64,000 nucleotides of DNA from Halorientalis marina (GTDB taxonomy: Archaea; Halobacteriota; Halobacteria; Halobacteriales; Haloarculaceae). The stretch lies in NCBI RefSeq assembly GCF_023028345.1, contig NZ_CP095490.1:1-64000 (forward strand). The letters are read 5' to 3'. A program made the translations under genes and the position numbers. The notes beneath the pieces are model-generated. The model worked only from the letters and a program-made list of their open reading frames with translations, had not been told where the DNA came from and ran no database searches. Below, piece after piece: positions 1-64,000 of the stretch; positions within the stretch are counted from its first letter, which is position 1; each line of letters starts with the position of its first letter.

Positions 1-55
1 GGGTCCGCGGTCGGCCACCGAGAGCGATATCCGTCGGCAGGGGGAAGCGAGTGAC

Positions 56-976
56 ATGACCGACGGCGGCTTCGGCGACGTGACCGAGGACGAACTCCGG
101 GACGCCTTCCGGGCGACGGACTACGTGGCGGACGACGACATCGTCACGACGGTCCTCCTGGCGCTCCGACTCGGCCGCCCGCTACTGGTCGAGGGCGACC
201 CCGGCGCGGGCAAGACCGAACTCGCGAAGGTGCTCGCGGAGGGGTTCGGGACCGACCTCGTCAGGCTCCAGTGCTACGAGGGGCTCGCGGCCGAGAATGC
301 CCTCTACGAGTGGAACTACACGAAGCAGTTGCTCGCGGTCCAGGCCGAGGACGGCGGCGTCGACGACGCCGACGCGTCGGTGTTCACCGAGGAGTACCTG
401 TTGGAACGGCCCCTGCTGGAGGCGCTGTCGAGCGAGGGCGACCGGCCGCCGGTGTTGCTCATCGACGAGGTCGACCGGGCCGACGAGGAGTTCGAGGCAC
501 TCCTCCTGGAGGTACTGTCGGACTTCCAGGTCTCCATCCCGGAACTCGGGACGGTCTCGGCCGATCAGCCGCCGGTGGTCGTCATCACCTCGAACCGGAC
601 GCGGGGGCTGAGCGACGCGCTGAAACGGCGGTGTCTCTACCTCCACGTCGAGCCGCCGAGCTTCGAGAAGGAGCGGGCCATCGTCGAGCGGAAGGTGCCG
701 GAACTGGACGGCGCCGTCGCGGCGGAACTGTGTGCGGTCACACAGCGGTTGCGCGAGGAGCCGTTCCGGAAACAGCCCGGCGTCGCGGAGACGCTGGACT
801 GGGCGCGGGCGGTCGCGCAACTGCGGGCCGACGACGGCGACGAACCGCTCTCGACGACGGAGATCGAGCACACCATCGGCTGTCTCCTGAAGGAAGTCGA
901 GGACGTCGAGCGGGTCGACGAGACGCTCCTGGAGACGCTCGCCGACGCCGCCCGGGAGACGCGGGTGAGCGAGTGA
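56..976 (+). CDS. MoxR-type AAA+ ATPase (CoxD-like)
   Basis: A 306-residue AAA+ ATPase of the MoxR group. The Walker A motif GDPGAGKTE lies at residues 47-55 and Walker B VLLIDEVD at about 133-140. MoxR ATPases work with VWA-domain partners as chaperones that mature metalloenzymes; CoxD does this for CO dehydrogenase. The next gene encodes a VWA protein and the one after it XdhC, so a role in maturing a molybdenum hydroxylase encoded left of the window is likely. The ATG at 56 is one base after a TGA in another frame that may end an upstream gene. Its own frame is open to the window edge but has no earlier start codon inside the window. The cytoplasmic role is known for the family; the substrate enzyme is inferred. 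Confidence 0.9.
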   Translation: MTDGGFGDVTEDELRDAFRATDYVADDDIVTTVLLALRLGRPLLVEGDPGAGKTELAKVLAEGFGTDLVRLQCYEGLAAENALYEWNYTKQLLAVQAEDGGVDDADASVFTEEYLLERPLLEALSSEGDRPPVLLIDEVDRADEEFEALLLEVLSDFQVSIPELGTVSADQPPVVVITSNRTRGLSDALKRRCLYLHVEPPSFEKERAIVERKVPELDGAVAAELCAVTQRLREEPFRKQPGVAETLDWARAVAQLRADDGDEPLSTTEIEHTIGCLLKEVEDVERVDETLLETLADAARETRVSE

Positions 977-978
977 CG

Positions 979-2319
979 ATGGTCCCCGCCGAACCCGCCG
1001 ACGACGACGTGCCCGACGTGGCGGGTGTCCGAGACGACGTGGTCGACGCGCTCCTGACGTTCGTCCGTTCGCTCCGCCGGGCCGGCGTGGACGTCCCCTC
1101 GAACGCCGCGCTCGTCGCCGCCCGCGCGCTGGTCGAGGTCGGGTTCGACGACGAGGAGCGCGCGCGAGCGGCCCTGCGGGCGGCGTTCGTGACCCGTGCC
1201 GAGGACGTCGCGGCGTTCGACCGGCTGTTCGCGGAGTTCTGGCGGCGACTCGACGCGCACCTCGACGGGGACGACAACAGCGGCGGCTTCGTGGACAACG
1301 GTCCCGAGGGCGCGCTCGCGCCGCTGGGCGACGACGCCGGTGCAGGCGAGGAGGCAGACGAAAGCGACGAGGCAGAGACGGGTGACGGCGCGGAGTCGGC
1401 GGGGGCGGCGGCGTCGGTCCTGGCGAAGTCCCTCCAACCGGGCCCCGGGTCCGACGAGGAGGACGCGACGACGGCGACGTACAGCCCTGCCGGCCGGCCG
1501 GAGACGGTCACCGTCGACGCGGCGCCGCTCGACGAGGACGAGTCGCTCGACGCCGCCGTCGAGCTGCTGGTGGGTGCGCTCGCGACGCTCCGGGATCGGC
1601 GCTGGCGGTACGCGCCGTCCGGTCGTCGGGCCGACGCGCGCCGGGCGCTCCGGCGGAGTGTCTCGACGGGCGGCGCGGTCGTGTCCGTCCCGGAGCGAGC
1701 GCGGCGCGCGAGCGACCTGCGCGCACTCGCCCTCGTAGACGTGTCGCGGTCCGTGCTCGACACGGTCGATCGTGGGTTTCTGCTGCGGTTCCTGCGGACG
1801 ATGTCGGCCCATCTCCGGCGGGGCCGAGTGTTCTTCTTCGACAGCGAGGTGCGCGACGTGACCGACGCGTTCGACGCGCCGACGACTACCGCTGCAGTTC
1901 AGGCACTCGAGCGAGTTGAGACGGAGTGGGGCGGAGGAACTCGTATCGGCCACGCGGTCGGGACGGTGCGGCGCGATTATCCCGCTGCTGTCGATCGTCG
2001 AACAGTGGCTTTCATCGTGAGCGATGGTCTGGAGATGGGCGACGTGAGCGACTTAGAGGATGGAATGACGTGGCTCGCGCGCCAAGCACACTCCGTCCTG
2101 TGGCTGAACCCGCTCGTGACCAGTTCTACTTATGAACCGACTGCGGCAGGAATGGCGGCGGCGCTCCCCTTTGTCGATGGTCTGTTCCCGTTCGCTGACG
2201 CGGGCGACATCACTGAATTAGCGCGCCAACTGGAACAACATGGGACCAGCGGCCGGATCGGTTTCGAACACGATCCGCGTCGCATGCGTCTGACAATGAA
2301 TGCACATGATCAAACATAA
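979..2319 (+). CDS. VWA-domain protein, CoxE-like
   Basis: A 446-residue protein of the CoxE/VWA-containing family. It starts at an ATG two bases after the MoxR gene's stop, so the two are one operon; a GTG six bases upstream is an alternative start. An N-terminal helical region is followed by a very acidic low-complexity stretch (about residues 115-165) and a C-terminal VWA domain. The VWA metal site shows as DVSRS near residue 253, followed by the expected T and D loops. CoxE-type proteins pair with MoxR ATPases in CO dehydrogenase maturation. From about 1880 to the end the DNA becomes visibly less GC-rich and codon use changes, while the domain reads through intact, which hints at a recombination joint inside the gene. 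Confidence 0.85.
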   Translation: MVPAEPADDDVPDVAGVRDDVVDALLTFVRSLRRAGVDVPSNAALVAARALVEVGFDDEERARAALRAAFVTRAEDVAAFDRLFAEFWRRLDAHLDGDDNSGGFVDNGPEGALAPLGDDAGAGEEADESDEAETGDGAESAGAAASVLAKSLQPGPGSDEEDATTATYSPAGRPETVTVDAAPLDEDESLDAAVELLVGALATLRDRRWRYAPSGRRADARRALRRSVSTGGAVVSVPERARRASDLRALALVDVSRSVLDTVDRGFLLRFLRTMSAHLRRGRVFFFDSEVRDVTDAFDAPTTTAAVQALERVETEWGGGTRIGHAVGTVRRDYPAAVDRRTVAFIVSDGLEMGDVSDLEDGMTWLARQAHSVLWLNPLVTSSTYEPTAAGMAAALPFVDGLFPFADAGDITELARQLEQHGTSGRIGFEHDPRRMRLTMNAHDQT

Positions 2320-2321
2320 CC

Positions 2322-2333
2322 ATTATAATATAC
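2322..2333 (+). promoter_or_regulatory. TATA-like promoter element before xdhC
   Basis: An AT-rich box (ATTATAATATA) sits about 30-40 bases before the ATG at 2362, in the 42-base gap after the VWA gene. It suggests that the XdhC gene has its own promoter. Confidence 0.45.
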
Positions 2334-2361
2334 GGATCGTACAGAATGCGAGGTATAGCGG

Positions 2362-3531
2362 ATGACGACGGATGATTGGAGCGTTCCCGAGACGAAAGTC
2401 CTGAAAACCATCAGCGAGATACTGGACGGTGATCAGCGAGCGGTACTGGCAACTGTGGTAGCCGTCGAGGGGAGCGCGTACCGTCGTCCCGGCGCGAAGA
2501 TGATCGTCGCCGACGAGAGTGATGGTGTTGGCTCGATCACCGCCGGCTGCCTCGAAGATGAAGTACTCGCGCTCGCCGACCAAGTGTTGTCCGACGGCGT
2601 ACCCCGCATCGAGCGGTTCGACCTCACCGGCGACGACGATGTCTGGGGCTTGGGCGTCGGCTGTAACGGCGTCATCGACATCCTGCTCGAACCGCTGGAC
2701 GCGAGCTACCGACCCGTCGTCGACGCCTACGAGAACGGCAACGACATGGCCGTGCTAACCGTCCTCGACGGCGACGGCGACGTCACGCGCGGCAACCGCG
2801 CCTTCGCGTTCCCGAGCGGCGACGGCGACGACCTCGCCTTCGACACGACGGGCTGGCCGGACTCCCTGCTCTCGGCGCTGTCGGACCCCACCGAGCGCCT
2901 GCTCGCGTCCGACGCGTCCGACAGCGTCACTGTCGACCGCGAAGACGGCGCCGTCGAGGTGTTCGTCGACAGCGTCACCGCGCCGCCGGAACTGGTCGTC
3001 TTCGGCAGCGGCCACGACGTCGCTCCGGTGACCGAGATGGCGAAACGCGTCGACTTCCGTGTAACCGTCGTCACGTTCCGCGGCGCGACTGCCGGGGCGG
3101 ACCGCTTCCCCGAGGCCGACCGGGTACTCTCGACGTCGCCAGCAACCGTCGGTGAGGCACTCTCGTTCGACGCCGACACCTACGCCGTCGTGATGACGCA
3201 CAACTTCGTCGACGACCGCCTCGCGCTGGACGAACTGCTCTCGACGCCCGTCGAGTACGTCGGCCTGCTCGGCCCGCGCGAGCGCTTCGAGGAGATGCGC
3301 GACGACTTCGCCGAGGAGGGCCGGACCTTCTCCGACGACGAACTCGACCGCATCTACACGCCGGCCGGCCTCAACCTCGGAGGCGGCACACCATTCCACA
3401 TCGCACAGAGCATCGTCGCCGAGGCAACCGCGGTCCACCACGATCGCGAGCCGCGACACCTCAAGGACCGGTCGGGACCGATTCATGACCGAGTAGAAGT
3501 ATCTTCTGTAGATGATAATACGATGAGATGA
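2362..3531 (+). CDS. XdhC/CoxI family molybdenum hydroxylase accessory protein
   Basis: A 389-residue XdhC/CoxI family protein. The N-terminal XdhC_CoxI domain contains VEGSAYRRPGAKM and the conserved ITAGCLEDEV (Cys near residue 61). The C-terminal Rossmann domain contains VVFGSGHDV near residue 212 and a second conserved segment ending GGGTPFHIAQSI. XdhC proteins bind molybdenum cofactor, help its sulfuration and deliver it to xanthine dehydrogenase or CO dehydrogenase-type enzymes. With the MoxR and VWA genes this forms a typical accessory set for a large molybdenum hydroxylase. The family call is firm; which hydroxylase it serves cannot be told from this window. Confidence 0.9.
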   Translation: MTTDDWSVPETKVLKTISEILDGDQRAVLATVVAVEGSAYRRPGAKMIVADESDGVGSITAGCLEDEVLALADQVLSDGVPRIERFDLTGDDDVWGLGVGCNGVIDILLEPLDASYRPVVDAYENGNDMAVLTVLDGDGDVTRGNRAFAFPSGDGDDLAFDTTGWPDSLLSALSDPTERLLASDASDSVTVDREDGAVEVFVDSVTAPPELVVFGSGHDVAPVTEMAKRVDFRVTVVTFRGATAGADRFPEADRVLSTSPATVGEALSFDADTYAVVMTHNFVDDRLALDELLSTPVEYVGLLGPRERFEEMRDDFAEEGRTFSDDELDRIYTPAGLNLGGGTPFHIAQSIVAEATAVHHDREPRHLKDRSGPIHDRVEVSSVDDNTMR

Positions 3532-3700
3532 CGCGAGAGGCGGCGACGAAGCGTCAATCTAGGGGCGAAGATCGTACGAACGTGAGCAATCACCGTCTCC
3601 ACCTCCACCCCGTCGAGTGTCTCGCGGTTGATGTACTCCAACAGTGTCTCGAGTTCGTTCGTTTGTGAGATTAGCCAGTCAATGCCCTCCTTATCGCATC
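3483..3700 (-). other. Unidentified coding-like fragment
   Basis: On the minus strand a frame without stops runs from about 3700 to a TGA at 3483-3485. It reads like real protein, with an acidic helical segment containing TNELETLLEYINRETLDG. It follows the AOR-like fragment in a different frame and overlaps the end of xdhC on the other strand. I do not recognise it; it is probably the tail of a broken gene brought in with the neighbouring rearrangement. Confidence 0.25.
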
Positions 3701-3776
3701 CTCGTCGCCGATACCCTCGTACTGTAGGTCGCCCGCGCTCAAATCCGCGCGCGCGACATCATAAAAATCCTCCAAA
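3694..3776 (-). pseudogene. Fragment of the 5' end of an AOR gene
   Basis: About 83 bases on the minus strand closely match the start of the intact AOR gene at 31845-31931. The encoded peptide DLSAGDLQYEGIGDEDA corresponds to DLSAGDVQYEGIDDEDA of the intact protein, and a three-base deletion removes one His. Only about 25 codons survive. The piece is fused in frame to the end of a broken transposase, making a chimeric frame of about 112 codons over 3671-4009. It is a scar of rearrangement, not a working gene. Confidence 0.75.
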
Positions 3777-4656
3777 GGAAGACTTGTGTTCGTGCGTGGG
3801 CGTGGCCTCGGGGCGCGAACGTGACCGAGGCCGCAATCCTTGACCGCGTCGTCAGTTCGTTCAACTCCCGTCCGGCGATTGTACGTCTTGTCTAAGGCGG
3901 ATTGTTTGAGCTGAACGTCCTTGCTGTGTTCGGTGATTCGGTCTTCGGCCCTGCACTCGATGCCCTTTGGATCATCAGTGGCTCGCGGGTTGTACGGGGA
4001 GATTGTCACGACCCTGCGGCCAGAAGAAGGTCGGGCCAGCCAAGGATGGCGTATGCGCTATCTCCAAGCACCCAGATCACCGTCTCTTGGGATGCTTGTT
4101 TGGACTATGTAAACCCCGCCGCTATCGGAATTTTTGCGCCGGTCGAAAGATCGTACAGCCGAAGCCGAGTAGTACTCTTTGGCTGTTGATAGTAGTTCTA
4201 TGACGCCGCGTCATTGTACTGAATCGCTTCGGTGTGTGTCGAATCAATGGAGGATATCGAGTCGAGGAGGTCGCCATCCACGGCCTGCTCGACGAGTCGA
4301 TCGAAGACATCGTCGATAACGTGTACGAGGTCAGTGAGAAAGCGATCAATTGTGCCTCTGGAGGGTGATTTGTCGAGTCACCAATAGTACCAGGCGAGAC
4401 TGTGCTGGAGTTCTCGTGTGACTGGACCGTGCCAGAGATATCCTCGTAGTAGCAGTGCAGAAAGTCGCGAAAGAGGTCTGGTGGCTGATGAACTCGTGTT
4501 CGTCCCTCGAAGTGGGGGCGAACACGTCGTACTCCAGAGGAACCCGAACTCAAGGTGCTCGAACAGCGGTGCTGTCTCGGTAGCCGCGACATTCAAGAAG
4601 TCGTCTACCGAAGCTACGTCTTGCAGGGTGTTGGTACTGCTGGACCCAGTTTCCAA
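3777..4656 (-). pseudogene. Degenerate IS4/IS5-superfamily transposase
   Basis: Remains of the same transposase type as the intact copies at 30024 and 38530. The N-terminal part (about 4378-4656) keeps LFEHLEFGF and VTRELQHSLAW. The C-terminal part (about 3777-4009) keeps NPRATDDPKGIE, AEDRITEH and the end YNRRTGVER...KDCGLG. Frameshifts and stops lie between them. The C-terminus breaks off at about 3780, where the AOR fragment begins. An inverted-repeat-like AAGCGTGTCATAG (reading the minus strand) at 4684-4696 probably marks the old right end of the element. Confidence 0.7.
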
Positions 4657-4744
4657 CTCCTGCGGCCTTCCACGAGAGATTCTCTATGACACGCTTGATA
4701 GATACTCACGGGCTTTATATACCTGAAACGTAATAGATACAATC

Positions 4745-5512
4745 ATGATGCCATCTCTCAATGGGAAAACCGTGATTATAACGGGGGCTAGTACAGGAAT
4801 CGGTCGAGCTACCGCGGTCAAGTTAGCTAATAGGGGCGCGAATATTTCACTTGCTGCACGAAGCGAGGACAAATTGGACACTTTGTCTAGTGAACTAACC
4901 GGCTCGGCAGGAGATGTTTTATCAGTCCCAACCGATGTCCGAGATGAGCAGCAGGTTCAACATTTATTTGAAACCACCGTTGATAAATTTGGAAAAATAG
5001 ATGTATTGATAAGCAATGCTGGGATTTCTCTTACACATGGCAAAGAGCTAGATGAAATAAATACGGAAGAATATCAATCTGTCATCGATACCAATCTCAA
5101 TGGGACCTTTTTTATGGTCCGTGAGGCATTAGCGTATCTTCGGGAGCAGAACGGTACAATCATATTCATCGGGAGCGGTTCTGCCACAGCGCCTCGACCC
5201 GAATTCCCAATCTATGCAGCAACAAAATGGTGGCTTCGTGGTTTTGCTCATAGTATAGAAGCTAGGGAGGGTAAACGCGGAATTAGTATCGTGTTGATTA
5301 ACCCATCCGAAGTTAGAACAGAAATAGGCAAAGAGACTGGAGAGAGCTTAAAAGACCAATTCGATCCTGGAGAAGCGCTTGAACCTGAAGAAGTCGCTAA
5401 TGCTGTTGAATTTGCTCTTAGTCAGGAAGAACATACGACTATTAGTGAGCTTAATATTTATCGCCAAGATAAATTATCCGACTTATATACTACAAATATT
5501 AGCGAAAACTAA
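4745..5512 (+). CDS. SDR family oxidoreductase
   Basis: A 255-residue classical short-chain dehydrogenase. The nucleotide-binding motif TGASTGIG is at residues 13-20, NAG at 91-93, catalytic Ser in the GSGS segment at 143-146, and YAATK with Tyr157 and Lys161. An Asp/Arg arrangement after beta-2 (AARSEDKL) suggests NADP preference, which is an inference. A second ATG directly follows the first. The gene is much more AT-rich than typical haloarchaeal genes and stands alone between transposase remnants, so recent transfer from a lower-GC donor is likely. The substrate is unknown. The sequence just before it (about 4690-4744) has AT-rich stretches that could hold the promoter. Confidence 0.85.
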   Translation: MMPSLNGKTVIITGASTGIGRATAVKLANRGANISLAARSEDKLDTLSSELTGSAGDVLSVPTDVRDEQQVQHLFETTVDKFGKIDVLISNAGISLTHGKELDEINTEEYQSVIDTNLNGTFFMVREALAYLREQNGTIIFIGSGSATAPRPEFPIYAATKWWLRGFAHSIEAREGKRGISIVLINPSEVRTEIGKETGESLKDQFDPGEALEPEEVANAVEFALSQEEHTTISELNIYRQDKLSDLYTTNISEN

Positions 5513-5582
5513 TTATTTGTCATTTTTGATGGGTTATAGGATCGTGCAAAAGCATTTGCAGCTGTAGCTTGTAGGGAATGTA

Positions 5583-5905
5583 ATGGTCGGCTCGACAATA
5601 TCACTCTGGAAAAATTCCAAGAGTTGCGGGAGTAAACAGGAGGAAAAACTCCTCGGAAACAAGTTCTCGCAGCGATTGGCCGTAAGCAAGGCGATCAAAT
5701 TAACACATCAGCTGAGCACCGGGGGGTTGTCGAGAGAACTATTATCTACTTGCTCAATCGATTCGAGAAAGAACTGATCGAGCAGGTTCTCCTCCGACGA
5801 GCCACGTCCAGGCCGCCCCTCGAAACTCGACGATGATGAACGCGAACAGTTATTCGAGGACTTCCAGAATCCCCACCGAACTAGCTACGAATAGCAGGCG
5901 TGTTC
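5583..5905 (+). pseudogene. N-terminal remnant of an IS630-type transposase
   Basis: Broken reading frames here spell the helix-turn-helix start of a haloarchaeal IS630-type transposase: GRLDNITLEKFQELRE, then a segment ending AAIGRKQGDQI, then LNRFEKELIEQ, and a piece with DDDEREQLFEDFQ. At least two frameshifts separate them and the sequence stops at about 5905. The catalytic half is missing; a C-terminal half of a similar element lies at 17221-17733. Confidence 0.55.
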
Positions 5906-5953
5906 ACCAATGCTGTTGCTCGTGCTTCGTTGAATCCAGGGACAGTGTAGCGT

Positions 5954-6530
5954 TCACCGTTTGACGACTTGTTTGAGGTTGGAAACTGCGGCGGTCAACG
6001 CCAGTTCACGGAACTCGCGGTACCGGACGCTCGGCCTGACAACGGAGCCGTATCGGCACTTAATGGCCGAGAAGGCGGTTTCGGCCATCCAGCGCGGCCC
6101 GTATGCCTCGCTGTCCAATCGCGCGTTGTGGGCGTGGTCGTAACCAGCGAACAGCCGGTGTTTCATAAGTGGGCGGACCCCCTCCGCGCGGAGGGGGTCC
6201 CGCAGTGGCTGGTCGTCGTAGCCGTTGTCCCCAACGAGACTCACCAGGTCGCCCGTGTCACGTGGCGCCACTCGACGGCCCACCTGGGTATCGTGGGGCC
6301 AGTGTGCCGAGATGTGGATGCGCAGGATAGCACACGTCGCGTATCGACCAGTCCCGTCGTTTCAGTGTCCGTATGTCGCGATCCGGGCGTTGCCGGTAGT
6401 GGCTGGATACCGCTTCGCGGTCGAAAAACATGGCATCCACTGCGGCACGCTCGCCGGGATCGCACCGGACCGCCGCCCGGTCGAGCAGTTGGTTCGTGGC
6501 CGAATCCGAATCTCAACTCAAGGACCGTCG
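5954..6530 (-). pseudogene. Degenerate IS5-family transposase
   Basis: On the minus strand, 5954-6283 encodes an intact C-terminal half with DNGYDDQPLRDPLR, VRPLMKHRLF, YDHAHNARLD and the catalytic-Glu region RWMAETAFSAIK. Upstream, two other frames give DREAVSSHYRQRPDRDI and GLVDT, showing at least two frameshifts. The pattern is that of haloarchaeal IS5-family elements. The N-terminus is lost beyond about 6530. It is inactive. Confidence 0.7.
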
Positions 6531-6630
6531 AGCAAGAGCGACCTCGGAAGTACTGCTAGCCCAGCCATCGGTCCGCCTGTCCGAAGAGCCGATGAGTAGA
6601 GCGGCCACAGAAGAACAGGTGCGACCGTAG

Positions 6631-6768
6631 ACCAGGAAGTATCCCGACGCTGGCGATGTTGGGATCTCCCAACTAACCAGTAACCAGTGGGTCGAACTCT
6701 GGAATGAAGGAGAACTCGGCAAGATGATCAATTACATAGAGCAACAATCTACGGGCCGGAAATTCTAA
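6631..6768 (+). pseudogene. C-terminal fragment of an unidentified gene
   Basis: A 45-codon frame follows a TAG and ends at a TAA at 6766-6768. It has no proper start and reads like a genuine protein end: YPDAGDVGISQLTSNQWVEL, then an acidic helical tail ending STGRKF. I do not recognise the family. It lies beside transposase debris, which fits a gene cut by an insertion or deletion. Confidence 0.3.
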
Positions 6769-6877
6769 CGGTTGTTATCTGATAGTATAGTTGATAGCTG
6801 GTTTTTGTCGCTCACTGCTGTGATGTTGGACTGATTCGCAAATCAGCAGTTACTCATAGGTATGAGGTTGTGATGGG

Positions 6878-7678
6878 CTAAAGGAGTGAGATAATAATGA
6901 TGTACTGAGATATAATTAAAAGTATAATTCCGATCGCACCCTTGATCTTCGCTTCATCTATATTTTGAGCAATCTTCCAACCGGTCACCATCATTACTAC
7001 GAAAGGAATACCGCAAAGGAGGATGAGTGCGAAATCGACACTACCGTCAAGGATGTACCTCGTCGAGGTGACTGATGTAATGATTATTCCTTGTACAAGC
7101 CCTGTTCCTATCGCGTAAAGCGGCGAGACGCCAAGGACCATTAACACTGGAATGATGAGACCAGCACCACCAAATCCGGTAGCACCGCTGAGAATTCCTG
7201 TTCCGAATGCAATAGTTGCGAGGATCCCTTTTCCGAACGTGGTAAAAATGTCAATTTTAATTAAATCATCTAATTCTCTTTTCTCATGGAGTAGAAGATT
7301 TAGACCTAATATTATCATGAGAAGTGACAATACACCTCGAAACAGCGCTATAGAAAGAAATTGATTGACATATTTACCAATCTGGATACCGAAGACGATG
7401 GGTGGGATCATCACGAATACGAACCTCCATTTAACATCTGCAGAGTAGATATACGCAGATCCACCAGCAACCGTTCCGAATACAAAAATGGTACTTGATG
7501 TTCCTGCAACGACGTTTGGAGAAAGATCCACAACAAGGAGAAGAACCGCCATAATAAGTGGCCCTCCCGCTCCGCCAAGTCCAGTAATAAGTCCAGCTAG
7601 AGTGGCAGAAATGATGAGAGTGATTATATCAAAGACACCGTAGCTCCCGAGCCCAATCCCGGTGAGAAACAATTGCAT
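6878..7678 (-). CDS. TauE/SafE family permease
   Basis: A 266-residue membrane protein of the TauE/SafE (sulfite exporter) family. It has about eight hydrophobic segments and two copies of the family's glycine-rich repeat, GLITGLGGAGGP near the start and GATGFGGAGLIIP in the second half. I chose the ATG at 7676-7678 because the first transmembrane segment begins just after it; a longer version from 7780 would add a non-membrane leader. It lies 118 bases downstream of dctM on the same strand, after a T-rich stretch, so it may share the TRAP operon. Family members export sulfite or related anions after desulfonation, which would suit a sulfonate substrate for the TRAP system (inference). Confidence 0.85.
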   Translation of the reverse strand: MQLFLTGIGLGSYGVFDIITLIISATLAGLITGLGGAGGPLIMAVLLLVVDLSPNVVAGTSSTIFVFGTVAGGSAYIYSADVKWRFVFVMIPPIVFGIQIGKYVNQFLSIALFRGVLSLLMIILGLNLLLHEKRELDDLIKIDIFTTFGKGILATIAFGTGILSGATGFGGAGLIIPVLMVLGVSPLYAIGTGLVQGIIITSVTSTRYILDGSVDFALILLCGIPFVVMMVTGWKIAQNIDEAKIKGAIGIILLIISQYIIIISLL

Positions 7679-7796
7679 ACATGAAAGAGGGGGGCTAAAA
7701 CAAATTGGATGTAATATGTTCATTTCTCTACTTCTACAATACCAAGCCGGCCAAGAATGATTTTGAACAATAAAAAACAATTGTCGCAGAAGTATT

Positions 7797-9101
7797 TCAA
7801 GCTAATACATTTAACCCAGGGAATACAAAGAACCCTATCCAAATTACTGACAAGATTGCCAGGTACGGTATTGCTTTCATCGCGACATAGAGATAATCAA
7901 TATCTGTGATTCCGCTGATCACGTACAGGTTGATACCATACGGTGGGGTAATAAATCCGATCGCATCGCTCATCATGAAGGTGATACCCCACACGACTGG
8001 GGATAGGCCGATTTCTGTAGCCGCTGCTGCTAACAGCGGCGCCGTAAGTACGAGATTCGGGACAGAAGAGAGTGTCGATCCGGTTATAATGAGAATTACA
8101 ATCATTGCGAACATAATCAACCATTTGTTACCCAGACTGAGCACAGCATTCGATATGCTCTCTTGAAGCCCTAAGTACGATAGATTTTGTTGAATGAGAA
8201 CAGACATGATGACGACTGGAATCAGAGCACCCACCAGTCGTAGCGATGTGAATATCGCGTTCGAGATCTGATTGAGTTCATGTATTTTCCCATAGATAAT
8301 GGAGAAGAAGAGGATATAGACGATTGCGACAGCTGCTGCCTCTGATGGGGTGAAGTACCCGAGGAAAATCCCACCCAGTAGAACAATGATCGATCCCAAT
8401 CCAATCTTTGCTTTCCACGTTGATTTGAGGACGTCATATATACTGAATTCAAAATCAGGATTAATATCGAACCCTCGCTTCTTTGCGATGTAGGTGTTCA
8501 CGCCGATTAGACCCGTGAGCATAGCAATTCCAGGGAGGATTCCCGCAAGGAATAGTTGGTTAATTGATATATTGAACGTGACACCATAGATGATAAGTAG
8601 GATACTAGGAGGGATTATCGATCCTATGACGCCACCAGCCGCGACCGTGGCAGCAGCATGCTTTTCATCGTAGTTGTTTTTGACCATCTCGGGATGCATC
8701 GCTTTTCCAACTGAGGCCGTTGTCGCAGCGTTTGACCCCGTAATAGCTGAGAAAATTCCAGATGTAACTAACGCTGCATTTCCACTACTCCCAGGGAGCC
8801 ATCCAACTATTGACCTCGCAAATTGTACCAGTTCAGAGGAGATGCCTGCCTCATTAATCAGATCTCCAACAACAATGAACAATGGAATTGCGGCATAGGG
8901 GAAACTCTGTAGCTCTTCGAAAGCAGTGATTGAGATATTCGCCATAGGGAAAACAGGAACCTGCAACTGAAATCCGATCACCCAGAGTCCGAATACAAGT
9001 ACGATTGGGGTACCGAGTGCAAACAATGCTGCACAGACTACGGAGAGCAGTGCCAGGTAGGTGGATAGGTTAATTGTGAGTGCGGTGATGAATTCTATCA
9101 T
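7797..9101 (-). CDS. dctM: TRAP transporter large permease DctM
   Basis: A 434-residue integral membrane protein of the DctM (TRAP large subunit) family with about 12 hydrophobic segments. Signature segments include AAIPLFIVVGDLI, SGIFSAITGSNAATTASVGK and the glycine/proline-rich AAGGVIGSIIPPSI. It is the channel subunit of a secondary, usually sodium-driven, importer for carboxylates, sulfonates or related acids. Its start overlaps the dctQ stop by four bases, so the two are translationally coupled. Length is normal for the family. The gene is AT-richer than the GC-rich genes at the window's left end. Confidence 0.95.
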   Translation of the reverse strand: MIEFITALTINLSTYLALLSVVCAALFALGTPIVLVFGLWVIGFQLQVPVFPMANISITAFEELQSFPYAAIPLFIVVGDLINEAGISSELVQFARSIVGWLPGSSGNAALVTSGIFSAITGSNAATTASVGKAMHPEMVKNNYDEKHAAATVAAGGVIGSIIPPSILLIIYGVTFNISINQLFLAGILPGIAMLTGLIGVNTYIAKKRGFDINPDFEFSIYDVLKSTWKAKIGLGSIIVLLGGIFLGYFTPSEAAAVAIVYILFFSIIYGKIHELNQISNAIFTSLRLVGALIPVVIMSVLIQQNLSYLGLQESISNAVLSLGNKWLIMFAMIVILIITGSTLSSVPNLVLTAPLLAAAATEIGLSPVVWGITFMMSDAIGFITPPYGINLYVISGITDIDYLYVAMKAIPYLAILSVIWIGFFVFPGLNVLA

Positions 9102-9652
9102 ATTGATGAATCAGGGGTGATATTCTCGTCGTTTTTATACTCCTTGGTTACATGAACGATCTGCTGGATCGCTCTCACCATCATTAAGATGGTACCTACT
9201 GGAACTGACGCATACATCAGATATCGGGGGAAGTTTGTGCCACTAATTACGACTCCGGTAGACACGCGACCCATCAGTACATTGATTGAGAAGTAAGCCA
9301 CGGATCCAATGACTACGACCCACAAAATTGTATCTACCCAGTAAAGGAGGTAATTCATCTTGTTAGATACCTTCTGCCGACCAAGTGTGAACCGAAAATG
9401 GGACTGACTTCGGATAGCCATCGAAGCGCTGAGCCAACAGACCCACGAGAACAACCCGAGAATGGTAGTCAATCCCCAAAGAAGTTGCTCTCCAAATAAA
9501 AGGCGGTTTGTGATGTCGTATATGATGATCGCAGTGTATGCGATTAGGAGAATCAATGCTAGGTACCCCTCGAAGTTCTTTTCAAGCTTTGACCTCCATC
9601 TGTTGCGCTTCGAAGGACTTTCTCTTCCAAGATCAGATTGGGCCTCGGACAT
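9098..9652 (-). CDS. dctQ: TRAP transporter small permease DctQ
   Basis: A 184-residue protein with four predicted membrane helices and the DctQ pattern, including WVCWLSASMAIRSQSHFRF (the small-subunit motif with a polar residue after helix 2). It associates with DctM in the membrane. It starts six bases after dctP and overlaps dctM by four. It is slightly longer than usual because of a polar N-terminal leader and an acidic tail. Confidence 0.93.
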   Translation of the reverse strand: MSEAQSDLGRESPSKRNRWRSKLEKNFEGYLALILLIAYTAIIIYDITNRLLFGEQLLWGLTTILGLFSWVCWLSASMAIRSQSHFRFTLGRQKVSNKMNYLLYWVDTILWVVVIGSVAYFSINVLMGRVSTGVVISGTNFPRYLMYASVPVGTILMMVRAIQQIVHVTKEYKNDENITPDSSI

Positions 9653-9658
9653 CTGTTA

Positions 9659-10873
9659 TTACACCTCAATTTGGTCAATGTAGTCGTTCCACCAAGTATC
9701 AACGGAGAAGTTGTCTAGAGAAGAAGGAACTGCACTTTCGCGAGCCGAATCGTGAAGGTATTCATAGAATCCTTCACCATCTATGCCGAGTTGATTGGCA
9801 TTTTCGATGATATCGGAATACAGATCAGAATTACCCTCTTTTTTTACCGTTGACTTCCACTCCTCCTGTTCTTGCTCATTAAGTTCATTAACTGTTATTT
9901 CTTCTTTTGCAAACGCAGATCCTTCGGTTGGTGGTTGCGTCGCCCCAATTCTTTGTTGATTAACTTCGCTTGTAAGACTTGCCAGTTCTTCATGAAGTTT
10001 CTTTGTCTCTTCGGCGATGATTTCCCTATCCTCTGTGGAAAGTCCTTGAAGCCATTCTACGTCTGCCCAAATTACCTCGTTTCCAATAGTCCATTCATTT
10101 AGTATTATTTCACCTATGGAGCCAGCCATGCCGAATGCGACGAAGGCCGCATTCCACGATTCTGCTCCATCTACAACACCGGAGCGAAGGCCCTGGACAG
10201 TGTCCCCCCAACTTAGGTTCACGGGATTTGCGCCCCATTGGTTGATCGCTTTGGACGCCACACTACTCTGCGTCCTCCGTATACTGAGGCCTTGTATATC
10301 ACCTGGAGTGCGAAAGTTGTCATCCTGTGATCCTGCAGCATCGGTCCCGACTGCAACATTTCGAAGGTGGGGTACCATGTGATAAAGCGGGATTATCCCA
10401 CGTTCTTCTGCCAATGGTACCCAGTAATTCTCCCAGGTTTCTTCTTTAACTAAGGTATGAGCAAGTGCCTCACTGCTCGGGAACGTATAGGGGATCAACC
10501 AAATATCGTTAGCGGCCCAAGTTGCCGTTGAATTCCCCATTGAAGTTGCGGCAGCTTGGACTACATTTTCCGAAAGTTTCGACGGACAAGTACCCTCGCC
10601 ACAAATTTGGCTCTCGACTACGACCGATGGTTTAATTCTTCCATCAGTCCGGTTGACAAGTTGGTCTCGAAGCTTGAATACACCCGATGGCTGAGGGCCA
10701 TCCATTTTATTTGTTTCAGGGAGGAATGCACCAGCGATAGTGAATTCGGTTCCACTGCTACTTCCCTGGTTGGTTACGCAACCCGCCAAAAGTGCCGAAC
10801 CCAACGCTGCGCCTTTGGTACTATTCAGCAAAAACTGTCTCCTATTTAAGCCACCCATGGTATCGTGGGCCAT
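9659..10873 (-). CDS. dctP: TRAP transporter substrate-binding lipoprotein DctP
   Basis: A 404-residue extracellular solute-binding protein of the DctP family. The N-terminus has a twin-arginine signal (LNRRQFLLN) with lipobox LLAGC, so it is exported folded by Tat and anchored by lipid. Family segments are NVVQAAATSMGN, a core near residue 200 with GLSIRRTQSSV, and SWGDTVQGLRSGVVDGAE, the usual substrate-domain loop. It captures the ligand and delivers it to DctQM. First gene of the dctPQM(-TauE) operon. The ligand cannot be told; a linked TauE/SafE permease favours a sulfonate or sulfur-containing acid. Confidence 0.94.
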   Translation of the reverse strand: MAHDTMGGLNRRQFLLNSTKGAALGSALLAGCVTNQGSSSGTEFTIAGAFLPETNKMDGPQPSGVFKLRDQLVNRTDGRIKPSVVVESQICGEGTCPSKLSENVVQAAATSMGNSTATWAANDIWLIPYTFPSSEALAHTLVKEETWENYWVPLAEERGIIPLYHMVPHLRNVAVGTDAAGSQDDNFRTPGDIQGLSIRRTQSSVASKAINQWGANPVNLSWGDTVQGLRSGVVDGAESWNAAFVAFGMAGSIGEIILNEWTIGNEVIWADVEWLQGLSTEDREIIAEETKKLHEELASLTSEVNQQRIGATQPPTEGSAFAKEEITVNELNEQEQEEWKSTVKKEGNSDLYSDIIENANQLGIDGEGFYEYLHDSARESAVPSSLDNFSVDTWWNDYIDQIEV

Positions 10874-10893
10874 GGTACGAGTACAGGTGTATG

Positions 10894-10902
10894 TTATAAA
10901 AT
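10894..10902 (-). promoter_or_regulatory. TATA box of the dctPQM operon
   Basis: Reading the minus strand, ATTTTATAA lies about 20-28 bases before the dctP ATG, the spacing expected for a leaderless haloarchaeal transcript. The IS701-like element inserted only about 30 bases further upstream. Confidence 0.6.
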
Positions 10903-10929
10903 TGTTGTGGTAGTTAATTAGTATTGAAT

Positions 10930-12703
10930 GAGGGTGTCATAGAAGTATTTCCGAGGTTCAGCGGGACGGTTCGGGATCAACGACCAGATTCTCGGTGAGC
11001 ATGCTGGCTGGAAGTGGAAACAGTTGGAGTCAGTGGCAATCGAAGCCAACTATCAGGTCAATTGAAACGTGACTCCGATGACTGGCGTAAGATTGCGCGC
11101 TCAAACTGGAGGTTACTCCGGATATGTGGCCGGTGAGAGAGCGCTGCCGCTCCAGCGGCAGGCGCTCTCGCCGGGCCTGGCGCTTACCACGGAGAGTAGC
11201 TCTGGAGCATGTACTCAGCTAACTCCTCCGCTCGATCTCGATCACATCCTTTGTCGTCGATCAGTCCCTGGATCGCTGACTCCCGCACGATCTGGTTGAT
11301 TACCTCCTCGAACGACGAAAAGTCTGAGCGGTTCTTACCTGTCTCAAGCCGTCGCCGTACCACGAATGCATGGGCTAACATCACCACCGCGAGGTGGTGA
11401 TGAGTCCCCTTCCACGTTCGGCCCTGATACTCGTCAGCGCCAAGATTCTGCTTGATGTCTCTGTGGAACTGTTCGACGCACCACCGGACTTGTGCCCACG
11501 ACACTAACTCTTCTAGAGATGCCTCGTCAACCCCCCAACACATCCATGCTTTGAGTTCACCCTCTTCGCCATCCTCGTCTTCGTCGTCGGCTTGTTTCAG
11601 CAGTAACCACCCTGTTTCGTCGCTCACCCACCCTGTATCTCGTCGTTTCACCTCTCGAATCCGTGTTCGATAGAACTCACCAGAGAGGGATTCCTTGGTT
11701 CCCTCATTCCACGTAATCTCAGTCCAAGCGTCGTCGCCGAGTGCCTCAGCGACTTCCTCTGGCGTTTCTGAACTCACGTCGTCAGGATGAGCGGCATGCT
11801 TCCGGTTAGGATGATCGTCTGGGTGGATGAGATCAGTCTCTTCAGGAACGAATCGAAACTCCGTAGGCGAGACCTCGACAACATATGGTTCGGGAATCGC
11901 CCGGAGTTTCCGTCTGAAACTCCGGGCTTCCCCAAAGTGTCGATCAGCAACGACACAGCCGTGATCGACGCCAGCTGCAACCGCCTGTTCGATGAGATTC
12001 AGAGCTATGTCGGGCTTAGACTGGTGTTCAACGTCAGCTGGGACACCTGCGTCCTTCCGTCGCTGAGCGTAGCGTTCACGTTCTTGTGGACTGTCGTAGT
12101 CTGCGTCATCGTCACCAGTCCACTTCTCGGACAAGAATAAGCGCATCCCGAGTGGCCAAGTGAGTTGATCGGCATTCTGCCGCTCGCCAGGTCTGGCGAG
12201 CGTGCAGTTAGCCGTGACTTGGCAGTTATCGAGTTTTCCAGTTGCACCACACCACTGACGGGCGACGCCGACGCTTTCGTCGCCTGATTCGGGATACCCA
12301 TGCCATCGACAATCAGTGCGGCCTCTTGGCCTTGGATCGCTTCGGGAACGCGTTCCCGAAGCTCGCTTTCGACGTTCTCGTGCGCCCACGGGCTCTCACG
12401 AACAAACCGTTCGAGCCGTTCTTGATCGATATGCATTTTCTCAGCGATGTCGGTGACGGTGTTGGAACTTCCGGGGCGCAGTAGGCCCCGGAAGTACCGG
12501 CCTACATTCAGCCACGTTCGTTCGTGTTTTGGCCACGATGATCCATCTGCCCGAGTTGTGAATGCTGTTTGGTAGTCGCTGAGAAACTGTAGCCCTTCCG
12601 CTTGCTTCGGTCTTGATTCGCTCATCTCGGCTCAGCCGACTCGTCCTGTGCCTGAAAATCAACTGCCGGAATTAAACCTCGGAAGTACTGCTATGACACG
12701 CTC
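10930..12703 (-). mobile_element. IS701-type insertion sequence with 10-bp direct repeats
   Basis: A 1774-bp element. Its ends are inverted repeats of about 30 bases beginning GAGGGTGTCATAGAAGTA (left) and GAGCGTGTCATAGCAGTA (right, read inward), both continuing into TTCCGAGGTT. The direct repeat AGTATTGAAT flanks it at 10920-10929 and 12704-12713. It holds one transposase gene with a frameshift. Just past the transposase stop a near-perfect hairpin (about 11133-11173, arms GAGAGCGC and GCGCTCTC) could end transcription. Confidence 0.85.
11184..12625 (-). pseudogene. IS701-family transposase, frameshifted
   Basis: About 480 residues across two frames. The first frame (12005-12625) carries the N-terminus to ALIVDGMGIPNQ, which includes the first catalytic Asp. 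The second (11184-12389) resumes with VGVARQWCGATGKLDNCQV, the IS701 hallmark. It continues through CVVADRHFGEARSFR (second Asp region) and VRWCVEQFHRDIKQNLG (Glu region) to the end. Only one frameshift, near 12295, breaks it. It is recently inactivated, a sequencing error, or less likely a programmed shift. Confidence 0.85.
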
Positions 12704-12751
12704 AGTATTGAATTGTTGTTCCCATACTCAGTACCTCACAAAGCGCGCAAG

Positions 12752-14153
12752 TATTCGTCTTTAGCTAAGACTCACACCTCGGTTGTGTAGCGGTAGCGAG
12801 CGTCTCTTGTAAGATCAGTCGTTGTTGGTGGATCTTCTGAGCATCCTCGATCAGCCGCTCCAGTAACGGCGGTGGCGAGTAGCCGAGGTACTCACCGAGT
12901 TCCTGAAGGATGAGCTGGGCGTGCGACCGGAAGGTCGCCGCCCAGGTTCCGGCGGAAACACGATTTCATCGTCGGCCTGCTCGGTGACCAGATCCAACAA
13001 CTCACGACTCACCAGCAGTGACAGCAACGCCGCGTACAGGGGAATCTTCACGACATCTGGGTTGCTCGTATCGAACTCGTCCAGTTCATACTGCGTCTTC
13101 AACTCACGGAACAGCGTTTCTACTTTCCATCGACACCGGTACAGCGTCGCTAGATCTGACGGCAGGAACTCCTCTCTCGGCAGATTCGTTATGTAGAAAT
13201 GGTAGTCGTCGGCGTCCTTGTTGCGGACGCCGACGACGCGGAATCGCTTCGTGTCCAGCGACCGCGTTCCTGCATACTGGCCCCGCTTGAACTCCGATAC
13301 GACCTCTACGTCGATGTACTTCTGCGAGAGGTCATCGACCACATCGTGGATCTGCTTGCCCTCCAAGGGAATGGCGCAGCCGCGCTATTCCCGCAATTCC
13401 TCCGTTATCAGCGGATTCGCGTTCTCTTTCAGCCGACTCACGAAGTAGCCGTCGTTCTCATCGATCAACGCGAAGCGGCGGTACTTGAAGTACGCTCGAT
13501 CGAACAGAACTAGCCGTCCTTGCAACCAGGATCCCGTTTTGAACAGCGTGCTGTCGTGCGTTTTCTCGTCCGTTACATCGATCCGTTCAATTGTCTGGTC
13601 GGTGGCGTTGTGGAGCAGGTGGAGCTTCGCTCCAGCCTGCTCCTCGTGACGGGCTTGGAACTCATCAGAAAGGAACTCGTGCAACCGCAACACTGTTCCA
13701 TCAGCGATCATCACGTCCCTGAATCGGTCGATATCAGCGTCAACAGCGTCGGGAACAGCGACCTCGTCGAGTCCGCGCTCGACGAGGTCACGGAGATACT
13801 CTGCCAGCGTCGGTGTCAACCGGTGATAGAAACCGCCAGGAGAGATCGGTTCGTCAGCTGTGGCGTTGTAGCAGCGTCTGAACCCAGCGAGTGTTCGGCT
13901 CTCGCCTGCGGCGAAGCCGAACACGAGCGCCCACACGAGGACAGGAATCTGAAGTTTGCCTTCTCGCTCGACCACACCGAGTTCCTCGGCGTGCTCTTCG
14001 AGGAACTCGGAGGGAAACAGTGTAGTGAGCCGACGCATGATTCTCGTTGAGGAGCGAGGGTTGTGCACAGACTTCTCCTCCTCATTCCTCTCGAAAAGTA
14101 GCCTCGATAAGCCGTCGCTGTCACGCGGTTCTCGTCTTAGCTAAAGACGGATG
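12752..14153 (-). mobile_element. ISH8-type insertion sequence (1402 bp)
   Basis: The ends are 20-base inverted repeats differing at two positions and sharing CGTCTTTAGCTAAGAC. The flanks AGCGCGCAAG (12742-12751) and AGCGCGCAGG (14154-14163) are a 10-bp target repeat with one mismatch. The length of 1402 bp equals that known for ISH8. It carries one transposase gene with two frameshifts. Confidence 0.88.
12765..14068 (-). pseudogene. ISH8-type (IS4-family) transposase, two frameshifts
   Basis: Frame one (13385-14068) starts MHNPRSSTRIMRRLTTLFPS and includes MIADGTVLRLHEFLS (first Asp), RLVLFDRAYFKYRRFA (second Asp) and VSRLKENANPLITEELRE. After a shift at about 13380, frame two (to about 12945) has FKRGQYAGTRS and YRCRWKVETLFRELKTQYEL, the YREK-type motif with the catalytic Glu. 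A second shift near 12945 moves the C-terminus to a frame ending at 12765, inside the end repeat. Apart from the two shifts the sequence looks undamaged. Confidence 0.88.
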
Positions 14154-14196
14154 AGCGCGCAGGTCGAAGGACTCCGCTTCCTGAGTTGTAACCAAG

Positions 14197-14862
14197 CAAG
14201 CAAAGCAAGCGGACAGTGAGATCCACGAAGACCAACTGCTTAACTTTCTCGTCAACACGTTCAAAGATGAAATCACGATTCTACTACAGCAAGTACCTCA
14301 CGTTACTCCAGGCGCACAACTACGCCTACGTGGTCCCGATCATCCAGTGGGGTGGGGCGATTCAGCAGGAACTCTCGGAAGGTTGGAGCCGCGTCATCGA
14401 CCACGATCTGACAGGGAAACTCGACGGTCACAGCTGGACCGTCGATTTTCCCGTCTACATTGACTGTACGTACCTAAATGGACGGGACGACGAACATGGA
14501 GTGGCGCGTCACGGCTACGCCGCTGACGCGCCGTTCATCGAGACACCACGCGACGCTCGATACTACTACAGCACGTTTCGTTATCGAGTCGCCTATCACT
14601 TGTCCGAGCAAGCGATAGCGACGGCAACGACGCGAGACGCGACGGTGAGACTGCTGTACGTCGTGGTGAGCCTGCTGTTGCAGAACGCGTGGCGGTATCG
14701 CCACTATGAATCCGTGGCGACGCCCCGCCGGGGGGGCGTCGCCTCTGGTGGCGGCCTTATAAGGATTTCATGAATATAGTTCGGCGGTCTGCGTGGACGG
14801 CCCGACGCACCGCGGGGGCCGTCCACGCGAACCAGCCACCAGACGATTGGTTCCACCGGTAG
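14197..14862 (+). pseudogene. ISH3-family transposase relic with internal deletion
   Basis: The start reads SEIHEDQLLNFLVNT, the usual ISH3 N-terminus. After about 30 codons it jumps, in another frame, to LLQAHNYAYVVPIIQWG, so roughly 170 codons are missing. The following part is well kept: LTGKLDGHSWTVDFPVYIDC, LNGRDDEHGVARHGYAADAP and RLLYVVVSLLLQNAWRY. A further shift near 14730 is followed by the true C-terminus ending PDDWFHR at 14862. Confidence 0.8.
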
Positions 14863-15040
14863 TCGCCGACCGAATACGCCTCTTTGCGATGACAACGCTG
14901 TCGCTGTCGGCGGCGTTCAGCCGCCGATATGACAGCTCGTGTCTTCGATCAGCAACGCTCGACCGTTACCGACAACTCATCACAACAGACCAGGTGGCTC
15001 AGGTCAGCTAACTGGCGGTGCTTTTTGAGAAACTGATACT

Positions 15041-15211
15041 AGGTGTTTTCAGAAGAGGGGTCTATATCCAAAGTCAATATTTACTATACACACGGTTAAT
15101 GGAAAGAATGTATGCGTAATGAATAATAAATAGTTTTAAAATTTATTACATATAAATCAACCGGGTATTATATAACGTGCTAAAATTTGGATCCTACTAT
15201 TTAAACTAAAA
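15041..15211. other. AT-rich intergenic segment
   Basis: A very AT-rich stretch between the ISH3 relic and the amidohydrolase operon end. I see no gene, inverted repeat or convincing promoter in it. Confidence 0.4.
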
Positions 15212-15538
15212 CTAGTGATCTTCCAATATCGACGACATTTTTTTCCTGAATGAGTCAGAGGTCATTGTGTATATGGTATTTCCGTTATTGTCTCTTCGTC
15301 TTCCAATCGACATCACTGGCTGGTGGTCGACGCGCACCTGCCAATCATCCAGATATCTCGTGTTCTTGCCGGCGAATCGAATCATGTATCCATATTCCTC
15401 TTGGAGTTCAGTAACGACTAGATGGGTGTATACGCCGTTTTTGAATCGTGGTGGCTCATACTCCGGTAACTCCATCTCCCCTTCTTTCAGTCGCTTGTTT
15501 TCTAGCCACCACGATGGCTTTCTATCGTTACCAGTCAT
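15212..15538 (-). CDS. Small hypothetical protein of the amidohydrolase/Rieske operon
   Basis: A 108-residue soluble protein I do not recognise. It is mixed alpha/beta in appearance, with VYTHLVVTELQEEYGYMIRF and a C-terminal Arg/Lys-rich helix; no Cys clusters, signal or membrane segment are visible. It starts 12 bases after the Rieske gene on the same strand and so is the third gene of the operon. A small subunit or chaperone for the two upstream proteins is possible but unproven. Confidence 0.7.
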   Translation of the reverse strand: MTGNDRKPSWWLENKRLKEGEMELPEYEPPRFKNGVYTHLVVTELQEEYGYMIRFAGKNTRYLDDWQVRVDHQPVMSIGRRRDNNGNTIYTMTSDSFRKKMSSILEDH

Positions 15539-15550
15539 TGCGACTTGCCA

Positions 15551-15916
15551 TTAGAGGGAGACGATTATATCTCCTTCCTCTTCCCTAACGGGGAAAGAAG
15601 GTAATCCAACTCCGTCTCTGGAAAGGCATTCTCCAGATTTAATATCGTATTCCCAGCCGTGCCAAGGACAATTAAGTATCTCACCCTCTCGGCAGTAAGA
15701 GAGTGTCTCTTCTAACTCTTCTCGATTGAATTTTGACTCCGTCGTGCCAGTTAATTTTCCTTCGCACGGAGGACCAGATTGATGTGCGCACCAATTCACG
15801 TAGGCATAGAATTCGCCATCTAATCTGAAGACACCGATTTCACGGCCTTCGATTTCAGTGACGATACGATCGCCTTCATCTAACTCTTCTTCTTTGGCAA
15901 CGGTATAATCTGACAT
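15551..15916 (-). CDS. Rieske [2Fe-2S] ferredoxin
   Basis: A 121-residue Rieske protein. The two cluster motifs are C43-A-H45 (NWCAHQSGPP) and C83-P-W-H86 (LNCPWHGWEYD), about 40 residues apart because of an acidic insert. Its length is that of a stand-alone ferredoxin with no oxygenase domain. It begins five bases after the amidohydrolase gene. It probably passes electrons to an oxygenase or other redox partner, but no oxygenase alpha subunit is seen nearby, so the partner must be elsewhere or the role is different. Confidence 0.92.
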   Translation of the reverse strand: MSDYTVAKEEELDEGDRIVTEIEGREIGVFRLDGEFYAYVNWCAHQSGPPCEGKLTGTTESKFNREELEETLSYCREGEILNCPWHGWEYDIKSGECLSRDGVGLPSFPVREEEGDIIVSL

Positions 15917-15921
15917 ATCTA

Positions 15922-17004
15922 CTAGATGTTGAGGTCAAAGAGCTCTGCTGAATTTCCACTCAGAACCTGTTTGCGTTCTTCCGGCGAGTATGTACTCTGG
16001 AGATGCTTATCCAGAGCTTCCGGACTATCGAAATCCCAGTGGGGATAATCCGTTGCAAACAGGATGGATTCAGTCCCAATAATATCAATGAGCGACTCCA
16101 TATGTGAATTGTTGTTTGGCTCCCCAATTGGTTGACTCGCAAAATACATTTTCTCTTTAATATACTCCTCGGGAGATTTTTCCAATAGCGGTGCCTCGCT
16201 TCGGCGAATCGAGTACTCTTTGTTTAGTCTCCACATCAGGTATGGGATCCACCCCAAACCAGCCTCTAGGAATCCGAATTCCAGATCCGGGAACTTCTCG
16301 ACAACGCCTTCGACAATGAGACTTGTGACTGTGAGCATATGGCTCCACGGATGGGCCAATACGTGAACCTCCATGAATTGGTTCAGTGCTTGGTTTTGAC
16401 GTGGGAATTCGTACATGAACCCGTTAGCACTTCCATGGAAAGCGACGTTTAGATTATTGTCCTCGGCCGCCTGCCACATTATATCATAGTGAGGATCACC
16501 GAGTGGCGGGTTCGTACCAGTGTTGTGAACGTAGAACCCCACGATATCCTCTTCATCTCCCATCCGGTCCAGTTCTTCCGCTGCAGCTTCGGGACGTTGG
16601 GTGGTAATCGTTGCAAGTCCCTTGAAATTGGAGCCATCAAGGAACTGGTCGAGAAGCAAATCGTTGTGAGCCTTCATTAGGGCGATTGACCACTCCGGTT
16701 CGGGATTGCGGCTCATCAACCCAAACGTATTGATTAGGGGGTGGTCAATATGGAACTCGTCACAGAGGCTCTCTTGAATCTTCTCCGGCGACTGAACACC
16801 GTCGAGATCCATCTCGATCTTCCCACCGACAGTCCGATCCCAGCCATCGCGTGATGATTGACCGAGATACGTGTGCTTCATTCGGCTCTTATGCGGTTCG
16901 TCGAGGTACGGAATTAGGTCCTCCTCGGGAATGGCGAGGTGAACGTCTGCATCTACAAGAGTCTCTTCTTTAAGGACCTCATGCTTACCCTGCTGCTGTG
17001 ACAT
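15922..17004 (-). CDS. Amidohydrolase-2 family metal-dependent hydrolase/decarboxylase
   Basis: A 360-residue TIM-barrel protein of the amidohydrolase-2 (ACMSD-like) family. Metal-site segments are VDADVHL near the start, VAFHGSANG in the middle, FGFLEAGLGWIPYLMWRL and ILFATDYPHWDFDSPEAL near the end. Members hydrolyse or non-oxidatively decarboxylate aromatic and unsaturated acids. I chose the ATG at 17002-17004 because a TATA-like box lies 27 bases upstream; a start at 17052 would lie upstream of that promoter. It heads an operon with the Rieske ferredoxin and a small protein. The substrate is unknown. Confidence 0.88.
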   Translation of the reverse strand: MSQQQGKHEVLKEETLVDADVHLAIPEEDLIPYLDEPHKSRMKHTYLGQSSRDGWDRTVGGKIEMDLDGVQSPEKIQESLCDEFHIDHPLINTFGLMSRNPEPEWSIALMKAHNDLLLDQFLDGSNFKGLATITTQRPEAAAEELDRMGDEEDIVGFYVHNTGTNPPLGDPHYDIMWQAAEDNNLNVAFHGSANGFMYEFPRQNQALNQFMEVHVLAHPWSHMLTVTSLIVEGVVEKFPDLEFGFLEAGLGWIPYLMWRLNKEYSIRRSEAPLLEKSPEEYIKEKMYFASQPIGEPNNNSHMESLIDIIGTESILFATDYPHWDFDSPEALDKHLQSTYSPEERKQVLSGNSAELFDLNI

Positions 17005-17030
17005 GGCATAACAATGTTGTGGTCTATCAT

Positions 17031-17039
17031 ATATAAAGT
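17031..17039 (-). promoter_or_regulatory. TATA box of the amidohydrolase operon
   Basis: Reading the minus strand, CTTTATATATG sits about 27-35 bases before the chosen ATG, as expected for a leaderless haloarchaeal gene. It decides the start codon choice. Confidence 0.6.
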
Positions 17040-17220
17040 TAAGGGTTGGCACTATCAGAGTAAGCCCGGCAAGTGTTTACTCATCAACCGACCGCTATGG
17101 CGATGTTTACTCAGTATCTCATAAAACCCTCCGCTGACTTGGCCCGAAGTCGCAATTTCCACATGGGCGGTATCGACGGTTATCTGGCTGAAAGTAGGCT
17201 AAATGTCCGTGCCGGCATCC

Positions 17221-17733
17221 AACTATCTCGATGCAAAATCTTGATGAAGAGTTCGATATCGAACGTCACCCACACTACCTGCCGGCATTTCTGGACGCAT
17301 CCGGTCTCTCGTATGCAATCCCTCAGCCGAAGCGGCCTGATCGACCGGAGAATATGTAAGAGATCCTCTTTGAATGTTCGACTACGCATTCGACGAAATG
17401 CCCACGACCAACCGCACAACAAACGAAATTGATAAAGACGATATCTGGGACTTTGACGATGATATTCGGACTGATGGCGGTATTGTCATCGGATTTATTG
17501 ATCTGTCTCATTCACAACCCTGGGGTAATTTACAGCGGATGTATACGGTTGATGAGCCACATATCACCCGGCCGCTAGTGTGCCGATTTTCACCAGCGAC
17601 CGGATTTTACACATTTAACGGCGAGAACGCCCTATCGTTTCCACCGAATCAAAAGAAAGAGCAAATCTGTGGCTGCTTCGAGAAAATCCGAGCGCTCATG
17701 GGTAGAGGATTGTTGGTCAGTTCGCAGCAGTAG
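17221..17733 (+). pseudogene. C-terminal remnant of an IS630-type transposase
   Basis: Pieces in several frames match an IS630-type transposase. First comes EEFDIERHPHYLPAFLDASG followed by LSYAIPQPKRPDRPEN, then a TAA. In another frame (17374-17733) there is GGIVIGFIDLSHSQPWGNLQ, PHITRPLV, GFYTFNGENALSFPPNQKKE and a tail ending at a TAG at 17731. The catalytic domain is incomplete. It could be the other half of the remnant at 5583-5905. Confidence 0.6.
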
Positions 17734-17752
17734 CTAAAAGTCACAGCATGCA

Positions 17753-17775
17753 AGGGTGGCGCGGACGCGCCACCC
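17753..17775. repeat. Perfect hairpin GGGTGGCGC-n-GCGCCACCC
   Basis: An inverted repeat with arms GGGTGGCGC and GCGCCACCC around a short loop lies just before the IS1595-type transposase. It may be a transcription terminator or part of the element's end. Confidence 0.5.
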
Positions 17776-17786
17776 GACGAGACATG

Positions 17787-18718
17787 ATGCCTATCAAGAC
17801 GTTCGTCTCGGAGCGTCGCGCCGCGAACCGCTCCGACAGGTTCGCTGGCGTGACGGCGTCTATTGCCCACGCTGCCGTACCGAATCCGTGATTCGGTACG
17901 GCAGCTATCGAGTGTTCCAGCGATACCGCTGTAAGAATTGCGACCGTACGTTCAACGACCAGACTGGCACCGTTTTCGAACACTCAGCAGTCGCACTCAG
18001 GAAGTAATTTCTCGCCGTCTACACTTACATCCGCTTCAACACCAGTCTTCGGCAGTTAGACGTGGAAATCGGCGTCTCCTACAAAACGGTGTACCGGCGC
18101 GTCCAGCGCTTCCTGCGAGCGCTGGACGCGCCTCGGCCACAACTCGAAGGGCCGGTCGAAATCGACGAACTGTACGTGAAAGCTGCACTCAAAGGCCGCG
18201 AGCGCGACCGACCGTCGCGCTCGCGTGGCCTCTCCACGCGCGGACGTGGCACGTACGAACAGGACAAGCTCCCCGTGTTCATTCTGACTGATCGCGGCAC
18301 CGGCGACCGCTACGTGATCCCAGCGAAAGCCGCTGATGAATCGACGATTCGACTCCTCTTTGCTGACCGAAAAGAGGAGTCCCTCACGGTCTATACCGAC
18401 GGCTTTCGAGCGTACGAACCGCTTGACGAGGACGACGCATTTGACCGCGAATACGTCGTCCACGGCGATGGCGAATACGCCGATGGAGACGTTCACATTA
18501 ACACCTGCGAGAGCCATGGATCGCTGGTGCGATCCTGGCTCTCGCCGCATCGAGGCGTCTCCAAAGACAAGCTCACGCCATATCTCAGAGCGTTTCAACT
18601 TCGTCGTCATGTCTACCGAAAACCAGGGAAAGAGGCGCTCAAAATCAGCCTCGAAACCGCGCTCAAACTCACCAACCATCTACGCCACAAGAGCGTAGCA
18701 AGTAGATGTCCTGACTAA
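17787..18718 (+). pseudogene. IS1595-family transposase, broken
   Basis: The expected start MPIKTFVSERRAANR is at 17787; a frameshift near 17835 leads into RQVRWRDGVYCPRCR. The zinc ribbon has CPRC and CKNC, and TGTVFEHSAVALRK is followed by an in-frame TAA at 18005-18007. From 18062 the DDE domain is intact: GPVEIDELYVKAALKG, YTDGFRAYEPLDEDD, VHGDGEYADGDVHINTCESH and WLSPHRGVSKDKLTPYLRAF. Two lesions make it inactive as read, although the C-terminal 218 codons are clean. Confidence 0.85.
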
Positions 18719-18868
18719 CTGGCTTCTAAGGTTTGGCGGTTGGCTTCCTCCGGTACAAGACGACCATCTCGCACGTCCATCTCCAACTGTCTCAAGAATC
18801 TCACATAGTCTTATTTCTCCTGGATTAAATGACCCGCTACTTTGACAGTGTCTGCCCTGTGGTGACGC

Positions 18869-19636
18869 TTATAGTATGCTCACTGCGTCTCCGAAGAGCA
18901 GGACTCCAAGACCGATTAATATGATCCCAAGTGAGTACGTTAGTTTCCTTGAACTCACCCGCTGAGCAAGACGCCATCCGATCACCACACCCGTCAACAT
19001 TGGGAGAAGGAGTAATGCCACCAAGCTGAAGGACACACTTCCTGATGTGAAATAATTCGTTGATGTCGAGACTGTGATAAAGAGGCCCTGAACCTGAGCA
19101 GCTGCAACTGCTGGCACAATGGGTACCCGTAAGAGCATAAGCGCTGGAACGGCTAGGACTGGGCCTCCTATTCCGAGAATCCCACCAAAAATCCCGATTA
19201 TAAACCCTGGTACAGAGAAATAGAGAGTCTTCGGTGAGTGATCCGTCGTTGTCTCAGTCGAAATATTTCCTTCCCTTCGGAAGAGAATATAACACCCAGA
19301 CCAGACAAGGAGGAGTGAAAGAAGCACTCCAAACATCGAACTCGAAACGAACTGGTTTAATCTGACACCAACCATCGTTCCAACGACACTTGTTATCCCT
19401 AGGGTTATGGCTAGTCGCATTCGGAGGTCGCCCGAGCGAGCATACACGATTGACGCGAGCATAAGCCCCGGAATAAATAGTGTACTTGATGTCCCTGCAA
19501 TCTGGGTTGGGGTTAGATCCGTAAAACGATAAAGAGAGGCAATAAGTAAGACTCCGCCTGGACCAACTGACGCACCAATAACACCTGCAAGAAATGCAAT
19601 TATTATAAGGCCGATAAATATGATCAATGATACCAT
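18869..19636 (-). CDS. TauE/SafE family permease (second copy)
   Basis: A 255-residue membrane protein of the TauE/SafE family with about eight hydrophobic segments. It has the two glycine-rich repeat motifs, GVIGASVGPGGVLL near the N-terminus and GIFGGILGIGGPVLAVPALM in the middle. It differs clearly from the copy at 6878, so it is not a recent duplicate. The gene stands alone between an IS1595-type relic and a dead acyl-CoA synthetase gene. Predicted to move sulfite, sulfoacetate or a similar anion; specificity is unknown. Confidence 0.85.
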   Translation of the reverse strand: MVSLIIFIGLIIIAFLAGVIGASVGPGGVLLIASLYRFTDLTPTQIAGTSSTLFIPGLMLASIVYARSGDLRMRLAITLGITSVVGTMVGVRLNQFVSSSMFGVLLSLLLVWSGCYILFRREGNISTETTTDHSPKTLYFSVPGFIIGIFGGILGIGGPVLAVPALMLLRVPIVPAVAAAQVQGLFITVSTSTNYFTSGSVSFSLVALLLLPMLTGVVIGWRLAQRVSSRKLTYSLGIILIGLGVLLFGDAVSIL

Positions 19637-20040
19637 ATGTTGTGTATTTGGGTCTATTTCATAGACTGCAGTGGAGTCAGTTCCGCTACTTCCGATTCTT
19701 TCTGAGGATATACATAGTGGCTAGATCAGCCGACCTGAGGAGATCCTGGAACTGATCTTTCAATTCTATACTGAAAAGTGGTAGTTTGAAGACCTCTTAG
19801 AATTGCGAATTCTTGATGCCGCCGCTGGTTTTGCATGCTGCTACCGACGCCTTTGTCTGATTTAATGTTGTCGGTTACTGTCAGAAAAATTTCTGGCCTT
19901 GTCTAGCCTTGGATTGAGTCGCAAGTATCTTTCCAACTGGGGTATCAGATTCTACTTTGTTAGGTGATTGGGTAACACCTTCCCAAAAGCTGTAAGGAAG
20001 AACTGGTGGCAAATATTTAACATAGTGGTCGAGAATAGTC
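19637..20040. other. Gap without a recognisable gene
   Basis: About 400 bases between the TauE/SafE gene and the acyl-CoA synthetase remnant. Short frames on both strands do not resemble any protein I know, and no clear repeat is visible. Confidence 0.4.
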
Positions 20041-20487
20041 AACGAAGATGACTTCGAGGACAGACAGTTCAAGTCCGGCGACGTGGCCACTATCGACGAG
20101 GACGGCTACATCAAGACTATCGATCCTGCCAAGGACATGATCAAGTCCGGCAGCGAGTGGATTTCCAGCGTGGAATTATAGAACGCGATCATGGCCTATG
20201 ACGGCGCGAAGAAAGCCGCCGTCATCGGCGTGCCTCACGAGCGCTGGGATGAACGGTCCGTCGCGTTCATCGTGCCGATGGAAGCGCCGACCCGACCGGC
20301 TGGAGCGTGAGATCACGGAGATAATCGAGGTAGCCTACCCAAGTGGTGGATGCCCGACGACTTCATCAAAATTGACGAAGTCTCCAAGACCGCCACCGGG
20401 AAGTTCTCGAAGAAGGACCTCCGCGACGAGTACTCCGACGGGGACCACGTCGGAGGGCAGGTGTCTGAGGATGCCGCCCCGGAATAA
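20041..20487 (+). pseudogene. C-terminal remnant of an acyl-CoA synthetase
   Basis: This encodes the C-terminal domain of an AMP-forming acyl-CoA synthetase. Visible parts are [74 protein letters not shown] (with the catalytic Lys) and the end KDLRDEYSDG. A TAG at 20179-20181 replaces the Glu codon expected after SVEL, and two frameshifts occur near 20285 and 20340. The N-terminal domain is absent. Confidence 0.8.
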
Positions 20488-20649
20488 CTTCAATCGCTTT
20501 TGTTTCCTATCTGGCTCAGCCATTCAGCAGCGAATGCATTATCGTGAGGTCGTTGTCGCTCCTCTAAAGCTCGTTTGCTATCAGTGAACGCATGAATGGA
20601 ACCTTTGGAACAGTCTCGATTACCAGGAATACGTTAGATCATAGTGTTC

Positions 20650-20823
20650 ACGTGAATACCTGCGAGAGCCACTGTCGCGCCGGCGTGGCAGTGGTTCTCG
20701 TCTCACCAAGGCATCTCCAAAAATAAAGTGATGCAGTATCACAGAACGTTCCAACTGTGGCGAGAGTCATACCGAAAACAGGTACGAGACAAACTCAAAA
20801 ACGCTCTCCGAGCAACCTTCTAA
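20650..20823 (+). pseudogene. IS1595-type transposase C-terminal scrap
   Basis: The sequence reads VNTCESH, then frame-shifted traces of the WLSPHRGVSKDKL region and of the final basic helix, ending at a TAA near 20823. It matches the end of the transposase at 17787-18718. An imperfect inverted repeat (GCCACTG...CAGTGG) lies inside it. Confidence 0.5.
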
Positions 20824-21249
20824 AATCAACAATGTACTACTCAAGAGAGTTGTTGTTAGTGTGCTTACTACACTAACAGCCAGAAGTCTTCACGCGGCAT
20901 CTTGGTAGAATGACCGTCTCAACTCTTCTAAACGCGGCTTCTCTGAGTGAGTATCCGTTACTTCTGGCCACCAGTATAGGAAGCAGCTTATGGCTGATCG
21001 GAGTACCCTCTAGAGCCTCCAGGTGGATATAGTAGATAACTCGAAAATAATAGACCTATACTTGTTATTCTTATCGCCTGTCGCCAATGGGGATATCATA
21101 TTTCCAGAGATACAAGTGCGGTCCAAACCCCCAAGTTTAGCTAAACTACACTTGTTTACTAATAATGAACGAATCTACGATGGAGTCCTCTTCTGTATAA
21201 TCCTACTATCTGCTCGAAAATACAAACGCTCTTGGAAAGTATGTGATTG
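20824..21249. other. Gap without a recognisable gene
   Basis: About 425 AT-rich bases between two scraps of IS1595-type transposase. One frame of 91 codons starting at 21023 has a hydrophobic patch but looks random in composition. I see nothing I can support. Confidence 0.4.
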
Positions 21250-21560
21250 GTTTTCAGAGTTCAGCGTCGAGAGTATGTTTGAGTGCTTCATCCCATAGCT
21301 TTCTGTAGAATCTCGCGGTAAGTGAAGGGCTCTGAAGTACAGCGCGAGCCGTGTTTCCGAGACACCTCGGAGAGGTGAGAGCCACTGTCGCGGCAGCAAC
21401 GCGTGGCTCTCGTAGGTATTGAAATTCACCTTGTCGTCGATGTGTTCACCACCGCCGTGGACAACGGATTCGCAGTGGAATGTGTCGTTCTCGTCGAGCG
21501 ATTCATACGCACGAAAGACGCCAATATCGCTAGTTGTCCACTCTGGCTCAAGAGACCAGT
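21250..21560 (-). pseudogene. IS1595-type transposase C-terminal fragment
   Basis: On the minus strand the sequence reads VFRAYESLDENDTF, VHGGGEHIDD, NFNTYESHA and QWLSPLRGVSETRLALYFRA, the C-terminal DDE portion of an IS1595-type transposase. It is more diverged than the plus-strand copy at 17787, and the upstream part is missing. Confidence 0.6.
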
Positions 21561-21608
21561 TACTAATGCATAGTAGTTGGAATGAAACGACTGAATCAGT
21601 TATTTGAT

Positions 21609-22430
21609 TCAGCAGCCATCTGGATTAATGCGTGATGAGGCACCAAGACTCAGACGAGTTCTCATAGATCCGCACGTGTTCACTTGAGGAGACAGATGAA
21701 GTCCGTCTCCCGGGTCTCTCAGCGTGCAAAATCGCTCATAATCGAGGTAGCCACGGTCAAAGACGTGAATTGGCGAGTCGAGGCCTGCAAAGACCTGGAC
21801 GTCGCTCTGGTGATGCTCGAACTGCGTCGGCTCGCGTATCACACCAGGCGTGATTGTGACGCCAAGCGGCTGCTTGGCGTCGCCATCAACACGCGCAGTA
21901 ACGTTGAGATAGAGGCCTTTTTTACCCGGCTGAATCACTCGTCGAACCTCAGTGCCATCGCTCTCGCTAGCAATTTTGATCGAACGGGAGACGCCCAGAT
22001 TCGTCACTTCGGTAGCCACAACCGTTCGTTCGAGCCAATCGAGTCGTTTGATTTGGACGCTACGCTGGTGGTAGAATTGGGGTGAATGAAGCAACTCGAA
22101 GAAAAGCCGAACGACTGCGCGGTAGTCGCGGTCGTTCGTCAGTCGGGAGAGCGTCGAGCCAGCCAGGTACGTCAGTTCGTCGTGCGTGTCGGTTTTCTCG
22201 ACGAGTTCATCGAGCGAATCGGATGGGTGAACGCCCTCGAAGATGGCGACTTTGAGGTAGTTGTCGAAATTATCTTTCACGGTGTACGTCCCGATCTCGA
22301 AGTTCTTGGCAATGGACTTGCTGTCGACTGCGTCAAGCAGCGAGTAGAATGCGGCTCTAACGGTTGATGGGGAAGCGTTCTCAATCGGTTCGGCAACCTG
22401 TGTTCCCAACACCCAAACTAGGCCCCTCAC
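21609..22430 (-). pseudogene. Truncated IS4-like DDE transposase
   Basis: A 273-codon frame with transposase features: TYLAGSTLSRLTND near the start, then GKKGLYLNVTARVDGDAKQP, a strand-like VHVFDRGYLDYERFCTLRD carrying an expected catalytic Asp, and LHLSPQVN where a following KEN-type segment would be. The C-terminal catalytic Glu region is missing. A tail of the same kind of transposase, in the opposite orientation, lies just beyond at 22478-22640. Confidence 0.55.
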
Positions 22431-22477
22431 CCGTATTTATCTATTCGAAACGGGACCGGATCGTGTGAAGTCTAGTG

Positions 22478-22640
22478 TGAAAACGATAGGGTACGCGGTG
22501 TTCGATCTGGAAGGCTGCACGCCGCAGCAGGTGGCCCGAATCCACGACAACCGCTCACGGAGCAAGAAGAACTGAAAAATACGGGAGGCACGTGCCCCGA
22601 TACCACACCATTGACGATAATTCGGCTGTTCTACGTGGGT
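22478..22640 (+). pseudogene. C-terminal scrap of a transposase
   Basis: VFDLEGCTPQQVARIHDNRS and KIREARAP are followed by traces of a hydrophobic RLFYVGV-like segment, with stops between them. This is the C-terminal Glu region common in haloarchaeal IS4-like transposases. It is inactive. Confidence 0.4.
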
Positions 22641-22687
22641 GTTAGATTCCTGAGATCCAGTTGGGGATTATATTGCAAAGGGCAATG

Positions 22688-22718
22688 CTCGCCCGGCCAC
22701 GCCGTGGCCGGGCGAGCG
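22688..22718. repeat. Perfect 15-bp inverted repeat with one-base loop
   Basis: GCTCGCCCGGCCACG and its exact complement flank a single C. The GC-rich hairpin stands in AT-rich DNA without an intact neighbour gene. It may be a relic of a transposable-element end or a terminator. Confidence 0.6.
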
Positions 22719-23388
22719 AACACTCCGATTAAATTTTCTCTCAGTGACATACTTTGATGGAATCGGACAAATGTTAGACGACGAACTCGGCTAAAAGAAG
22801 AAGCATTGGACGAACAATGAAGGATTACCATCAGGATACGAGCATGGACTCAGCTGAGCCGCCTTGCTTTCGGTGAAGCGAGGGCGGCGAGGAGCAACTG
22901 TAGTCTTCTGAGAGCGGTTTGAGTGTCGGCTGCGGGGGAAATCAAATGGATATTTGCTGGTTGGGGGAGTGTCGTCGTTTATCCATCGCTTTGTTTTCTA
23001 ATAGTGAATATAATATCAAAACAGTACAGCCTCCTGCTCAGCGGCAGATTCAACACCGAAAAATCAATGTTTAGTTTGATTTAATCAGATAATGCCATCT
23101 GCCAGATAGAGAAATGCGATAATATTGTGCAAGTGAAAACAAATTATTAACCTATGGATTGGTTGTACTGTCCGGCCGGTAATTGATTAAACCACAGGTC
23201 AAACTAGTCGCTATATTTGCTATAAGTGGATATTTGTCACAGAAATACAAACGTTGTTGAGATTAGAATACTGGATTCACCAAGCACGGTCAACTGTCGC
23301 CCCTCAAATCCACTGATGACTGCCGAGGTCGTCATCTGTTTTCTCTTGCTGATCGCATCGATATCTATTTTTATTCGGACTTCGATCG
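22719..23388. other. Gap without a recognisable gene
   Basis: About 670 bases of mixed, mostly AT-rich DNA. I see no protein-like frame. The last 30 bases hold the TATA-like element of the next gene (TATTTTTAT at about 23366-23374). Confidence 0.4.
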
Positions 23389-24405
23389 ATGAATGTGACA
23401 GATCCAGTCAATCGCCAGTGGGCACTTGCAAAACGACCGGAAGGGATGCCCTGCGAGGACACTTTTGAACTACGTAAACAGCCGGTTCAAGAACCTGGTC
23501 CTGACGAAGTATTAGTAAAAACACATTATCTCTCGGTCGACCCGTATATGCGTGATCGAATGCGTGCTGGTGAATCGTATGCCAAACCCTGGGACGTCGG
23601 AGAAGTAATGGAAGCAAGGGTCGTCGGTGAGGTCCAGACCTCGAAACATCCGGAATTCGAGAAGGGCGACGTGGTCTCTGGTATGCTTCATTGGGCTGAA
23701 TTTACTGTTGTGAAAGGAGCAAAACTCACTCAGATTGATCTCGAGGGTATTCCAGTCTCCACCGCAGTCGGCGTCGTCGGTATGCCCGGACGGACAGCGT
23801 ACTTCGGCATGCTTGATGTCGTGGACCCAAACCCGGGAGAAACTGTTGTCGTCTCTGGTGCTGCTGGAGCGGTGGGATCGGTTGCCGGCCAGATTGCAAA
23901 ACTGAACGGCTGTCGTGTGGTAGGCATTGCGGGGTCAGATGAAAAAATAACGTGCATTACTGATGAATTCGGATTTGACGTTGGTATCAATTATAAGTCA
24001 ACTGAGGACATCGAAAGTGCGTTGGCAGAAGCCTGTCCTGACGGTGTCGACGCGTATTTCGACAACGTCGGTGGAAAGATATCCGATGCAGTCGTGAGAC
24101 TCCTCAACGAATTTTCTAGTGTCGCCGTCTGTGGACAAATTGCCTTGTATAACGAGGAAGAGACACCAACCGGCCCGCGCCATTGGTGGACGCTCATTGA
24201 GAAACGGGCACGGGTCGAAGGATTCCTACAAGGAGACTACAGCCACCGGAACCAAGAAGCAATCGAACAACTGGTTGAGTGGGTTTCTACAGACGCCATT
24301 CAGTACCGAGAAACAGTCATAGACGGACTGGAAAACGCACCGAGCGCATTCCTCGGACTCTTCGAAGGACAAAACATCGGGAAACAGCTAGTCAAAGTGA
24401 ACTAG
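23389..24405 (+). CDS. NADP-dependent oxidoreductase (MDR superfamily)
   Basis: A 338-residue medium-chain dehydrogenase/reductase of the zinc-free type that includes leukotriene B4 12-hydroxydehydrogenase, prostaglandin reductase and curcumin reductase. Landmarks are SVDPYMRDRM near residue 50, VVSGAAGAVGSVAGQIAKL (the nucleotide-binding loop AAGAVGS) near 155-175, and DAYFDNVGG near 224. The end contains FLGLFEGQNIGKQLVK. Such enzymes reduce alpha,beta-unsaturated ketones with NADPH. It is apparently a single-gene unit, with a TATA-like element about 20 bases before its ATG. Length is typical and the frame is intact. Confidence 0.92.
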   Translation: MNVTDPVNRQWALAKRPEGMPCEDTFELRKQPVQEPGPDEVLVKTHYLSVDPYMRDRMRAGESYAKPWDVGEVMEARVVGEVQTSKHPEFEKGDVVSGMLHWAEFTVVKGAKLTQIDLEGIPVSTAVGVVGMPGRTAYFGMLDVVDPNPGETVVVSGAAGAVGSVAGQIAKLNGCRVVGIAGSDEKITCITDEFGFDVGINYKSTEDIESALAEACPDGVDAYFDNVGGKISDAVVRLLNEFSSVAVCGQIALYNEEETPTGPRHWWTLIEKRARVEGFLQGDYSHRNQEAIEQLVEWVSTDAIQYRETVIDGLENAPSAFLGLFEGQNIGKQLVKVN

Positions 24406-24677
24406 CGAACCGCCGTTAACGGTCAAAAACGACTGTAGAGGCCACAGTTTCGGTGGAAGGCAGAAGTCGAATCTATTTTTAATGGACGTTCAACTGATCA
24501 CTGTGTGTCTGCCTCTCGTCGTGGCCTCGTGGCACGAAGTGATGTGCTTCGGTTATATCGATCGGAGGTATCATGAGCCGAAGGTCTGTCACTTGTCAGC
24601 CGTCGCTTCCTGCGGCAATCCTATTTCAACCGTCGTGTCATTATCGACGACGAGTCGCCGCCGGATTGATCGGCCGT

Positions 24678-24994
24678 TCACTCCAGACACCACAGCTTCA
24701 GCCCCTTTACCTGTTTAATCGGCGTTTCTTCGCCCCGGATGACAGCCTGGACATCGTGAGCGTGAAGCCCATCGTGGTCGTCAGTGATACGAACCACGAC
24801 CTCTCTGGTCTTCGGCACAGTTCTGTCTCCAGCAGCAGTAATAATGATATCAACTGTCACCGGACCGTCATTGTGCCGGAGTATCTGCTTGATCACGCCG
24901 ACGACGGCCGTCGGCAGGGTCTGGATGGCCTCGACGACTGGATTGACATCGGCGGTGACGGTCAGCGTAACCGATGTCTCGTCCGTATCGGATT
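24678..24994 (-). other. Unidentified partial reading frame
   Basis: A frame open from about 24994 to 24678 on the minus strand with protein-like content: VTADVNPVVEAIQTLPTAVV, TVDIIITAAGDRTVPKTREV and IKQVKGLKLWCLE. The only ATG (24896) lies inside the homologous-looking stretch, so the start is lost or non-ATG. I do not recognise the family. The 270 bases downstream to the oxidoreductase gene show nothing else I can name. Confidence 0.3.
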
Positions 24995-25072
24995 GAAGGC
25001 CTCAAGCTCGGCAGCGTGATCCTGGAATCGTCTAATAGACATTATATGCATCGAATAAGGATACACCGTAGA

Positions 25073-25837
25073 ATGCGTGAATTTGCCTTCATGGTAGAGT
25101 ATGAGAGAGGGGCCAAAGATATACTAGATCTTTCATCGGGAGTCCAGACCTACATGCGCGGTCAATAGAGATCCACGCGACCAGCGAGTCGGTGTGGAGA
25201 ATCGACAAGGTGGTAGGTCCGGCTGACGTACTCAACGAGTTCGGTGTCTGTCTGGAACGTGTTATCAGCAACTCGAACGACAGGGGGAATCTGCGGTGCA
25301 ACCATTACTAAGTGGCAATACGAAATTCTTTCGTCTAATGCAGAGTCGCGAAAAATATACTCTCTCCGAAGCGAAGGTGACGGGCCAAAATTGATTCCCC
25401 TCGTCGCCACAATACACACTGATGACGGCTTGATAATGAGTTCAGAGCAGTGTGGAAATCAGTTTGACTGGCGATTGCTCGTCAATGGGACCACGGGAAA
25501 GATTCACGAGAAAATTCGGGAGAATCTCTGAGATGGATTATCTCTTACCGTCAAGAGACTCGGAACGCCTCCGTGTCAGCTTGAAGATGGTCGAATTCAT
25601 CAAAACCTGACGTCAAAACAGAAATTGGCACTCGAAGCGGCCGTCAAATGTGGATATTACGAGGAACCACGACAGCGTTCAGTCACCGAGATTGCGACCG
25701 AGGTCGACGTGCCGAGCACGACGTTTCAGTACCGACTCAATCGGGCCGAAGCGTGGTTGGCGAAACAGTTCGCAACCGATTCGGTGAGTGTCAAAATCGA
25801 CGCGGACCTCAATCTCGAAGACATCGAGTTTAGATAG
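25073..25837 (+). pseudogene. Bat-type HTH-10 transcriptional regulator, decayed
   Basis: It starts MREFAFMVEYERGAKDILDL, typical of the haloarchaeal bacterio-opsin-activator-like family. Frames then shift at about 25155, 25300 and 25530. Recovered pieces are SIEIHATSESVWRIDKVVGP, GLIMSSEQCGNQFDWRLL and GLSLTVKRLGTPPCQ. A clean C-terminal HTH-10 domain follows: LTSKQKLALEAAVKCGYYEE, SVTEIATEVDVPSTTFQYRL and AEAWLAKQF. At least three lesions make the protein non-functional, although the last 70 codons (25625-25837) could still encode the isolated HTH. Confidence 0.8.
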
Positions 25838-26000
25838 TAAATTAACGCCCGCACAGTTTGAGGGAGTTTTATTGAGACACTCTTGGGAGTGTCACTTGGT
25901 GACCTTAGCTGTGAGAACCTCTTGATCAGATTTTTTCGTTTGGATGATCTCCACCGTGCCGAAACAAGGCCGTCTGAGGCCATTCAAAATAATTCGAGGT

Positions 26001-26010
26001 AAATATAAAT
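26001..26010 (+). promoter_or_regulatory. TATA box of the MBL hydrolase gene
   Basis: AAATATAAAT lies about 26-35 bases before the ATG at 26036, consistent with a leaderless transcript. Confidence 0.6.
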
Positions 26011-26035
26011 ACCCTGCGTTAGATAGCATCTTTTA

Positions 26036-26770
26036 ATGTCGACAGATTTGGGAGTTAGGGTTCAGCTCGTACGGAACGCCACCGTTCTTGTAACTGTGGA
26101 CGAGACGACGTTCCTTGTGGATCCTCTATTTGCATCTCCAGGCGAGCAGCCGCCTGTGGAGGACACACCGAACGACCGTAAGAATCCACTCGTTCCAATG
26201 CCTTCCATCGACATGTCCTATGATGCAGTGGTTGTTACTCACCGCCACTTCGACCATTTTGACGAGGCAGCGAAAGAGATTCTCAATGCGGATATTCCAC
26301 TTTTTTGTCAGCCTGATGAGAAAGATGATTTCCTCAGCGAAGGATTCACTGACGTGCGTCCAGTCGATAACGAGCTATCGTTCAACGATATCGCTATTCA
26401 TCGGACACCCGGCCAACACGGGCACGGACAGTTGGCCGAAGAAATGGCCCCGGTATCAGGATTTATTTTTGATGCCGGTGAGACACTATATCTTGGCGGT
26501 GACACCATTTGGTATGAAGGGGTTGAACAGACGATCGCCCAGTTCGAGCCTGATGTGGCTGTGCTGAACGGTGGCGAGGCCAGGTTCAACCAAGGTGCCC
26601 CAATCACAATGGGAGTTGAGGACGTCAACGCAGTCCGCGATGCTACCGACGCACATATCGTCGTCGTTCATATGGAAGCTATCAATCACTGCCTGCTTTC
26701 GCGTGACGAACTGCGGTCAGAGACAGAGAATGTTTGCGTTCCTGAGGACGGAGAGCAAATCACTTTCTAA
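26036..26770 (+). CDS. Metallo-beta-lactamase fold hydrolase (UlaG/UPF0173-like)
   Basis: A 244-residue MBL-fold protein. The metal motif HRHFDHFD is near residue 69, PGQHGHG near 124, GGDTIW near 152 and a final His in VVHMEAINHC near 221. The strand NATVLVTVDETTFLVDPLF at the start is typical of the UlaG/UPF0173-like group, which hydrolyses lactones or phosphodiesters. The gene is intact, has its own promoter and stands alone after the dead Bat-type regulator. The substrate is unknown. Confidence 0.88.
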   Translation: MSTDLGVRVQLVRNATVLVTVDETTFLVDPLFASPGEQPPVEDTPNDRKNPLVPMPSIDMSYDAVVVTHRHFDHFDEAAKEILNADIPLFCQPDEKDDFLSEGFTDVRPVDNELSFNDIAIHRTPGQHGHGQLAEEMAPVSGFIFDAGETLYLGGDTIWYEGVEQTIAQFEPDVAVLNGGEARFNQGAPITMGVEDVNAVRDATDAHIVVVHMEAINHCLLSRDELRSETENVCVPEDGEQITF

Positions 26771-26881
26771 ACAGGGATCATCCGGGTATTGGTTTGCGAA
26801 CTTATCAATCAGATGCTAGCTGTTGTTGTACATTATTCTGTTGTCTCCCAGTACTGAGCGCGTCCACCCAGGTGAAGGAGT

Positions 26882-27001
26882 TGTAGCAGGACGACACGCG
26901 TGTAGACATGACAGAGGGGTGCCAGTCCTGCTGTACGGGTATCCGAGCAGTGGGACGGCACAGCTAGGACTGAGCACTAGATCCATGTGCCCCACTGCTC
27001 G
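26882..27001 (+). other. Structured segment with two consecutive stem-loops
   Basis: Stem 1 pairs AGCAGGAC (26885-26892) with GTCCTGCT (26925-26932) and extends three pairs with G-U wobbles; its loop holds the palindrome ACACGCGTGT. Stem 2 pairs CGAGCAGTGGG (26944-26954) with CCCACTGCTCG (26991-27001). It continues, after a three-base bulge, with GCACA (26958-26962) and TGTGC (26986-26990), and CTAG repeats can pair inside. No protein frame explains it. It may be a non-coding RNA, or the hairpin end of an IS200/IS605-like element. The strand is not known. Confidence 0.4.
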
Positions 27002-27122
27002 AACAATGCCCCTTGCACTCAAGCACTACCATGGTTAACGACGGAAGGGATCCGGGATGGCCGAGTGCTGGAGCATCTTGTATAAGTGGAGGAAAGGTTT
27101 ATAAAAGTTGTGCAGAAACCTG

Positions 27123-27266
27123 ATGATCTGTCGGCTTCACACTGAGTCGACTACAGCCATGGGTCGGTCAATACCAGAACAGTTAATCACTGGACCCAAG
27201 AGGTATAAACCGGAACACGGGGACAAATCTCCATCCAAGAGATTGCGATCTGTGTTCCAAGGCTAG
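27123..27266 (+). CDS. Possible small basic protein
   Basis: A 47-codon frame whose ATG lies about 20 bases after a good TATA-like box (GTTTATAAAAG, 27097-27107), so it is well placed for leaderless expression. The peptide is rich in Lys and Arg, unlike most haloarchaeal proteins, and I do not recognise it. The TATA box may instead drive a non-coding RNA. The rest of the gap to 27423 shows nothing more. Confidence 0.2.
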   Translation: MICRLHTESTTAMGRSIPEQLITGPKRYKPEHGDKSPSKRLRSVFQG

Positions 27267-27483
27267 TTCCCTGTCCCACACCGCAAAGTCAGTATTGGGT
27301 AGATGGACAACCCCACCAACCTTCCCCCATCCCTCTCTGTGAGGGTACTCTACCTAAACCAGATATCCGTCCTATTACAACAGCGATGCCCACCCCGACT
27401 CCTATAGATTATTGCTTCTAATTGAGCGTGTCATAGAAGAGTTCACATGGCTCGCTGAATCAGCTCAGATGAATTGAAACCGC

Positions 27484-27500
27484 CGTACACTTGGTGTACG
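27484..27500. promoter_or_regulatory. Palindromic operator upstream of the RHH gene
   Basis: CGTACACTTGGTGTACG has perfect 7-base arms around a 3-base centre, 23 bases before the RHH start codon. It is almost the same as the palindrome downstream of the gene. It is a likely binding site for the RHH protein (autoregulation). Confidence 0.55.
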
Positions 27501-27522
27501 CTGTTCTCAGCTTGTTTTAGCT

Positions 27523-27723
27523 ATGGCGAAGGAGAAGTTCGGAGTCGCTGTTGACGAGGAAATCGTGCGAGAGGTGGACGAATTGGTCGCTGAGTGTGAC
27601 GATCTCGGAGCCAGCCGCTCCGAGATCGTCGAAGCCATCCTCACAGCGTTCGTTCAATCCGAGACGAACCACGTTGAACGGGTACGAGAAATCATTATTC
27701 GGAAACGAAAGGGTACTCTCTAA
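27523..27723 (+). CDS. Ribbon-helix-helix (CopG-type) DNA-binding protein
   Basis: A 66-residue protein with the ribbon-helix-helix pattern. A short N-terminal strand KFGVAVDEEIVREVDEL leads into helix 1, then a turn with DLGASRSEIVEAILTAF as helix 2, and a basic tail ending REIIIRKRKGTL. RHH proteins bind palindromic operators as dimers of dimers. It is the only gene of the 405-bp element and lies between two near-identical 7-3-7 palindromes. No toxin gene accompanies it, so an antitoxin role is unlikely; autoregulation or control of transposition are possible. Confidence 0.8.
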   Translation: MAKEKFGVAVDEEIVREVDELVAECDDLGASRSEIVEAILTAFVQSETNHVERVREIIIRKRKGTL

Positions 27724-27737
27724 CTGGTTTTAAATCC

Positions 27738-27754
27738 CGTGCACTAGGTGCACG
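27738..27754. promoter_or_regulatory. Palindrome downstream of the RHH gene
   Basis: CGTGCACTAGGTGCACG has perfect 7-base arms around 3 bases and agrees with the upstream palindrome at 14 of 17 positions. It begins 14 bases after the RHH stop codon. Its position past the gene suggests a role beyond promoter control. Confidence 0.5.
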
Positions 27755-28061
27755 TACTTCTAAGCTAATAACCTACTATAATAGTACTCAGACTGACTAT
27801 AGTGTGTGAAGAGTTCTATGACACGCTCTCTAATTAATAACTGCATAGGGTACGCAAATCTTCAGTAGTACATTGAAAATATGTGGATATACCAGTACTA
27901 AACAGTAGTTGCTGATTCGACTGCGAGAACTGCTGATGAGGAGTTGCGTCTTTTGCTTTATTCAAGATCGACGTTCCATCTGAGGAGAGCAGTTGCTGAC
28001 TACCGGCCAAGAACCTCTGACGAGGACTGTTCTGGCAGTCTCGCCAGTGGCCAGCGGCGTT

Positions 28062-28088
28062 CTGACTCGGGCGGACAACCCGAGTCAG
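28062..28088 (-). terminator. Hairpin downstream of the transposase
   Basis: CTGACTCGGG and CCCGAGTCAG pair perfectly around a 7-base loop, starting 16 bases beyond the transposase stop codon on the minus strand. It is a possible terminator or structural end. Confidence 0.4.
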
Positions 28089-28103
28089 CCGCCGAGTGAC
28101 ACG

Positions 28104-29222
28104 CTATCCGTCCAGAATTGGTCCGAGAAACTGCCGGAACAGGGCGGTCGGGAGGACTGGTGTTCTCCCGACCGCCCGATCCGATGTGAGCAGCAGGTTC
28201 GTTAACACCCATAGATTGTAGAGAGACACGGCAAGTAGAAAGTAGAACAATCTGACAGAGAACGTCGGTGACGACGTTTTCGGGAGAAACTCTGTGACCT
28301 TTCGATAGGAGGTTTCGATCCCCCACCGACGACGATAGGCTTCTGCCAGCGGGTGAGCGAGGTCATGCGTGACCTCGCGGTTGGTGACCAGGCAGAAGTG
28401 ATCGTCCTCACGGGAGCGATGCGGGACAACGACGAGCCGGACAGTCGTCCGGCCCGTCGGTGGGTTCGATCGCGCCATCTCGTAGTCTGTGACGAATGTG
28501 TCGTCGTCGTGGTCGGTGATGAACCGCTGTATTTTCCGTGTCTGTGGCGCACGCATCACGAACTCGACGCCTAGCTCTCTAAGCGTCAATGCGAGATGGA
28601 CGCGGTAGAAGCCACGATCGAGGTAGACACGATTAATCTCGACGTACTCCCGTGCTTGGGAGACGAGTTGGCGGAGCGCGTCCGCCAACTCGTCGGTCTC
28701 GTCACCGTCCAGCGCTACCCAGCCAAGCGTGAATCGGATGCTCGGGTCGACAATGCAGATGGTGGCGAACTTGTAGGCAGAGTCGGTTCCCTGGTCGGGA
28801 TCAGTTCGGGAGACGTGCGGTGTCTCCGTATCGCCGTAATAGAGCCAGTCGTGAACATCAATCGCCACGTCGACTGGCTGTGTAAACAGCCGGTTGCGAG
28901 CTGCTTTCTCAAGCACAGCATCGCGGACGCGGTCGAACTGACCGTCGACCGCGTCCGCGTCAAGTCCACGAAGATGGTACAACAGTGCTCTCGCCAGTGG
29001 ATTCCGTGACTCGGCACCGACGTCGACATCGTCACCACGAGCGAGTTGGTAGGCTTTCGCGCCAGCGTTGGCAAACTCGTTGTCGAAAGCAATCCGAGCG
29101 AGGACTCGCTGGAAGTCCTCGCTTGGATAGGTGCCGTTGTCCGCAACACCGAACTCAAGCTCCGGGAACAGCAGTGACGAGGCGGCACGACTCACCTGTT
29201 TCGCCTCGATTGTCTCGACCAT
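28104..29222 (-). CDS. DDE transposase, apparently intact
   Basis: A 372-residue transposase counted from the ATG at 29220-29222; the start at 29270 would overlap the element's end repeat. The three acidic residues are visible in VDVAIDVHDWLYYGD, INRVYLDRGFYRVHLAL and RRRWGIETSYRKVTEF. The C-terminal helix SVRLFYFLLAVSLYNLWV is common in haloarchaeal IS4-like and ISH3/ISH6-like transposases, but I cannot place the family exactly. No frameshift or stop is seen. It is one of only three uninterrupted transposase genes in the window. Confidence 0.85.
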   Translation of the reverse strand: MVETIEAKQVSRAASSLLFPELEFGVADNGTYPSEDFQRVLARIAFDNEFANAGAKAYQLARGDDVDVGAESRNPLARALLYHLRGLDADAVDGQFDRVRDAVLEKAARNRLFTQPVDVAIDVHDWLYYGDTETPHVSRTDPDQGTDSAYKFATICIVDPSIRFTLGWVALDGDETDELADALRQLVSQAREYVEINRVYLDRGFYRVHLALTLRELGVEFVMRAPQTRKIQRFITDHDDDTFVTDYEMARSNPPTGRTTVRLVVVPHRSREDDHFCLVTNREVTHDLAHPLAEAYRRRWGIETSYRKVTEFLPKTSSPTFSVRLFYFLLAVSLYNLWVLTNLLLTSDRAVGRTPVLPTALFRQFLGPILDG

Positions 29223-29355
29223 ACCGAGACAACGACAGCGACGACAATCGACGCTTGGCCAGTTCAGCAACTACTGTAAAACCTAAATACCTGATTTCAT
29301 TGATAAAGGATGGTATGTATTAGACTTTTGTGCGATGATTTTACGAAAGAGAAAG

Positions 29356-29823
29356 TTACTCAAACCTCGCAGTTTCAGATCCACATTCCTGGCATCGGGT
29401 TATTTTCGTGTTCTCACCATCCACAACCTCAATACTGTTTGATGTCCACTCTTCGCATGTTTCACACTTACGGCGAATTTCAATATTTCCGGATTCTTTA
29501 GGGGAGCCTATGACTAAGGCCTCGACCCATTCTTCTCCTGTGTTGATTCCCTGCTGGTACTCCCCTGGGGCGAATCGAATCACCTCACCAGCGTTGATAT
29601 TGACCTCACCCTCCTCAGTCTTGAAATTTACACTTCCTGCTTGAATAATGAACAATTCTTCCTGCTTTTCGTGTTTGTGATAGCCGTATGCAAAGCTATC
29701 GCCGGGGGCGAGTTCATAGTAATTAAGCGCAATGTTATTAGTATTTAGTGCATCAGTCAACGGACGCTGGAGAGTTGACGAGTCGAGACGTTCTTCGACC
29801 GCGTCAATACACACCTTGTCCAT
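29356..29823 (-). CDS. Cupin domain protein with C-terminal zinc ribbon
   Basis: A 155-residue protein. The cupin barrel (about residues 20-110) has the metal motif with His49, His51 and Glu55/56 (GYHKHEKQEELFI) and the second motif INAGEVIRFAPGEYQQG. A C-terminal zinc ribbon follows with C120-x2-C123 and C144-x2-C147. The combination suggests a small metal-binding sensor or isomerase-like protein rather than a secreted enzyme. A TATA-like box (GTTTTTACG on the minus strand, about 29845-29853) lies 22-30 bases before its ATG. It has no operon partners; an insertion sequence lies on each side. Confidence 0.88.
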   Translation of the reverse strand: MDKVCIDAVEERLDSSTLQRPLTDALNTNNIALNYYELAPGDSFAYGYHKHEKQEELFIIQAGSVNFKTEEGEVNINAGEVIRFAPGEYQQGINTGEEWVEALVIGSPKESGNIEIRRKCETCEEWTSNSIEVVDGENTKITRCQECGSETARFE

Positions 29824-30008
29824 GAGCCATATAATACCGGGTAGCGTAAAAACTATACTCAGTACTTCGCAAAGCCGGTTAGTTGAGACGTCTGCTTGCT
29901 GAGAATGTATTCAAACACCAGAAGTAAGCAGATGATGAAATCCACGAGGACCAGCTGCTTAAGTTTCTCATCAACACGTTCCAAGACGAAATCACTCTAG
30001 ACTTCGGT

Positions 30009-31142
30009 GAGGGTGTCACAGAATCATTGACACACCTCGACTGAGTTCTTTCCGGGGTTGGCATCTCGTTCGTAATTGGCGATGGCAACCGCCAGCCGCA
30101 AGCAGAGAGCTAGAAACACGTGTGCTTTCACGTGGACGCGGCCTCGGACGCGCGGCGTCCCGAGGCCGCAGTCTTTGCTTGCACCGATCGTTCGTTCGAC
30201 CTGCGTCCGGCGATTGTACGTCTCTTCCAGCACCGATTGCTTCAGGTGAACGTCGTCAGTGTGGTTCTCGATACGGTCTTCGATCCTGTACTCGATGTCG
30301 AGTGGATCGTCGGTGTTTCTCGGATTGTACGGAGCCACCGGCACGACGGCCTTGTCAACGAGGTCGTCGTGCCACTCAAGGATGTCAAAGCCCCCGTCAC
30401 CGAGCATCCAGATCGGCTTCTCGACGGCGAGCGCGTCACGGGTGACGCGCTTCGCCGTCTCCTCATCAACCTGCTTTTGCTGTGTGAAGGCCGCTGCAAT
30501 CGGCAGTTTCGGCCCTGTCGAGACGATCAGACAGCCGTAGCCGTAGTAGTAGCTGTCCTCCTCTTCATCACTCTCCTTGTCTTCGTCCTCATCATCTTCG
30601 CTCTCTGTATCGTCTGATTCAGCCGTTGGGTCGTAGTTCCACGTAGCGTCGTTATCGTCGGGGTGGGCCCGCACATCTGTCGAATCGATTCGGAAGGTGT
30701 TGTCGAGCAGGTCGTGGTCGGCGACCTGCTCGACGAGCTTGGTGAATGCGTCTTCGGCGACCAAGGCGAAGTCCGTGAAAAACCGATGAATCGACTGGTA
30801 GGACGGCGCACTGTCGAAGCCACACTGTCGCCAGATTAGTTCATCGTGGAGTTCTCTGGTGACTGCTTTGACGCCGTAGATGTCTCGGCTGAAGCAGTAG
30901 AGCACTCTCTTGAACAGTTCTGGCGCTTCATGTTCCCGTGTTCGCCCCCACGGGTCGGGGGCGAACACGGGGAACTCCTCCAAGAACGAGAGGTCAAGAT
31001 GCTCGAACAACGCCAACGGCACCGTATCCACGTCTTTGAATAGCTCTTCGAACGAAGGATGATTCTGCGGGGTTGTGGCGCTCATGTTTCACCATTTGCC
31101 ACTCCCCGCTCACTGGTGTGTCAACCTTTCTGTGACGCCCTC
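30009..31142 (-). mobile_element. 1134-bp insertion sequence with 11-bp direct repeats
   Basis: The inverted ends begin GAGGGTGTCACAGAA and GAGGGCGTCACAGAA and both finish in TTGACACACC (28 bases, a few mismatches). The direct repeat TAGACTTCGGT flanks the element at 29998-30008 and 31143-31153. It is inserted in an ISH3 relic. The element has one uninterrupted gene and perfect target repeats, so its insertion looks recent. Confidence 0.9.
30024..31085 (-). CDS. IS4/IS5-superfamily transposase (intact)
   Basis: A 353-residue DDE transposase. The N-terminal part has LFEHLDLSFLEEFPVFAPD and VTRELHDELIWRQCGFDS. The first Asp is in FRIDSTDVRAH, the second in WMLGDGGFDILEWHDDL, and the Glu region is YNRRTQVERTIGASKDCGLG. 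An unusually acidic low-complexity stretch of about 30 residues (near 165-195) precedes SYYYGYGCLIV. It belongs with the copy at 38530 and the relic at 3777. The gene fills the 1134-bp element and appears functional. Confidence 0.9.
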   Translation of the reverse strand: MSATTPQNHPSFEELFKDVDTVPLALFEHLDLSFLEEFPVFAPDPWGRTREHEAPELFKRVLYCFSRDIYGVKAVTRELHDELIWRQCGFDSAPSYQSIHRFFTDFALVAEDAFTKLVEQVADHDLLDNTFRIDSTDVRAHPDDNDATWNYDPTAESDDTESEDDEDEDKESDEEEDSYYYGYGCLIVSTGPKLPIAAAFTQQKQVDEETAKRVTRDALAVEKPIWMLGDGGFDILEWHDDLVDKAVVPVAPYNPRNTDDPLDIEYRIEDRIENHTDDVHLKQSVLEETYNRRTQVERTIGASKDCGLGTPRVRGRVHVKAHVFLALCLRLAVAIANYERDANPGKNSVEVCQ

Positions 31143-31422
31143 TAGACTTCGGTAACAATGCTGAAATCAACACTGAGGACCTTGATATCTAAGCTCTGTG
31201 TGGCCAGTGAAGATTCTCCCCCACAGAAACAGTTCTGTATTATCTCCGTGATGAATTTGACCTGGCGTCGGTTGAACAAGCCGGGAACGCACTTCTCCAA
31301 AAGGGGATTCTAGAGATTCTTCCCGAGCAGGTGCAGGTCGTCGCAGAGCGGCGAAACGAAGCCAAAATGAGCGAGCTTCATCTGAAGCGGGCGTTCCGAT
31401 CGTGAGTCCCGTTGAAAAACCA

Positions 31423-31560
31423 TTAGCCGCTATCAGACGTAGCTGTGAACGGGTGGCCAAACTTCCGGCCAGTGATGCCACGTTTCACCTCGCCAGCGTC
31501 AAACTCCACATCATGTCCATGTCTGCATTTCGGGCAGTTTGGAGAAGTCAGTCCACTCAT
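31423..31560 (-). CDS. Possible small zinc-finger protein
   Basis: A 45-codon frame starting at the ATG at 31558-31560. It contains CPKCRHGHDVEFDAGEV near the N-terminus and GRKFGHPFTA, the look of a small haloarchaeal CPxC zinc-finger protein with Cys/His ligands. It could also be a broken piece of a longer zinc-binding protein. No promoter was recognised. Confidence 0.3.
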   Translation of the reverse strand: MSGLTSPNCPKCRHGHDVEFDAGEVKRGITGRKFGHPFTATSDSG

Positions 31561-31732
31561 CATTCCTTAGTTAGGAACGGGCAGCCGAAAAGATGAGGTG
31601 GAGTTGAAGAGATTCCCCAGTCCGCACTCCATGTTGACTGTTAAGTCGCACATAGAGTACCTCAATGTTATCGAGACACGATCTCAATCGTCAGCGGGGG
31701 AGATACGCCGTGCATGACCCGGTCGCCCCCAG

Positions 31733-31745
31733 CGGAGTTACTCCG
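31733..31745. repeat. Short hairpin upstream of the AOR gene
   Basis: CGGAG-TTA-CTCCG lies about 90 bases before the AOR start, within a wider CGGTCG...CGACCG pair. It may be a regulatory site or the end of the upstream transcript; the evidence is weak. Confidence 0.25.
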
Positions 31746-31836
31746 ACCGTGGCCACGACAGTAACCTGTTCCGGTTACATGGTATCGGAAAAAGTTAATT
31801 TGATACAATGAAAAATCAACCACGTTACGTTCAATC

Positions 31837-33786
31837 ATGACTGACCTTGGAGGATTTCAGGATCACGTTGCACGCGTGGATTTGAGCGCGGGCGACGTAC
31901 AGTACGAGGGTATCGACGACGAGGACGCGAAGAAGTACATCGGGGCACGCGGACTCGGTGTCAAGTACGTCTTCGACCAGGGGCCGGACGTGGACCCGCT
32001 GGGACCGGACAACCTCCTGGCGTTCATGAACGGGCCGCTCACGGGGACCCAGACCACGATGAGTGGCCGCATCGCGATCTGTACGAAATCTCCCATCGCC
32101 GGGCAGGTCACCGACTCCCACCACGGAGGCTGGTCGGGGGCCCGGCTGAAGTGGGCCGGCTTCGACGGCCTGCTCTTCGAGGGGCAGGCCGAAGACCCGA
32201 TGTACGCCTTCGTCGAGGACGGCGAGGTCGAACTCCGGGACGCCTCGCATCTCTGGGGCAAGGGCGTCCACGAGACGCGTGAGATTCTTGAGGAGGAACA
32301 CGAGGGGGCCTACGGCAAGAACCTCTCCTTCATGGGCATCGGGCAGGCCGGCGAGAACGAGGTCACTTACTCCTGTATCGTCAACGAGGACGACCGCGCT
32401 TCGGGGCGTGGCGGCACCGGCTGTGTCATGGGCAACAAGGGCCTGAAAGCCGTCGTGGTGAAGTCGGGCACGAAGATGCCCCAGCCCGCGGACAAGGAGA
32501 CGTTCATGCAGGGCCACAAGCAGGCGATGCAGGTCATCCAGGAATCCGACGTGACCGCGCCCAACGAGGGCGGGCTGTCGATGTACGGGACGAACGTCCT
32601 GCACAACGTCACCGAGGAGATGGACGGTCTACCCACGAAAAACGGCAAGTACACCTCGACGGAGGCGATGTCCGACGCCGAGGGTGATGGCGAGCGGATC
32701 ATCGACGCCGAGAAGGTATCCGGCGAGAACGTTCGCGAGAACATCCTCGTCGACGAGCCGACCTGTCACTCCTGTCCGGTCGCCTGCAAGAAGGAAGTGG
32801 AAGTGCAGGCGATGCACAAGGGCGAGGAGATGAACGTCCGGATGGAGTCCTACGAGTACGAGTCCGCGTGGGCGATGGGGCCAAACTCCGGCCACGACGA
32901 CCGCGACCGCATCGCGGTCATGCTGGACAAGTGTAACGACCTCGGGATTGACACCATCGACACGGGCAACACCATCGCAATGGCGATGGAGATGACCGAG
33001 CAGGGCAAATTCGACGGTCTCGGTGACGGCATCGAGTGGGGCGACTCCGAGGAGATGATCGACCTCATCGAGAAGATCGGCCATCGCGAGGGCGACCTCG
33101 CGGACCACCTCGCCGAGGGCCCGAATCACCTCGCCGAGGAGTTCGACGCCCACGACAACTCCCTCGCGGTCAAGGGCCAGACGATGGCCGCCTACGACCC
33201 GCGCTGTATGAAGGGGATGGGCATCGGCTACGCCACCTCGAACCGCGGGGCCTGCCACCTGCGGGGCTACACCCCTGCGGCCGAGATTCTCGGGATTCCC
33301 GAAGAAGCCGACCCCTACGAATGGCGCGGCAAGGGCGAACTGTGTGCCACGTTCCAGGACATGCACGCCATCTCGGATAGCTTCGACATCTGCAAGTTCA
33401 ACGCCTTCGCGGAAGGCATCGAGGAGTACGTCCTCCAGTACAACGGCATGACTGGGCTGGACGTCTCCGAGGAGGAACTCATGCAGGCCGGCGAGCGCGT
33501 CTACAACCTGGAGCGGTACTACAACAACCTCGCCGGCTTCGACGGCGAGGACGACACCCTCCCGGACCGCTTCGTCGAGGGCCACGAGGACGCCATTCCT
33601 GGCCAGGGCGCCAGCGAAGGCGAACTCTGTGAACTGGACAAAATGAAAGAGGAGTACTACGAAGTTCGGGGCTGGGTCGACGGCGTCGTGACCGACGAGA
33701 CGCTGGACGAACTCGGCATCGACGTCGGGCCCGGCACCGGCGTCTCCGCCGACGAGGGCGGCGCGGCCGCGCCCAGCGACGACTGA
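31837..33786 (+). CDS. aor: Aldehyde:ferredoxin oxidoreductase family protein
   Basis: A 649-residue tungsten/molybdenum pterin enzyme of the AOR family, which oxidises aldehydes to carboxylic acids with ferredoxin. The N-terminal pterin-binding domain has YIGARGLGVKYVF and NLLAFMNGPLTGTQTTMSGR. The [4Fe-4S] ligands are C310-x2-C313-x3-C317 (PTCHSCPVACKK) and a fourth Cys near residue 525 (DICKFN). The EYESAWAMGPN and ATSNRGACHLRGYTPAAEI segments are typical of the family. The DNA is strongly GC-rich, like the maturation cluster at the window's left end. It converges with an acyl-CoA synthetase gene that could activate the acid product. The first 25 codons recur as a fragment at 3694-3776. 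Confidence 0.95.
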   Translation: MTDLGGFQDHVARVDLSAGDVQYEGIDDEDAKKYIGARGLGVKYVFDQGPDVDPLGPDNLLAFMNGPLTGTQTTMSGRIAICTKSPIAGQVTDSHHGGWSGARLKWAGFDGLLFEGQAEDPMYAFVEDGEVELRDASHLWGKGVHETREILEEEHEGAYGKNLSFMGIGQAGENEVTYSCIVNEDDRASGRGGTGCVMGNKGLKAVVVKSGTKMPQPADKETFMQGHKQAMQVIQESDVTAPNEGGLSMYGTNVLHNVTEEMDGLPTKNGKYTSTEAMSDAEGDGERIIDAEKVSGENVRENILVDEPTCHSCPVACKKEVEVQAMHKGEEMNVRMESYEYESAWAMGPNSGHDDRDRIAVMLDKCNDLGIDTIDTGNTIAMAMEMTEQGKFDGLGDGIEWGDSEEMIDLIEKIGHREGDLADHLAEGPNHLAEEFDAHDNSLAVKGQTMAAYDPRCMKGMGIGYATSNRGACHLRGYTPAAEILGIPEEADPYEWRGKGELCATFQDMHAISDSFDICKFNAFAEGIEEYVLQYNGMTGLDVSEEELMQAGERVYNLERYYNNLAGFDGEDDTLPDRFVEGHEDAIPGQGASEGELCELDKMKEEYYEVRGWVDGVVTDETLDELGIDVGPGTGVSADEGGAAAPSDD

Positions 33787-33980
33787 ATACCCACTTTTTT
33801 TGGCCAGTAATGATGGCGCTGCTTGACCGGTCCGCGCCGTGCGGGGTCTCTCTTCATCGGACGTTGCAAGTCCAGTGGGATTAAGCGTGGCTGAGGGGGG
33901 AAGTTCAATTCCTAATAATAAAATGTAAACAATATCCGTCTGATCACGGGCTGCGGGACCGGCGCCGCGCTCTCGGCACC
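33787..33980. terminator. T-rich stretch between convergent genes
   Basis: A run of T (CTTTTTTTTGG, about 33796-33806) follows the AOR stop codon and is a likely archaeal terminator. The remaining bases to the synthetase stop include an AT-rich stretch at 33915-33935 and no gene. Confidence 0.4.
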
Positions 33981-35942
33981 CTACTTTTCTCGCTGCGGGA
34001 ACTCCTCCAGCGCGTGGGCGTCGCTGAGCGTCGAGACGTTCCCGGCGGGCTGGCCGCGATAGACGGCCTCGATGACGCCGCGCGGAATCTTCCCGGTCTG
34101 GGTCCGCGGGAGCGCGGGGACGACGTGGACCGCTGCCGGGCGGTACGGCGCTCCGAGGTCCGTCGCGACGCGCTCGCGGACGCTCTCTGCCAGTTCGTCG
34201 TCGCTCTCGCCGCCCTCCCCGCCTCCGCCGCCATCGCCGCCGTCGAGGCGCGTGACGAACGCGACCGGCACCTCGCCTTTCACGTCGTGGGGGACCGGGA
34301 CGACCGACGCCTCCTCGACCGCCGGGTGGCCCGCGATGACCTCCTCGATTTCGGGTGCCGTCACCCGGCGCCCGGCGACGTTCATGGTGTCGTCGGCCCG
34401 GCCGGTGATGTACCAGCAGCCGTCGGCGTCGCGCTCGGCCCAGTCGTTCTGGTTCCAGACGCCCTCGAACTCCCGCCAGTACTCGTCGAGGTAGCGCTCG
34501 TCGCCCGCGGTCAGGCTGTTGGTCATCCCCGGGATGGGCTGTTCGATGACGAGGTAGCCCTCGTCGGCCGGCTCGCCGTTTTCGTCGTAGATGTTCGCCG
34601 CGACGCCCGGCGCCGGCCCGGCCAGCGTCGCCGGCTTCAGCGGCGTCAGGGGCGTCGGCACGAGGATGGCGCCGGCCAGCTCCGTCCCGCCCGAGGCGTT
34701 GATGACCGGCACCTCGCCGCCGCCGACTTCCTCGAAGAACCACTGCCAGCCGTCCTCGTCCCACGGCTCGCCCGTCGAGCCGATGCCCCGGAGACTGCCG
34801 AGGTCGTAGTCCTCGCCCGGCGTCTCGTTCAACTGGCGCAGTCCGCGGGCACCGCTCGGCGAGATGCCGAACGCGGTGACCTCGTGTTCTTCGATGGCCC
34901 GCCAGACGCGGTCGCCGCTGGGGTGGTCGGGCGCGCCCTCGAGCAGGAGCGTCGTCGCGCCCAGCGCGGGCGCCCCGGCGAGCATCCAGACCGGGACGAT
35001 GATCCAGCCGAAGTCGGTGACCCACGCGAGCGTGTCGCCCTCGTCGAGGTCGAAGTGGTAGCGCACCTCCTTGTTCCCCATCACCAGCAGCGAGGCGTGG
35101 GTGTGGATGGTCCCCTTCGGCGCGCCGGTCGTCCCCGAACTGTAGGCGAGGAAGGAGGGGTCGCCCGAATCCATCACGGCCGTCTCCGCGTCCGTCTCGT
35201 AGCCGTCGACGAACCCCGCCCAGTCGTGGGTCGTCGCGTCAGAGACGGGCGTGTCGAGCCCGACGTGGTCCCGGACGACGATGTCGGTGACCGATTCGGC
35301 GCCGGCGACCGCGTCGTCGAGTTTGGCGAGGAGGTCGACCGTCTCGCCGCCGCGGACGTAGCCGTCGGCCGCGACCACGAGTTCCGCGCCGGCGTCGTCC
35401 AGGCGGAGGCCCATCGCGTCGGCGCCGTAGCCCGGGAAGACCATCGTGAACGCCGCGCCGATCCGCAGGGCGGCGAGACAGGCCGCGAACCCGTCGGGGT
35501 GCATCGGGAACGTGACGCCGACCACGTCGCCACGCTCGACCCCGTGGTCACGCATGGCGTTTGCCAGCCGGTTCGTGCGGGCCGCGAGGTCGGCGTAGGT
35601 GACCGTCGCCTCGCGTCCGTTCTCGTCTTCCCAGACGTAGACCGCTCTGTCCGGTGTCCGCTCGACCCACTGGTCCAGGATCGTCTCGACGGCGTTGAGC
35701 CGCCCGCCAGTGTACCAGTCCGCGAACTCGACGCCGTCGCTCGTGTCGACCACCGCGTCGTAGTCCTCGCGCCAGACGACGCCCGTGTCCTCGGCCGCCG
35801 CGCCCCAGAACCGCGCGAGATCGGCCTCGGTCTCCGGAATCAGGTCGTCGGCGCCGTCGTAGTCGTACTCGTCGATGAACTGCGCGAGGTTGCTCTCGGT
35901 CCGGTGGTACTCGCTCGGCTCCCAGACGAACTCGTCGGTCAT
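33981..35942 (-). CDS. Acetyl-CoA synthetase-like acyl-CoA synthetase
   Basis: A 653-residue AMP-forming acyl-CoA synthetase close in length to acetyl-CoA synthetase. It has the P-loop FLAYSSGTTGAPKGTIHTH, WVTDFGWIIVPVWMLAGAP, and INASGGTELAG. The C-terminal signature is GRADDTMNVAGRRV and the catalytic Lys lies in RTQTGKIPRGV. A Gly/Asp/Glu-rich linker sits in the C-terminal domain. The ATG at 35940-35942 lies about 25 bases after a TTTTAC box. It makes acyl-CoA from a short acid, ATP and CoA. Convergent pairing with AOR suggests a route from aldehyde to acid to acyl-CoA (inference). Confidence 0.93.
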   Translation of the reverse strand: MTDEFVWEPSEYHRTESNLAQFIDEYDYDGADDLIPETEADLARFWGAAAEDTGVVWREDYDAVVDTSDGVEFADWYTGGRLNAVETILDQWVERTPDRAVYVWEDENGREATVTYADLAARTNRLANAMRDHGVERGDVVGVTFPMHPDGFAACLAALRIGAAFTMVFPGYGADAMGLRLDDAGAELVVAADGYVRGGETVDLLAKLDDAVAGAESVTDIVVRDHVGLDTPVSDATTHDWAGFVDGYETDAETAVMDSGDPSFLAYSSGTTGAPKGTIHTHASLLVMGNKEVRYHFDLDEGDTLAWVTDFGWIIVPVWMLAGAPALGATTLLLEGAPDHPSGDRVWRAIEEHEVTAFGISPSGARGLRQLNETPGEDYDLGSLRGIGSTGEPWDEDGWQWFFEEVGGGEVPVINASGGTELAGAILVPTPLTPLKPATLAGPAPGVAANIYDENGEPADEGYLVIEQPIPGMTNSLTAGDERYLDEYWREFEGVWNQNDWAERDADGCWYITGRADDTMNVAGRRVTAPEIEEVIAGHPAVEEASVVPVPHDVKGEVPVAFVTRLDGGDGGGGGEGGESDDELAESVRERVATDLGAPYRPAAVHVVPALPRTQTGKIPRGVIEAVYRGQPAGNVSTLSDAHALEEFPQREK

Positions 35943-36201
35943 GCCCGCAACAGCGGGAGGGGCGCACGTAAAACTATGGACGTATTCATGGGATTCTGTG
36001 ATGTGGGGTGTACAGAGGCTGTGGCGACACTGTCGAAAAACCCGTGATCTTCGGCGAGCCCCGACGCAAACAGCGTGAGGACGAACCCGATCCGGAACGC
36101 TGGAATCGGGAAGACGCCAGTTGTGATGGCGTGCTCCAATCCGGTGCTGTCCGGACGCCACTGCCAGTCTACCCACTCAGCAAGCGAAAAACTTCCACTG
36201 G
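35943..36201 (-). other. Gap with an unidentified hydrophobic fragment
   Basis: On the minus strand about 36125-36000 encodes a membrane-like peptide with AITTGVFPIPAFRIGFVLTL but no clear start or family. The promoter of the synthetase gene lies at its left end. Otherwise nothing is seen. Confidence 0.25.
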
Positions 36202-36438
36202 CTACTCTTCGCCCCCGAAAAAGAGAGCTTCGAGAAAGGCCATCAGTTCGGCAGTGTCAATCACAATTTTCTCGGTGTTTGCTGTGTTTTCGATCTCGAT
36301 TTTGTTGCGGGCGAGTTCCATCGTGGATCCCTCCTTGATGAATTTGCACTTCTGGTATTTCTCGCCGATGATATCGACATGCCCTGTCCTGAATTCGTGC
36401 GCTGGAAGGCCAATGTCTTCGTCTGCATCTGAGGTCAT
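36202..36438 (-). CDS. Small conserved-looking hypothetical protein
   Basis: A 78-residue acidic protein counted from the ATG at 36436-36438; a TATA-like CTATACTC lies about 20-25 bases upstream. It has a basic/aromatic middle (GEKYQKCKFIKEGSTMELAR), a strand-like NKIEIENTANTEKIVIDTAE and a final helix ending EALFFGGEE. I do not recognise the family. A longer frame upstream to 36552 is proline-rich and unlikely to be translated. Confidence 0.55.
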   Translation of the reverse strand: MTSDADEDIGLPAHEFRTGHVDIIGEKYQKCKFIKEGSTMELARNKIEIENTANTEKIVIDTAELMAFLEALFFGGEE

Positions 36439-36898
36439 TGGTATTGGGTATGAGTATAGAAAGAGGGGTAGAGTGGCCGACCAGCCCATGTGGCAGGGAT
36501 GGGGCAACTGATGACGGATCGGCCTGCGGTGTGGTAGGGGTAGGGAGTCCAACGTAGATGTTGGCCTGAGGGGCAGCTACGAGGTAATGGCTGCGGCTCC
36601 CTACGTCAAACTTCCCCATCATCTGGAAATAAAAAAGTTGTGCCGATATCTACTGTTGAAACACAGTCGGTTGATTTGAGAGTTTATTGGAAAGCAGACG
36701 CCGTCTGATCGATGTATCCCTGAATCGTTTCGACAGCGCTTGGGCTGTAGAGGCCGTTCACGTGGTCCAGATTCCAGAATCAGTCCGGCTGATCTCGGAG
36801 CGTGACAGCAGTACTCTATCCAGTTGCTTTCGATTTCACCGGCTGTCCGGCGCCGTCCCTATGCAACGAGAGCGATGAGATTCTTTTCGAGGTAAGCA
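36439..36898. other. Gap without a recognisable gene
   Basis: About 460 bases between the small hypothetical gene and an ISH3 relic. I found no protein-like frame or strong repeat. Confidence 0.4.
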
Positions 36899-37100
36899 CC
36901 AGTACCTCACAAAGCCGGTTAGTGAGAACGTCTGCTTGCTGATGGTGTGTTCAAGACCAAGCAAGCAGACAGTGAAGTCCACGAGGACCAGCTCCTTAAC
37001 TTTCTCGTCAACACGCTCAACGATGAAATCGATCTTGACCTCGGCGCTAATGCGGAACTCGACGCTGAAGACATCTACGAGGTCCTCGTCGGCGCAGCGC
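36899..37100 (+). pseudogene. ISH3-type left end and transposase start
   Basis: The left end AGTACCTCACAAAGCCGG is followed by a leader like that of the other two ISH3 relics. The N-terminal coding sequence then reads SEVHEDQLLNFLVNTLNDEI, NAELDAEDIYEVLVGA. The ISH3 likeness stops at about 37100 and the rest of the element is gone. The 210 bases to 37313 hold nothing recognisable. Confidence 0.65.
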
Positions 37101-37313
37101 GGCATCCGAGCTGTAACACCCAAGACTCGGCTTCTTTCGCGCATGGACCAGTCAGCACGACGTGCTCGATGGCACGGAATACAGGTCGGTCTCTTGCGTC
37201 CCATGCTTACTTCACGTCCTCCAGGGATAGCAGCGTCTCCATCGAGTCAGCACGCCAATAAAAACCTACCACCGATTGAGAGTATAGTGATCACTAGAGA
37301 TCGACTGGATCTA

Positions 37314-38345
37314 CTATACTGCTCGACGTAAGTAATCGGTTATCTGTCGTGGGTTAATTTGGTCAAGTGCAGCAGTCATAGCTGGTCTGAGCTCGTCGAT
37401 TGAACCGAAGAAGCGGTTGCCGAGAGTCCGTTTCAATTGGCGCCAGCACTCCTCGACAGGGTTGAGATCCGGCGACCCACGCGGAAAATACGTCACTTCG
37501 ATCTGTGTGTCTTCGATGAAGTCGCGCACCTGCTTCGACTTGAAATACGACGCATTATCCAGCAACACGTGGATTTTCTCGCCAAACTCATCCTGCAACG
37601 CTCGAAGAAACCTGATCGTCACGTCGCTGGTGAAGCGGTCTACGACTTCGGTTGCGAACAATTCTCGCTCGTCAGTACTGCACCGAGGAGTTTGACGCCT
37701 TTTTTCGAGTGCTGCCAAAACGGGAACGTGACGCGCTCTCCACGCGGAAACCACGAGTGATACAAGTCACAGCCGACTGTTTTTCGAGTTTGATCGACCG
37801 CAATCGTCGTGTACTCATCAGAGAGCGAATTATCGAGTTTTTTTGGTAGTTTCCCAAAATTCGGTGCGTTCATCCTCGTCAGCCGTCGGCGGTTGCGGCC
37901 GCGGCGTTTGCCAAGTAAGACCGGCGTCTTTTAGCAATCTCTGGACGTGACGCCGGGAATATTCCACGTCAAATTCGTCCTGGAGAAGCTGTCGTGCGAG
38001 TTCGGTCGTCCACGCTGGTTGGTCGTACCCGGCCTCGGACGGCGGCTTGTGGACGGCTGCCTGAAACTCCGCACGGTCGGTTTCGTCGAGTTTTGGTGGT
38101 CGACCGGAGCGCTGCCGATCCTGGACAGCGTCACTGATCGGCTCTTCTTCGAGGCGGTCGAACCACCGATAAATCGTTTGCTCGCGCGTATCGAGCCACT
38201 CTGCGATCATTGGTGCAGACGGCCCTCGCTTGTAGATAATCGCAACAAGCAACCGCTTTGTCTCCCGTTTTCCGGTTGCGTCCTCAAGCTCCGCCTCTAG
38301 TTCCTCGACAGAGACGTCTTCTAATCTTGCCATTACGCGACTCAC
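37314..38345 (-). pseudogene. IS630-family transposase, two frameshifts
   Basis: The N-terminal helix-turn-helix part (37830-38345) is clean: ATGKRETKRLLVAIIYKRGP, DTREQTIYRWFDRLEEEP, RSGRPPKLDETDRAEFQAAV. After a shift near 37850 the first Asp region is DEYTTIAVDQTRKTVGCDLY (37640-37873 frame). After another near 37700 come IHVLLDNASYFKSKQVRDFI, FPRGSPDLNPVEECWRQLKR and the end ITDYLRRAV. Both shifts are single-base-type lesions. The element ends are not clear to me, although TAGAG-containing inverted sequences lie near 37297 and 38420. Confidence 0.82.
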
Positions 38346-38509
38346 ATCACGAAGTGAGTTAATACTGCTGATTAGTTTTGTCTCTTAGTATAGCGTAGCG
38401 ATACGAGCTCGATCGACTCTACACTGCCAAAGTTCGAGCGTCTAAACAATGCTTAAAAATAGTATTTGAAATCGAGAAAAAGCAAGATGGAATTGAATAC
38501 TGGGCTTCG

Positions 38510-39547
38510 GCGGTGGGGCAGAAGTGTTCTCATAGCGTGATTGTGGGGCTAGCGACATCGTTCCCTCGATGGTGATTAGCGAGTGCAACGGCCAAGCGGA
38601 GACAAAGAGCGAGGAAGACGTGTGCTTTGACTCTCACTCGGCCTCGGACCCGCGGGGTCCCGAGGCCGAGATCCTTGAGGACGCCAATCGCTGTCTCAAC
38701 CTGTGAGCGGTACGAATACGTCTCTTCGAGCTGTTTCTGCCAGAGACGCACCGTGTCGCTATACTCTTTGATCCGTTCCTCAACGCGGTAGTCAATATCG
38801 AGCGGATTGTTCGTGTTCCGTGGGTTGTACGGAGCAATCGGCACGACCGCCTGCGCCAGCAGGTGGTCGTGCCACTCCAGCATATCGAACTCGGAGTCGC
38901 CGATCATCCAGCGTGGGGTTTCGACGGCGAGCGCGTCACGCGTGACGCGCATCGCCGTCTCCTGATCGACTTTCTTCCCTGGAGTGAACGCTGCTGCGAC
39001 GGGGATGTTGTTGGCGGCGGTCACGACACAACAGCCGTAGCCGTAATAGTAGTCGTCTTCAGCGTGGTCGTAGTTCCACTCAGCGTCCTCGTCACGGTGA
39101 TCAACGGGAATGTCTGTCCCGTCGATACGGAAGAGCTTGCCGAGCGATACCTGCTCGGCAAGCTCGTGGACTAAGTCGATAAACACGTCCTCTGCGACGA
39201 GTTCGAAGTCAGCGATGAACCGCGAGAGTGTCCGCCGGGACGGCGGACTCTCGAAGCCACACTGCCGCCAGACATCCTCGTTGTGGAGTTCTCGTGCCAT
39301 CGGACGCGGACCGTAGATATCGCTGTAGAAGCAGTGAAGGACGCCTTTCAGGAGTTCTGGTGGTTCGTGAACCCGTGTTCGCCCCCGATTCGAGGGGGCG
39401 AACACGGGATAGTCGGTGAGAAACGACAGATCAAGCTGTTCGAACAGTGCCGTTGTCTCGGTGTCCAGTATTTTGAAGACCTGTTCGACCGTAGCGTTAT
39501 CTGGTAGGACGGAACTGGTCGTAGACACATCAGATTCGTCCTACCGC
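38510..39547 (-). mobile_element. Insertion sequence truncating a dehydrogenase gene
   Basis: An intact transposase is enclosed by short inverted ends, GCGGTGGGGC at the left and GCGGTAGGAC (read inward) at the right. The right end supplies the stop codon of the truncated 3-hydroxyacyl-CoA dehydrogenase gene. No direct repeat is evident, and the missing half of the dehydrogenase is not found beyond the left end, so a deletion followed insertion. Confidence 0.55.
38530..39528 (-). CDS. IS4/IS5-superfamily transposase (intact)
   Basis: A 332-residue DDE transposase of the same group as the one at 30024 but clearly diverged and without its long acidic insert. It has LFEQLDLSFLTDYPVFAPS, MARELHNEDVWRQCGFES, the first Asp in FRIDGTDIPVDH, the second in WMIGDSEFDMLEWHDHL, and the Glu region YSYRSQVETAIGVLKDLGLG. 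No frameshift or stop. Confidence 0.9.
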   Translation of the reverse strand: MSTTSSVLPDNATVEQVFKILDTETTALFEQLDLSFLTDYPVFAPSNRGRTRVHEPPELLKGVLHCFYSDIYGPRPMARELHNEDVWRQCGFESPPSRRTLSRFIADFELVAEDVFIDLVHELAEQVSLGKLFRIDGTDIPVDHRDEDAEWNYDHAEDDYYYGYGCCVVTAANNIPVAAAFTPGKKVDQETAMRVTRDALAVETPRWMIGDSEFDMLEWHDHLLAQAVVPIAPYNPRNTNNPLDIDYRVEERIKEYSDTVRLWQKQLEETYSYRSQVETAIGVLKDLGLGTPRVRGRVRVKAHVFLALCLRLAVALANHHRGNDVASPTITL

Positions 39548-40095
39548 TTCCTTGTGAGGACTTCTGCACCACCGCCGATCTCGGTGACGAACTGTCGAGC
39601 CTCCTCAAGCATCCCATCGTCCGTCTTGTAGCCTGAAATGAGTTCGACGAGTTCCATCTTTGTCGGTGGGTTAAAGAAGTGGATCCCGACAACCCGTTCG
39701 GGATTGTCGACCGCACTCGCAATCTCCGTGATCGACAATGCTGACGTGTTGGTTCCGAGCACCACATCGTCGTCAAAAGAGTCGTCTAACTCCTCGAAGA
39801 TAGCCTGTTTGACGTCAATGTCCTCCGTTGCTGCTTCGATGACGAAGTTCGCCTCCGCAGCCAACGTGTCGAGGTCTGTCGTCGTGTGCACGCGGTCGAA
39901 CACTGAATCAGCATCTTCGAGGTAGCCGCGTTCTGCCGCCTCGTGGAGTCCGGTCTCAATTTCCGAAGACGCACCATTGAGAATATCCTCGTCGATATCA
40001 CGGATGACGACTTCGGACCCGCTCTGTGCAACGAGTTGCGCGATACTCAACCCCATGGTCCCAGCACCGACGACTCCGATAGCACGATCTGTCAT
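39541..40095 (-). pseudogene. 3-hydroxyacyl-CoA dehydrogenase, C-terminally truncated
   Basis: The 184-codon frame holds the whole NAD-binding domain and little else. GVVGAGTMGLSIAQLVAQSG is at residues 8-27, IEAATEDIDVKQAIFEELD in the middle and VVGIHFFNPPTKMELVELI at about 138-156. The C-terminal dehydrogenase/dimerisation domain (about 100 residues) is absent: the frame runs into the end repeat of the adjacent insertion sequence and stops. The enzyme would have oxidised 3-hydroxyacyl-CoA in beta-oxidation. It probably belonged to the catabolic island to its right. Confidence 0.85.
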
Positions 40096-40257
40096 ACGGG
40101 AAGAATATCCTTACCAGCCCTCAAACCGTTTCCGGTCCGCTGAAACGGCCATTCGTTTTGCAAGGAGTTGCGACGCGATACGTGGGACCAGACACGGCTG
40201 ACGACGGTTCGTCAAACGCCCGGACCATCGCAGAAGGACCTCGATCCGTATCGCGAC

Positions 40258-41019
40258 TCACGGACCGTACTGGTATCCGACCATGATGGTATTGGCTGCC
40301 TCTTGGAGTTGCTGAACCAGGTCTGTCTCGTACGCTTCGTCCTCGAGACGACCAGTGGGTGTGGAAATAGACAAAACCCCGACGAGAGATTCGTCGACGT
40401 GGATCGGCACAGAAACAGTCGCCATTCCCAGGACCTGCTCATCTCGGGCAACCGCATACCCGCGTTCCCTCACAGCCTCTAACTCCTCAGCCAGTTCATC
40501 CGGATCGGTGATCGTATGCTCCGTCATCTGCTCGAATTCACCTCGCTCCAGCATCTCGGCAATCTCTTCCTCGGGGAGGTGAGCGAACAGGGCCTTTCCT
40601 GCGCCGTTGGAGTGGAGGGGAATTCGCATCCCAGGATACAGCCCCAATTCAAGTGATTTATCTCCGCGAACTGCATGGAGGAGTACACCCTCACCGTTCT
40701 CCTCAACGCCGATATTCGGCAATTCACCGGTTTCGATAGCGAGGCGTCTCACCTCTGAGCGTGCGGCCTGGAAAAACCGATTCTGGTTCCTGAGCCGCCC
40801 ACCGACACTCAGAAACTGGAACCCGAGCTGGTATTTGTTGTCTCTGCGAACGGCGTAACCCGTGTCCTCCAGCGTTCGGAGATAATCGTGTGCCGTACTC
40901 TTCGGGATATCGAGGCGCTCCGACAGTTCCGCCGAACCCACCCCGTCCGTCTCCCACAGAACCTCGACAATCTCGAACGCCCGTGCGACCGTCCGAAGTG
41001 GCGGGTCGGATTTTCCCAT
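40258..41019 (-). CDS. IclR family transcriptional regulator
   Basis: A 253-residue IclR regulator. The winged helix-turn-helix is at the start (AFEIVEVLWETDGVGSAELS, DIPKSTAHDYLRTLEDTGYA) and the effector-binding domain follows (LHSNGAGKALFAHLPEEEI, ERGYAVARDEQVLGMATVSV). I chose the ATG at 41017-41019 because similarity begins there. A GTCCG-N7-CGGAC palindrome lies 32 bases upstream, so it probably controls its own promoter. It reads divergently from the next IclR gene, 670 bases away. Such regulators usually control nearby catabolic genes. Confidence 0.92.
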   Translation of the reverse strand: MGKSDPPLRTVARAFEIVEVLWETDGVGSAELSERLDIPKSTAHDYLRTLEDTGYAVRRDNKYQLGFQFLSVGGRLRNQNRFFQAARSEVRRLAIETGELPNIGVEENGEGVLLHAVRGDKSLELGLYPGMRIPLHSNGAGKALFAHLPEEEIAEMLERGEFEQMTEHTITDPDELAEELEAVRERGYAVARDEQVLGMATVSVPIHVDESLVGVLSISTPTGRLEDEAYETDLVQQLQEAANTIMVGYQYGP

Positions 41020-41050
41020 AGATGGTATCACTTCGCCCGTATCATAAGTT

Positions 41051-41067
41051 GTCCGGTTATCTCGGAC
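41051..41067. promoter_or_regulatory. IclR operator candidate GTCCG-N7-CGGAC
   Basis: GTCCGGTTATCTCGGAC is a perfect inverted repeat just upstream of the minus-strand IclR gene. It is one of six similar sites between 41.0 and 42.6 kb. Confidence 0.6.
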
Positions 41068-41244
41068 GCATGGCGGTTCCAAATAACATGGATATCATTC
41101 ACGGGCAGTCGCTGACCGCAAAAGAACAACGAAGCCGTATTCGGATTCTAACCCTGTAATACGCGCTAACCCGACTCTCCGGGCAATCCAAGGAACAGGA
41201 GCTTCGTGAATGGATCGTACCGTCCGCTGGATGCACCGGAGTGC

Positions 41245-41261
41245 GTCCGAATATACCGGCA
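41245..41261. promoter_or_regulatory. IclR operator-like site
   Basis: GTCCGAATATACCGGCA keeps the GTCCG-N7-CGG spacing with a weaker right arm. It lies between the two divergent IclR genes. The 670-base gap around it (41020-41691) has no gene I can support; a 69-codon frame at 41206 looks random. Confidence 0.45.
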
Positions 41262-41445
41262 CGAAAGGTGGCTGGCAGTAATGAACCGTGGTCAGTTCTC
41301 GAACCTTCACATAGCCCTGAAAGAGCGTTATACAGAAAATCCACTGAGAGAGGTGATTCGACGCTTTCCCGACAATAAGAGAGTGATTGGAGGGTACGAA
41401 GCGACTGGATTGTAATGATTTAGTCGGAAATAATAGAGGATAGCT

Positions 41446-41462
41446 GTCCGGTTATATCGGAG
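41446..41462. promoter_or_regulatory. IclR operator candidate
   Basis: GTCCGGTTATATCGGAG differs from the site at 41051 at two positions and has the same spacing. Confidence 0.55.
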
Positions 41463-41529
41463 AGTGGATTGCAGAGAAAAATAACATCCATATGCGTGTT
41501 ATTCAACGCGTCATATGGCTCGCTGATAC

Positions 41530-41546
41530 GTCCGAATATATTGGAT
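41530..41546. promoter_or_regulatory. IclR operator-like site
   Basis: GTCCGAATATATTGGAT has the same left arm and spacing with a T in place of the first base of the right arm. It is about 145 bases before the second IclR gene. Confidence 0.45.
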
Positions 41547-41691
41547 GGGTTTTCAGAACGTCAAACGGAATCATTGCGCTAAGCCGATTATTATTGCCTA
41601 TACATCCACATTTATCGCGGAAGGCATTCTGAACCTCGAAGATATATCCCATATCGTTGGATACATATACAGGCATCGCCAATGCCTAGGC

Positions 41692-42450
41692 ATGTCACAA
41701 CAAACCAAACCACTCTCGACCGTCGAAAAGACGTTCGTGATCATCGACCTGATCAAAAACAAGGGGCAGGCAGGTGTAAGCGAGCTAGCCAAGGAAACAT
41801 CGTTACCGGAAAGTACAGTACACAGTCACCTCACGACGCTCGAGCAGGTCGGCTACCTAGTGAATGAGAACGGTTCGTATCGACTCTCACCCCTGTTCTT
41901 GGCTCTCGGTGAGAAGGCCAGAAATCAGTACACACTCTACACTCGGGGGAAGTCCGAAGTCCGACAGCTGGCCGATGATACCGGCGAAGTCGCTTCGATA
42001 GCGGTGCACGAACGCGGTCAAGGGATATTCCTGTGGCGGTTGAAGGGTGAGAATGCAGCCAGTCTCGAGAGCTATGACGGCTACACTATCGATCTCCATA
42101 CGACCGCTGTCGGGAAGGCGATGCTGAGTGGGTTCTCCGACGAGCGTGTGGACGAGATCATCGATGAGCACGGACTCACGGCGAAAACGACGAACACGAT
42201 AACGGACAGGGATACGTTGTTTAAGACTCTCGACGATATACGTGACTCTGGAGTCGCGTACGATAGAGAGGAGAGAGTCCACGGTCTTCACGCGGTCGCA
42301 GCACCTGTCAGTGACGGCGACGGTCGCATCATGGGCGCTGTGAGCGTCGCTGGTCCGTCCGGGCGGCTTCAAAATCAACACCTCGAGGAATACGGTGCAA
42401 AAGTCAAAAGCAGTGCGAGCATGATCGAACTCAATATGTCGTACAGATAA
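41692..42450 (+). CDS. IclR family transcriptional regulator
   Basis: A 252-residue IclR regulator. The N-terminal HTH has FVIIDLIKNKGQAGVSELAK and LPESTVHSHLTTLEQVGYLV. The effector domain has IDLHTTAVGKAMLSGFSDER and AYDREERVHGLHAVAAPVSD. I chose the ATG at 41692 because the family similarity begins right after it, whereas the open frame upstream to 41545 does not look like IclR sequence. Inverted-repeat operators lie on both sides, four upstream and two about 110-130 bases downstream. It probably controls the 42.8-59 kb catabolic genes (inference). Confidence 0.92.
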   Translation: MSQQTKPLSTVEKTFVIIDLIKNKGQAGVSELAKETSLPESTVHSHLTTLEQVGYLVNENGSYRLSPLFLALGEKARNQYTLYTRGKSEVRQLADDTGEVASIAVHERGQGIFLWRLKGENAASLESYDGYTIDLHTTAVGKAMLSGFSDERVDEIIDEHGLTAKTTNTITDRDTLFKTLDDIRDSGVAYDREERVHGLHAVAAPVSDGDGRIMGAVSVAGPSGRLQNQHLEEYGAKVKSSASMIELNMSYR

Positions 42451-42557
42451 CTGCTCGTTGGCTGTGAAACCCACCCCCCAGTGCGTGCATATGGAGAATT
42501 AACCGGTAAACCGAGCAATACAGCACATTCGCTCCACCCAAGCACGGTTCCGGATGG

Positions 42558-42574
42558 GTCCGACATTATCGGAC
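42558..42574. promoter_or_regulatory. IclR operator candidate, perfect arms
   Basis: GTCCGACATTATCGGAC is a perfect GTCCG-N7-CGGAC repeat in the 352-base gap after the second IclR gene. A weaker site, GTCCGATACGATTGGAA, follows at 42579-42595. No gene is seen in this gap. Confidence 0.55.
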
Positions 42575-42802
42575 TACTGTCCGATACGATTGGAATATGA
42601 TCCGAGCCGGCAGCCCATCGCTGAAATCGGCCGCAGAGATTGCCATTCCTGTGTATTGCCAGCGGTGTGCCGACCGTCATACCGGCAAGTCATCCCGGTG
42701 AAGTGGACGGGAAACTTCTAACAGACCCATCGACTTTCGCCAGTCGTGTAATCATCGGAGCGGTGCCGGTATTGTTCATCGGCTATGGAGACGACTCCAC
42801 TG

Positions 42803-43891
42803 CTACATCGCGACGAGAGTGACCAGATCCTGCCAGTTCTCCGGAGCCTCGCCGACGGCCGCCGCTTCATTGACGAATTTTGTGACCTCCGCGATGTGAT
42901 CTTCTGACATCCGGTGTTCTTGGTACACGTTTGGAATATCAACATCGAGTTGCCCATGGACATCGTCACCCTGGTGGAATTTCATGATGTACTCTGCTAC
43001 CGCCTCATCTTCGGTTCCAAAGGCCTGCATGAATTCGTCGTCCCCCGGAACCTCGTCGGCAGCGTCCGTCATGAACCACTCGGCACCTTCGTCGAACGCG
43101 TCGAGTATTCCCTGAAGCAGCGCTTCGTTTTCTTCGAGGAACGAGTCGCGTACGACCATATTCTCGATAGCCGGACGACCGAGGTCGTTCGCAGCGAAAT
43201 ACTCGTTTGGAGTGAACAGGTAGTCCAACTCCTCCTGGTAAAAGAGGTTTCCACCGCCGTGTGAGGGCGATTGTACTCCGGTAACGAGCTCTCCGTCGTT
43301 GACGAGGCCCGGGATCGCGGCGAAATCGACCATATCGATGTTGAAATCCCCGCCCTCGGAGAAACTCAGATCCAGCTCGCCAGCCGTGAGCACCTGTATT
43401 GAGGGAACGCCGCTGATCGCCCACGAAAAGTTCCCGATCGGTGCCTGATCATCGTAGAGCTTCTCGAACGTCTCTACCGCGCCGCCAGTGTTACTCGGTA
43501 GGTACTCACTCTGCGCTTGTGCGACCAACCCGAACCATCCGGACTGTGATCGACCAACTACCGAGAGGTCGAGGTCTTGTTCGTCCGCCGCTCGGGCCGC
43601 TCCGATCGTCGTGAGGTCGGCGGCGATGTCCGAGTTCCCGGACAGGAACAGGCTGGTCCCGTCGAATGTCCCCTGGATTCTTAAATTGGCGTCGTCCGGG
43701 ATGGCGTTCTCCAGAATGTTCGTTCGCTGGTTGATGTACGGCCAGATAATTGCCCCGACATTGTTGCCGAAATGTGTCAGCACGACCTCGCTGTTTCCGC
43801 CGCCACCCGAACATCCCGCCAGTCCGACTGCACCGGCTACACCTAGTGATTTTATAGCTCTTCTACGCGAAACAGTTTGTTTGTCGAACAC
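42803..43891 (-). CDS. ABC transporter substrate-binding lipoprotein (SsuA/TauA/NMT1-like)
   Basis: A 362-residue periplasmic-type binding protein of the nitrate/sulfonate/taurine group. A Tat signal (VSRRRAIKSLGVAGAVGLAG followed by the lipobox Cys) is followed by VVLTHFGNNVGAIIWPYIN, GNSDIAADLTTIGAARAADE (ligand-loop region) and a C-terminal part ending in an IPNVYQEHRMSE-type segment. I chose the GTG at 43889-43891 because a TATA-like TATTAATT lies about 22-29 bases upstream. A TTG at 43909 is an alternative that overlaps the promoter. Matching permeases and ATPase are 13 kb away at 56.9-59.4 kb. The ligand is unknown. Confidence 0.88.
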   Translation of the reverse strand: MFDKQTVSRRRAIKSLGVAGAVGLAGCSGGGGNSEVVLTHFGNNVGAIIWPYINQRTNILENAIPDDANLRIQGTFDGTSLFLSGNSDIAADLTTIGAARAADEQDLDLSVVGRSQSGWFGLVAQAQSEYLPSNTGGAVETFEKLYDDQAPIGNFSWAISGVPSIQVLTAGELDLSFSEGGDFNIDMVDFAAIPGLVNDGELVTGVQSPSHGGGNLFYQEELDYLFTPNEYFAANDLGRPAIENMVVRDSFLEENEALLQGILDAFDEGAEWFMTDAADEVPGDDEFMQAFGTEDEAVAEYIMKFHQGDDVHGQLDVDIPNVYQEHRMSEDHIAEVTKFVNEAAAVGEAPENWQDLVTLVAM

Positions 43892-43910
43892 ACTTGGAAA
43901 TGAGTTCAAG

Positions 43911-43921
43911 AATTAATAAGC
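43911..43921 (-). promoter_or_regulatory. TATA-like element of the binding-protein gene
   Basis: Reading the minus strand, GCTTATTAATTC ends about 20 bases before the GTG at 43891. It decides between the GTG and TTG starts. Confidence 0.45.
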
Positions 43922-44142
43922 TTTTCCCAAATTTGTGAACACTGCTGAAGTATGGAGTGTGAGCGCGATATGGGGCTACTGGCAAGTTGCTCCGGTTGTA
44001 GTCCGGAAGTGGACTCGATTGAGTCTCCCCAGAGTCAACAGCATCGGCCCGAAGCAGCATCTCTCGTGTCTCCGTCGGACTCTGGGTCTGGGATCCTGGC
44101 GTCGGGAAACACTAAATAGTTGGTCACAAACATAGTATAACG

Positions 44143-44919
44143 ATGACATCGAGTCACCCGACCGACCTGCAAGGAGAGGTAGTCGTAATCACTGGTGCGA
44201 GTCGTGGCCTCGGGCGCGCCACTGCCGAGGCATTTGGGACTCGCGGTGCACGCGTCGTCGTAAACTACCGCAGCAACACCGAAGCAGCAAAAGAGGCTGT
44301 CGAAGTCGTCGAAGCTGCCCACGATGATGCGGAAGCGATCGCCGTCCAGGCTGACGTCTCGGATCCCGAGGCGATTGTCGAACTGTTCGAGCGCGTTGAC
44401 GAGGCGTACGGTACTGTCGACGTCTTCGTTCATAACGCAGCAGTGACGGCATTCAAGCCACTCACGGAAGTAACGGCTAAAGACGTCTCGCTCACGTACG
44501 ATTTGTGCGTCACAGGGTTCCTGCTAGCGGCCCAACACGCTATCGACCGTATGGACGAGGACGGCCGTATCATCGCGGTCTCCGCGAATGATTCACATAC
44601 GTACATGCCGCTGCACGGCCTGCTCGGGAGTGCCAAGGCCTCACTTGAGTGTCTGGTTCGGTATCTGGCTGTCGAACAAGCGGACAACGGGATCATGGTG
44701 AATGCAATCAATCCGGGCATCCTCGACAAGGAGAACTACTACGCATCCATATCCGAAGAAACCAAAGACGCCATGGACGACCTGAAGAGACGCACACCGA
44801 AGGGAGACGCTGTCCCGCCATCCGCTGTCGCGGAAAGCATCGTCACCTTCGCCGGACCAGGGACGGAGTGGGTAACTGGCGAAGTACTCAACGTCGACGG
44901 CGGCTTCGCCGCCCTCTAA
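44143..44919 (+). CDS. FabL-like SDR with atypical active site (copy A)
   Basis: A 258-residue SDR. TGASRGLG is at residues 17-24, NAA at 98-100 and NYRSN after beta-2 suggests NADP(H). Where classical SDRs have YxxxK, this protein has LLGSAK: Lys165 is present but the Tyr position (161) is Leu. The surroundings (KPLTEVTAKDVSLTY, ECLVRYLAVEQADNGIMVNA, EWVTGEVLNVDGG) resemble FabL-type enoyl reductases, in which the active site is Tyr-x6-Lys; here that position is His158. Tyr154 is the nearest Tyr. A TATA-like ACTAAATAG lies about 25-33 bases before the ATG. It is 8 bases from the convergent crotonase gene. The substrate is probably a CoA thioester (inference). Confidence 0.88.
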   Translation: MTSSHPTDLQGEVVVITGASRGLGRATAEAFGTRGARVVVNYRSNTEAAKEAVEVVEAAHDDAEAIAVQADVSDPEAIVELFERVDEAYGTVDVFVHNAAVTAFKPLTEVTAKDVSLTYDLCVTGFLLAAQHAIDRMDEDGRIIAVSANDSHTYMPLHGLLGSAKASLECLVRYLAVEQADNGIMVNAINPGILDKENYYASISEETKDAMDDLKRRTPKGDAVPPSAVAESIVTFAGPGTEWVTGEVLNVDGGFAAL

Positions 44920-44926
44920 AGGCGGT

Positions 44927-45754
44927 CTATTCTTCGTCTTTGTCGAGCGTTCCCGAAAACGAACGCGATTCGAGATCTTCGCCGCCCATAAACGCGTCTG
45001 CACGGTCGCTGAACTCTTCGGACTCCCAGACCGCTGCTGTCAGTTCGCGCTCGACCTCTCGATTCGTCAGTGCGAGGTTATTCCACCGTTTGAGCATTGC
45101 CTTGATAACGCGGTAGGCCTGCGGACTGTGTTGGGTGATGATCTCCTTGGCGATCTCGACCGCGCGCTCGTCGACCGTCCCGTCGTCGACGACCCGGTTG
45201 ATCAATCCCCACTCCTCCGCTTCCTGTGCTGACAGGAGGCGGCCGGTCAACAACAGATCTTTCGCGCGCCGCTGGCCAACGACGAGTGGCAACATCTGGA
45301 CGCCGCCGCCGGCTGCCGTCGAACCGACCCGTACTTCAGGCTGACCGAACCGTGCTGACTCGCCGGCCACGATTATGTCCACGCCCATCACGAGTTCGTT
45401 GCCGCCAGCGACACAGTTGCCCTTGACCGCGGCCAGGGTCGGTTTCCCGGTCTCACGCAGCAGATTCACCGTGTCTATGTAGCGATTCAGGAATCGATTA
45501 CCTCCCTCGCGGTCCAGCGTTCCGAGTTCTTGTAGACTGCCGCCTGCACAGAAGTTCTCGCTACTCGTTCCGAGAACTATTGCGTCGATGTCGTCGTCGG
45601 CGTCAGCAGATTCGATTGCATGACCGAGTTCCGAGAGGAGTTCGGTCGTGATGACGTTGTTGTCCTCCGGCCTGTCGAGGTCGATATGAAACACTTCCGC
45701 GGTCGTTTCGTTGCAATACGTCTGGAGCGTCGAGTAATCCGAGTCGGTCGCCAT
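44927..45754 (-). CDS. Enoyl-CoA hydratase/isomerase (crotonase)
   Basis: A 275-residue crotonase. Oxyanion-hole segments are SSENFCAGGSL and NCVAGGNELVMGVDII. Both catalytic Glu positions of classical hydratase are filled, Glu in GGNEL and Glu in FGQPEVRVG. The loop after it, VGSTAAGGGVQMLPLVVGQR, is partly like hydratases and partly like MenB/BadI-type ring-forming or ring-opening enzymes. I chose the ATG at 45752-45754 because a TATA-like GTATTATG lies about 27 bases upstream. The longer frame from 45847 lacks family similarity. It would hydrate an enoyl-CoA or act on a cyclic acyl-CoA. It is divergent from the next crotonase gene. Confidence 0.9.
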   Translation of the reverse strand: MATDSDYSTLQTYCNETTAEVFHIDLDRPEDNNVITTELLSELGHAIESADADDDIDAIVLGTSSENFCAGGSLQELGTLDREGGNRFLNRYIDTVNLLRETGKPTLAAVKGNCVAGGNELVMGVDIIVAGESARFGQPEVRVGSTAAGGGVQMLPLVVGQRRAKDLLLTGRLLSAQEAEEWGLINRVVDDGTVDERAVEIAKEIITQHSPQAYRVIKAMLKRWNNLALTNREVERELTAAVWESEEFSDRADAFMGGEDLESRSFSGTLDKDEE

Positions 45755-45913
45755 GCACTGTGCATTCCTGCCGGTGACGACATAATACTTTGCCATACTA
45801 CCACAAGCGCCCGCCACTGGGTACGTTGACCCGCTGTGCATGGCCACAGTCGAGACCGGCTGACTCCTCGTGTCTCCGGACAGTTTTATTCAGGAGCAGC
45901 GTCAGGTCCCTGC

Positions 45914-46693
45914 ATGGACGGCACTGTGTCGACCGAAACAGAGGACCGCATCCGAACAATCACCTTCAGCAACCCGGCGAAACGGAACGCTCTCTCGCCT
46001 GCGATGTTAGACGCTTTCGTGGCTGCCCTCGACGAGGCGGCTGAAGATGACACGAGAGTCGTTGTCGTGCGGAGCGGTGCGGACTCGGACAGTTTTTCTG
46101 CTGGCTTTGATCTATCAGTGTTTGGCGAGGGGTCAGACCCGGACGAAACGGAGGCGATCTTCGATCGGTTCGTGCGACGGCTCCGGTCATTCGACTTCCC
46201 CGTCGTTGCCATGATTGACGGTGCCACCTGGGGTGGCGGTGTCGAACTCGCGCTGACGTGCGATCTCCAGGTGGCGAGCACTGAGGCATCATTCGGCCTT
46301 CCGCCAGCTAAACTCGGCATTCTCTACCCCGCCCGGGGGATCCAACGCTTCCTCCACGTGCTCGGCCCGAGCGATGCGAGCGAACTCCTATACACTGCCG
46401 ATCCAGTGGATGCCGACCGTGCGTCGGAGATGGGGCTGGTTAACGACGTCGTCCCGCCCACAGAACTCGAGGCGAGGGCCTACGAACTGGCGGGTAGCAT
46501 CGCTTCGAACGCGCCCCGCTCGCTCGTTGGTATGAAAAAGATCATCCGGGCGTTCCTCGATCAGTCGACCCTCTCGCCGGCGGAGCAAGAGTGGGTGTTC
46601 GGTCTCCGGCAGGAGGCTTACGAGAGCGACGACCACTCCGAAGGACTGGCCGCGTTCGAGGAAGACCGTACTCCGGAGTTCGAGGGACAGTGA
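45914..46693 (+). CDS. Crotonase resembling methylmalonyl-CoA decarboxylase (ScpB/YgfG-like)
   Basis: A 259-residue crotonase whose pattern recalls E. coli methylmalonyl-CoA decarboxylase: SFSAGFDL near residue 61, DGATWGGGVELALTCDL near 93, SFGLPPAKLGILYPARGIQR near 120, and the tail YESDDHSEGLAAFEEDRTPE. The second catalytic Glu of hydratases is replaced (PPA instead of PE), while the Tyr that YgfG uses is present (LGILYP). I therefore expect decarboxylation or isomerisation of an acyl-CoA, not simple hydration. The ATG at 45914 has a TTTTATT box about 25-30 bases upstream; the longer frame from 45836 is unlikely. Confidence 0.88.
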   Translation: MDGTVSTETEDRIRTITFSNPAKRNALSPAMLDAFVAALDEAAEDDTRVVVVRSGADSDSFSAGFDLSVFGEGSDPDETEAIFDRFVRRLRSFDFPVVAMIDGATWGGGVELALTCDLQVASTEASFGLPPAKLGILYPARGIQRFLHVLGPSDASELLYTADPVDADRASEMGLVNDVVPPTELEARAYELAGSIASNAPRSLVGMKKIIRAFLDQSTLSPAEQEWVFGLRQEAYESDDHSEGLAAFEEDRTPEFEGQ

Positions 46694-46712
46694 CGCGACG
46701 TGAACCGTGGGG

Positions 46713-47129
46713 TCACTCGTCCGCGAGCCGGACAGTTGCCGTGCCGCTCAGCGCGACCTCGCCTTCTTCCGTGTCCAGTGTCAGGTCCAGGTCGGCTACC
46801 CGACGCCCGCTGACCGTCCGTTTGTCCTCGACAGTCCCGGTAGCGGTTAGGGTATCGCCTTCGGTGACGACCGCCTCCAGTTGCGTTTCCAGTGACAGCA
46901 GATCCACTGGCGACTCGAGCTGTTCGAGAACGAACTGCGTCACGTACGATATGTTCGCTGGCCCTTCGTTTACCAATCCAGAGTGACCCTGTGATTCCAC
47001 GTACCGACGATCGAAGTGTAGCGGCGTCGAATCCTGCATGATTGCGGCCATCATCTTGATATTACGTGCCCTAACGGTGAAGTTCATCGGCGTTAGTTCG
47101 TCGCCGACAGCCACGTCACGGAGGGTCAT
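46713..47129 (-). CDS. MaoC-like hydratase (hot-dog fold)
   Basis: A 138-residue single hot-dog protein of the MaoC (R-hydratase) family. The hydratase motif is DSTPLHFDRRYVESQGHSGL with catalytic Asp and His, followed by EGPANISYVTQFVLEQ. The start overlaps the stop of the next gene upstream by four bases (ATGA type). It pairs with the MaoC-like N-terminal protein to form a two-subunit hydratase, as in haloarchaeal and actinobacterial split MaoC enzymes. It would hydrate a trans-enoyl-CoA or mesaconyl-type CoA. Confidence 0.88.
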   Translation of the reverse strand: MTLRDVAVGDELTPMNFTVRARNIKMMAAIMQDSTPLHFDRRYVESQGHSGLVNEGPANISYVTQFVLEQLESPVDLLSLETQLEAVVTEGDTLTATGTVEDKRTVSGRRVADLDLTLDTEEGEVALSGTATVRLADE

Positions 47130-47602
47130 CCGTCGTCACCTCGCTTGAAAATCAGCTTCGACGTGGTACTGAACGCCGGCTGTCCGCTGGCGTCGACGGC
47201 CTCGTATTCGATCGTAGCGAGGTGGAACTCCCCCAGCGCGTCGCCCGTTTTTTGTTCGACGGTTTCGATCGTGCCCTGCACCTCGTATGTTTCACCGACT
47301 TCCAAGAGCTGGTGGAACTCGAAGGACTGCGAGACGTGAAATGTGGTGTCCTCACCGATGTCGATATCGAGTGGTTCGGCCTCAACTGGATTCACACATC
47401 CTGCCCAGGCGATATTGATCGCGTACTCCGGTGGGACGAGTTGCGAACCCGCCTCCGTCCGTTCCATGGCCACGTCTTTGTATCTGAACACGTCGTCGTC
47501 GTTGTCAGTCGCATCCGCCCACAAAAACGCCATCCAGCGCTCGACGTGGAATTCGCCGTCTGGGAGCTTTTCCCCTTCAATATCTTGTATTTGTGTCGCC
47601 AC
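47126..47602 (-). CDS. MaoC-like N-terminal (FAS1-type dehydratase) subunit
   Basis: A 158-residue hot-dog protein of the MaoC_dehydrat_N/FAS1-like type, without a catalytic Asp-His pair. It contains HVSQSFEFHQLLEVGETYEV, GTIETVEQKTGDALGEFHLA and a C-terminal strand ending STTSKLIFKRG. Such subunits form heterodimers with the catalytic MaoC partner. It begins with GTG at 47600-47602. A strong TATA box (TTTATATAAC on the minus strand, about 47618-47629) lies some 20-25 bases upstream, so the transcript is leaderless. Confidence 0.85.
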   Translation of the reverse strand: MATQIQDIEGEKLPDGEFHVERWMAFLWADATDNDDDVFRYKDVAMERTEAGSQLVPPEYAINIAWAGCVNPVEAEPLDIDIGEDTTFHVSQSFEFHQLLEVGETYEVQGTIETVEQKTGDALGEFHLATIEYEAVDASGQPAFSTTSKLIFKRGDDG

Positions 47603-47841
47603 ATTCCGTATTTCATTGTGATGTTATATAAATACCCGCCCTGCCGACGGGACTTGCCACTGTGTGTCCAGGTGTCCGCATGTGCTCTCGCGACGGGGAA
47701 TGCGCCGGACAGTGTGCTCTTCAGTTGCTGTCGGCCGTTGTTGATTCCGTGTCTGTGGGGTCCTCTCGCTGACGTTTCGATGTCGCTCTCGGGCCAGAAT
47801 TTCTATTCGACAAATATTCTTCCACAGAGGCTAGAACATTT

Positions 47842-48654
47842 ATGAGTCAGCGTTGCTTCTCTGGAAGCGTGTTCGAAAGCAACAGTGGACAGTTCGTTGA
47901 CGAGGTTATCGTAATATCCGGAGCCAGCAGGGGACTCGGTCGTGCAACGGCGGAGGCCTTTGCGAATCATGGCGGGACGGTCGTTGTAAACTACAGAACC
48001 AACCGAGAGGCCGCAGCAGAGACAGTGGCGAGGGTCGAAGAGGCTAGCTCACCGGCAACGGGACGTGCGGTCCAGGCGGACATGACTGACCCCGACGATA
48101 TCGACGATTTGTTCGAAGAAGTCGAACGGGAGTTTGACGCCGTCGATGTATTCGTTCATAACGCCGCCGTCACCCGGTTCAAGCCGCTCAGCGAGGTCAC
48201 GATGAAAGACATCTCGCTCACCTTCGGCCTCTCCGTGAACGGATTCATCCTCGCGACACAGCGTGCGATCGATCTCATGGACTCGGGTGGGCGAATCATC
48301 TCTGTTTCAGGTGCGATGAGTTACATGCCGTACAACGGCCTGCTTGACAGCGCCAAGTCAGCGATGGAACAGCTGACGAGATACTTTGCTATCGAACACG
48401 CGGACGATAACATCAATGCGAATGCCATTCGTCCCGGTGTTCTGGCGAAGGAAGACAACTATTTTACTGAACTGGACGATGAGACCCGCGAATTCATCGA
48501 GTTTCTCGTAGAGAAAACACCTAAGAAAAGGGCTGGTGAACTGGACGAGGTCGCCGCCGTCGTCCTCATGCTCGCGAGTGATGAGGCCGAGTGGATCACT
48601 GGCGAAGTCATCGACGTGAACGGGGGACTATCGGCGTATATGGATTATCATTGA
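47842..48654 (+). CDS. FabL-like SDR with atypical active site (copy B)
   Basis: A 270-residue SDR, a clear paralogue of the one at 44143. SGASRGLGRATAEAF is at residues 26-40, VFVHNAAVTRFKPLSEVT near 104-120, and TGEVIDVNGG at the end. Again the YxxxK Tyr is replaced: LLDSAK with Lys172 and Leu168. The nearest upstream Tyr residues are 164 and 161 (YMPYNGLL). The first 20 residues are less like the family, so a later start is possible, but no better start codon is seen. It stands between the MaoC pair (divergent) and the hyuAB operon. Confidence 0.86.
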   Translation: MSQRCFSGSVFESNSGQFVDEVIVISGASRGLGRATAEAFANHGGTVVVNYRTNREAAAETVARVEEASSPATGRAVQADMTDPDDIDDLFEEVEREFDAVDVFVHNAAVTRFKPLSEVTMKDISLTFGLSVNGFILATQRAIDLMDSGGRIISVSGAMSYMPYNGLLDSAKSAMEQLTRYFAIEHADDNINANAIRPGVLAKEDNYFTELDDETREFIEFLVEKTPKKRAGELDEVAAVVLMLASDEAEWITGEVIDVNGGLSAYMDYH

Positions 48655-48840
48655 GTTACCGACCGGCAGACGCTGAGGCTTATCGGCCGTTTCCCGTGTT
48701 GCCCTTGCAGGACACAAGAGCAGACGAGATACGGTGCTGCTCGGACCCTGATTTTGACGGCGCTTCAGCACAAATATCTACTTCTCACCAACGGAAGTTA
48801 GTGTATTAGATTCTATTACCCCATTTAGGAAAACATTCAG

Positions 48841-48863
48841 CCACCTAAATTATATATAGGTGG
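48841..48863. promoter_or_regulatory. Inverted repeat bracketing the hyuA TATA box
   Basis: CCACCT (48841-48846) and AGGTGG (48858-48863) flank the AT core AAATTATATAT, a good TATA box about 40 bases before the GTG of hyuA. A repressor bound here would block the basal factors. The site differs from the IclR-type repeat near 41-42 kb. Confidence 0.5.
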
Positions 48864-48894
48864 AAAAGTTAGAGTGGAGTGAGTTGAGACAACA

Positions 48895-50991
48895 GTGTCA
48901 TACAAGATAGGCACCGATATCGGAGGGACGTGTACCGATTCGGTCGTACTCGACGACGACGGCCAGATTTACGTAGGCAAGGACTTGTCGACGTACCCGG
49001 ACTTCTCGGACGGAATATTCAATTCGCTTGCCGATGCAACTGCGGAGTTGGACATCGGTGTCGAGGAACTCATTCAGGAGACATCGCTGTTCTTTCATGC
49101 CACGACAGTCGGTGAGAACACACTGTTCGAGCGCGACGGGGCAAAGACTGGACTGATCACTACGAAGGGATTCGAGGAGACTCTGAGCTCGACCCGCGGC
49201 GCGTACGGTCGCTGGGCCGGCCTCTCCTCGGACGAGGCCAAAGACCTGATCCACACCGACCGCCCCGAACCACTGGTGCCAATGGATCGAATCGAGGGAA
49301 TCAGCGAGCGAGCGTTCAGGGACAAGATTATCAAACCGCTGGACGAGGACGAGGTGATCGACGCTCTCGACTCCTTTGCCGACGACCTGGACGCGATCGC
49401 ATGCTGTTTCCTGTGGTCCTCGCACTCTGACGAACACGAACTGGCGGTCAAACGGATCATCGAAGAAGAGTATCCGGAGCTGTACGTGTCGATCTCGAGT
49501 GAGATCTCGCCGACGATGGGCGAATACGAACGGACGTCTACAACGACGATCAACTCCTACATCGGGCCAACGACGGAACAGTACCTCGACAGTCTCCAAG
49601 CGGAACTCACCGAACTCGGTTTCGACGGGACGATGTTGCTGATGCTTTCTCACGGCGGGGTCGTCTCGAAGGAATCCGCGACTGAACAGCCCGTCGGACT
49701 GATCGAATCTGGGCCCGTCGGTGGGCTGTTGGGGAGCCGTTTCGTCTCGAACAAGATGGGTGTCGAAAATATCATTTCGACAGACATGGGCGGAACGACG
49801 TTCAAGACCGGTGTGATCAACAACAATCGACTGGAGTACGCCGACGAACCGCTCGTCGGGCGACTTCACTACCAGTTCCCGAAACGGGATATCCACTCGA
49901 TCGCTGTTGCCGGGGGCAGCATCATCTCGTTCGAGGAAGGGACGAACATCCCCACAGTGGGTCCACAGAGTGCCGGATCGGAACCCGGACCGGTCTGTTA
50001 CGGCCGTGGCGGGATGCAGCCGACGGTCACCGACGTGGACCTGATTCAGGGGTATTTTTCGCCGGATTACTTCCTGGGTGGCAAAAAAGAGATGGATCCG
50101 GACCTCGCCTTCGAGGTGTTCGAAGAAAAGATCGCCGAACCGATGGGCAAAGAGCCGGTCAAAGCGGCGGCCGACATCTACAAGCTCATCAACTCCATGA
50201 TCGCGGATCTCCTCCACGAGATCACCATCGAGAAGGGGATCGATCCGCGGGAATTCACGCTCGTCGCGATCGGTGGTGCAGCGGGCATGCATGCGGCCTC
50301 GTACGCGAGGGAACTCGACATCCCGGAGGTGTTGGTCCCCTACACTGCATCGGTCAATAGTGCACTCGGGTTGCTCTCGACGGATGTGACACACGAGTAC
50401 ACCGAGGCGAACCAGTTGGAACCACCGTTCGACCTGGACCAGATCAACAGCAGTTTCGAGTCGCTAGAGGAGACTGCCCGTGAGAAACTCGCCGAGGAGG
50501 GGTTCCAGCCCGAAGAGGTCGTCCTCGACCGCTCGATCAGCATGCGCTACCAGCGCCAGGTGCATGAGGTACAGACACAGATCGAAACCGAGGGACCGCT
50601 CGACGAGAGCGATCTCGAGACGGTCGTCGATCGCTTCGAGACCCTCTATCAGCGACGGTATGGCGAAGGGTCAGTGTACAGGTCGAGCGGCATCGAGATG
50701 ACGGACTTCCACGTCCGGGCGATCGGCCCACTGTCGACGCCGGAACCGTACGAACACGACCTCGTTGACTCGAGCGCTAGCGCTGCACAGGTCGACACGA
50801 ACGACGTGTACTTCGAGAGTACGAACGGGTTTACCGAGACCCCGATCTACGACTTCGAGGCGCTGCAACCCGGCAACGTTATCGACGGCCCGGGGATCAT
50901 ACTGACGCCAGTTACCAGCATCGTCGTCACACCGGAAGACCGGGCCGAGATGGACGCGTATCGGAACATCCGGATCAAAATCGAGAGTTAA
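48895..50991 (+). CDS. hyuA: HyuA-type subunit of a hydantoinase/ketone carboxylase family enzyme
   Basis: A 698-residue protein of the HyuA/acetone carboxylase beta-like family (ASKHA fold). The N-terminal phosphate motif is GTDIGGTCTDSVVLDDDG. FFHATTVGENTLFERDGAKT, STDMGGTTFKTGVINN and GGAAGMHAASYARELDIPEV are the other ATP-site segments. The family uses ATP to open lactams (hydantoinase, oxoprolinase) or to carboxylate ketones (acetone and acetophenone carboxylases). Translation starts at a GTG. The hyuB gene follows after four bases. The carboxylase-like zinc domain in HyuB favours the ketone carboxylase branch (inference). Confidence 0.9.
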   Translation: MSYKIGTDIGGTCTDSVVLDDDGQIYVGKDLSTYPDFSDGIFNSLADATAELDIGVEELIQETSLFFHATTVGENTLFERDGAKTGLITTKGFEETLSSTRGAYGRWAGLSSDEAKDLIHTDRPEPLVPMDRIEGISERAFRDKIIKPLDEDEVIDALDSFADDLDAIACCFLWSSHSDEHELAVKRIIEEEYPELYVSISSEISPTMGEYERTSTTTINSYIGPTTEQYLDSLQAELTELGFDGTMLLMLSHGGVVSKESATEQPVGLIESGPVGGLLGSRFVSNKMGVENIISTDMGGTTFKTGVINNNRLEYADEPLVGRLHYQFPKRDIHSIAVAGGSIISFEEGTNIPTVGPQSAGSEPGPVCYGRGGMQPTVTDVDLIQGYFSPDYFLGGKKEMDPDLAFEVFEEKIAEPMGKEPVKAAADIYKLINSMIADLLHEITIEKGIDPREFTLVAIGGAAGMHAASYARELDIPEVLVPYTASVNSALGLLSTDVTHEYTEANQLEPPFDLDQINSSFESLEETAREKLAEEGFQPEEVVLDRSISMRYQRQVHEVQTQIETEGPLDESDLETVVDRFETLYQRRYGEGSVYRSSGIEMTDFHVRAIGPLSTPEPYEHDLVDSSASAAQVDTNDVYFESTNGFTETPIYDFEALQPGNVIDGPGIILTPVTSIVVTPEDRAEMDAYRNIRIKIES

Positions 50992-50995
50992 TACC

Positions 50996-53164
50996 ATGAC
51001 AGAACTGCAAGACACGACCGGCGGAATCGACCCAGTAACGTTCCAGATAATCAAACACCGTCTGTTCCAGGTGACCGACGAGGCCGTGACTGCGCTGAAA
51101 CGCACATCCGGCGCGCCGAACACGACCGAAGGCCACGACCTCATTTCGGCGCTCTACACCAAAGACGGAGGTCTGCTAACCGGTGGCTTCGGGTATCACC
51201 ACGCTTACACCGGCGCCTCTCAGGCCACGAAACACATCATGGAGAAGTTCGAAGGGAACATCAACGAGGGCGATATGTTCCTATTAAACGACCCATACAC
51301 TGCGGCTCTCCACGCTCCGGACGCGTATATCATTAGTCCGGTGTTCTACGAGGGCGAACTCCGTGCCTGGTCTGCCACGTTTGTTCACGTCATCGATATC
51401 GGTGCCGTCGACCCGGGTGGCTTTTCCCCACACTCGACGTCGGTTTACCACGAGGGGTTCCAGACGCCCGGAATCAAATTCGTCGAGGACGGCGATGTGC
51501 GTCAGGACGTGCTCGATACGTTCCTGAATATGAGTCGGGACCCGGATATCGTGGAACTCGACATGCGATCTCAGGTCGCCGCGAACAACGTCGCCGAGGA
51601 GCGAATGTGCGACTTGTTCGAGGAGTACGGGACAGAGAAAGTCGAAACCGTCAGCGAGGCTTTGATCGATCAGTCGGAGGAGAAACTGAAACAACGGTTG
51701 AGAGAGCTCCCGGACGGTCAGTGGGAGGCGAGGCAGTACATGGACTCGCCTGTCGAGGACAAGACCTACAAGATCAAACTGACGCTCACGAAGGAGGGCG
51801 ACTCGCTCACGTTCGACTTCGAGGGAACGAGTGGGCAAAGCGAGTATGGCCTCAACTGTGCATACTGGGCGGCAGAGGGGGGCGTCTTCGCACCACTGTT
51901 TCCGCTGATGTGTCACGATATCACGTGGAACGACGGGGTGATCAACGTGGTCGACGTCGAAGCGCCCGAAGGGACGATCGTAAACGCCGAGCGGCCAGCT
52001 CCAATCTCGCTAGCGACGACACATTCGATTCACGTCTGTAACAACCTTTCGACGCTGCTCTGCTCGAAATTACTCGGTTCGACCGACGAGTCCAAGGAGC
52101 GGTCGACGGCAATCTGGCACGGGACACACTGTCAGATCATGCTCCAAGACCGGACCGGCGACCAAACCATGGTCAAGCAGTTGACGGACACTATGGCTGG
52201 TGCCGGCGGGGCCAGGTCCTTCGATGACGGCGTCGATATCGGCGGTGAGACTGCCAACGTCGTAACACGCTGGGGCAACGTCGAGCGACACGAGAGCGAG
52301 ATTCCGTTGATCTATCTGTATCGCCGCTCGGTCGAGGATTCGGGTGGGGCCGGGAAGTACCGGGGCGGTGTCGGCCACGAGTATGCCGTGGTCCCAGTCG
52401 ATCCTGACTCCTTCGACGAGATCGACCTCGTCACGTTTGGACGCGGCATCGAAGTCCCACAGCCACTCGGCATTTTCGGCGGTTACCCCGGCGGGACTGT
52501 CGATTACTCGATCTTCCGGGACATCGACCTCCAGGAGTATCTGTCGACCTTTTCGCCCCCGGACACCGACCCGGACTCCGTGGAGCGTGAAGACGCGCGG
52601 TGGGGAGTGTTCGATCTCGCGGTTGACGACATGTTCCGCATCCGGTTCGGTGGAAGCGGTGGATACGGCGATCCACTGGAACGGGATGCCGACGACGTCG
52701 CCGCGGATGTAAAAGAGGGGAAGATCGACGTCGAAACGGCTCGAACGGTCTACGGCGTTCCCGTAACTAAGGAAGGGAACTTCGATGGCTCCGTCGACGA
52801 CACCCGGGACCGACTGTATTCGGAGCGGTTGGAGGATGCTGACAGCTATGAGCAACCGATCGCCTCCGCAGACACGGAACCGACGGGGTTCCTGATCGGG
52901 GAATACGTCACCGTCGTCGCTGACGAGACCAGTGGCGATAAATACGCAGCCTGCCGGAATTGCGAGACGACCTTCGCATCCGTCGAGGACAACTGGAAGG
53001 AGTCCGTTGTCGTCTCTGAATCCCCGGTCTCCGCTGCTGGCCGCCACCGGGACACCCCGGACAACTACTGTCTCCGGGAGTTCGTCTGTCCCGAGTGTGG
53101 AACGCTCCTGGACACTGAGGTTGCCGATCGGGACGATCCACCGCTCCTGAACACGGTGCTGTAG
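50996..53164 (+). CDS. hyuB: HyuB-type subunit fused to an acetone-carboxylase-gamma-like zinc domain
   Basis: A 722-residue protein. Residues 1 to about 590 are a normal HyuB/acetone carboxylase alpha-like subunit: DPVTFQIIKHRLFQVTDEA, GDMFLLNDPYTAALHAPD, TFVHVIDIGAVDPGG and the usual end GSGGYGDPLERDADDVAADV. A further 130 residues follow. They contain C653-x2-C656 with EDNWKES just after it, and LREFVCPECGTLLDTE with C698 and C701. This resembles the zinc-binding gamma subunit of acetone carboxylase, normally a separate protein. The fusion suggests ATP-dependent carboxylation of a ketone and not hydantoin or oxoproline hydrolysis. Confidence 0.88.
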   Translation: MTELQDTTGGIDPVTFQIIKHRLFQVTDEAVTALKRTSGAPNTTEGHDLISALYTKDGGLLTGGFGYHHAYTGASQATKHIMEKFEGNINEGDMFLLNDPYTAALHAPDAYIISPVFYEGELRAWSATFVHVIDIGAVDPGGFSPHSTSVYHEGFQTPGIKFVEDGDVRQDVLDTFLNMSRDPDIVELDMRSQVAANNVAEERMCDLFEEYGTEKVETVSEALIDQSEEKLKQRLRELPDGQWEARQYMDSPVEDKTYKIKLTLTKEGDSLTFDFEGTSGQSEYGLNCAYWAAEGGVFAPLFPLMCHDITWNDGVINVVDVEAPEGTIVNAERPAPISLATTHSIHVCNNLSTLLCSKLLGSTDESKERSTAIWHGTHCQIMLQDRTGDQTMVKQLTDTMAGAGGARSFDDGVDIGGETANVVTRWGNVERHESEIPLIYLYRRSVEDSGGAGKYRGGVGHEYAVVPVDPDSFDEIDLVTFGRGIEVPQPLGIFGGYPGGTVDYSIFRDIDLQEYLSTFSPPDTDPDSVEREDARWGVFDLAVDDMFRIRFGGSGGYGDPLERDADDVAADVKEGKIDVETARTVYGVPVTKEGNFDGSVDDTRDRLYSERLEDADSYEQPIASADTEPTGFLIGEYVTVVADETSGDKYAACRNCETTFASVEDNWKESVVVSESPVSAAGRHRDTPDNYCLREFVCPECGTLLDTEVADRDDPPLLNTVL

Positions 53165-53285
53165 CCCGCCACTCGAGCCAGCCACTTATTTGGGGTTCGA
53201 TTACGCCATCTGCTGAGGGACTGCCACGGCCACAGGGGTGTCACGTCACCAATTGCGCTCCGGACCAAACTACCTCTGAAACGAG

Positions 53286-53765
53286 TCAGTCCCTGTGGTC
53301 GAACATCATTTGCCGGTCGATGAATCCGTCTGGGTCGACACCCGGTGAGTGGTGTTTGACGACCGACGACACGTCGACCTCGATAATCCTGTCGTCATCG
53401 GGGCTCGTTGCTTTTTGCTGGTAGAAATCAGCCCACTCATCATCATCTGCTCCCATGTATTTGCTGTATATTTTCCGGGTGACAGTTTTAATCTCTTCTT
53501 CGTCATCGAGTATTCGTGCTCGCCCACGAAGCAGGACCATCCAGAGAGGAATGCCATCAACACTCCGTTCGATTGCCACGGCGACCTGAGGGTTCTGCCG
53601 TGCGTTCTTGAGTTTCTTGCCCGAGGTTGTAAACTGGATCTTGCCGTCGAAGTACCGGTACCAGAGCGGGACCACGTGGGGCCGATCATCGACCGAAGTC
53701 GAAAGATTTGCAATTAGGGGCCGACCTTGAATCAACTTTTCAACATCTGCTGGAACAGTCTCCAT
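53286..53765 (-). CDS. Pyridoxamine 5'-phosphate oxidase-like split-barrel protein
   Basis: A 159-residue protein of the PNPOx-like FMN/F420-binding split-barrel family. It has RPLIANLSTSVDDRPHVVPL, WYRYFDGKIQFTTSGKKLKN and VAVAIERSVDG. A small flavin- or F420-dependent reductase is the usual interpretation. A TATA-like ATTAATTAT lies about 20-30 bases upstream of the ATG (minus strand, near 53788-53796). It converges on hyuB and lies upstream of nothing on its strand, so it is a single gene. Its role in the island is not clear. Confidence 0.85.
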   Translation of the reverse strand: METVPADVEKLIQGRPLIANLSTSVDDRPHVVPLWYRYFDGKIQFTTSGKKLKNARQNPQVAVAIERSVDGIPLWMVLLRGRARILDDEEEIKTVTRKIYSKYMGADDDEWADFYQQKATSPDDDRIIEVDVSSVVKHHSPGVDPDGFIDRQMMFDHRD

Positions 53766-53977
53766 ATATGTTCTCAGAATGCCGCGATAATTAATTGTAT
53801 GGGGTGTCGATATCCTTTTTCATTAAGCCGGGGCGAAACGTCTGTCGGATACGACTAGCTGTCTTTAGAAAGTGTCCGGCACGCCCCCGTGACTCCAAAC
53901 AGTGTCAGTTTCATCTCTTCGCACGCCTGGCGCGTGCTAGCGACGTCAATCTGAGCCTCGTCCAATCCCAGGTGAAT

Positions 53978-55672
53978 TTATTCTTGGTCGATTAATATAT
54001 CACTGTATTTATTTTTCAGGGTTTTTTTGTTATACTTACCGGCTAGCGAGGTGGGGATTTGGTCTTCGATTATGACCTCTTCCGGCATCCACCACTCTTT
54101 GATTTCACCCTGGTCGACGTACTCGGTGAGGTGTTCGCGCAGTCGCCCTTCGAGGTCGTCGGGCGCGCCGCCCTCGTCAAGTGTTACTATAACGATGGGT
54201 CGCTCGTTCCACTCCTCGTGTTTCGCGGCGACCACTACCGCATCGTCGATTTCCGGGTGATCGGTTAGACAGTTCTCCAGGATTGGCGTTGGGATCCACT
54301 CACCTCCGCTTTTGATCGCATCCTTGAGCCGATCCTGTACACGGATATTCGCCCGGTCGTCGATGGTTGCGAGGTCACCCGTTTTCATGTATCCGTCTTC
54401 AGTTTTCGCTTCGGCCGACTTCTCGGGCATCTTCCAGTACCTGTCGGTACTCCAGGGGGATTTGAAACAGATTTCACCGACGGTTTCGCCGTCCCAGGGA
54501 ACCGCCTCGCCGTTCTCCGGATCGCGGAGTTTGATGTCGACGCCGGGGACGGGGTAGCCGGCGACCGAGTTCTTGTACTCGAGAAGTTCCTCCGGATCCA
54601 TTTTTGCCTCGGCGTTTCGGAGCTGGTGTTGCAGGTTGCTGGTGAATTGTGATCCCGACTCGGTTGCACCGTACATCTGTGATGTGGTCGCACCAAGTCC
54701 TTCGAGCGTCTGCATCAGATCCTTCGACGGTTTCTGTCCAGCAAACTTGACGTGGAGTTGGTCGAGGTCGATGTCCGTTCCGGCCGAGCGACGATCCTCT
54801 ATCGTATCCGCGATTCGCTTGAACAACGTGGCAACGCCTTCGGTGAATGACACTGTTTCCGAGACGATGAGGTCCGTCAGGTTGTCCGGGTACTCGACAC
54901 CTGGAATCACGAGCTTTGCACCTGCAGCTGGTGCGATCGCCCAGAAGAGCCACCCGTAGTGGTAGCTGGGCGGGACCATCAACAAGGAATCCTGTGGTCC
55001 CAGGCCGTTCGACGCGACGTGGCCCAGCGCAGTGAGCACCACGTGTCTGTGATCGTGGGCGATCATCTTCGGGCGCCCTGTCGTTCCGGAGGTCCAGGCC
55101 AAAATCGCAGCAGTCCGCTCGTCGACCTCCGGCCAGTCGTACTCCGACTCCACCTGTTCGAGGAGGTCATCCAGATAAGCAACGTTGTCGAGTTCCGTCT
55201 CATGATCGTCGCCCGCACGATCGACGACGATGATCCTGTACGCCGCCGGATCCCCGAGGGCCGATTCTAGCGACGGGAGGAGATCGGCCGAGACGAAAAT
55301 GACATCCAGCGGCGCGTGACTCTCGATGTGTTCGATGCAGAACCGCTGGTGATCCATCGGGAGTTCGTAGTTCATCGTACAGGGAGTCGCCCCGACGTTA
55401 CTGATCGCGTATACCAATTCGTAGTACCGCCGCGTCGAGTGTCCATACAGTCCGACGACGTCACCCGGACTGATTCCAAGGTCGTCCGCGAGATTCGCAA
55501 TTCGTTTCGTTCTATTCCACATCTGGCGATACGTGACCCGATCGACCCCATCGGGCGTGTCTGTGATTACCTCGGTATCACCGTGTGCTCGAGCGGCGTT
55601 TTTCAGGAAAATCCTGGTATTTAGCGGCGCATCTGCTGTCGTTCCTTGCAGTCCTTCTACCTCTTTCTGCAT
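53978..55672 (-). CDS. AMP-dependent acyl-CoA synthetase/ligase
   Basis: A 564-residue ligase of the acyl/aryl-CoA synthetase family. The P-loop region AAILAWTSGTTGRPKMIAHD is at about 188-207. PPSYHYGWLFWAIAPAAGAK and QMYGATESGSQFTSNLQ (A5-like motif) follow, then GYMKTGDLATIDDRANIRVQ and the hinge DRLKDAIKSGGEWI. The catalytic C-terminal Lys is in SLAGKYNKKTLKNKY. It would activate a carboxylate from the island's pathway. A TTTTATC box (minus strand, about 55696-55703) lies about 25 bases upstream. The dead gene at 20041 is of the same broad family but a different lineage. Confidence 0.92.
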   Translation of the reverse strand: MQKEVEGLQGTTADAPLNTRIFLKNAARAHGDTEVITDTPDGVDRVTYRQMWNRTKRIANLADDLGISPGDVVGLYGHSTRRYYELVYAISNVGATPCTMNYELPMDHQRFCIEHIESHAPLDVIFVSADLLPSLESALGDPAAYRIIVVDRAGDDHETELDNVAYLDDLLEQVESEYDWPEVDERTAAILAWTSGTTGRPKMIAHDHRHVVLTALGHVASNGLGPQDSLLMVPPSYHYGWLFWAIAPAAGAKLVIPGVEYPDNLTDLIVSETVSFTEGVATLFKRIADTIEDRRSAGTDIDLDQLHVKFAGQKPSKDLMQTLEGLGATTSQMYGATESGSQFTSNLQHQLRNAEAKMDPEELLEYKNSVAGYPVPGVDIKLRDPENGEAVPWDGETVGEICFKSPWSTDRYWKMPEKSAEAKTEDGYMKTGDLATIDDRANIRVQDRLKDAIKSGGEWIPTPILENCLTDHPEIDDAVVVAAKHEEWNERPIVIVTLDEGGAPDDLEGRLREHLTEYVDQGEIKEWWMPEEVIIEDQIPTSLAGKYNKKTLKNKYSDILIDQE

Positions 55673-55782
55673 ATACGTCCTTGATTGGGGAGTATGATAA
55701 AACCATCCGTGTTCCCCCCCTCAGGACCGTCGGTGTTCGTGCTGCGAAACTATGATGTCGATTGCGGCACGTGTTTGAATCG

Positions 55783-56586
55783 ATGGTAGATGCTACCATA
55801 GACGTAATCCCCCGAGGAACCGTGCGGATGGACCGAAACTTCCACGCCGAGGCGTCGACGATCGCAACGCAGTCCGATCCGAATCCCGATCTGGAACTGG
55901 TCGATGCTGCGGTCTATAACTTAGTAATTGACCATCCCGATGGAACGATCCTGTGGGATACCGGCTGCCATCCCGAGGCCGGTGACGGACACTGGCCGGG
56001 GGGATTGTACGACGCATTTCCAGCGATCGACGCACATCAACACAGACTGGACGACGACCTCGCCGAGGCAGGCTACGACATCGGGGAGATCGACTACGTC
56101 ATCCAGAGTCACCTGCACATGGATCACGCAGGCGGACTCGAGTTTTTCGACGGCACGGACACGCCGATCTTCGTTCATGAAGCGGAACTGAAATACGCAT
56201 ACTTCAGCGCGAAGACCGGTGAAGGCAACGCCGGGTACGTACTCGATGACTTCGATCACGACCTCAACTGGAATGTTATCTACCGCGATAACGTGGCACC
56301 GTTCGAGGATATCGAGTTCCTTCACCTGCCCGGGCACACCCCTGGCCTCCTCGGACTCAGGGTGGAACTCGAGGACGCTGGGACACTGATTTTCACCAGC
56401 GACCTCGCTGACTCGGCAGATAACTACGAGCGCATGCAACCGATGGGGCCGGGATTGATTTGGGACCGGCGGTCATGGTTTGATAGCCTTCGTCGGATTC
56501 ACGACCTCGAACGCAGGACCGATGCCGAAGTCGTCTTCGGTCACGATACGGACCAGATCGAAGCCGTCGGCGATGGGTGGTCCTGA
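55783..56586 (+). CDS. Metallo-beta-lactamase fold hydrolase (lactonase-like)
   Basis: A 267-residue MBL-fold protein from the ATG at 55783; the in-frame TTG at 55762 is less likely. The dinuclear metal motif SHLHMDHAGGLEFF is near residue 112, the next His in LPGHTPGLLGLRVEL near 185, the bridging Asp in FTSDLADSADNYERM near 205 and a last His in VFGHDTDQIEAV near 252. This arrangement is that of AHL lactonases and related lactone hydrolases. In the island it could open a lactone or cleave an ester intermediate (inference). Confidence 0.88.
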   Translation: MVDATIDVIPRGTVRMDRNFHAEASTIATQSDPNPDLELVDAAVYNLVIDHPDGTILWDTGCHPEAGDGHWPGGLYDAFPAIDAHQHRLDDDLAEAGYDIGEIDYVIQSHLHMDHAGGLEFFDGTDTPIFVHEAELKYAYFSAKTGEGNAGYVLDDFDHDLNWNVIYRDNVAPFEDIEFLHLPGHTPGLLGLRVELEDAGTLIFTSDLADSADNYERMQPMGPGLIWDRRSWFDSLRRIHDLERRTDAEVVFGHDTDQIEAVGDGWS

Positions 56587-56758
56587 ACGAGAGGGGGTGG
56601 CATGCCCACCCGAATCGGCCAAATCGTGAGCGTGTCGCGTCGTCGTACTGTTAGAAAAATTACTTTTTCACGTCTGCCACGTACCACAGGGTGTCGGTTC
56701 CAGCCGCAGTGTCTGGGAGGTCGTTCCAAGTGGCCGCTGTCTGTGATTTCTTCTATCA

Positions 56759-56777
56759 GTCCGACATATTATCGGGA
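56759..56777. promoter_or_regulatory. IclR-like half-site pair and promoter before the ABC operon
   Basis: GTCCGACATATTATCGGGA resembles the operator at 42558 but with two extra central bases. A TATA-like ACTATATACT follows at 56820-56829. The rest of the 320-base gap (56587-56906) shows no gene. Confidence 0.35.
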
Positions 56778-56906
56778 TAAAACTGTTCCACTCGACCGGT
56801 GGATGTTGTCGTGTACCAAAACTATATACTACTGGACACACATCAGTCCAAATAGCACGAAAAATGAACTTTAGGAAATCAAGAATGCCCGGAGAAAATA
56901 ATCTTC

Positions 56907-57731
56907 ATGGCGAGTAAAGAGTCCAATAAAGGTGGTGGATTTTCATCTATAATTCCAAAAATACCACAAAAGGACATTATAATCTTCGTAAGCTCGCTGT
57001 CGGCCCTGGTCGTGGCCTGGGCGGTTTCTTCGAACGTGTTCAATCTGACGGAGGCGATCTCGTCGCCGGCGCTGGTGGCAGCGGAGACGTACGCACTGGT
57101 CAACAGTGGTGATTGGGTCGTCCACGTGTTCGACACAACCCGTCGCGTCGTCTATGGGTTTCTGTTCACAATCTTCATCGGAACTATTCTGGGCATCGCA
57201 ATGGGCGTGAGCAAGTTCTGGAGGGTGGTCCTGCAGGACTACATCACTGTTGGACTGGCGTTGCCATCGCTGTTTGCAGCCGTCTTCGCGGCGATGGCAT
57301 TCGGTTTGAGCGACGTAACGCCCGTGGTGGCGGGAGCCGTCATTTCGTTCCCGTTCGTGACGCAGGGTATCTACGAAGGTGTCAAAGATATTGACAACGA
57401 TCTGATCGAAATGGCGGATTCGTTCAACGTTTCCCGGCGCCGGGTTATCGTGCGGATCATTGTCAGAGGGGTTATGCCCGAGTGGTTCGCCGGCGCTCGG
57501 TACGCCTTCGCGATTTGCTGGAAGATAACGACGCTGGCGGAACTGATCGTCGCAACCTCCGGTGTCGGGTACGTCATCCGACGCAACATGGACGCGTTGG
57601 ACTTGACCGGTGTGATCGTGTGGACGTTGCTTTTCACCGTATTGGTGATGCTGATAGAGTATGGGATATTCCGACAACTCGAGAAGCGAATGTTCGCCTG
57701 GAGACAAGAAACGACAGTGGGCTGGTCATGA
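56907..57731 (+). CDS. ABC transporter permease (SsuC/TauC-like), first copy
   Basis: A 274-residue inner membrane permease with about six helices. The coupling motif EAA--G appears as DNDLIEMADSFNVSRRRVIV, followed by GVMPEWFAGARYAFAICWK (the conserved loop). It is of the nitrate/sulfonate/taurine importer group, like the binding protein at 42803. Its stop codon overlaps the ATPase start by four bases. The polar leader SKESNKGGGFSS is cytoplasmic. Confidence 0.92.
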   Translation: MASKESNKGGGFSSIIPKIPQKDIIIFVSSLSALVVAWAVSSNVFNLTEAISSPALVAAETYALVNSGDWVVHVFDTTRRVVYGFLFTIFIGTILGIAMGVSKFWRVVLQDYITVGLALPSLFAAVFAAMAFGLSDVTPVVAGAVISFPFVTQGIYEGVKDIDNDLIEMADSFNVSRRRVIVRIIVRGVMPEWFAGARYAFAICWKITTLAELIVATSGVGYVIRRNMDALDLTGVIVWTLLFTVLVMLIEYGIFRQLEKRMFAWRQETTVGWS

Positions 57732-58522
57732 CTATGAGCACGGACAAATTCACGCGCGGTGACGGAACGCGACGTACGAGCGAAACGGCCGCGATTCACA
57801 TAGACGATTTGACCAAGGTCTACGACACACCTCGCGGAGAGGAACTCGTCTTCGAGGACCTTTCGGCCTCCATCGAGGCGGGGAGCTTTACGAGTGTGAT
57901 CGGGCGATCGGGCAGTGGCAAATCAACGCTTTTGAGCATAATGAACGGCACCGTCTCGGCCACATCGGGGAGCATCTACTTCGAACAGGGGGGCGAGCAG
58001 GCAGAATCGGCCGAGATCGGTCAGGTATTCCAGGAGCCGCGGCTGCTACCGTGGGAATCGTGCAAAGACAATATCGAACTCGTAAACGAGAACAACGATG
58101 CGTATACCGACGAGACGGCCCAGGAGTTACTCGATCTGGTAGGGCTATCGGAACACTACGACAAGTACCCGACCGAACTGTCCGGTGGGCAACAACAGCG
58201 AGTTGGCATCGCCAGGGCTCTCAGTATCTCACCGGACATCCTGTTGATGGACGAACCGTTCAGCAATCTCGACGAACTCACGGCAAAGAACATGCGAGAC
58301 GAAATCATCGAAATATGGCGTGAACTCCAGAAAACCGTGGTGTTTGTGACACACGACATCACCGAAGCGATCCAGTTGTCGGACCGTATCCTGATGATGG
58401 GCGGCGGGGAGATTTATTGTGATCTTTCGGTTCCTCTCTCTCGGCCACGTGATGTTACAAGTAACGAGTTCGCGTCCTTCCGCCAAGAGGCCGTAGCGAA
58501 GTTCGAGGAGATACAGGAGTAG
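57728..58522 (+). CDS. ABC transporter ATP-binding protein (SsuB/TauB-like)
   Basis: A 264-residue ABC ATPase. Walker A GRSGSGKSTL is near residue 60, the Q-loop in QVFQEPRLLPWESCKDNIEL near 100, signature ELSGGQQQRVGIARALSISP near 155, Walker B DILLMDEPFSNLDELT near 175 and the H-loop in VVFVTHDITEAIQLSD near 207. It overlaps the upstream permease gene (ATGA) and is two bases from the next permease gene, so the three are one operon. It drives import of the island's substrate. Confidence 0.94.
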   Translation: MTMSTDKFTRGDGTRRTSETAAIHIDDLTKVYDTPRGEELVFEDLSASIEAGSFTSVIGRSGSGKSTLLSIMNGTVSATSGSIYFEQGGEQAESAEIGQVFQEPRLLPWESCKDNIELVNENNDAYTDETAQELLDLVGLSEHYDKYPTELSGGQQQRVGIARALSISPDILLMDEPFSNLDELTAKNMRDEIIEIWRELQKTVVFVTHDITEAIQLSDRILMMGGGEIYCDLSVPLSRPRDVTSNEFASFRQEAVAKFEEIQE

Positions 58523-58523
58523 T

Positions 58524-59354
58524 ATGTTGCTAAAATATATCCGGGGAACTGCTGCCGGCTGGCAGGGATTTTCCATCCCTCGAAACACCTTGGTATACCG
58601 TGCGATCGGCGTCGGAGGCGGGGTCGTACTGTGGTATCTGATCGCGTTCACGTTCCCCGAGAACCTGCTGCCCTATCCTCAACAGGTCATTTCCGCCGCG
58701 GTCGATCTGTTCCGGACGGATCGGGTCCTCTTCCACGTCGGCGCCACGCTACGCCGAACAGTGCTGGCATTCGGCGGATCGTTCCTGATCGGTGGCGCAG
58801 TCGGTGTATTAATGGGGACGAGCAGCATCGGTCGGCGGTTCCTCATCCCGCACGTCCTCATCTGGTTTTCCGTCCCTGCCGTCGCCGCCGCCGCGATGAC
58901 GACGCTTATGTTCGGGTACGGTGAGCTGGCGATTCTCGCTTCGACTGTCGTTATCACGTTCCCGTACATCGCGGTGAACGTGTGGAAAGGCGTCGAAAGC
59001 ATCGATTCCGAACTGGTCGAGATGAGTTCCTCCTACGGGGTGTCGACAAAACGAACCCTGCTTCGAGTAATCGTGCGCGATACGGCCCCGAGTTTGTTCA
59101 GCGCTTCCCGGTTCGGTCTCGCTATTTCCTGGAAGATTGTCACTGTCGCAGAAATGTTCGCGGCCGACAACGGCGTCGGGCAGAAGATCATCGGCACGTA
59201 CGAACTGTTCAGATTCGAGCAGACGTGGGCGTGGGCGTTCATATTCATGTTCATCATCCTCTTGCTCGAATACTGTCTGTTCAAGCCGCTCGAACGGCGA
59301 GTCTTCGACTATCGCCAGGACGCCGACTTCACCCAGCTCGGCGGTGGCAGGTAG
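58524..59354 (+). CDS. ABC transporter permease (SsuC/TauC-like), second copy
   Basis: A 276-residue permease of the same family as that at 56907. LRRTVLAFGGSFLIGGAVGV precedes SIDSELVEMSSSYGVSTKRT (coupling motif) and PSLFSASRFGLAISWKIVTV. The two permeases are clearly diverged, so the membrane part is probably a heterodimer. It lies two bases after the ATPase stop. The tail ends ADFTQLGGGR. Confidence 0.92.
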   Translation: MLLKYIRGTAAGWQGFSIPRNTLVYRAIGVGGGVVLWYLIAFTFPENLLPYPQQVISAAVDLFRTDRVLFHVGATLRRTVLAFGGSFLIGGAVGVLMGTSSIGRRFLIPHVLIWFSVPAVAAAAMTTLMFGYGELAILASTVVITFPYIAVNVWKGVESIDSELVEMSSSYGVSTKRTLLRVIVRDTAPSLFSASRFGLAISWKIVTVAEMFAADNGVGQKIIGTYELFRFEQTWAWAFIFMFIILLLEYCLFKPLERRVFDYRQDADFTQLGGGR

Positions 59355-60046
59355 CCACGGTTGGATTCGGTCTGCTTCACACGGAACACCTCTCATAGAT
59401 CGATCTCGACTTAACATCGATGATACAGTTATGCAGTCAGAAAACATATAGTATATTACAGCAATCGAAAGCAATAATATTTATTATAGTATTTCGGCCC
59501 GCCAGTCTGGGGCCACTCGTGGAGAACAAGATCGTCACGCCTGCGTAGACGCCGGCGCTTTTCAGAAATATCCGGACGGGGAAAGCGATGTCATCCACTC
59601 TCTCTCGAGCTGTCGGCGGTTGTTCAAAGGATCAAAAGTGGGTCGTCACAACCACGTTCCAGCGATCTTGGCTGTCAAATCGGTTCTAAAGCGTTTACCG
59701 CTGGGCTGGGAAGGTGGCGGGGATTGGATTATCCCGTGGTCTGCATCGATCAAAGGGAGTATCTCCACTGTTGGTGCGTGAGCCGCGTATTTTTACGCCG
59801 CAGCTCATGGCCCGCGGTCGAATTCTCCGGAGTAGAGGGCTAAACTTTCGCTGGGCGCAGTCGTCTAAGGCGGTGAGCAGTTAAGTACTGATTCGAGGGT
59901 TGCGCGACTCCAGTCACGCAAAACATTTTTATCAATATTCTTTATATTTAGTGAAATTAGATAGTTAGGGCCCGCTCGGTTCTGGCTGTTCACGTACGAA
60001 CTGGTTGTAGGGTCTTTGGAGAGGGTCCGTTCCGAATCCTGGGATC
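59355..60046. other. Gap without a recognisable gene
   Basis: About 690 bases after the ABC operon. An AT-rich stretch lies at 59450-59490, and short coding-like shreds on both strands cannot be joined. I see no gene or repeat I can support. Confidence 0.4.
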
Positions 60047-60385
60047 GTGGGCGGCCGGCGACACGCTCGTCGAGGCCGCCGAATCTGTCTCGGCGTCCGG
60101 ATGCCCAACCTCGCGTCGGCGGCGCTCGCGCGGTCCCAAGAACGGTTCGTTGCCGATTGCGCCGACCAGGAGGGAACACTATTCCTGCTCACTTGGGTAC
60201 GTGCCGACTACGACGGCGCGATGGTCCGTGCCCTGCGAGACAAGGGCTGGACCTGTACGGGGTTTGCCGAAACAAGCGAAGCCAGCAACTGCGAGGACAA
60301 GCCGATCCGAAAGCGCTGGAAGTGGCGCTTTCTCTGTCCCGTCGAACAGGTGAAACAGCAATCCACGCTTACCGACTGGATATGA
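60047..60385 (+). pseudogene. Remnant of an unidentified gene
   Basis: The frame has a protein-like stretch from about residue 35 on: SQERFVADCADQEGTLFLLT, YDGAMVRALRDKGWTCTGFA, and a basic WKWRFLCPVEQVKQQSTLTD end at 60385. The upstream part in another frame (60010-60100) gives FRILGSWAAGDTLVEAAESV, which suggests a frameshift near 60100. I do not recognise it. Confidence 0.35.
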
Positions 60386-60530
60386 TCCCGCAGAAATCCG
60401 TCATCGAGGACATTAACGTGGAACGAGATGCTCCACTACACCATCCGGAACGAGTAGGCTCTCACCCCGGTTAGACTCTAAGACAATCCTACAGTCGGTA
60501 GCTGATATCTATTCACCGTGCGGACGAACA

Positions 60531-60703
60531 TGCTCGAGTACATGCACAAGAAAAGCGACGAGAAGATGGAGGCGTTCAACGACCGCATCAAGCGTCACGT
60601 CAGGTTCGAGAAAGAGCGTGACGTACCAGGAGTATTCTGGGTGGGGCGGAGGGTACCTTTGATCGACGTTCCGGCATATCTTGTTCAGGGAGATTGTCGA
60701 TAG
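60531..60703 (+). pseudogene. Unidentified coding scrap
   Basis: MLEYMHKKSDEKMEAFNDRI followed by HVRFEKERDVPGVF and an early TAG at 60701; the next frame continues ILFREIVDRYGTANILLSST. It looks like real but broken coding sequence, perhaps part of the same decayed region as the kinase remnant downstream. Confidence 0.3.
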
Positions 60704-60859
60704 ATACGGCACGGCGAACATTTTGCTGTCGAGCACGTCGGGGCAGTAGGCCCCAAGAAGTTGGTTCGTGACTGCGTGGTGTCTCGTTATTATGAACAGC
60801 ACATTTGGAACGGCGGCGGACGGATGTACAGTACACGTTCCGCTGGATGAGCCTCTGGG

Positions 60860-61217
60860 AGGACAAAAGGCATAGGTGTGATAGCTATAATTACTTCGCC
60901 CTCCAGCGCGTTACCAACATGTTCGGCTACTGCGGTACCGAGTACGACGAAGACGCCGGTGTCATGAAGTATCAACTCGCCTCTGAGGACCCGCTCCAGG
61001 ACGGAGAGAAGACCTTCTACGGCCGCGTCATCCACAAGGCCATCCAATAGTTCGTCAACAAGGTCAAGTCCGTCGCCCTCGGGCTGGGACCGGCGAAACG
61101 CATCAAACTCCTGCTGGGCCCGATCGGCTCCAGGAAGTCCGATTTCAACCGGCAGGTCCGACGCTACTGCGAACATTACACCCACACTGACGAAGGGCAG
61201 ATGTACACGTTCCGGTG
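60860..61217 (+). pseudogene. Remnant of a PrkA-type protein kinase gene
   Basis: The frame reads VTNMFGYCGTEYDEDAGVMK, LQDGEKTFYGRVIHKAIQ, then an in-frame TAG at 61048-61050, then FVNKVKSVALGLGPAKRIKL and the Walker-A-like LLGPIGSRKSDF followed by QVRRYCEHYTHTDEGQMYTF to a TGA. The order fits the start of haloarchaeal PrkA-like serine kinases with a damaged P-loop (GxxGSRKS). A shorter copy of the MYTFRW motif occurs before it near 60830, suggesting rearrangement. Confidence 0.5.
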
Positions 61218-61439
61218 ACTCATCCCTGTTAAGATACACCTTGCCACTTACCTGGTAGAGACAGCGGTATTCGAGATTGCGGGACAGAGCCTCTAAGTCG
61301 CACAAATCCGTAACTGAAAAGCTTGAGATTGCTCATTGCTTATAAAATCAGAATGTCTCGCAAGATGGCTCTACCGCTGTCCTGCGATTTATTTCGGGAG
61401 TGTATGCAGTCGGAGGAAGTCTTATGTGACTAACTGCCG

Positions 61440-61553
61440 TGCTAAATGGTGCCGTGAGCAATGAAGACCTCATCGGACTGCTCATTTCGACACTTGCGTT
61501 CGCGGCCACTACCTTTGGGATAGGTGTTGCCGTTGGGGTCGCGATAGCGTAGT
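61440..61553 (+). CDS. Possible small membrane protein
   Basis: A 37-codon frame starting with GTG. It holds one long hydrophobic helix (LIGLLISTLAFAATTFGIGV) after an acidic start (SNEDL). Small single-helix proteins are common in haloarchaea, but no family is recognised and no clear promoter is seen. The rest of the 61218-61806 gap holds nothing but the promoter of the next gene. Confidence 0.3.
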
Positions 61554-61774
61554 GGTTGATCCGAGCAGTCCTACACGGCTTTTACTGCTCCAGGCCTTGA
61601 ATAGTTATTGCCAGCGGCATCAAGGTGAGAACATCCAACTCACTGTACGTTAGCAGGCAAGTGGAGAGTGCCCACGGATTGTGACTGGCTCCCGCCGGTT
61701 TCGATGTAGCACGATCTCGTCCGCGGTTGGGTCAACGATACACAGGCAGTCTGTAAACAGAAATCCAGAAACAT

Positions 61775-61783
61775 ATTTATATG
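61775..61783 (+). promoter_or_regulatory. TATA box of the HTH/nucleotidyltransferase operon
   Basis: ATTTATATG lies about 24-32 bases before the ATG at 61807, the leaderless spacing. Confidence 0.55.
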
Positions 61784-61806
61784 AATCAGCTCTATAATTT
61801 ACAGAG

Positions 61807-62757
61807 ATGCTGACAAAGGCCAGCCTCGCATTGCTAGACGCGCTTAGCGCTGGACGTGAGGCGGCGCCAGACGAACTCGCGACCGAAACTGGGTATTCGC
61901 AGGATCATATCTACGATGTCCTCGATGGGTTAATCGAGGACGGCTTGCTCAGCGAAGCCCGTGGTTCGAAGAACCGGCGTCTCGTCCGAGTGACTGACCA
62001 TCCAGTCGTCGAGTCGTATCGAAACCTCCGTTCGAATCTCGGGCACGTCGACTGGACTGAGATACTCTCACCAGCGACGCTACGGGTGTGCTGGTACCTC
62101 GACGAACCACGTCGAGTGACCGAGATCGCAGATCGACTCGACATCACCAGACAGGGCGTCCACAACGCGTTGTCACCGCTCAAGCACCGGGCAATGCTGT
62201 CACCGTCTGGGCCCGAATACGCGTTGACCGATGACCTCTCGCCACTGCTGACGTTCGCACGAGAAGCCGTGACCCACGAACATCGCTCGCGAGTTCGAGA
62301 ACTCGCTCCGAGTGCGACTGTCGAGTGGTGCGACCCGAAGCGAGCACTCGTTCGCGTCCAGACGTCCGAGGATACGACCGCACTAGAGTCGGCCGCTGAG
62401 TGGCGGGTGACTGGACTCGCACGATTCCAGGAGTACGGCTTGCAGTTCTTCCTCGCCGGTGAACCCGCGTTCTGGTACGCCCCGGATGAAGACCTCACGC
62501 CCTCGGAGGTCGTGTGCCACACCCTCGTCCTCGATAGCGGTTCGCGACGCGTCAGTTATTCGATGCTATTGATCGAGAAACTGGATATCGACCAGGAAAC
62601 CCTCATAGAAACGGCAACGTGGTACGATCTGGAGACAGCGGTGGCCGCGATGTACCGACCCCTTCACGGAGACTTCGAGGTCTCCGAGGACCTCCCGATC
62701 TTCCTCCCGAGCGAATCAGAATTTAGCGCTCTCAAAGAGCAGTACGGTGTCTCATGA
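61807..62757 (+). CDS. Two-HTH winged-helix regulator paired with a nucleotidyltransferase
   Basis: A 316-residue protein with two helix-turn-helix regions. The first is at about residues 5-60 (AAPDELATETGYSQDHIYDV). The second is at about 95-140 (VTEIADRLDITRQGVHNALS) and resembles MarR/ArsR-type domains. A C-terminal part of about 170 residues (WRVTGLARFQEYGLQFFLAG) I do not recognise. Its stop overlaps the next gene's ATG by four bases. The pairing recalls AbiE-type systems, in which an HTH protein (AbiEi) antagonises and represses a nucleotidyltransferase (AbiEii). That comparison rests on gene order and the partner's motif. Confidence 0.75.
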   Translation: MLTKASLALLDALSAGREAAPDELATETGYSQDHIYDVLDGLIEDGLLSEARGSKNRRLVRVTDHPVVESYRNLRSNLGHVDWTEILSPATLRVCWYLDEPRRVTEIADRLDITRQGVHNALSPLKHRAMLSPSGPEYALTDDLSPLLTFAREAVTHEHRSRVRELAPSATVEWCDPKRALVRVQTSEDTTALESAAEWRVTGLARFQEYGLQFFLAGEPAFWYAPDEDLTPSEVVCHTLVLDSGSRRVSYSMLLIEKLDIDQETLIETATWYDLETAVAAMYRPLHGDFEVSEDLPIFLPSESEFSALKEQYGVS

Positions 62758-63623
62758 CGGTGTTCAAAGGTGGCGATGCGATCAGAGCGTTCCTCGAAGA
62801 GTTCGACAGCTGGCTCTCGGAACCCGTAGACGTGTATCTCCTCGGCGGCTCGGCGATGACAGTGCGAGGGCTGAAAGATCAGACCGAGGATATCGACCTT
62901 GCACTGGGTGTCGTTTCCGAGTTCGAGCACGTCTACCAGGCGCTCCAGGCCCAAGGGTTCGCGGTGGTTGACGAGCCGACGGAGTCGTTCGAGGGTGTCG
63001 GGAAAACAGTTGAACTCCATCACGAAGACCGCGGATTTCAGATCGACCTCTTCGAGCGGCAAGTCGTCGGAAAGGTGTGGATCACCGATCGAATGCATGA
63101 CCGGGCCGAGGAATTCTGGACCGGCGACCACGCGACGGCGTTCATCCTCTCGGACGAGGATATGTTCCTGTTGAAAGCGGTCTCTGGTGGTGACCTGGCG
63201 AGTGGCCGCCGGCGCGACATCGATGACATGCGGAAGTACGCCCAGCGTGGCCTCGACTACGAGTCGATCCTGACCGAAATCGATGAACAGCGTCCGTTCA
63301 ACACAGGGTCGACTGAAGCACGACACATCCGCGACCGTTCCCATCCGCTGTTTACTATCGAGATGGCAGTCGATTCGCTGTCAGGCCTTCCAAATTCGTT
63401 CACATCTCGTGTCGCAGAGTTCGCGACAGAGTTCGAGGTCGAGTATACCGTCTTGGGTGCGGTCGATGATGGACTAACCGATGTCGAGAAAATTCGAGAC
63501 CGCGTCCTCTCGAACGTGAGAGCGCTTTCTGACGACCAGCCGGACGCTGTTGACGATGCGATCGCTCGGTTAATCGCAAAACAGATTCTAAAGCGCGAGG
63601 AGACTGCAGTCCGCCTTCAGTGA
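62754..63623 (+). CDS. AbiEii-like (DUF6036-type) nucleotidyltransferase
   Basis: A 289-residue protein. The N-terminal nucleotidyltransferase core has VYLLGGSAMTVRGLKDQTED with GGS at 31-33 and the acidic pair D46-x-D48 (EDIDLA), and a third acidic position in GFQIDLFERQVVG near 100. DEDMFLLKAVSGGDLASGRR with RRDIDDM near 160 is typical of AbiEii-related folds. A C-terminal helical domain of about 110 residues follows. Such enzymes add nucleotides to tRNA or other targets and are toxins of phage-defence or toxin-antitoxin pairs. It starts inside the regulator's stop codon. The toxin role is inferred. Confidence 0.8.
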   Translation: MTVFKGGDAIRAFLEEFDSWLSEPVDVYLLGGSAMTVRGLKDQTEDIDLALGVVSEFEHVYQALQAQGFAVVDEPTESFEGVGKTVELHHEDRGFQIDLFERQVVGKVWITDRMHDRAEEFWTGDHATAFILSDEDMFLLKAVSGGDLASGRRRDIDDMRKYAQRGLDYESILTEIDEQRPFNTGSTEARHIRDRSHPLFTIEMAVDSLSGLPNSFTSRVAEFATEFEVEYTVLGAVDDGLTDVEKIRDRVLSNVRALSDDQPDAVDDAIARLIAKQILKREETAVRLQ

Positions 63624-63650
63624 GTTTTTGTCCTCCGGCCGGGTGAGAGT

Positions 63651-63968
63651 ATGTCTTCTCAGATCGAAGCACCCAGCGGCCAGCAGCGTGCGTTCGAACA
63701 GTTCATGGCCACCGGTTCCCGGCCCGACAGCCACCAGATCCACAGCTCGGTCGTCGAAAAGATTGGTGACGAGAGTTCGCTGCAGACGGTCCGCGACCAC
63801 GTCCTCAAGACGCTCTGCCAGCAAGTCCCCGGCCTCGGCGTGGCCGACGTTCACGACCTCCGGGTGAGTCTCGACATCGACGTTGACGCGGATGCGTCCG
63901 TCGACGCGCAGGTCTCGTCGATCCTCCAGGCGGCCGCCGCGACGCTCGCCGAGTGGGATCACATCTGA
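63651..63968 (+). CDS. Hypothetical acidic protein
   Basis: A 105-residue acidic protein I do not recognise. It is helical, with GQQRAFEQFMATGSRPDSHQ near the start and a strand-like VSLDIDVDADASVDAQVSSI near the end. It begins 27 bases after the nucleotidyltransferase gene. A further gene starts 10 bases after it, so it belongs to a new operon that continues past the window edge. Confidence 0.65.
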   Translation: MSSQIEAPSGQQRAFEQFMATGSRPDSHQIHSSVVEKIGDESSLQTVRDHVLKTLCQQVPGLGVADVHDLRVSLDIDVDADASVDAQVSSILQAAAATLAEWDHI

Positions 63969-63978
63969 GGAGATTCCA

Positions 63979-64000
63979 ATGTCAGGGAACTTCACGCTCG
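63979..64000 (+). CDS. Start of a gene cut by the window edge
   Basis: An ATG at 63979 opens MSGNFTL and runs off the edge. A GAGGAG ribosome-binding-like sequence lies 7-12 bases upstream, unusual beside the leaderless genes elsewhere here and consistent with an internal operon gene. The product cannot be told. Confidence 0.4.

Follow-up and report, generated by a model that had tools for sequence, protein, structure and literature searches.

A HyuB subunit fused to an acetone-carboxylase gamma domain in Halorientalis marina, and its place in a widespread HyuA-HyuB-gamma family

Introduction

What does a HyuB subunit do when it carries at its C-terminus a zinc domain resembling the gamma subunit of acetone carboxylase? 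The question was raised by an open reading frame (ORF) of Halorientalis marina (GCF_023028345.1, contig NZ_CP095490.1, positions 1-64,000 of the forward strand; this stretch of 64,000 nucleotides is hereafter the window, and coordinates are window positions). The published classification distinguishes hydAB, acxABC and apcABCD(E) systems, with gamma stated to be absent from any hydantoinase complex and described only from carboxylases (PMC5214803); what gamma does is described there and in PMC5543143 as unclear. The original prediction took the ORF, with the adjacent HyuA, for a two-gene ATP-dependent ketone carboxylase.

Results

The fused protein and its partner

The ORF (50996..53164, + strand, ATG start) encoded 722 amino acids and began 4 nt past the hyuA stop codon. 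Residues 12-560 (51029..52675, +) formed a HyuB domain (PF02538, 402 bits) with the metal tetrad D48, H106, D109 and H131, and residues 628-722 (52877..53161, +) a gamma-like zinc domain (PF08882) with zinc ligands C653, C656, C698 and C701. The adjoining HyuA (48895..50991, +; 698 aa), an ATP-binding ASKHA subunit, contained the Pfam domains Hydant_A_N, Hydantoinase_A and Hydant_A_C, and its translation the motifs DIGGTCTD, DMGGT and GSEPGP. The solved structures nearest to HyuA were ApcC (5l9w_B), N-methylhydantoinase (7hk5) and CapA (6yra_A); HyuA scored 491.6 bits with the NCBIfam model of CapA and 362.9 bits with that of ApcC, all NCBIfam scores of the pair being far under the respective equivalog cut-offs. 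The top PDB sequence match of HyuB was acetophenone carboxylase (5l9w; 1e-57).

The ORF is HyuB joined to a genuine acetone-carboxylase gamma domain and paired with HyuA, as the original prediction had proposed. Acetone_carb_G (PF08882) matched residues 644-715 in the whole protein with 31.8 bits (E 1.9e-7), above the curated Pfam cut-off of 21 bits, and the tail searched alone with 35.9 bits (E 9.7e-9). Against the PDB, phmmer matched the tail to AcxC (5svb_C, E 6.7e-5) and to the 129-aa subunit of acetophenone carboxylase (5l9w_C, E 0.031); acetone carboxylase gamma 5m45_C was also matched. Gamma profiles built without the H. marina tail scored it at 61-72 bits and the best of 2000 composition-preserving shuffles of the tail reached 9.4 bits, so that the match was not due to chance. 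The motifs quoted from the tail by the original prediction were located as C653-x-x-C656, EDNWKES (664-670) and REFVCPECGTLLDTE (694-708), and the published zinc-site cysteines of Acx gamma (Cys74/76/124/127; PMC5543143) and of its Apc counterpart (Cys22/25/75/78; PMC5214803) aligned with C653/C656/C698/C701.

An AlphaFold model of the fused protein, with 22 relatives in the alignment, had a pTM of 0.84 and a tail pLDDT mostly of about 90. With Foldseek, the full model matched subunits of Apc, Acx, N-methylhydantoinase and caprolactamase, and its gamma part separately matched AcxC chains (E 2e-5). VIA-align listed no gamma chain for the full model, which does not speak against the domain; Foldseek did list one. 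The tail folded alone without an alignment had a pLDDT of 54.7, and that model was set aside.

Distribution and phylogeny

Of 392 haloarchaeal genomes, only three others contained a close fused relative (60-61% identity), one of them having two. A scan of species genomes yielded 80 loci at 43-60% identity to the H. marina protein, hosted by haloarchaea (Natrarchaeobius, Salinigranum, Halorubrum), Alpha-, Beta- and Gammaproteobacteria, Actinomycetota, Bacillus and one Anaerolineae MAG (Chloroflexota). Every locus not cut short had gamma, whether fused to HyuB or encoded by a small ORF immediately 3' of hyuB (the stand-alone gamma of locus L088 was also PF08882-positive), and all four zinc cysteines were kept in 80/80 clade gammas. 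Uniqueness of the fusion to H. marina was ruled out by the fused relatives in haloarchaea, Actinomycetota and Proteobacteria. Remoter fused proteins were present in Natrinema, Rhodococcus, Mycobacterium and Niveispirillum and, where annotated, were labelled hydantoinase B/oxoprolinase only; the fused gamma on Rhodococcus opacus plasmid pCP105 (L054:9893-12202) had lost three of the four zinc cysteines, its similarity to gamma being still clear. A scan of viral_contigs for relatives gave no match. The literature search covered open-access papers, and in these neither a gamma-bearing hydantoinase nor a HyuB-gamma fusion or family was found described; the HyuA-HyuB-gamma clade is a widespread family undescribed in the open-access papers found.

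A tree built on 115 HyuB sequences placed the H. marina protein inside a clade of 79 (SH-aLRT 100); a few residues of the reference sequences, copied from printed alignments, may be off. A mixture-model tree of 39 sequences recovered the clade (16-row sample, support 100/99) and set Acx and Apc apart on a branch of their own (100/99), and the placement by HyuA comparison agreed with the HyuB tree. The clade belonged neither with the acetone/acetophenone carboxylases nor with the gamma-less hydantoinases and caprolactamase; the trees ruled out an acetone or acetophenone carboxylase as the identity of the H. marina protein. All sampled gamma-bearing proteins, carboxylases included, were opposite caprolactamase and gamma-less haloarchaeal HyuB in the mixture-model tree. 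Because they form one side of a branch, gamma requires one gain or one loss only in this sample, whose gamma-less references are too few and narrow to fix the direction. The fusion state of gamma changed several times in the sample.

Comparison with known systems

Acetone carboxylase AcxABC (Xanthobacter; 5svb, 5m45) had in common with the H. marina system the HyuA/HyuB/gamma composition, a gamma with a CxC/CxxC zinc ribbon and the (D)NWK and CPECGT motifs, and a metal site in the HyuB homologue. It differed in that gamma is fused to HyuB in H. marina, where moreover Asp48 replaced Glu89 of Acx as a metal ligand and HyuB was 21-22% identical over the fold and outside the Acx branch. Acetophenone carboxylase ApcABCDE (Aromatoleum; 5l9w) was the best PDB sequence match of HyuB and also of HyuA, and shared the Asp/His/Asp/His metal site and a gamma counterpart; H. 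marina HyuB was outside the Apc branch as well, with a polar rather than a hydrophobic pocket, and the pair lacked beside it the four- or five-gene cluster, the second kinase subunit alpha' (none among the ORFs called) and an epsilon gene (none seen).

Caprolactamase CapAB (6yra) and N-methylhydantoinase (7hk5/9h03) resembled the H. marina pair in their two-part HyuA/HyuB make-up, ATP motifs, metal tetrad and HyuA similarity, and the clade in their N-catabolic setting, but had no gamma domain and about 25% identity to H. marina. The H. marina pair had the HyuA and HyuB, ATP motifs and Asp/His/Asp/His site that are the trait of hydantoinases, oxoprolinases and lactamases, and its fused gamma departed from the hydantoinase rule of no gamma subunit (PMC5214803).

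The same genome held a genuine acetone carboxylase locus (G000:C1:33355-33690; L001/L061), whose 766-aa HyuB scored 572 bits to Xanthobacter AcxA and matched 5m45_A at 1.6e-170, and an Apc-like locus with a stand-alone gamma (G000:C2:78168-78503; L002/L062). With these two loci in the genome, acetone metabolism does not require the third pair.

Active site

The tetrad D48/H106/D109/H131 was the same in every clade member and lined up with the metal ligands D41/H99/D102/H124 of CapB, named with the pocket positions in PMC8453981. The first ligand was Asp in the clade, Apc and CapB, and Glu in Acx. Pocket positions E45, H69, E418 and R425 did not vary among the clade's 78 other members; in CapB all four are hydrophobic, as are most of them in Apc and Acx, Apc having Arg at the R425 position. 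The H. marina copy retained these four residues, and with them most of the polar pocket. Nineteen of the best-conserved columns of its HyuB differed from the clade consensus, more than in any other of the 79 members, with V65F, F67Y, L68H and H70A in the pocket loop.

Gene neighbours across the clade

Neighbour families were counted by phmmer around 83 clade loci. In 62 of the 76 bacterial loci, hyuAB had within 2.5 kb a gene for an isochorismatase-fold hydrolase, whose closest likenesses were RutB, biuret hydrolase and N-carbamoylsarcosine amidohydrolase; these are not 62 independent events, because many clade loci come from related proteobacterial genomes. The isochorismatase-fold genes in the flanks were on the same strand in 64/64 cases, at a median distance of 415 bp. 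The background of 55 such proteins in 34.9 Mb (six host genomes) gives an expectation of about 0.008 per locus (5 kb). BMP-type solute-binding proteins occurred within 2.5 kb in 24 loci and XRE-cupin regulators in 23, and a frequent proteobacterial order was XRE-cupin regulator, hyuA, hyuB, gamma, hydrolase and BMP-type importer. Deaminases, amidases and molybdenum hydroxylases were further neighbours, and an acyl-CoA ligase adjoined hyuAB in some bacterial members.

Among the six other haloarchaeal members, five had a TRZ/ATZ-type amidohydrolase within 3.2 kb, and the sixth was flanked by an amidase, a CDA-type deaminase, RidA and DAO. Their neighbours also included amidases, BMP importers and xanthine-dehydrogenase-type subunits, with amidases resembling AtzE and allophanate hydrolase near haloarchaeal loci. 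Gamma-bearing HyuAB loci outside the clade had an isochorismatase in 0/16 cases and an acyl-CoA ligase in 6/16, a contrast that is only indicative because many of these loci have short flanks. The setting of the bacterial clade members points to nitrogen-ring catabolism, and not to ketone metabolism. In Actinomycetes MAGs (L068:2736-4364 and the matching gene of L069), an acyl-CoA ligase was located between hyuB-gamma and hyuA; these two members also had the most divergent HyuA sequences.

Neighbours of the H. marina copy

The acyl-CoA ligase, crotonases, SDRs and ABC permease/ATPase genes named by the original prediction were all found in the window. An SDR (47842..48654, +; PF13561) preceded hyuA by 240 nt on the same strand, and an acyl-CoA ligase (53978..55672, -; PF00501, NCBIfam match under cut-off) was 1.2 kb from HyuB-gamma on the opposite strand; either may be a pathway partner of HyuAB-gamma. 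Farther upstream were a crotonase (45836..46693, +) with its best likeness to methylmalonyl-CoA decarboxylase (235.7 bits; cut-off 257), a second crotonase of the enoyl-CoA hydratase type (44927..45847, -) and two MaoC/hotdog dehydratase-like ORFs (46713-47129 and 47126-47602, -). These neighbours do look like a CoA-activation pathway. Unlike most relatives, the H. marina copy had no isochorismatase, N-carbamoyl hydrolase, BMP importer, deaminase or amidase beside it. Its ligase, SDR and crotonase were all less than 36% identical to those of related loci (the ligase less than 28%), so no synteny was shown and the comparison yielded no shared pathway.

Elsewhere in the window, a lipobox-bearing ORF (42803-43909), without a Pfam or NCBIfam match, is probably a substrate-binding protein. 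A transposase-like ORF at 38530-39528, which by eye resembles 30024-31085, abutted a 3-hydroxyacyl-CoA dehydrogenase of reduced length (39541-40095, 184 aa), pointing to a gene broken by insertion. The contig edge (1-3531) carried a MoxR-type ATPase, a VWA/CoxE-like ORF and XdhC, which are molybdenum-hydroxylase maturation genes, with the hydroxylase itself not in view, and an aldehyde ferredoxin oxidoreductase (PF01314/PF02730) was located at 31837-33786, on a 559-kb contig.

Discussion

The balance of evidence leans slightly towards HyuA and HyuB-gamma being an enzyme of the hydantoinase/ketone-carboxylase superfamily that bears gamma and opens a cyclic amide or cyclic ureide with ATP. The simplest account of a family that combines HyuA and HyuB with an N-carbamoyl hydrolase, deaminases and a BMP importer would be such an opening, and it is suggested by the isochorismatase-fold hydrolases, BMP importers, deaminases and amidases adjoining clade loci, by the separation of the clade from Acx and Apc, by the polar pocket and by a metal ligand that is Asp and not Glu. 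On this reading the carbonyl group of the substrate would be phosphorylated by HyuA, which might instead form carboxyphosphate; ring opening by water would follow once the activated intermediate had reached the Asp/His/Asp/His metal site of HyuB. The resulting N-carbamoyl or amide compound would, in most relatives, be handed on to the isochorismatase-fold hydrolase, an amidase or a deaminase. Gamma may act as a structural zinc clamp on HyuB, in H. marina fused to its C-terminus. Whereas the domain make-up, the conserved zinc and metal ligands, the ATP motifs, the clade membership and the neighbour statistics of the family are observed, hydrolysis, substrate class and the role of gamma are predicted. 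Counting against ring opening are the neighbours of the H. marina copy, its 19 changed columns, the fact that gamma is otherwise known only from carboxylases (PMC5214803), the position of gamma-bearing proteins, carboxylases among them, on one side of the tree, and the ligases beside some bacterial members.

Several of these points suit the two-gene ketone carboxylase of the original prediction, in which the SDR would make a ketone, bicarbonate would be added via a phosphoenol, and the ligase and crotonases would process the beta-keto acid. The gamma domain with all four zinc cysteines, the SDR, ligase and crotonases next to the H. marina copy and its remodelled pocket loop agree with it, as does the SDR/ligase/CoA-transferase setting of remote fused or gamma-bearing loci (Natrinema caseinilyticum, Rhodococcus opacus and others). 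It is nevertheless rather unlikely: haloarchaeal relatives 60-66% identical have deaminase, amidase and BMP-importer genes around them, neither Acx nor Apc groups with the clade, the polar pocket of the clade is largely kept in H. marina, and the ligase lies on the opposite strand with little identity to those of related loci. The CoA-pathway character of the H. marina surroundings stood, while ketone carboxylation did not hold as the best-supported function, in view also of the genome's own Acx locus. It is quite improbable that the enzyme uses ATP to carboxylate a nitrogen compound at N or C, like a urea or guanidine carboxylase but without biotin, for an isochorismatase-fold hydrolase or amidase to cleave the product; to our knowledge such a reaction would be without precedent in the superfamily. 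Plain ring opening explains the same neighbours, including the AtzE- and allophanate-hydrolase-like amidases near haloarchaeal loci that would fit such a carboxylation. In favour of the carboxylation, even caprolactamase needs bicarbonate (PMC8453981).

For the H. marina copy itself, the exact substrate has likely changed, judging by a HyuB that is the most diverged of the clade at conserved columns and by its differing neighbours; the CoA-type genes and the remodelled pocket loop would allow even a ketone.

As the best reading of the family, ring opening runs against the published statement that hydantoinases are without gamma (PMC5214803). The chances are about even that gamma is not carboxylase-specific, that a large bacterial and archaeal HyuA-HyuB-gamma family opens nitrogen heterocycles with ATP, its gamma repeatedly fused and split, and that the H. 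marina copy has been re-purposed for a new substrate. The published rule separates ketone carboxylases from hydantoinases partly by gamma (PMC5214803); a gamma-bearing family outside Acx and Apc in an N-catabolic setting would break it and would affect the annotation of many genomes, and a fused two-gene system would let gamma be deleted and its function tested directly.
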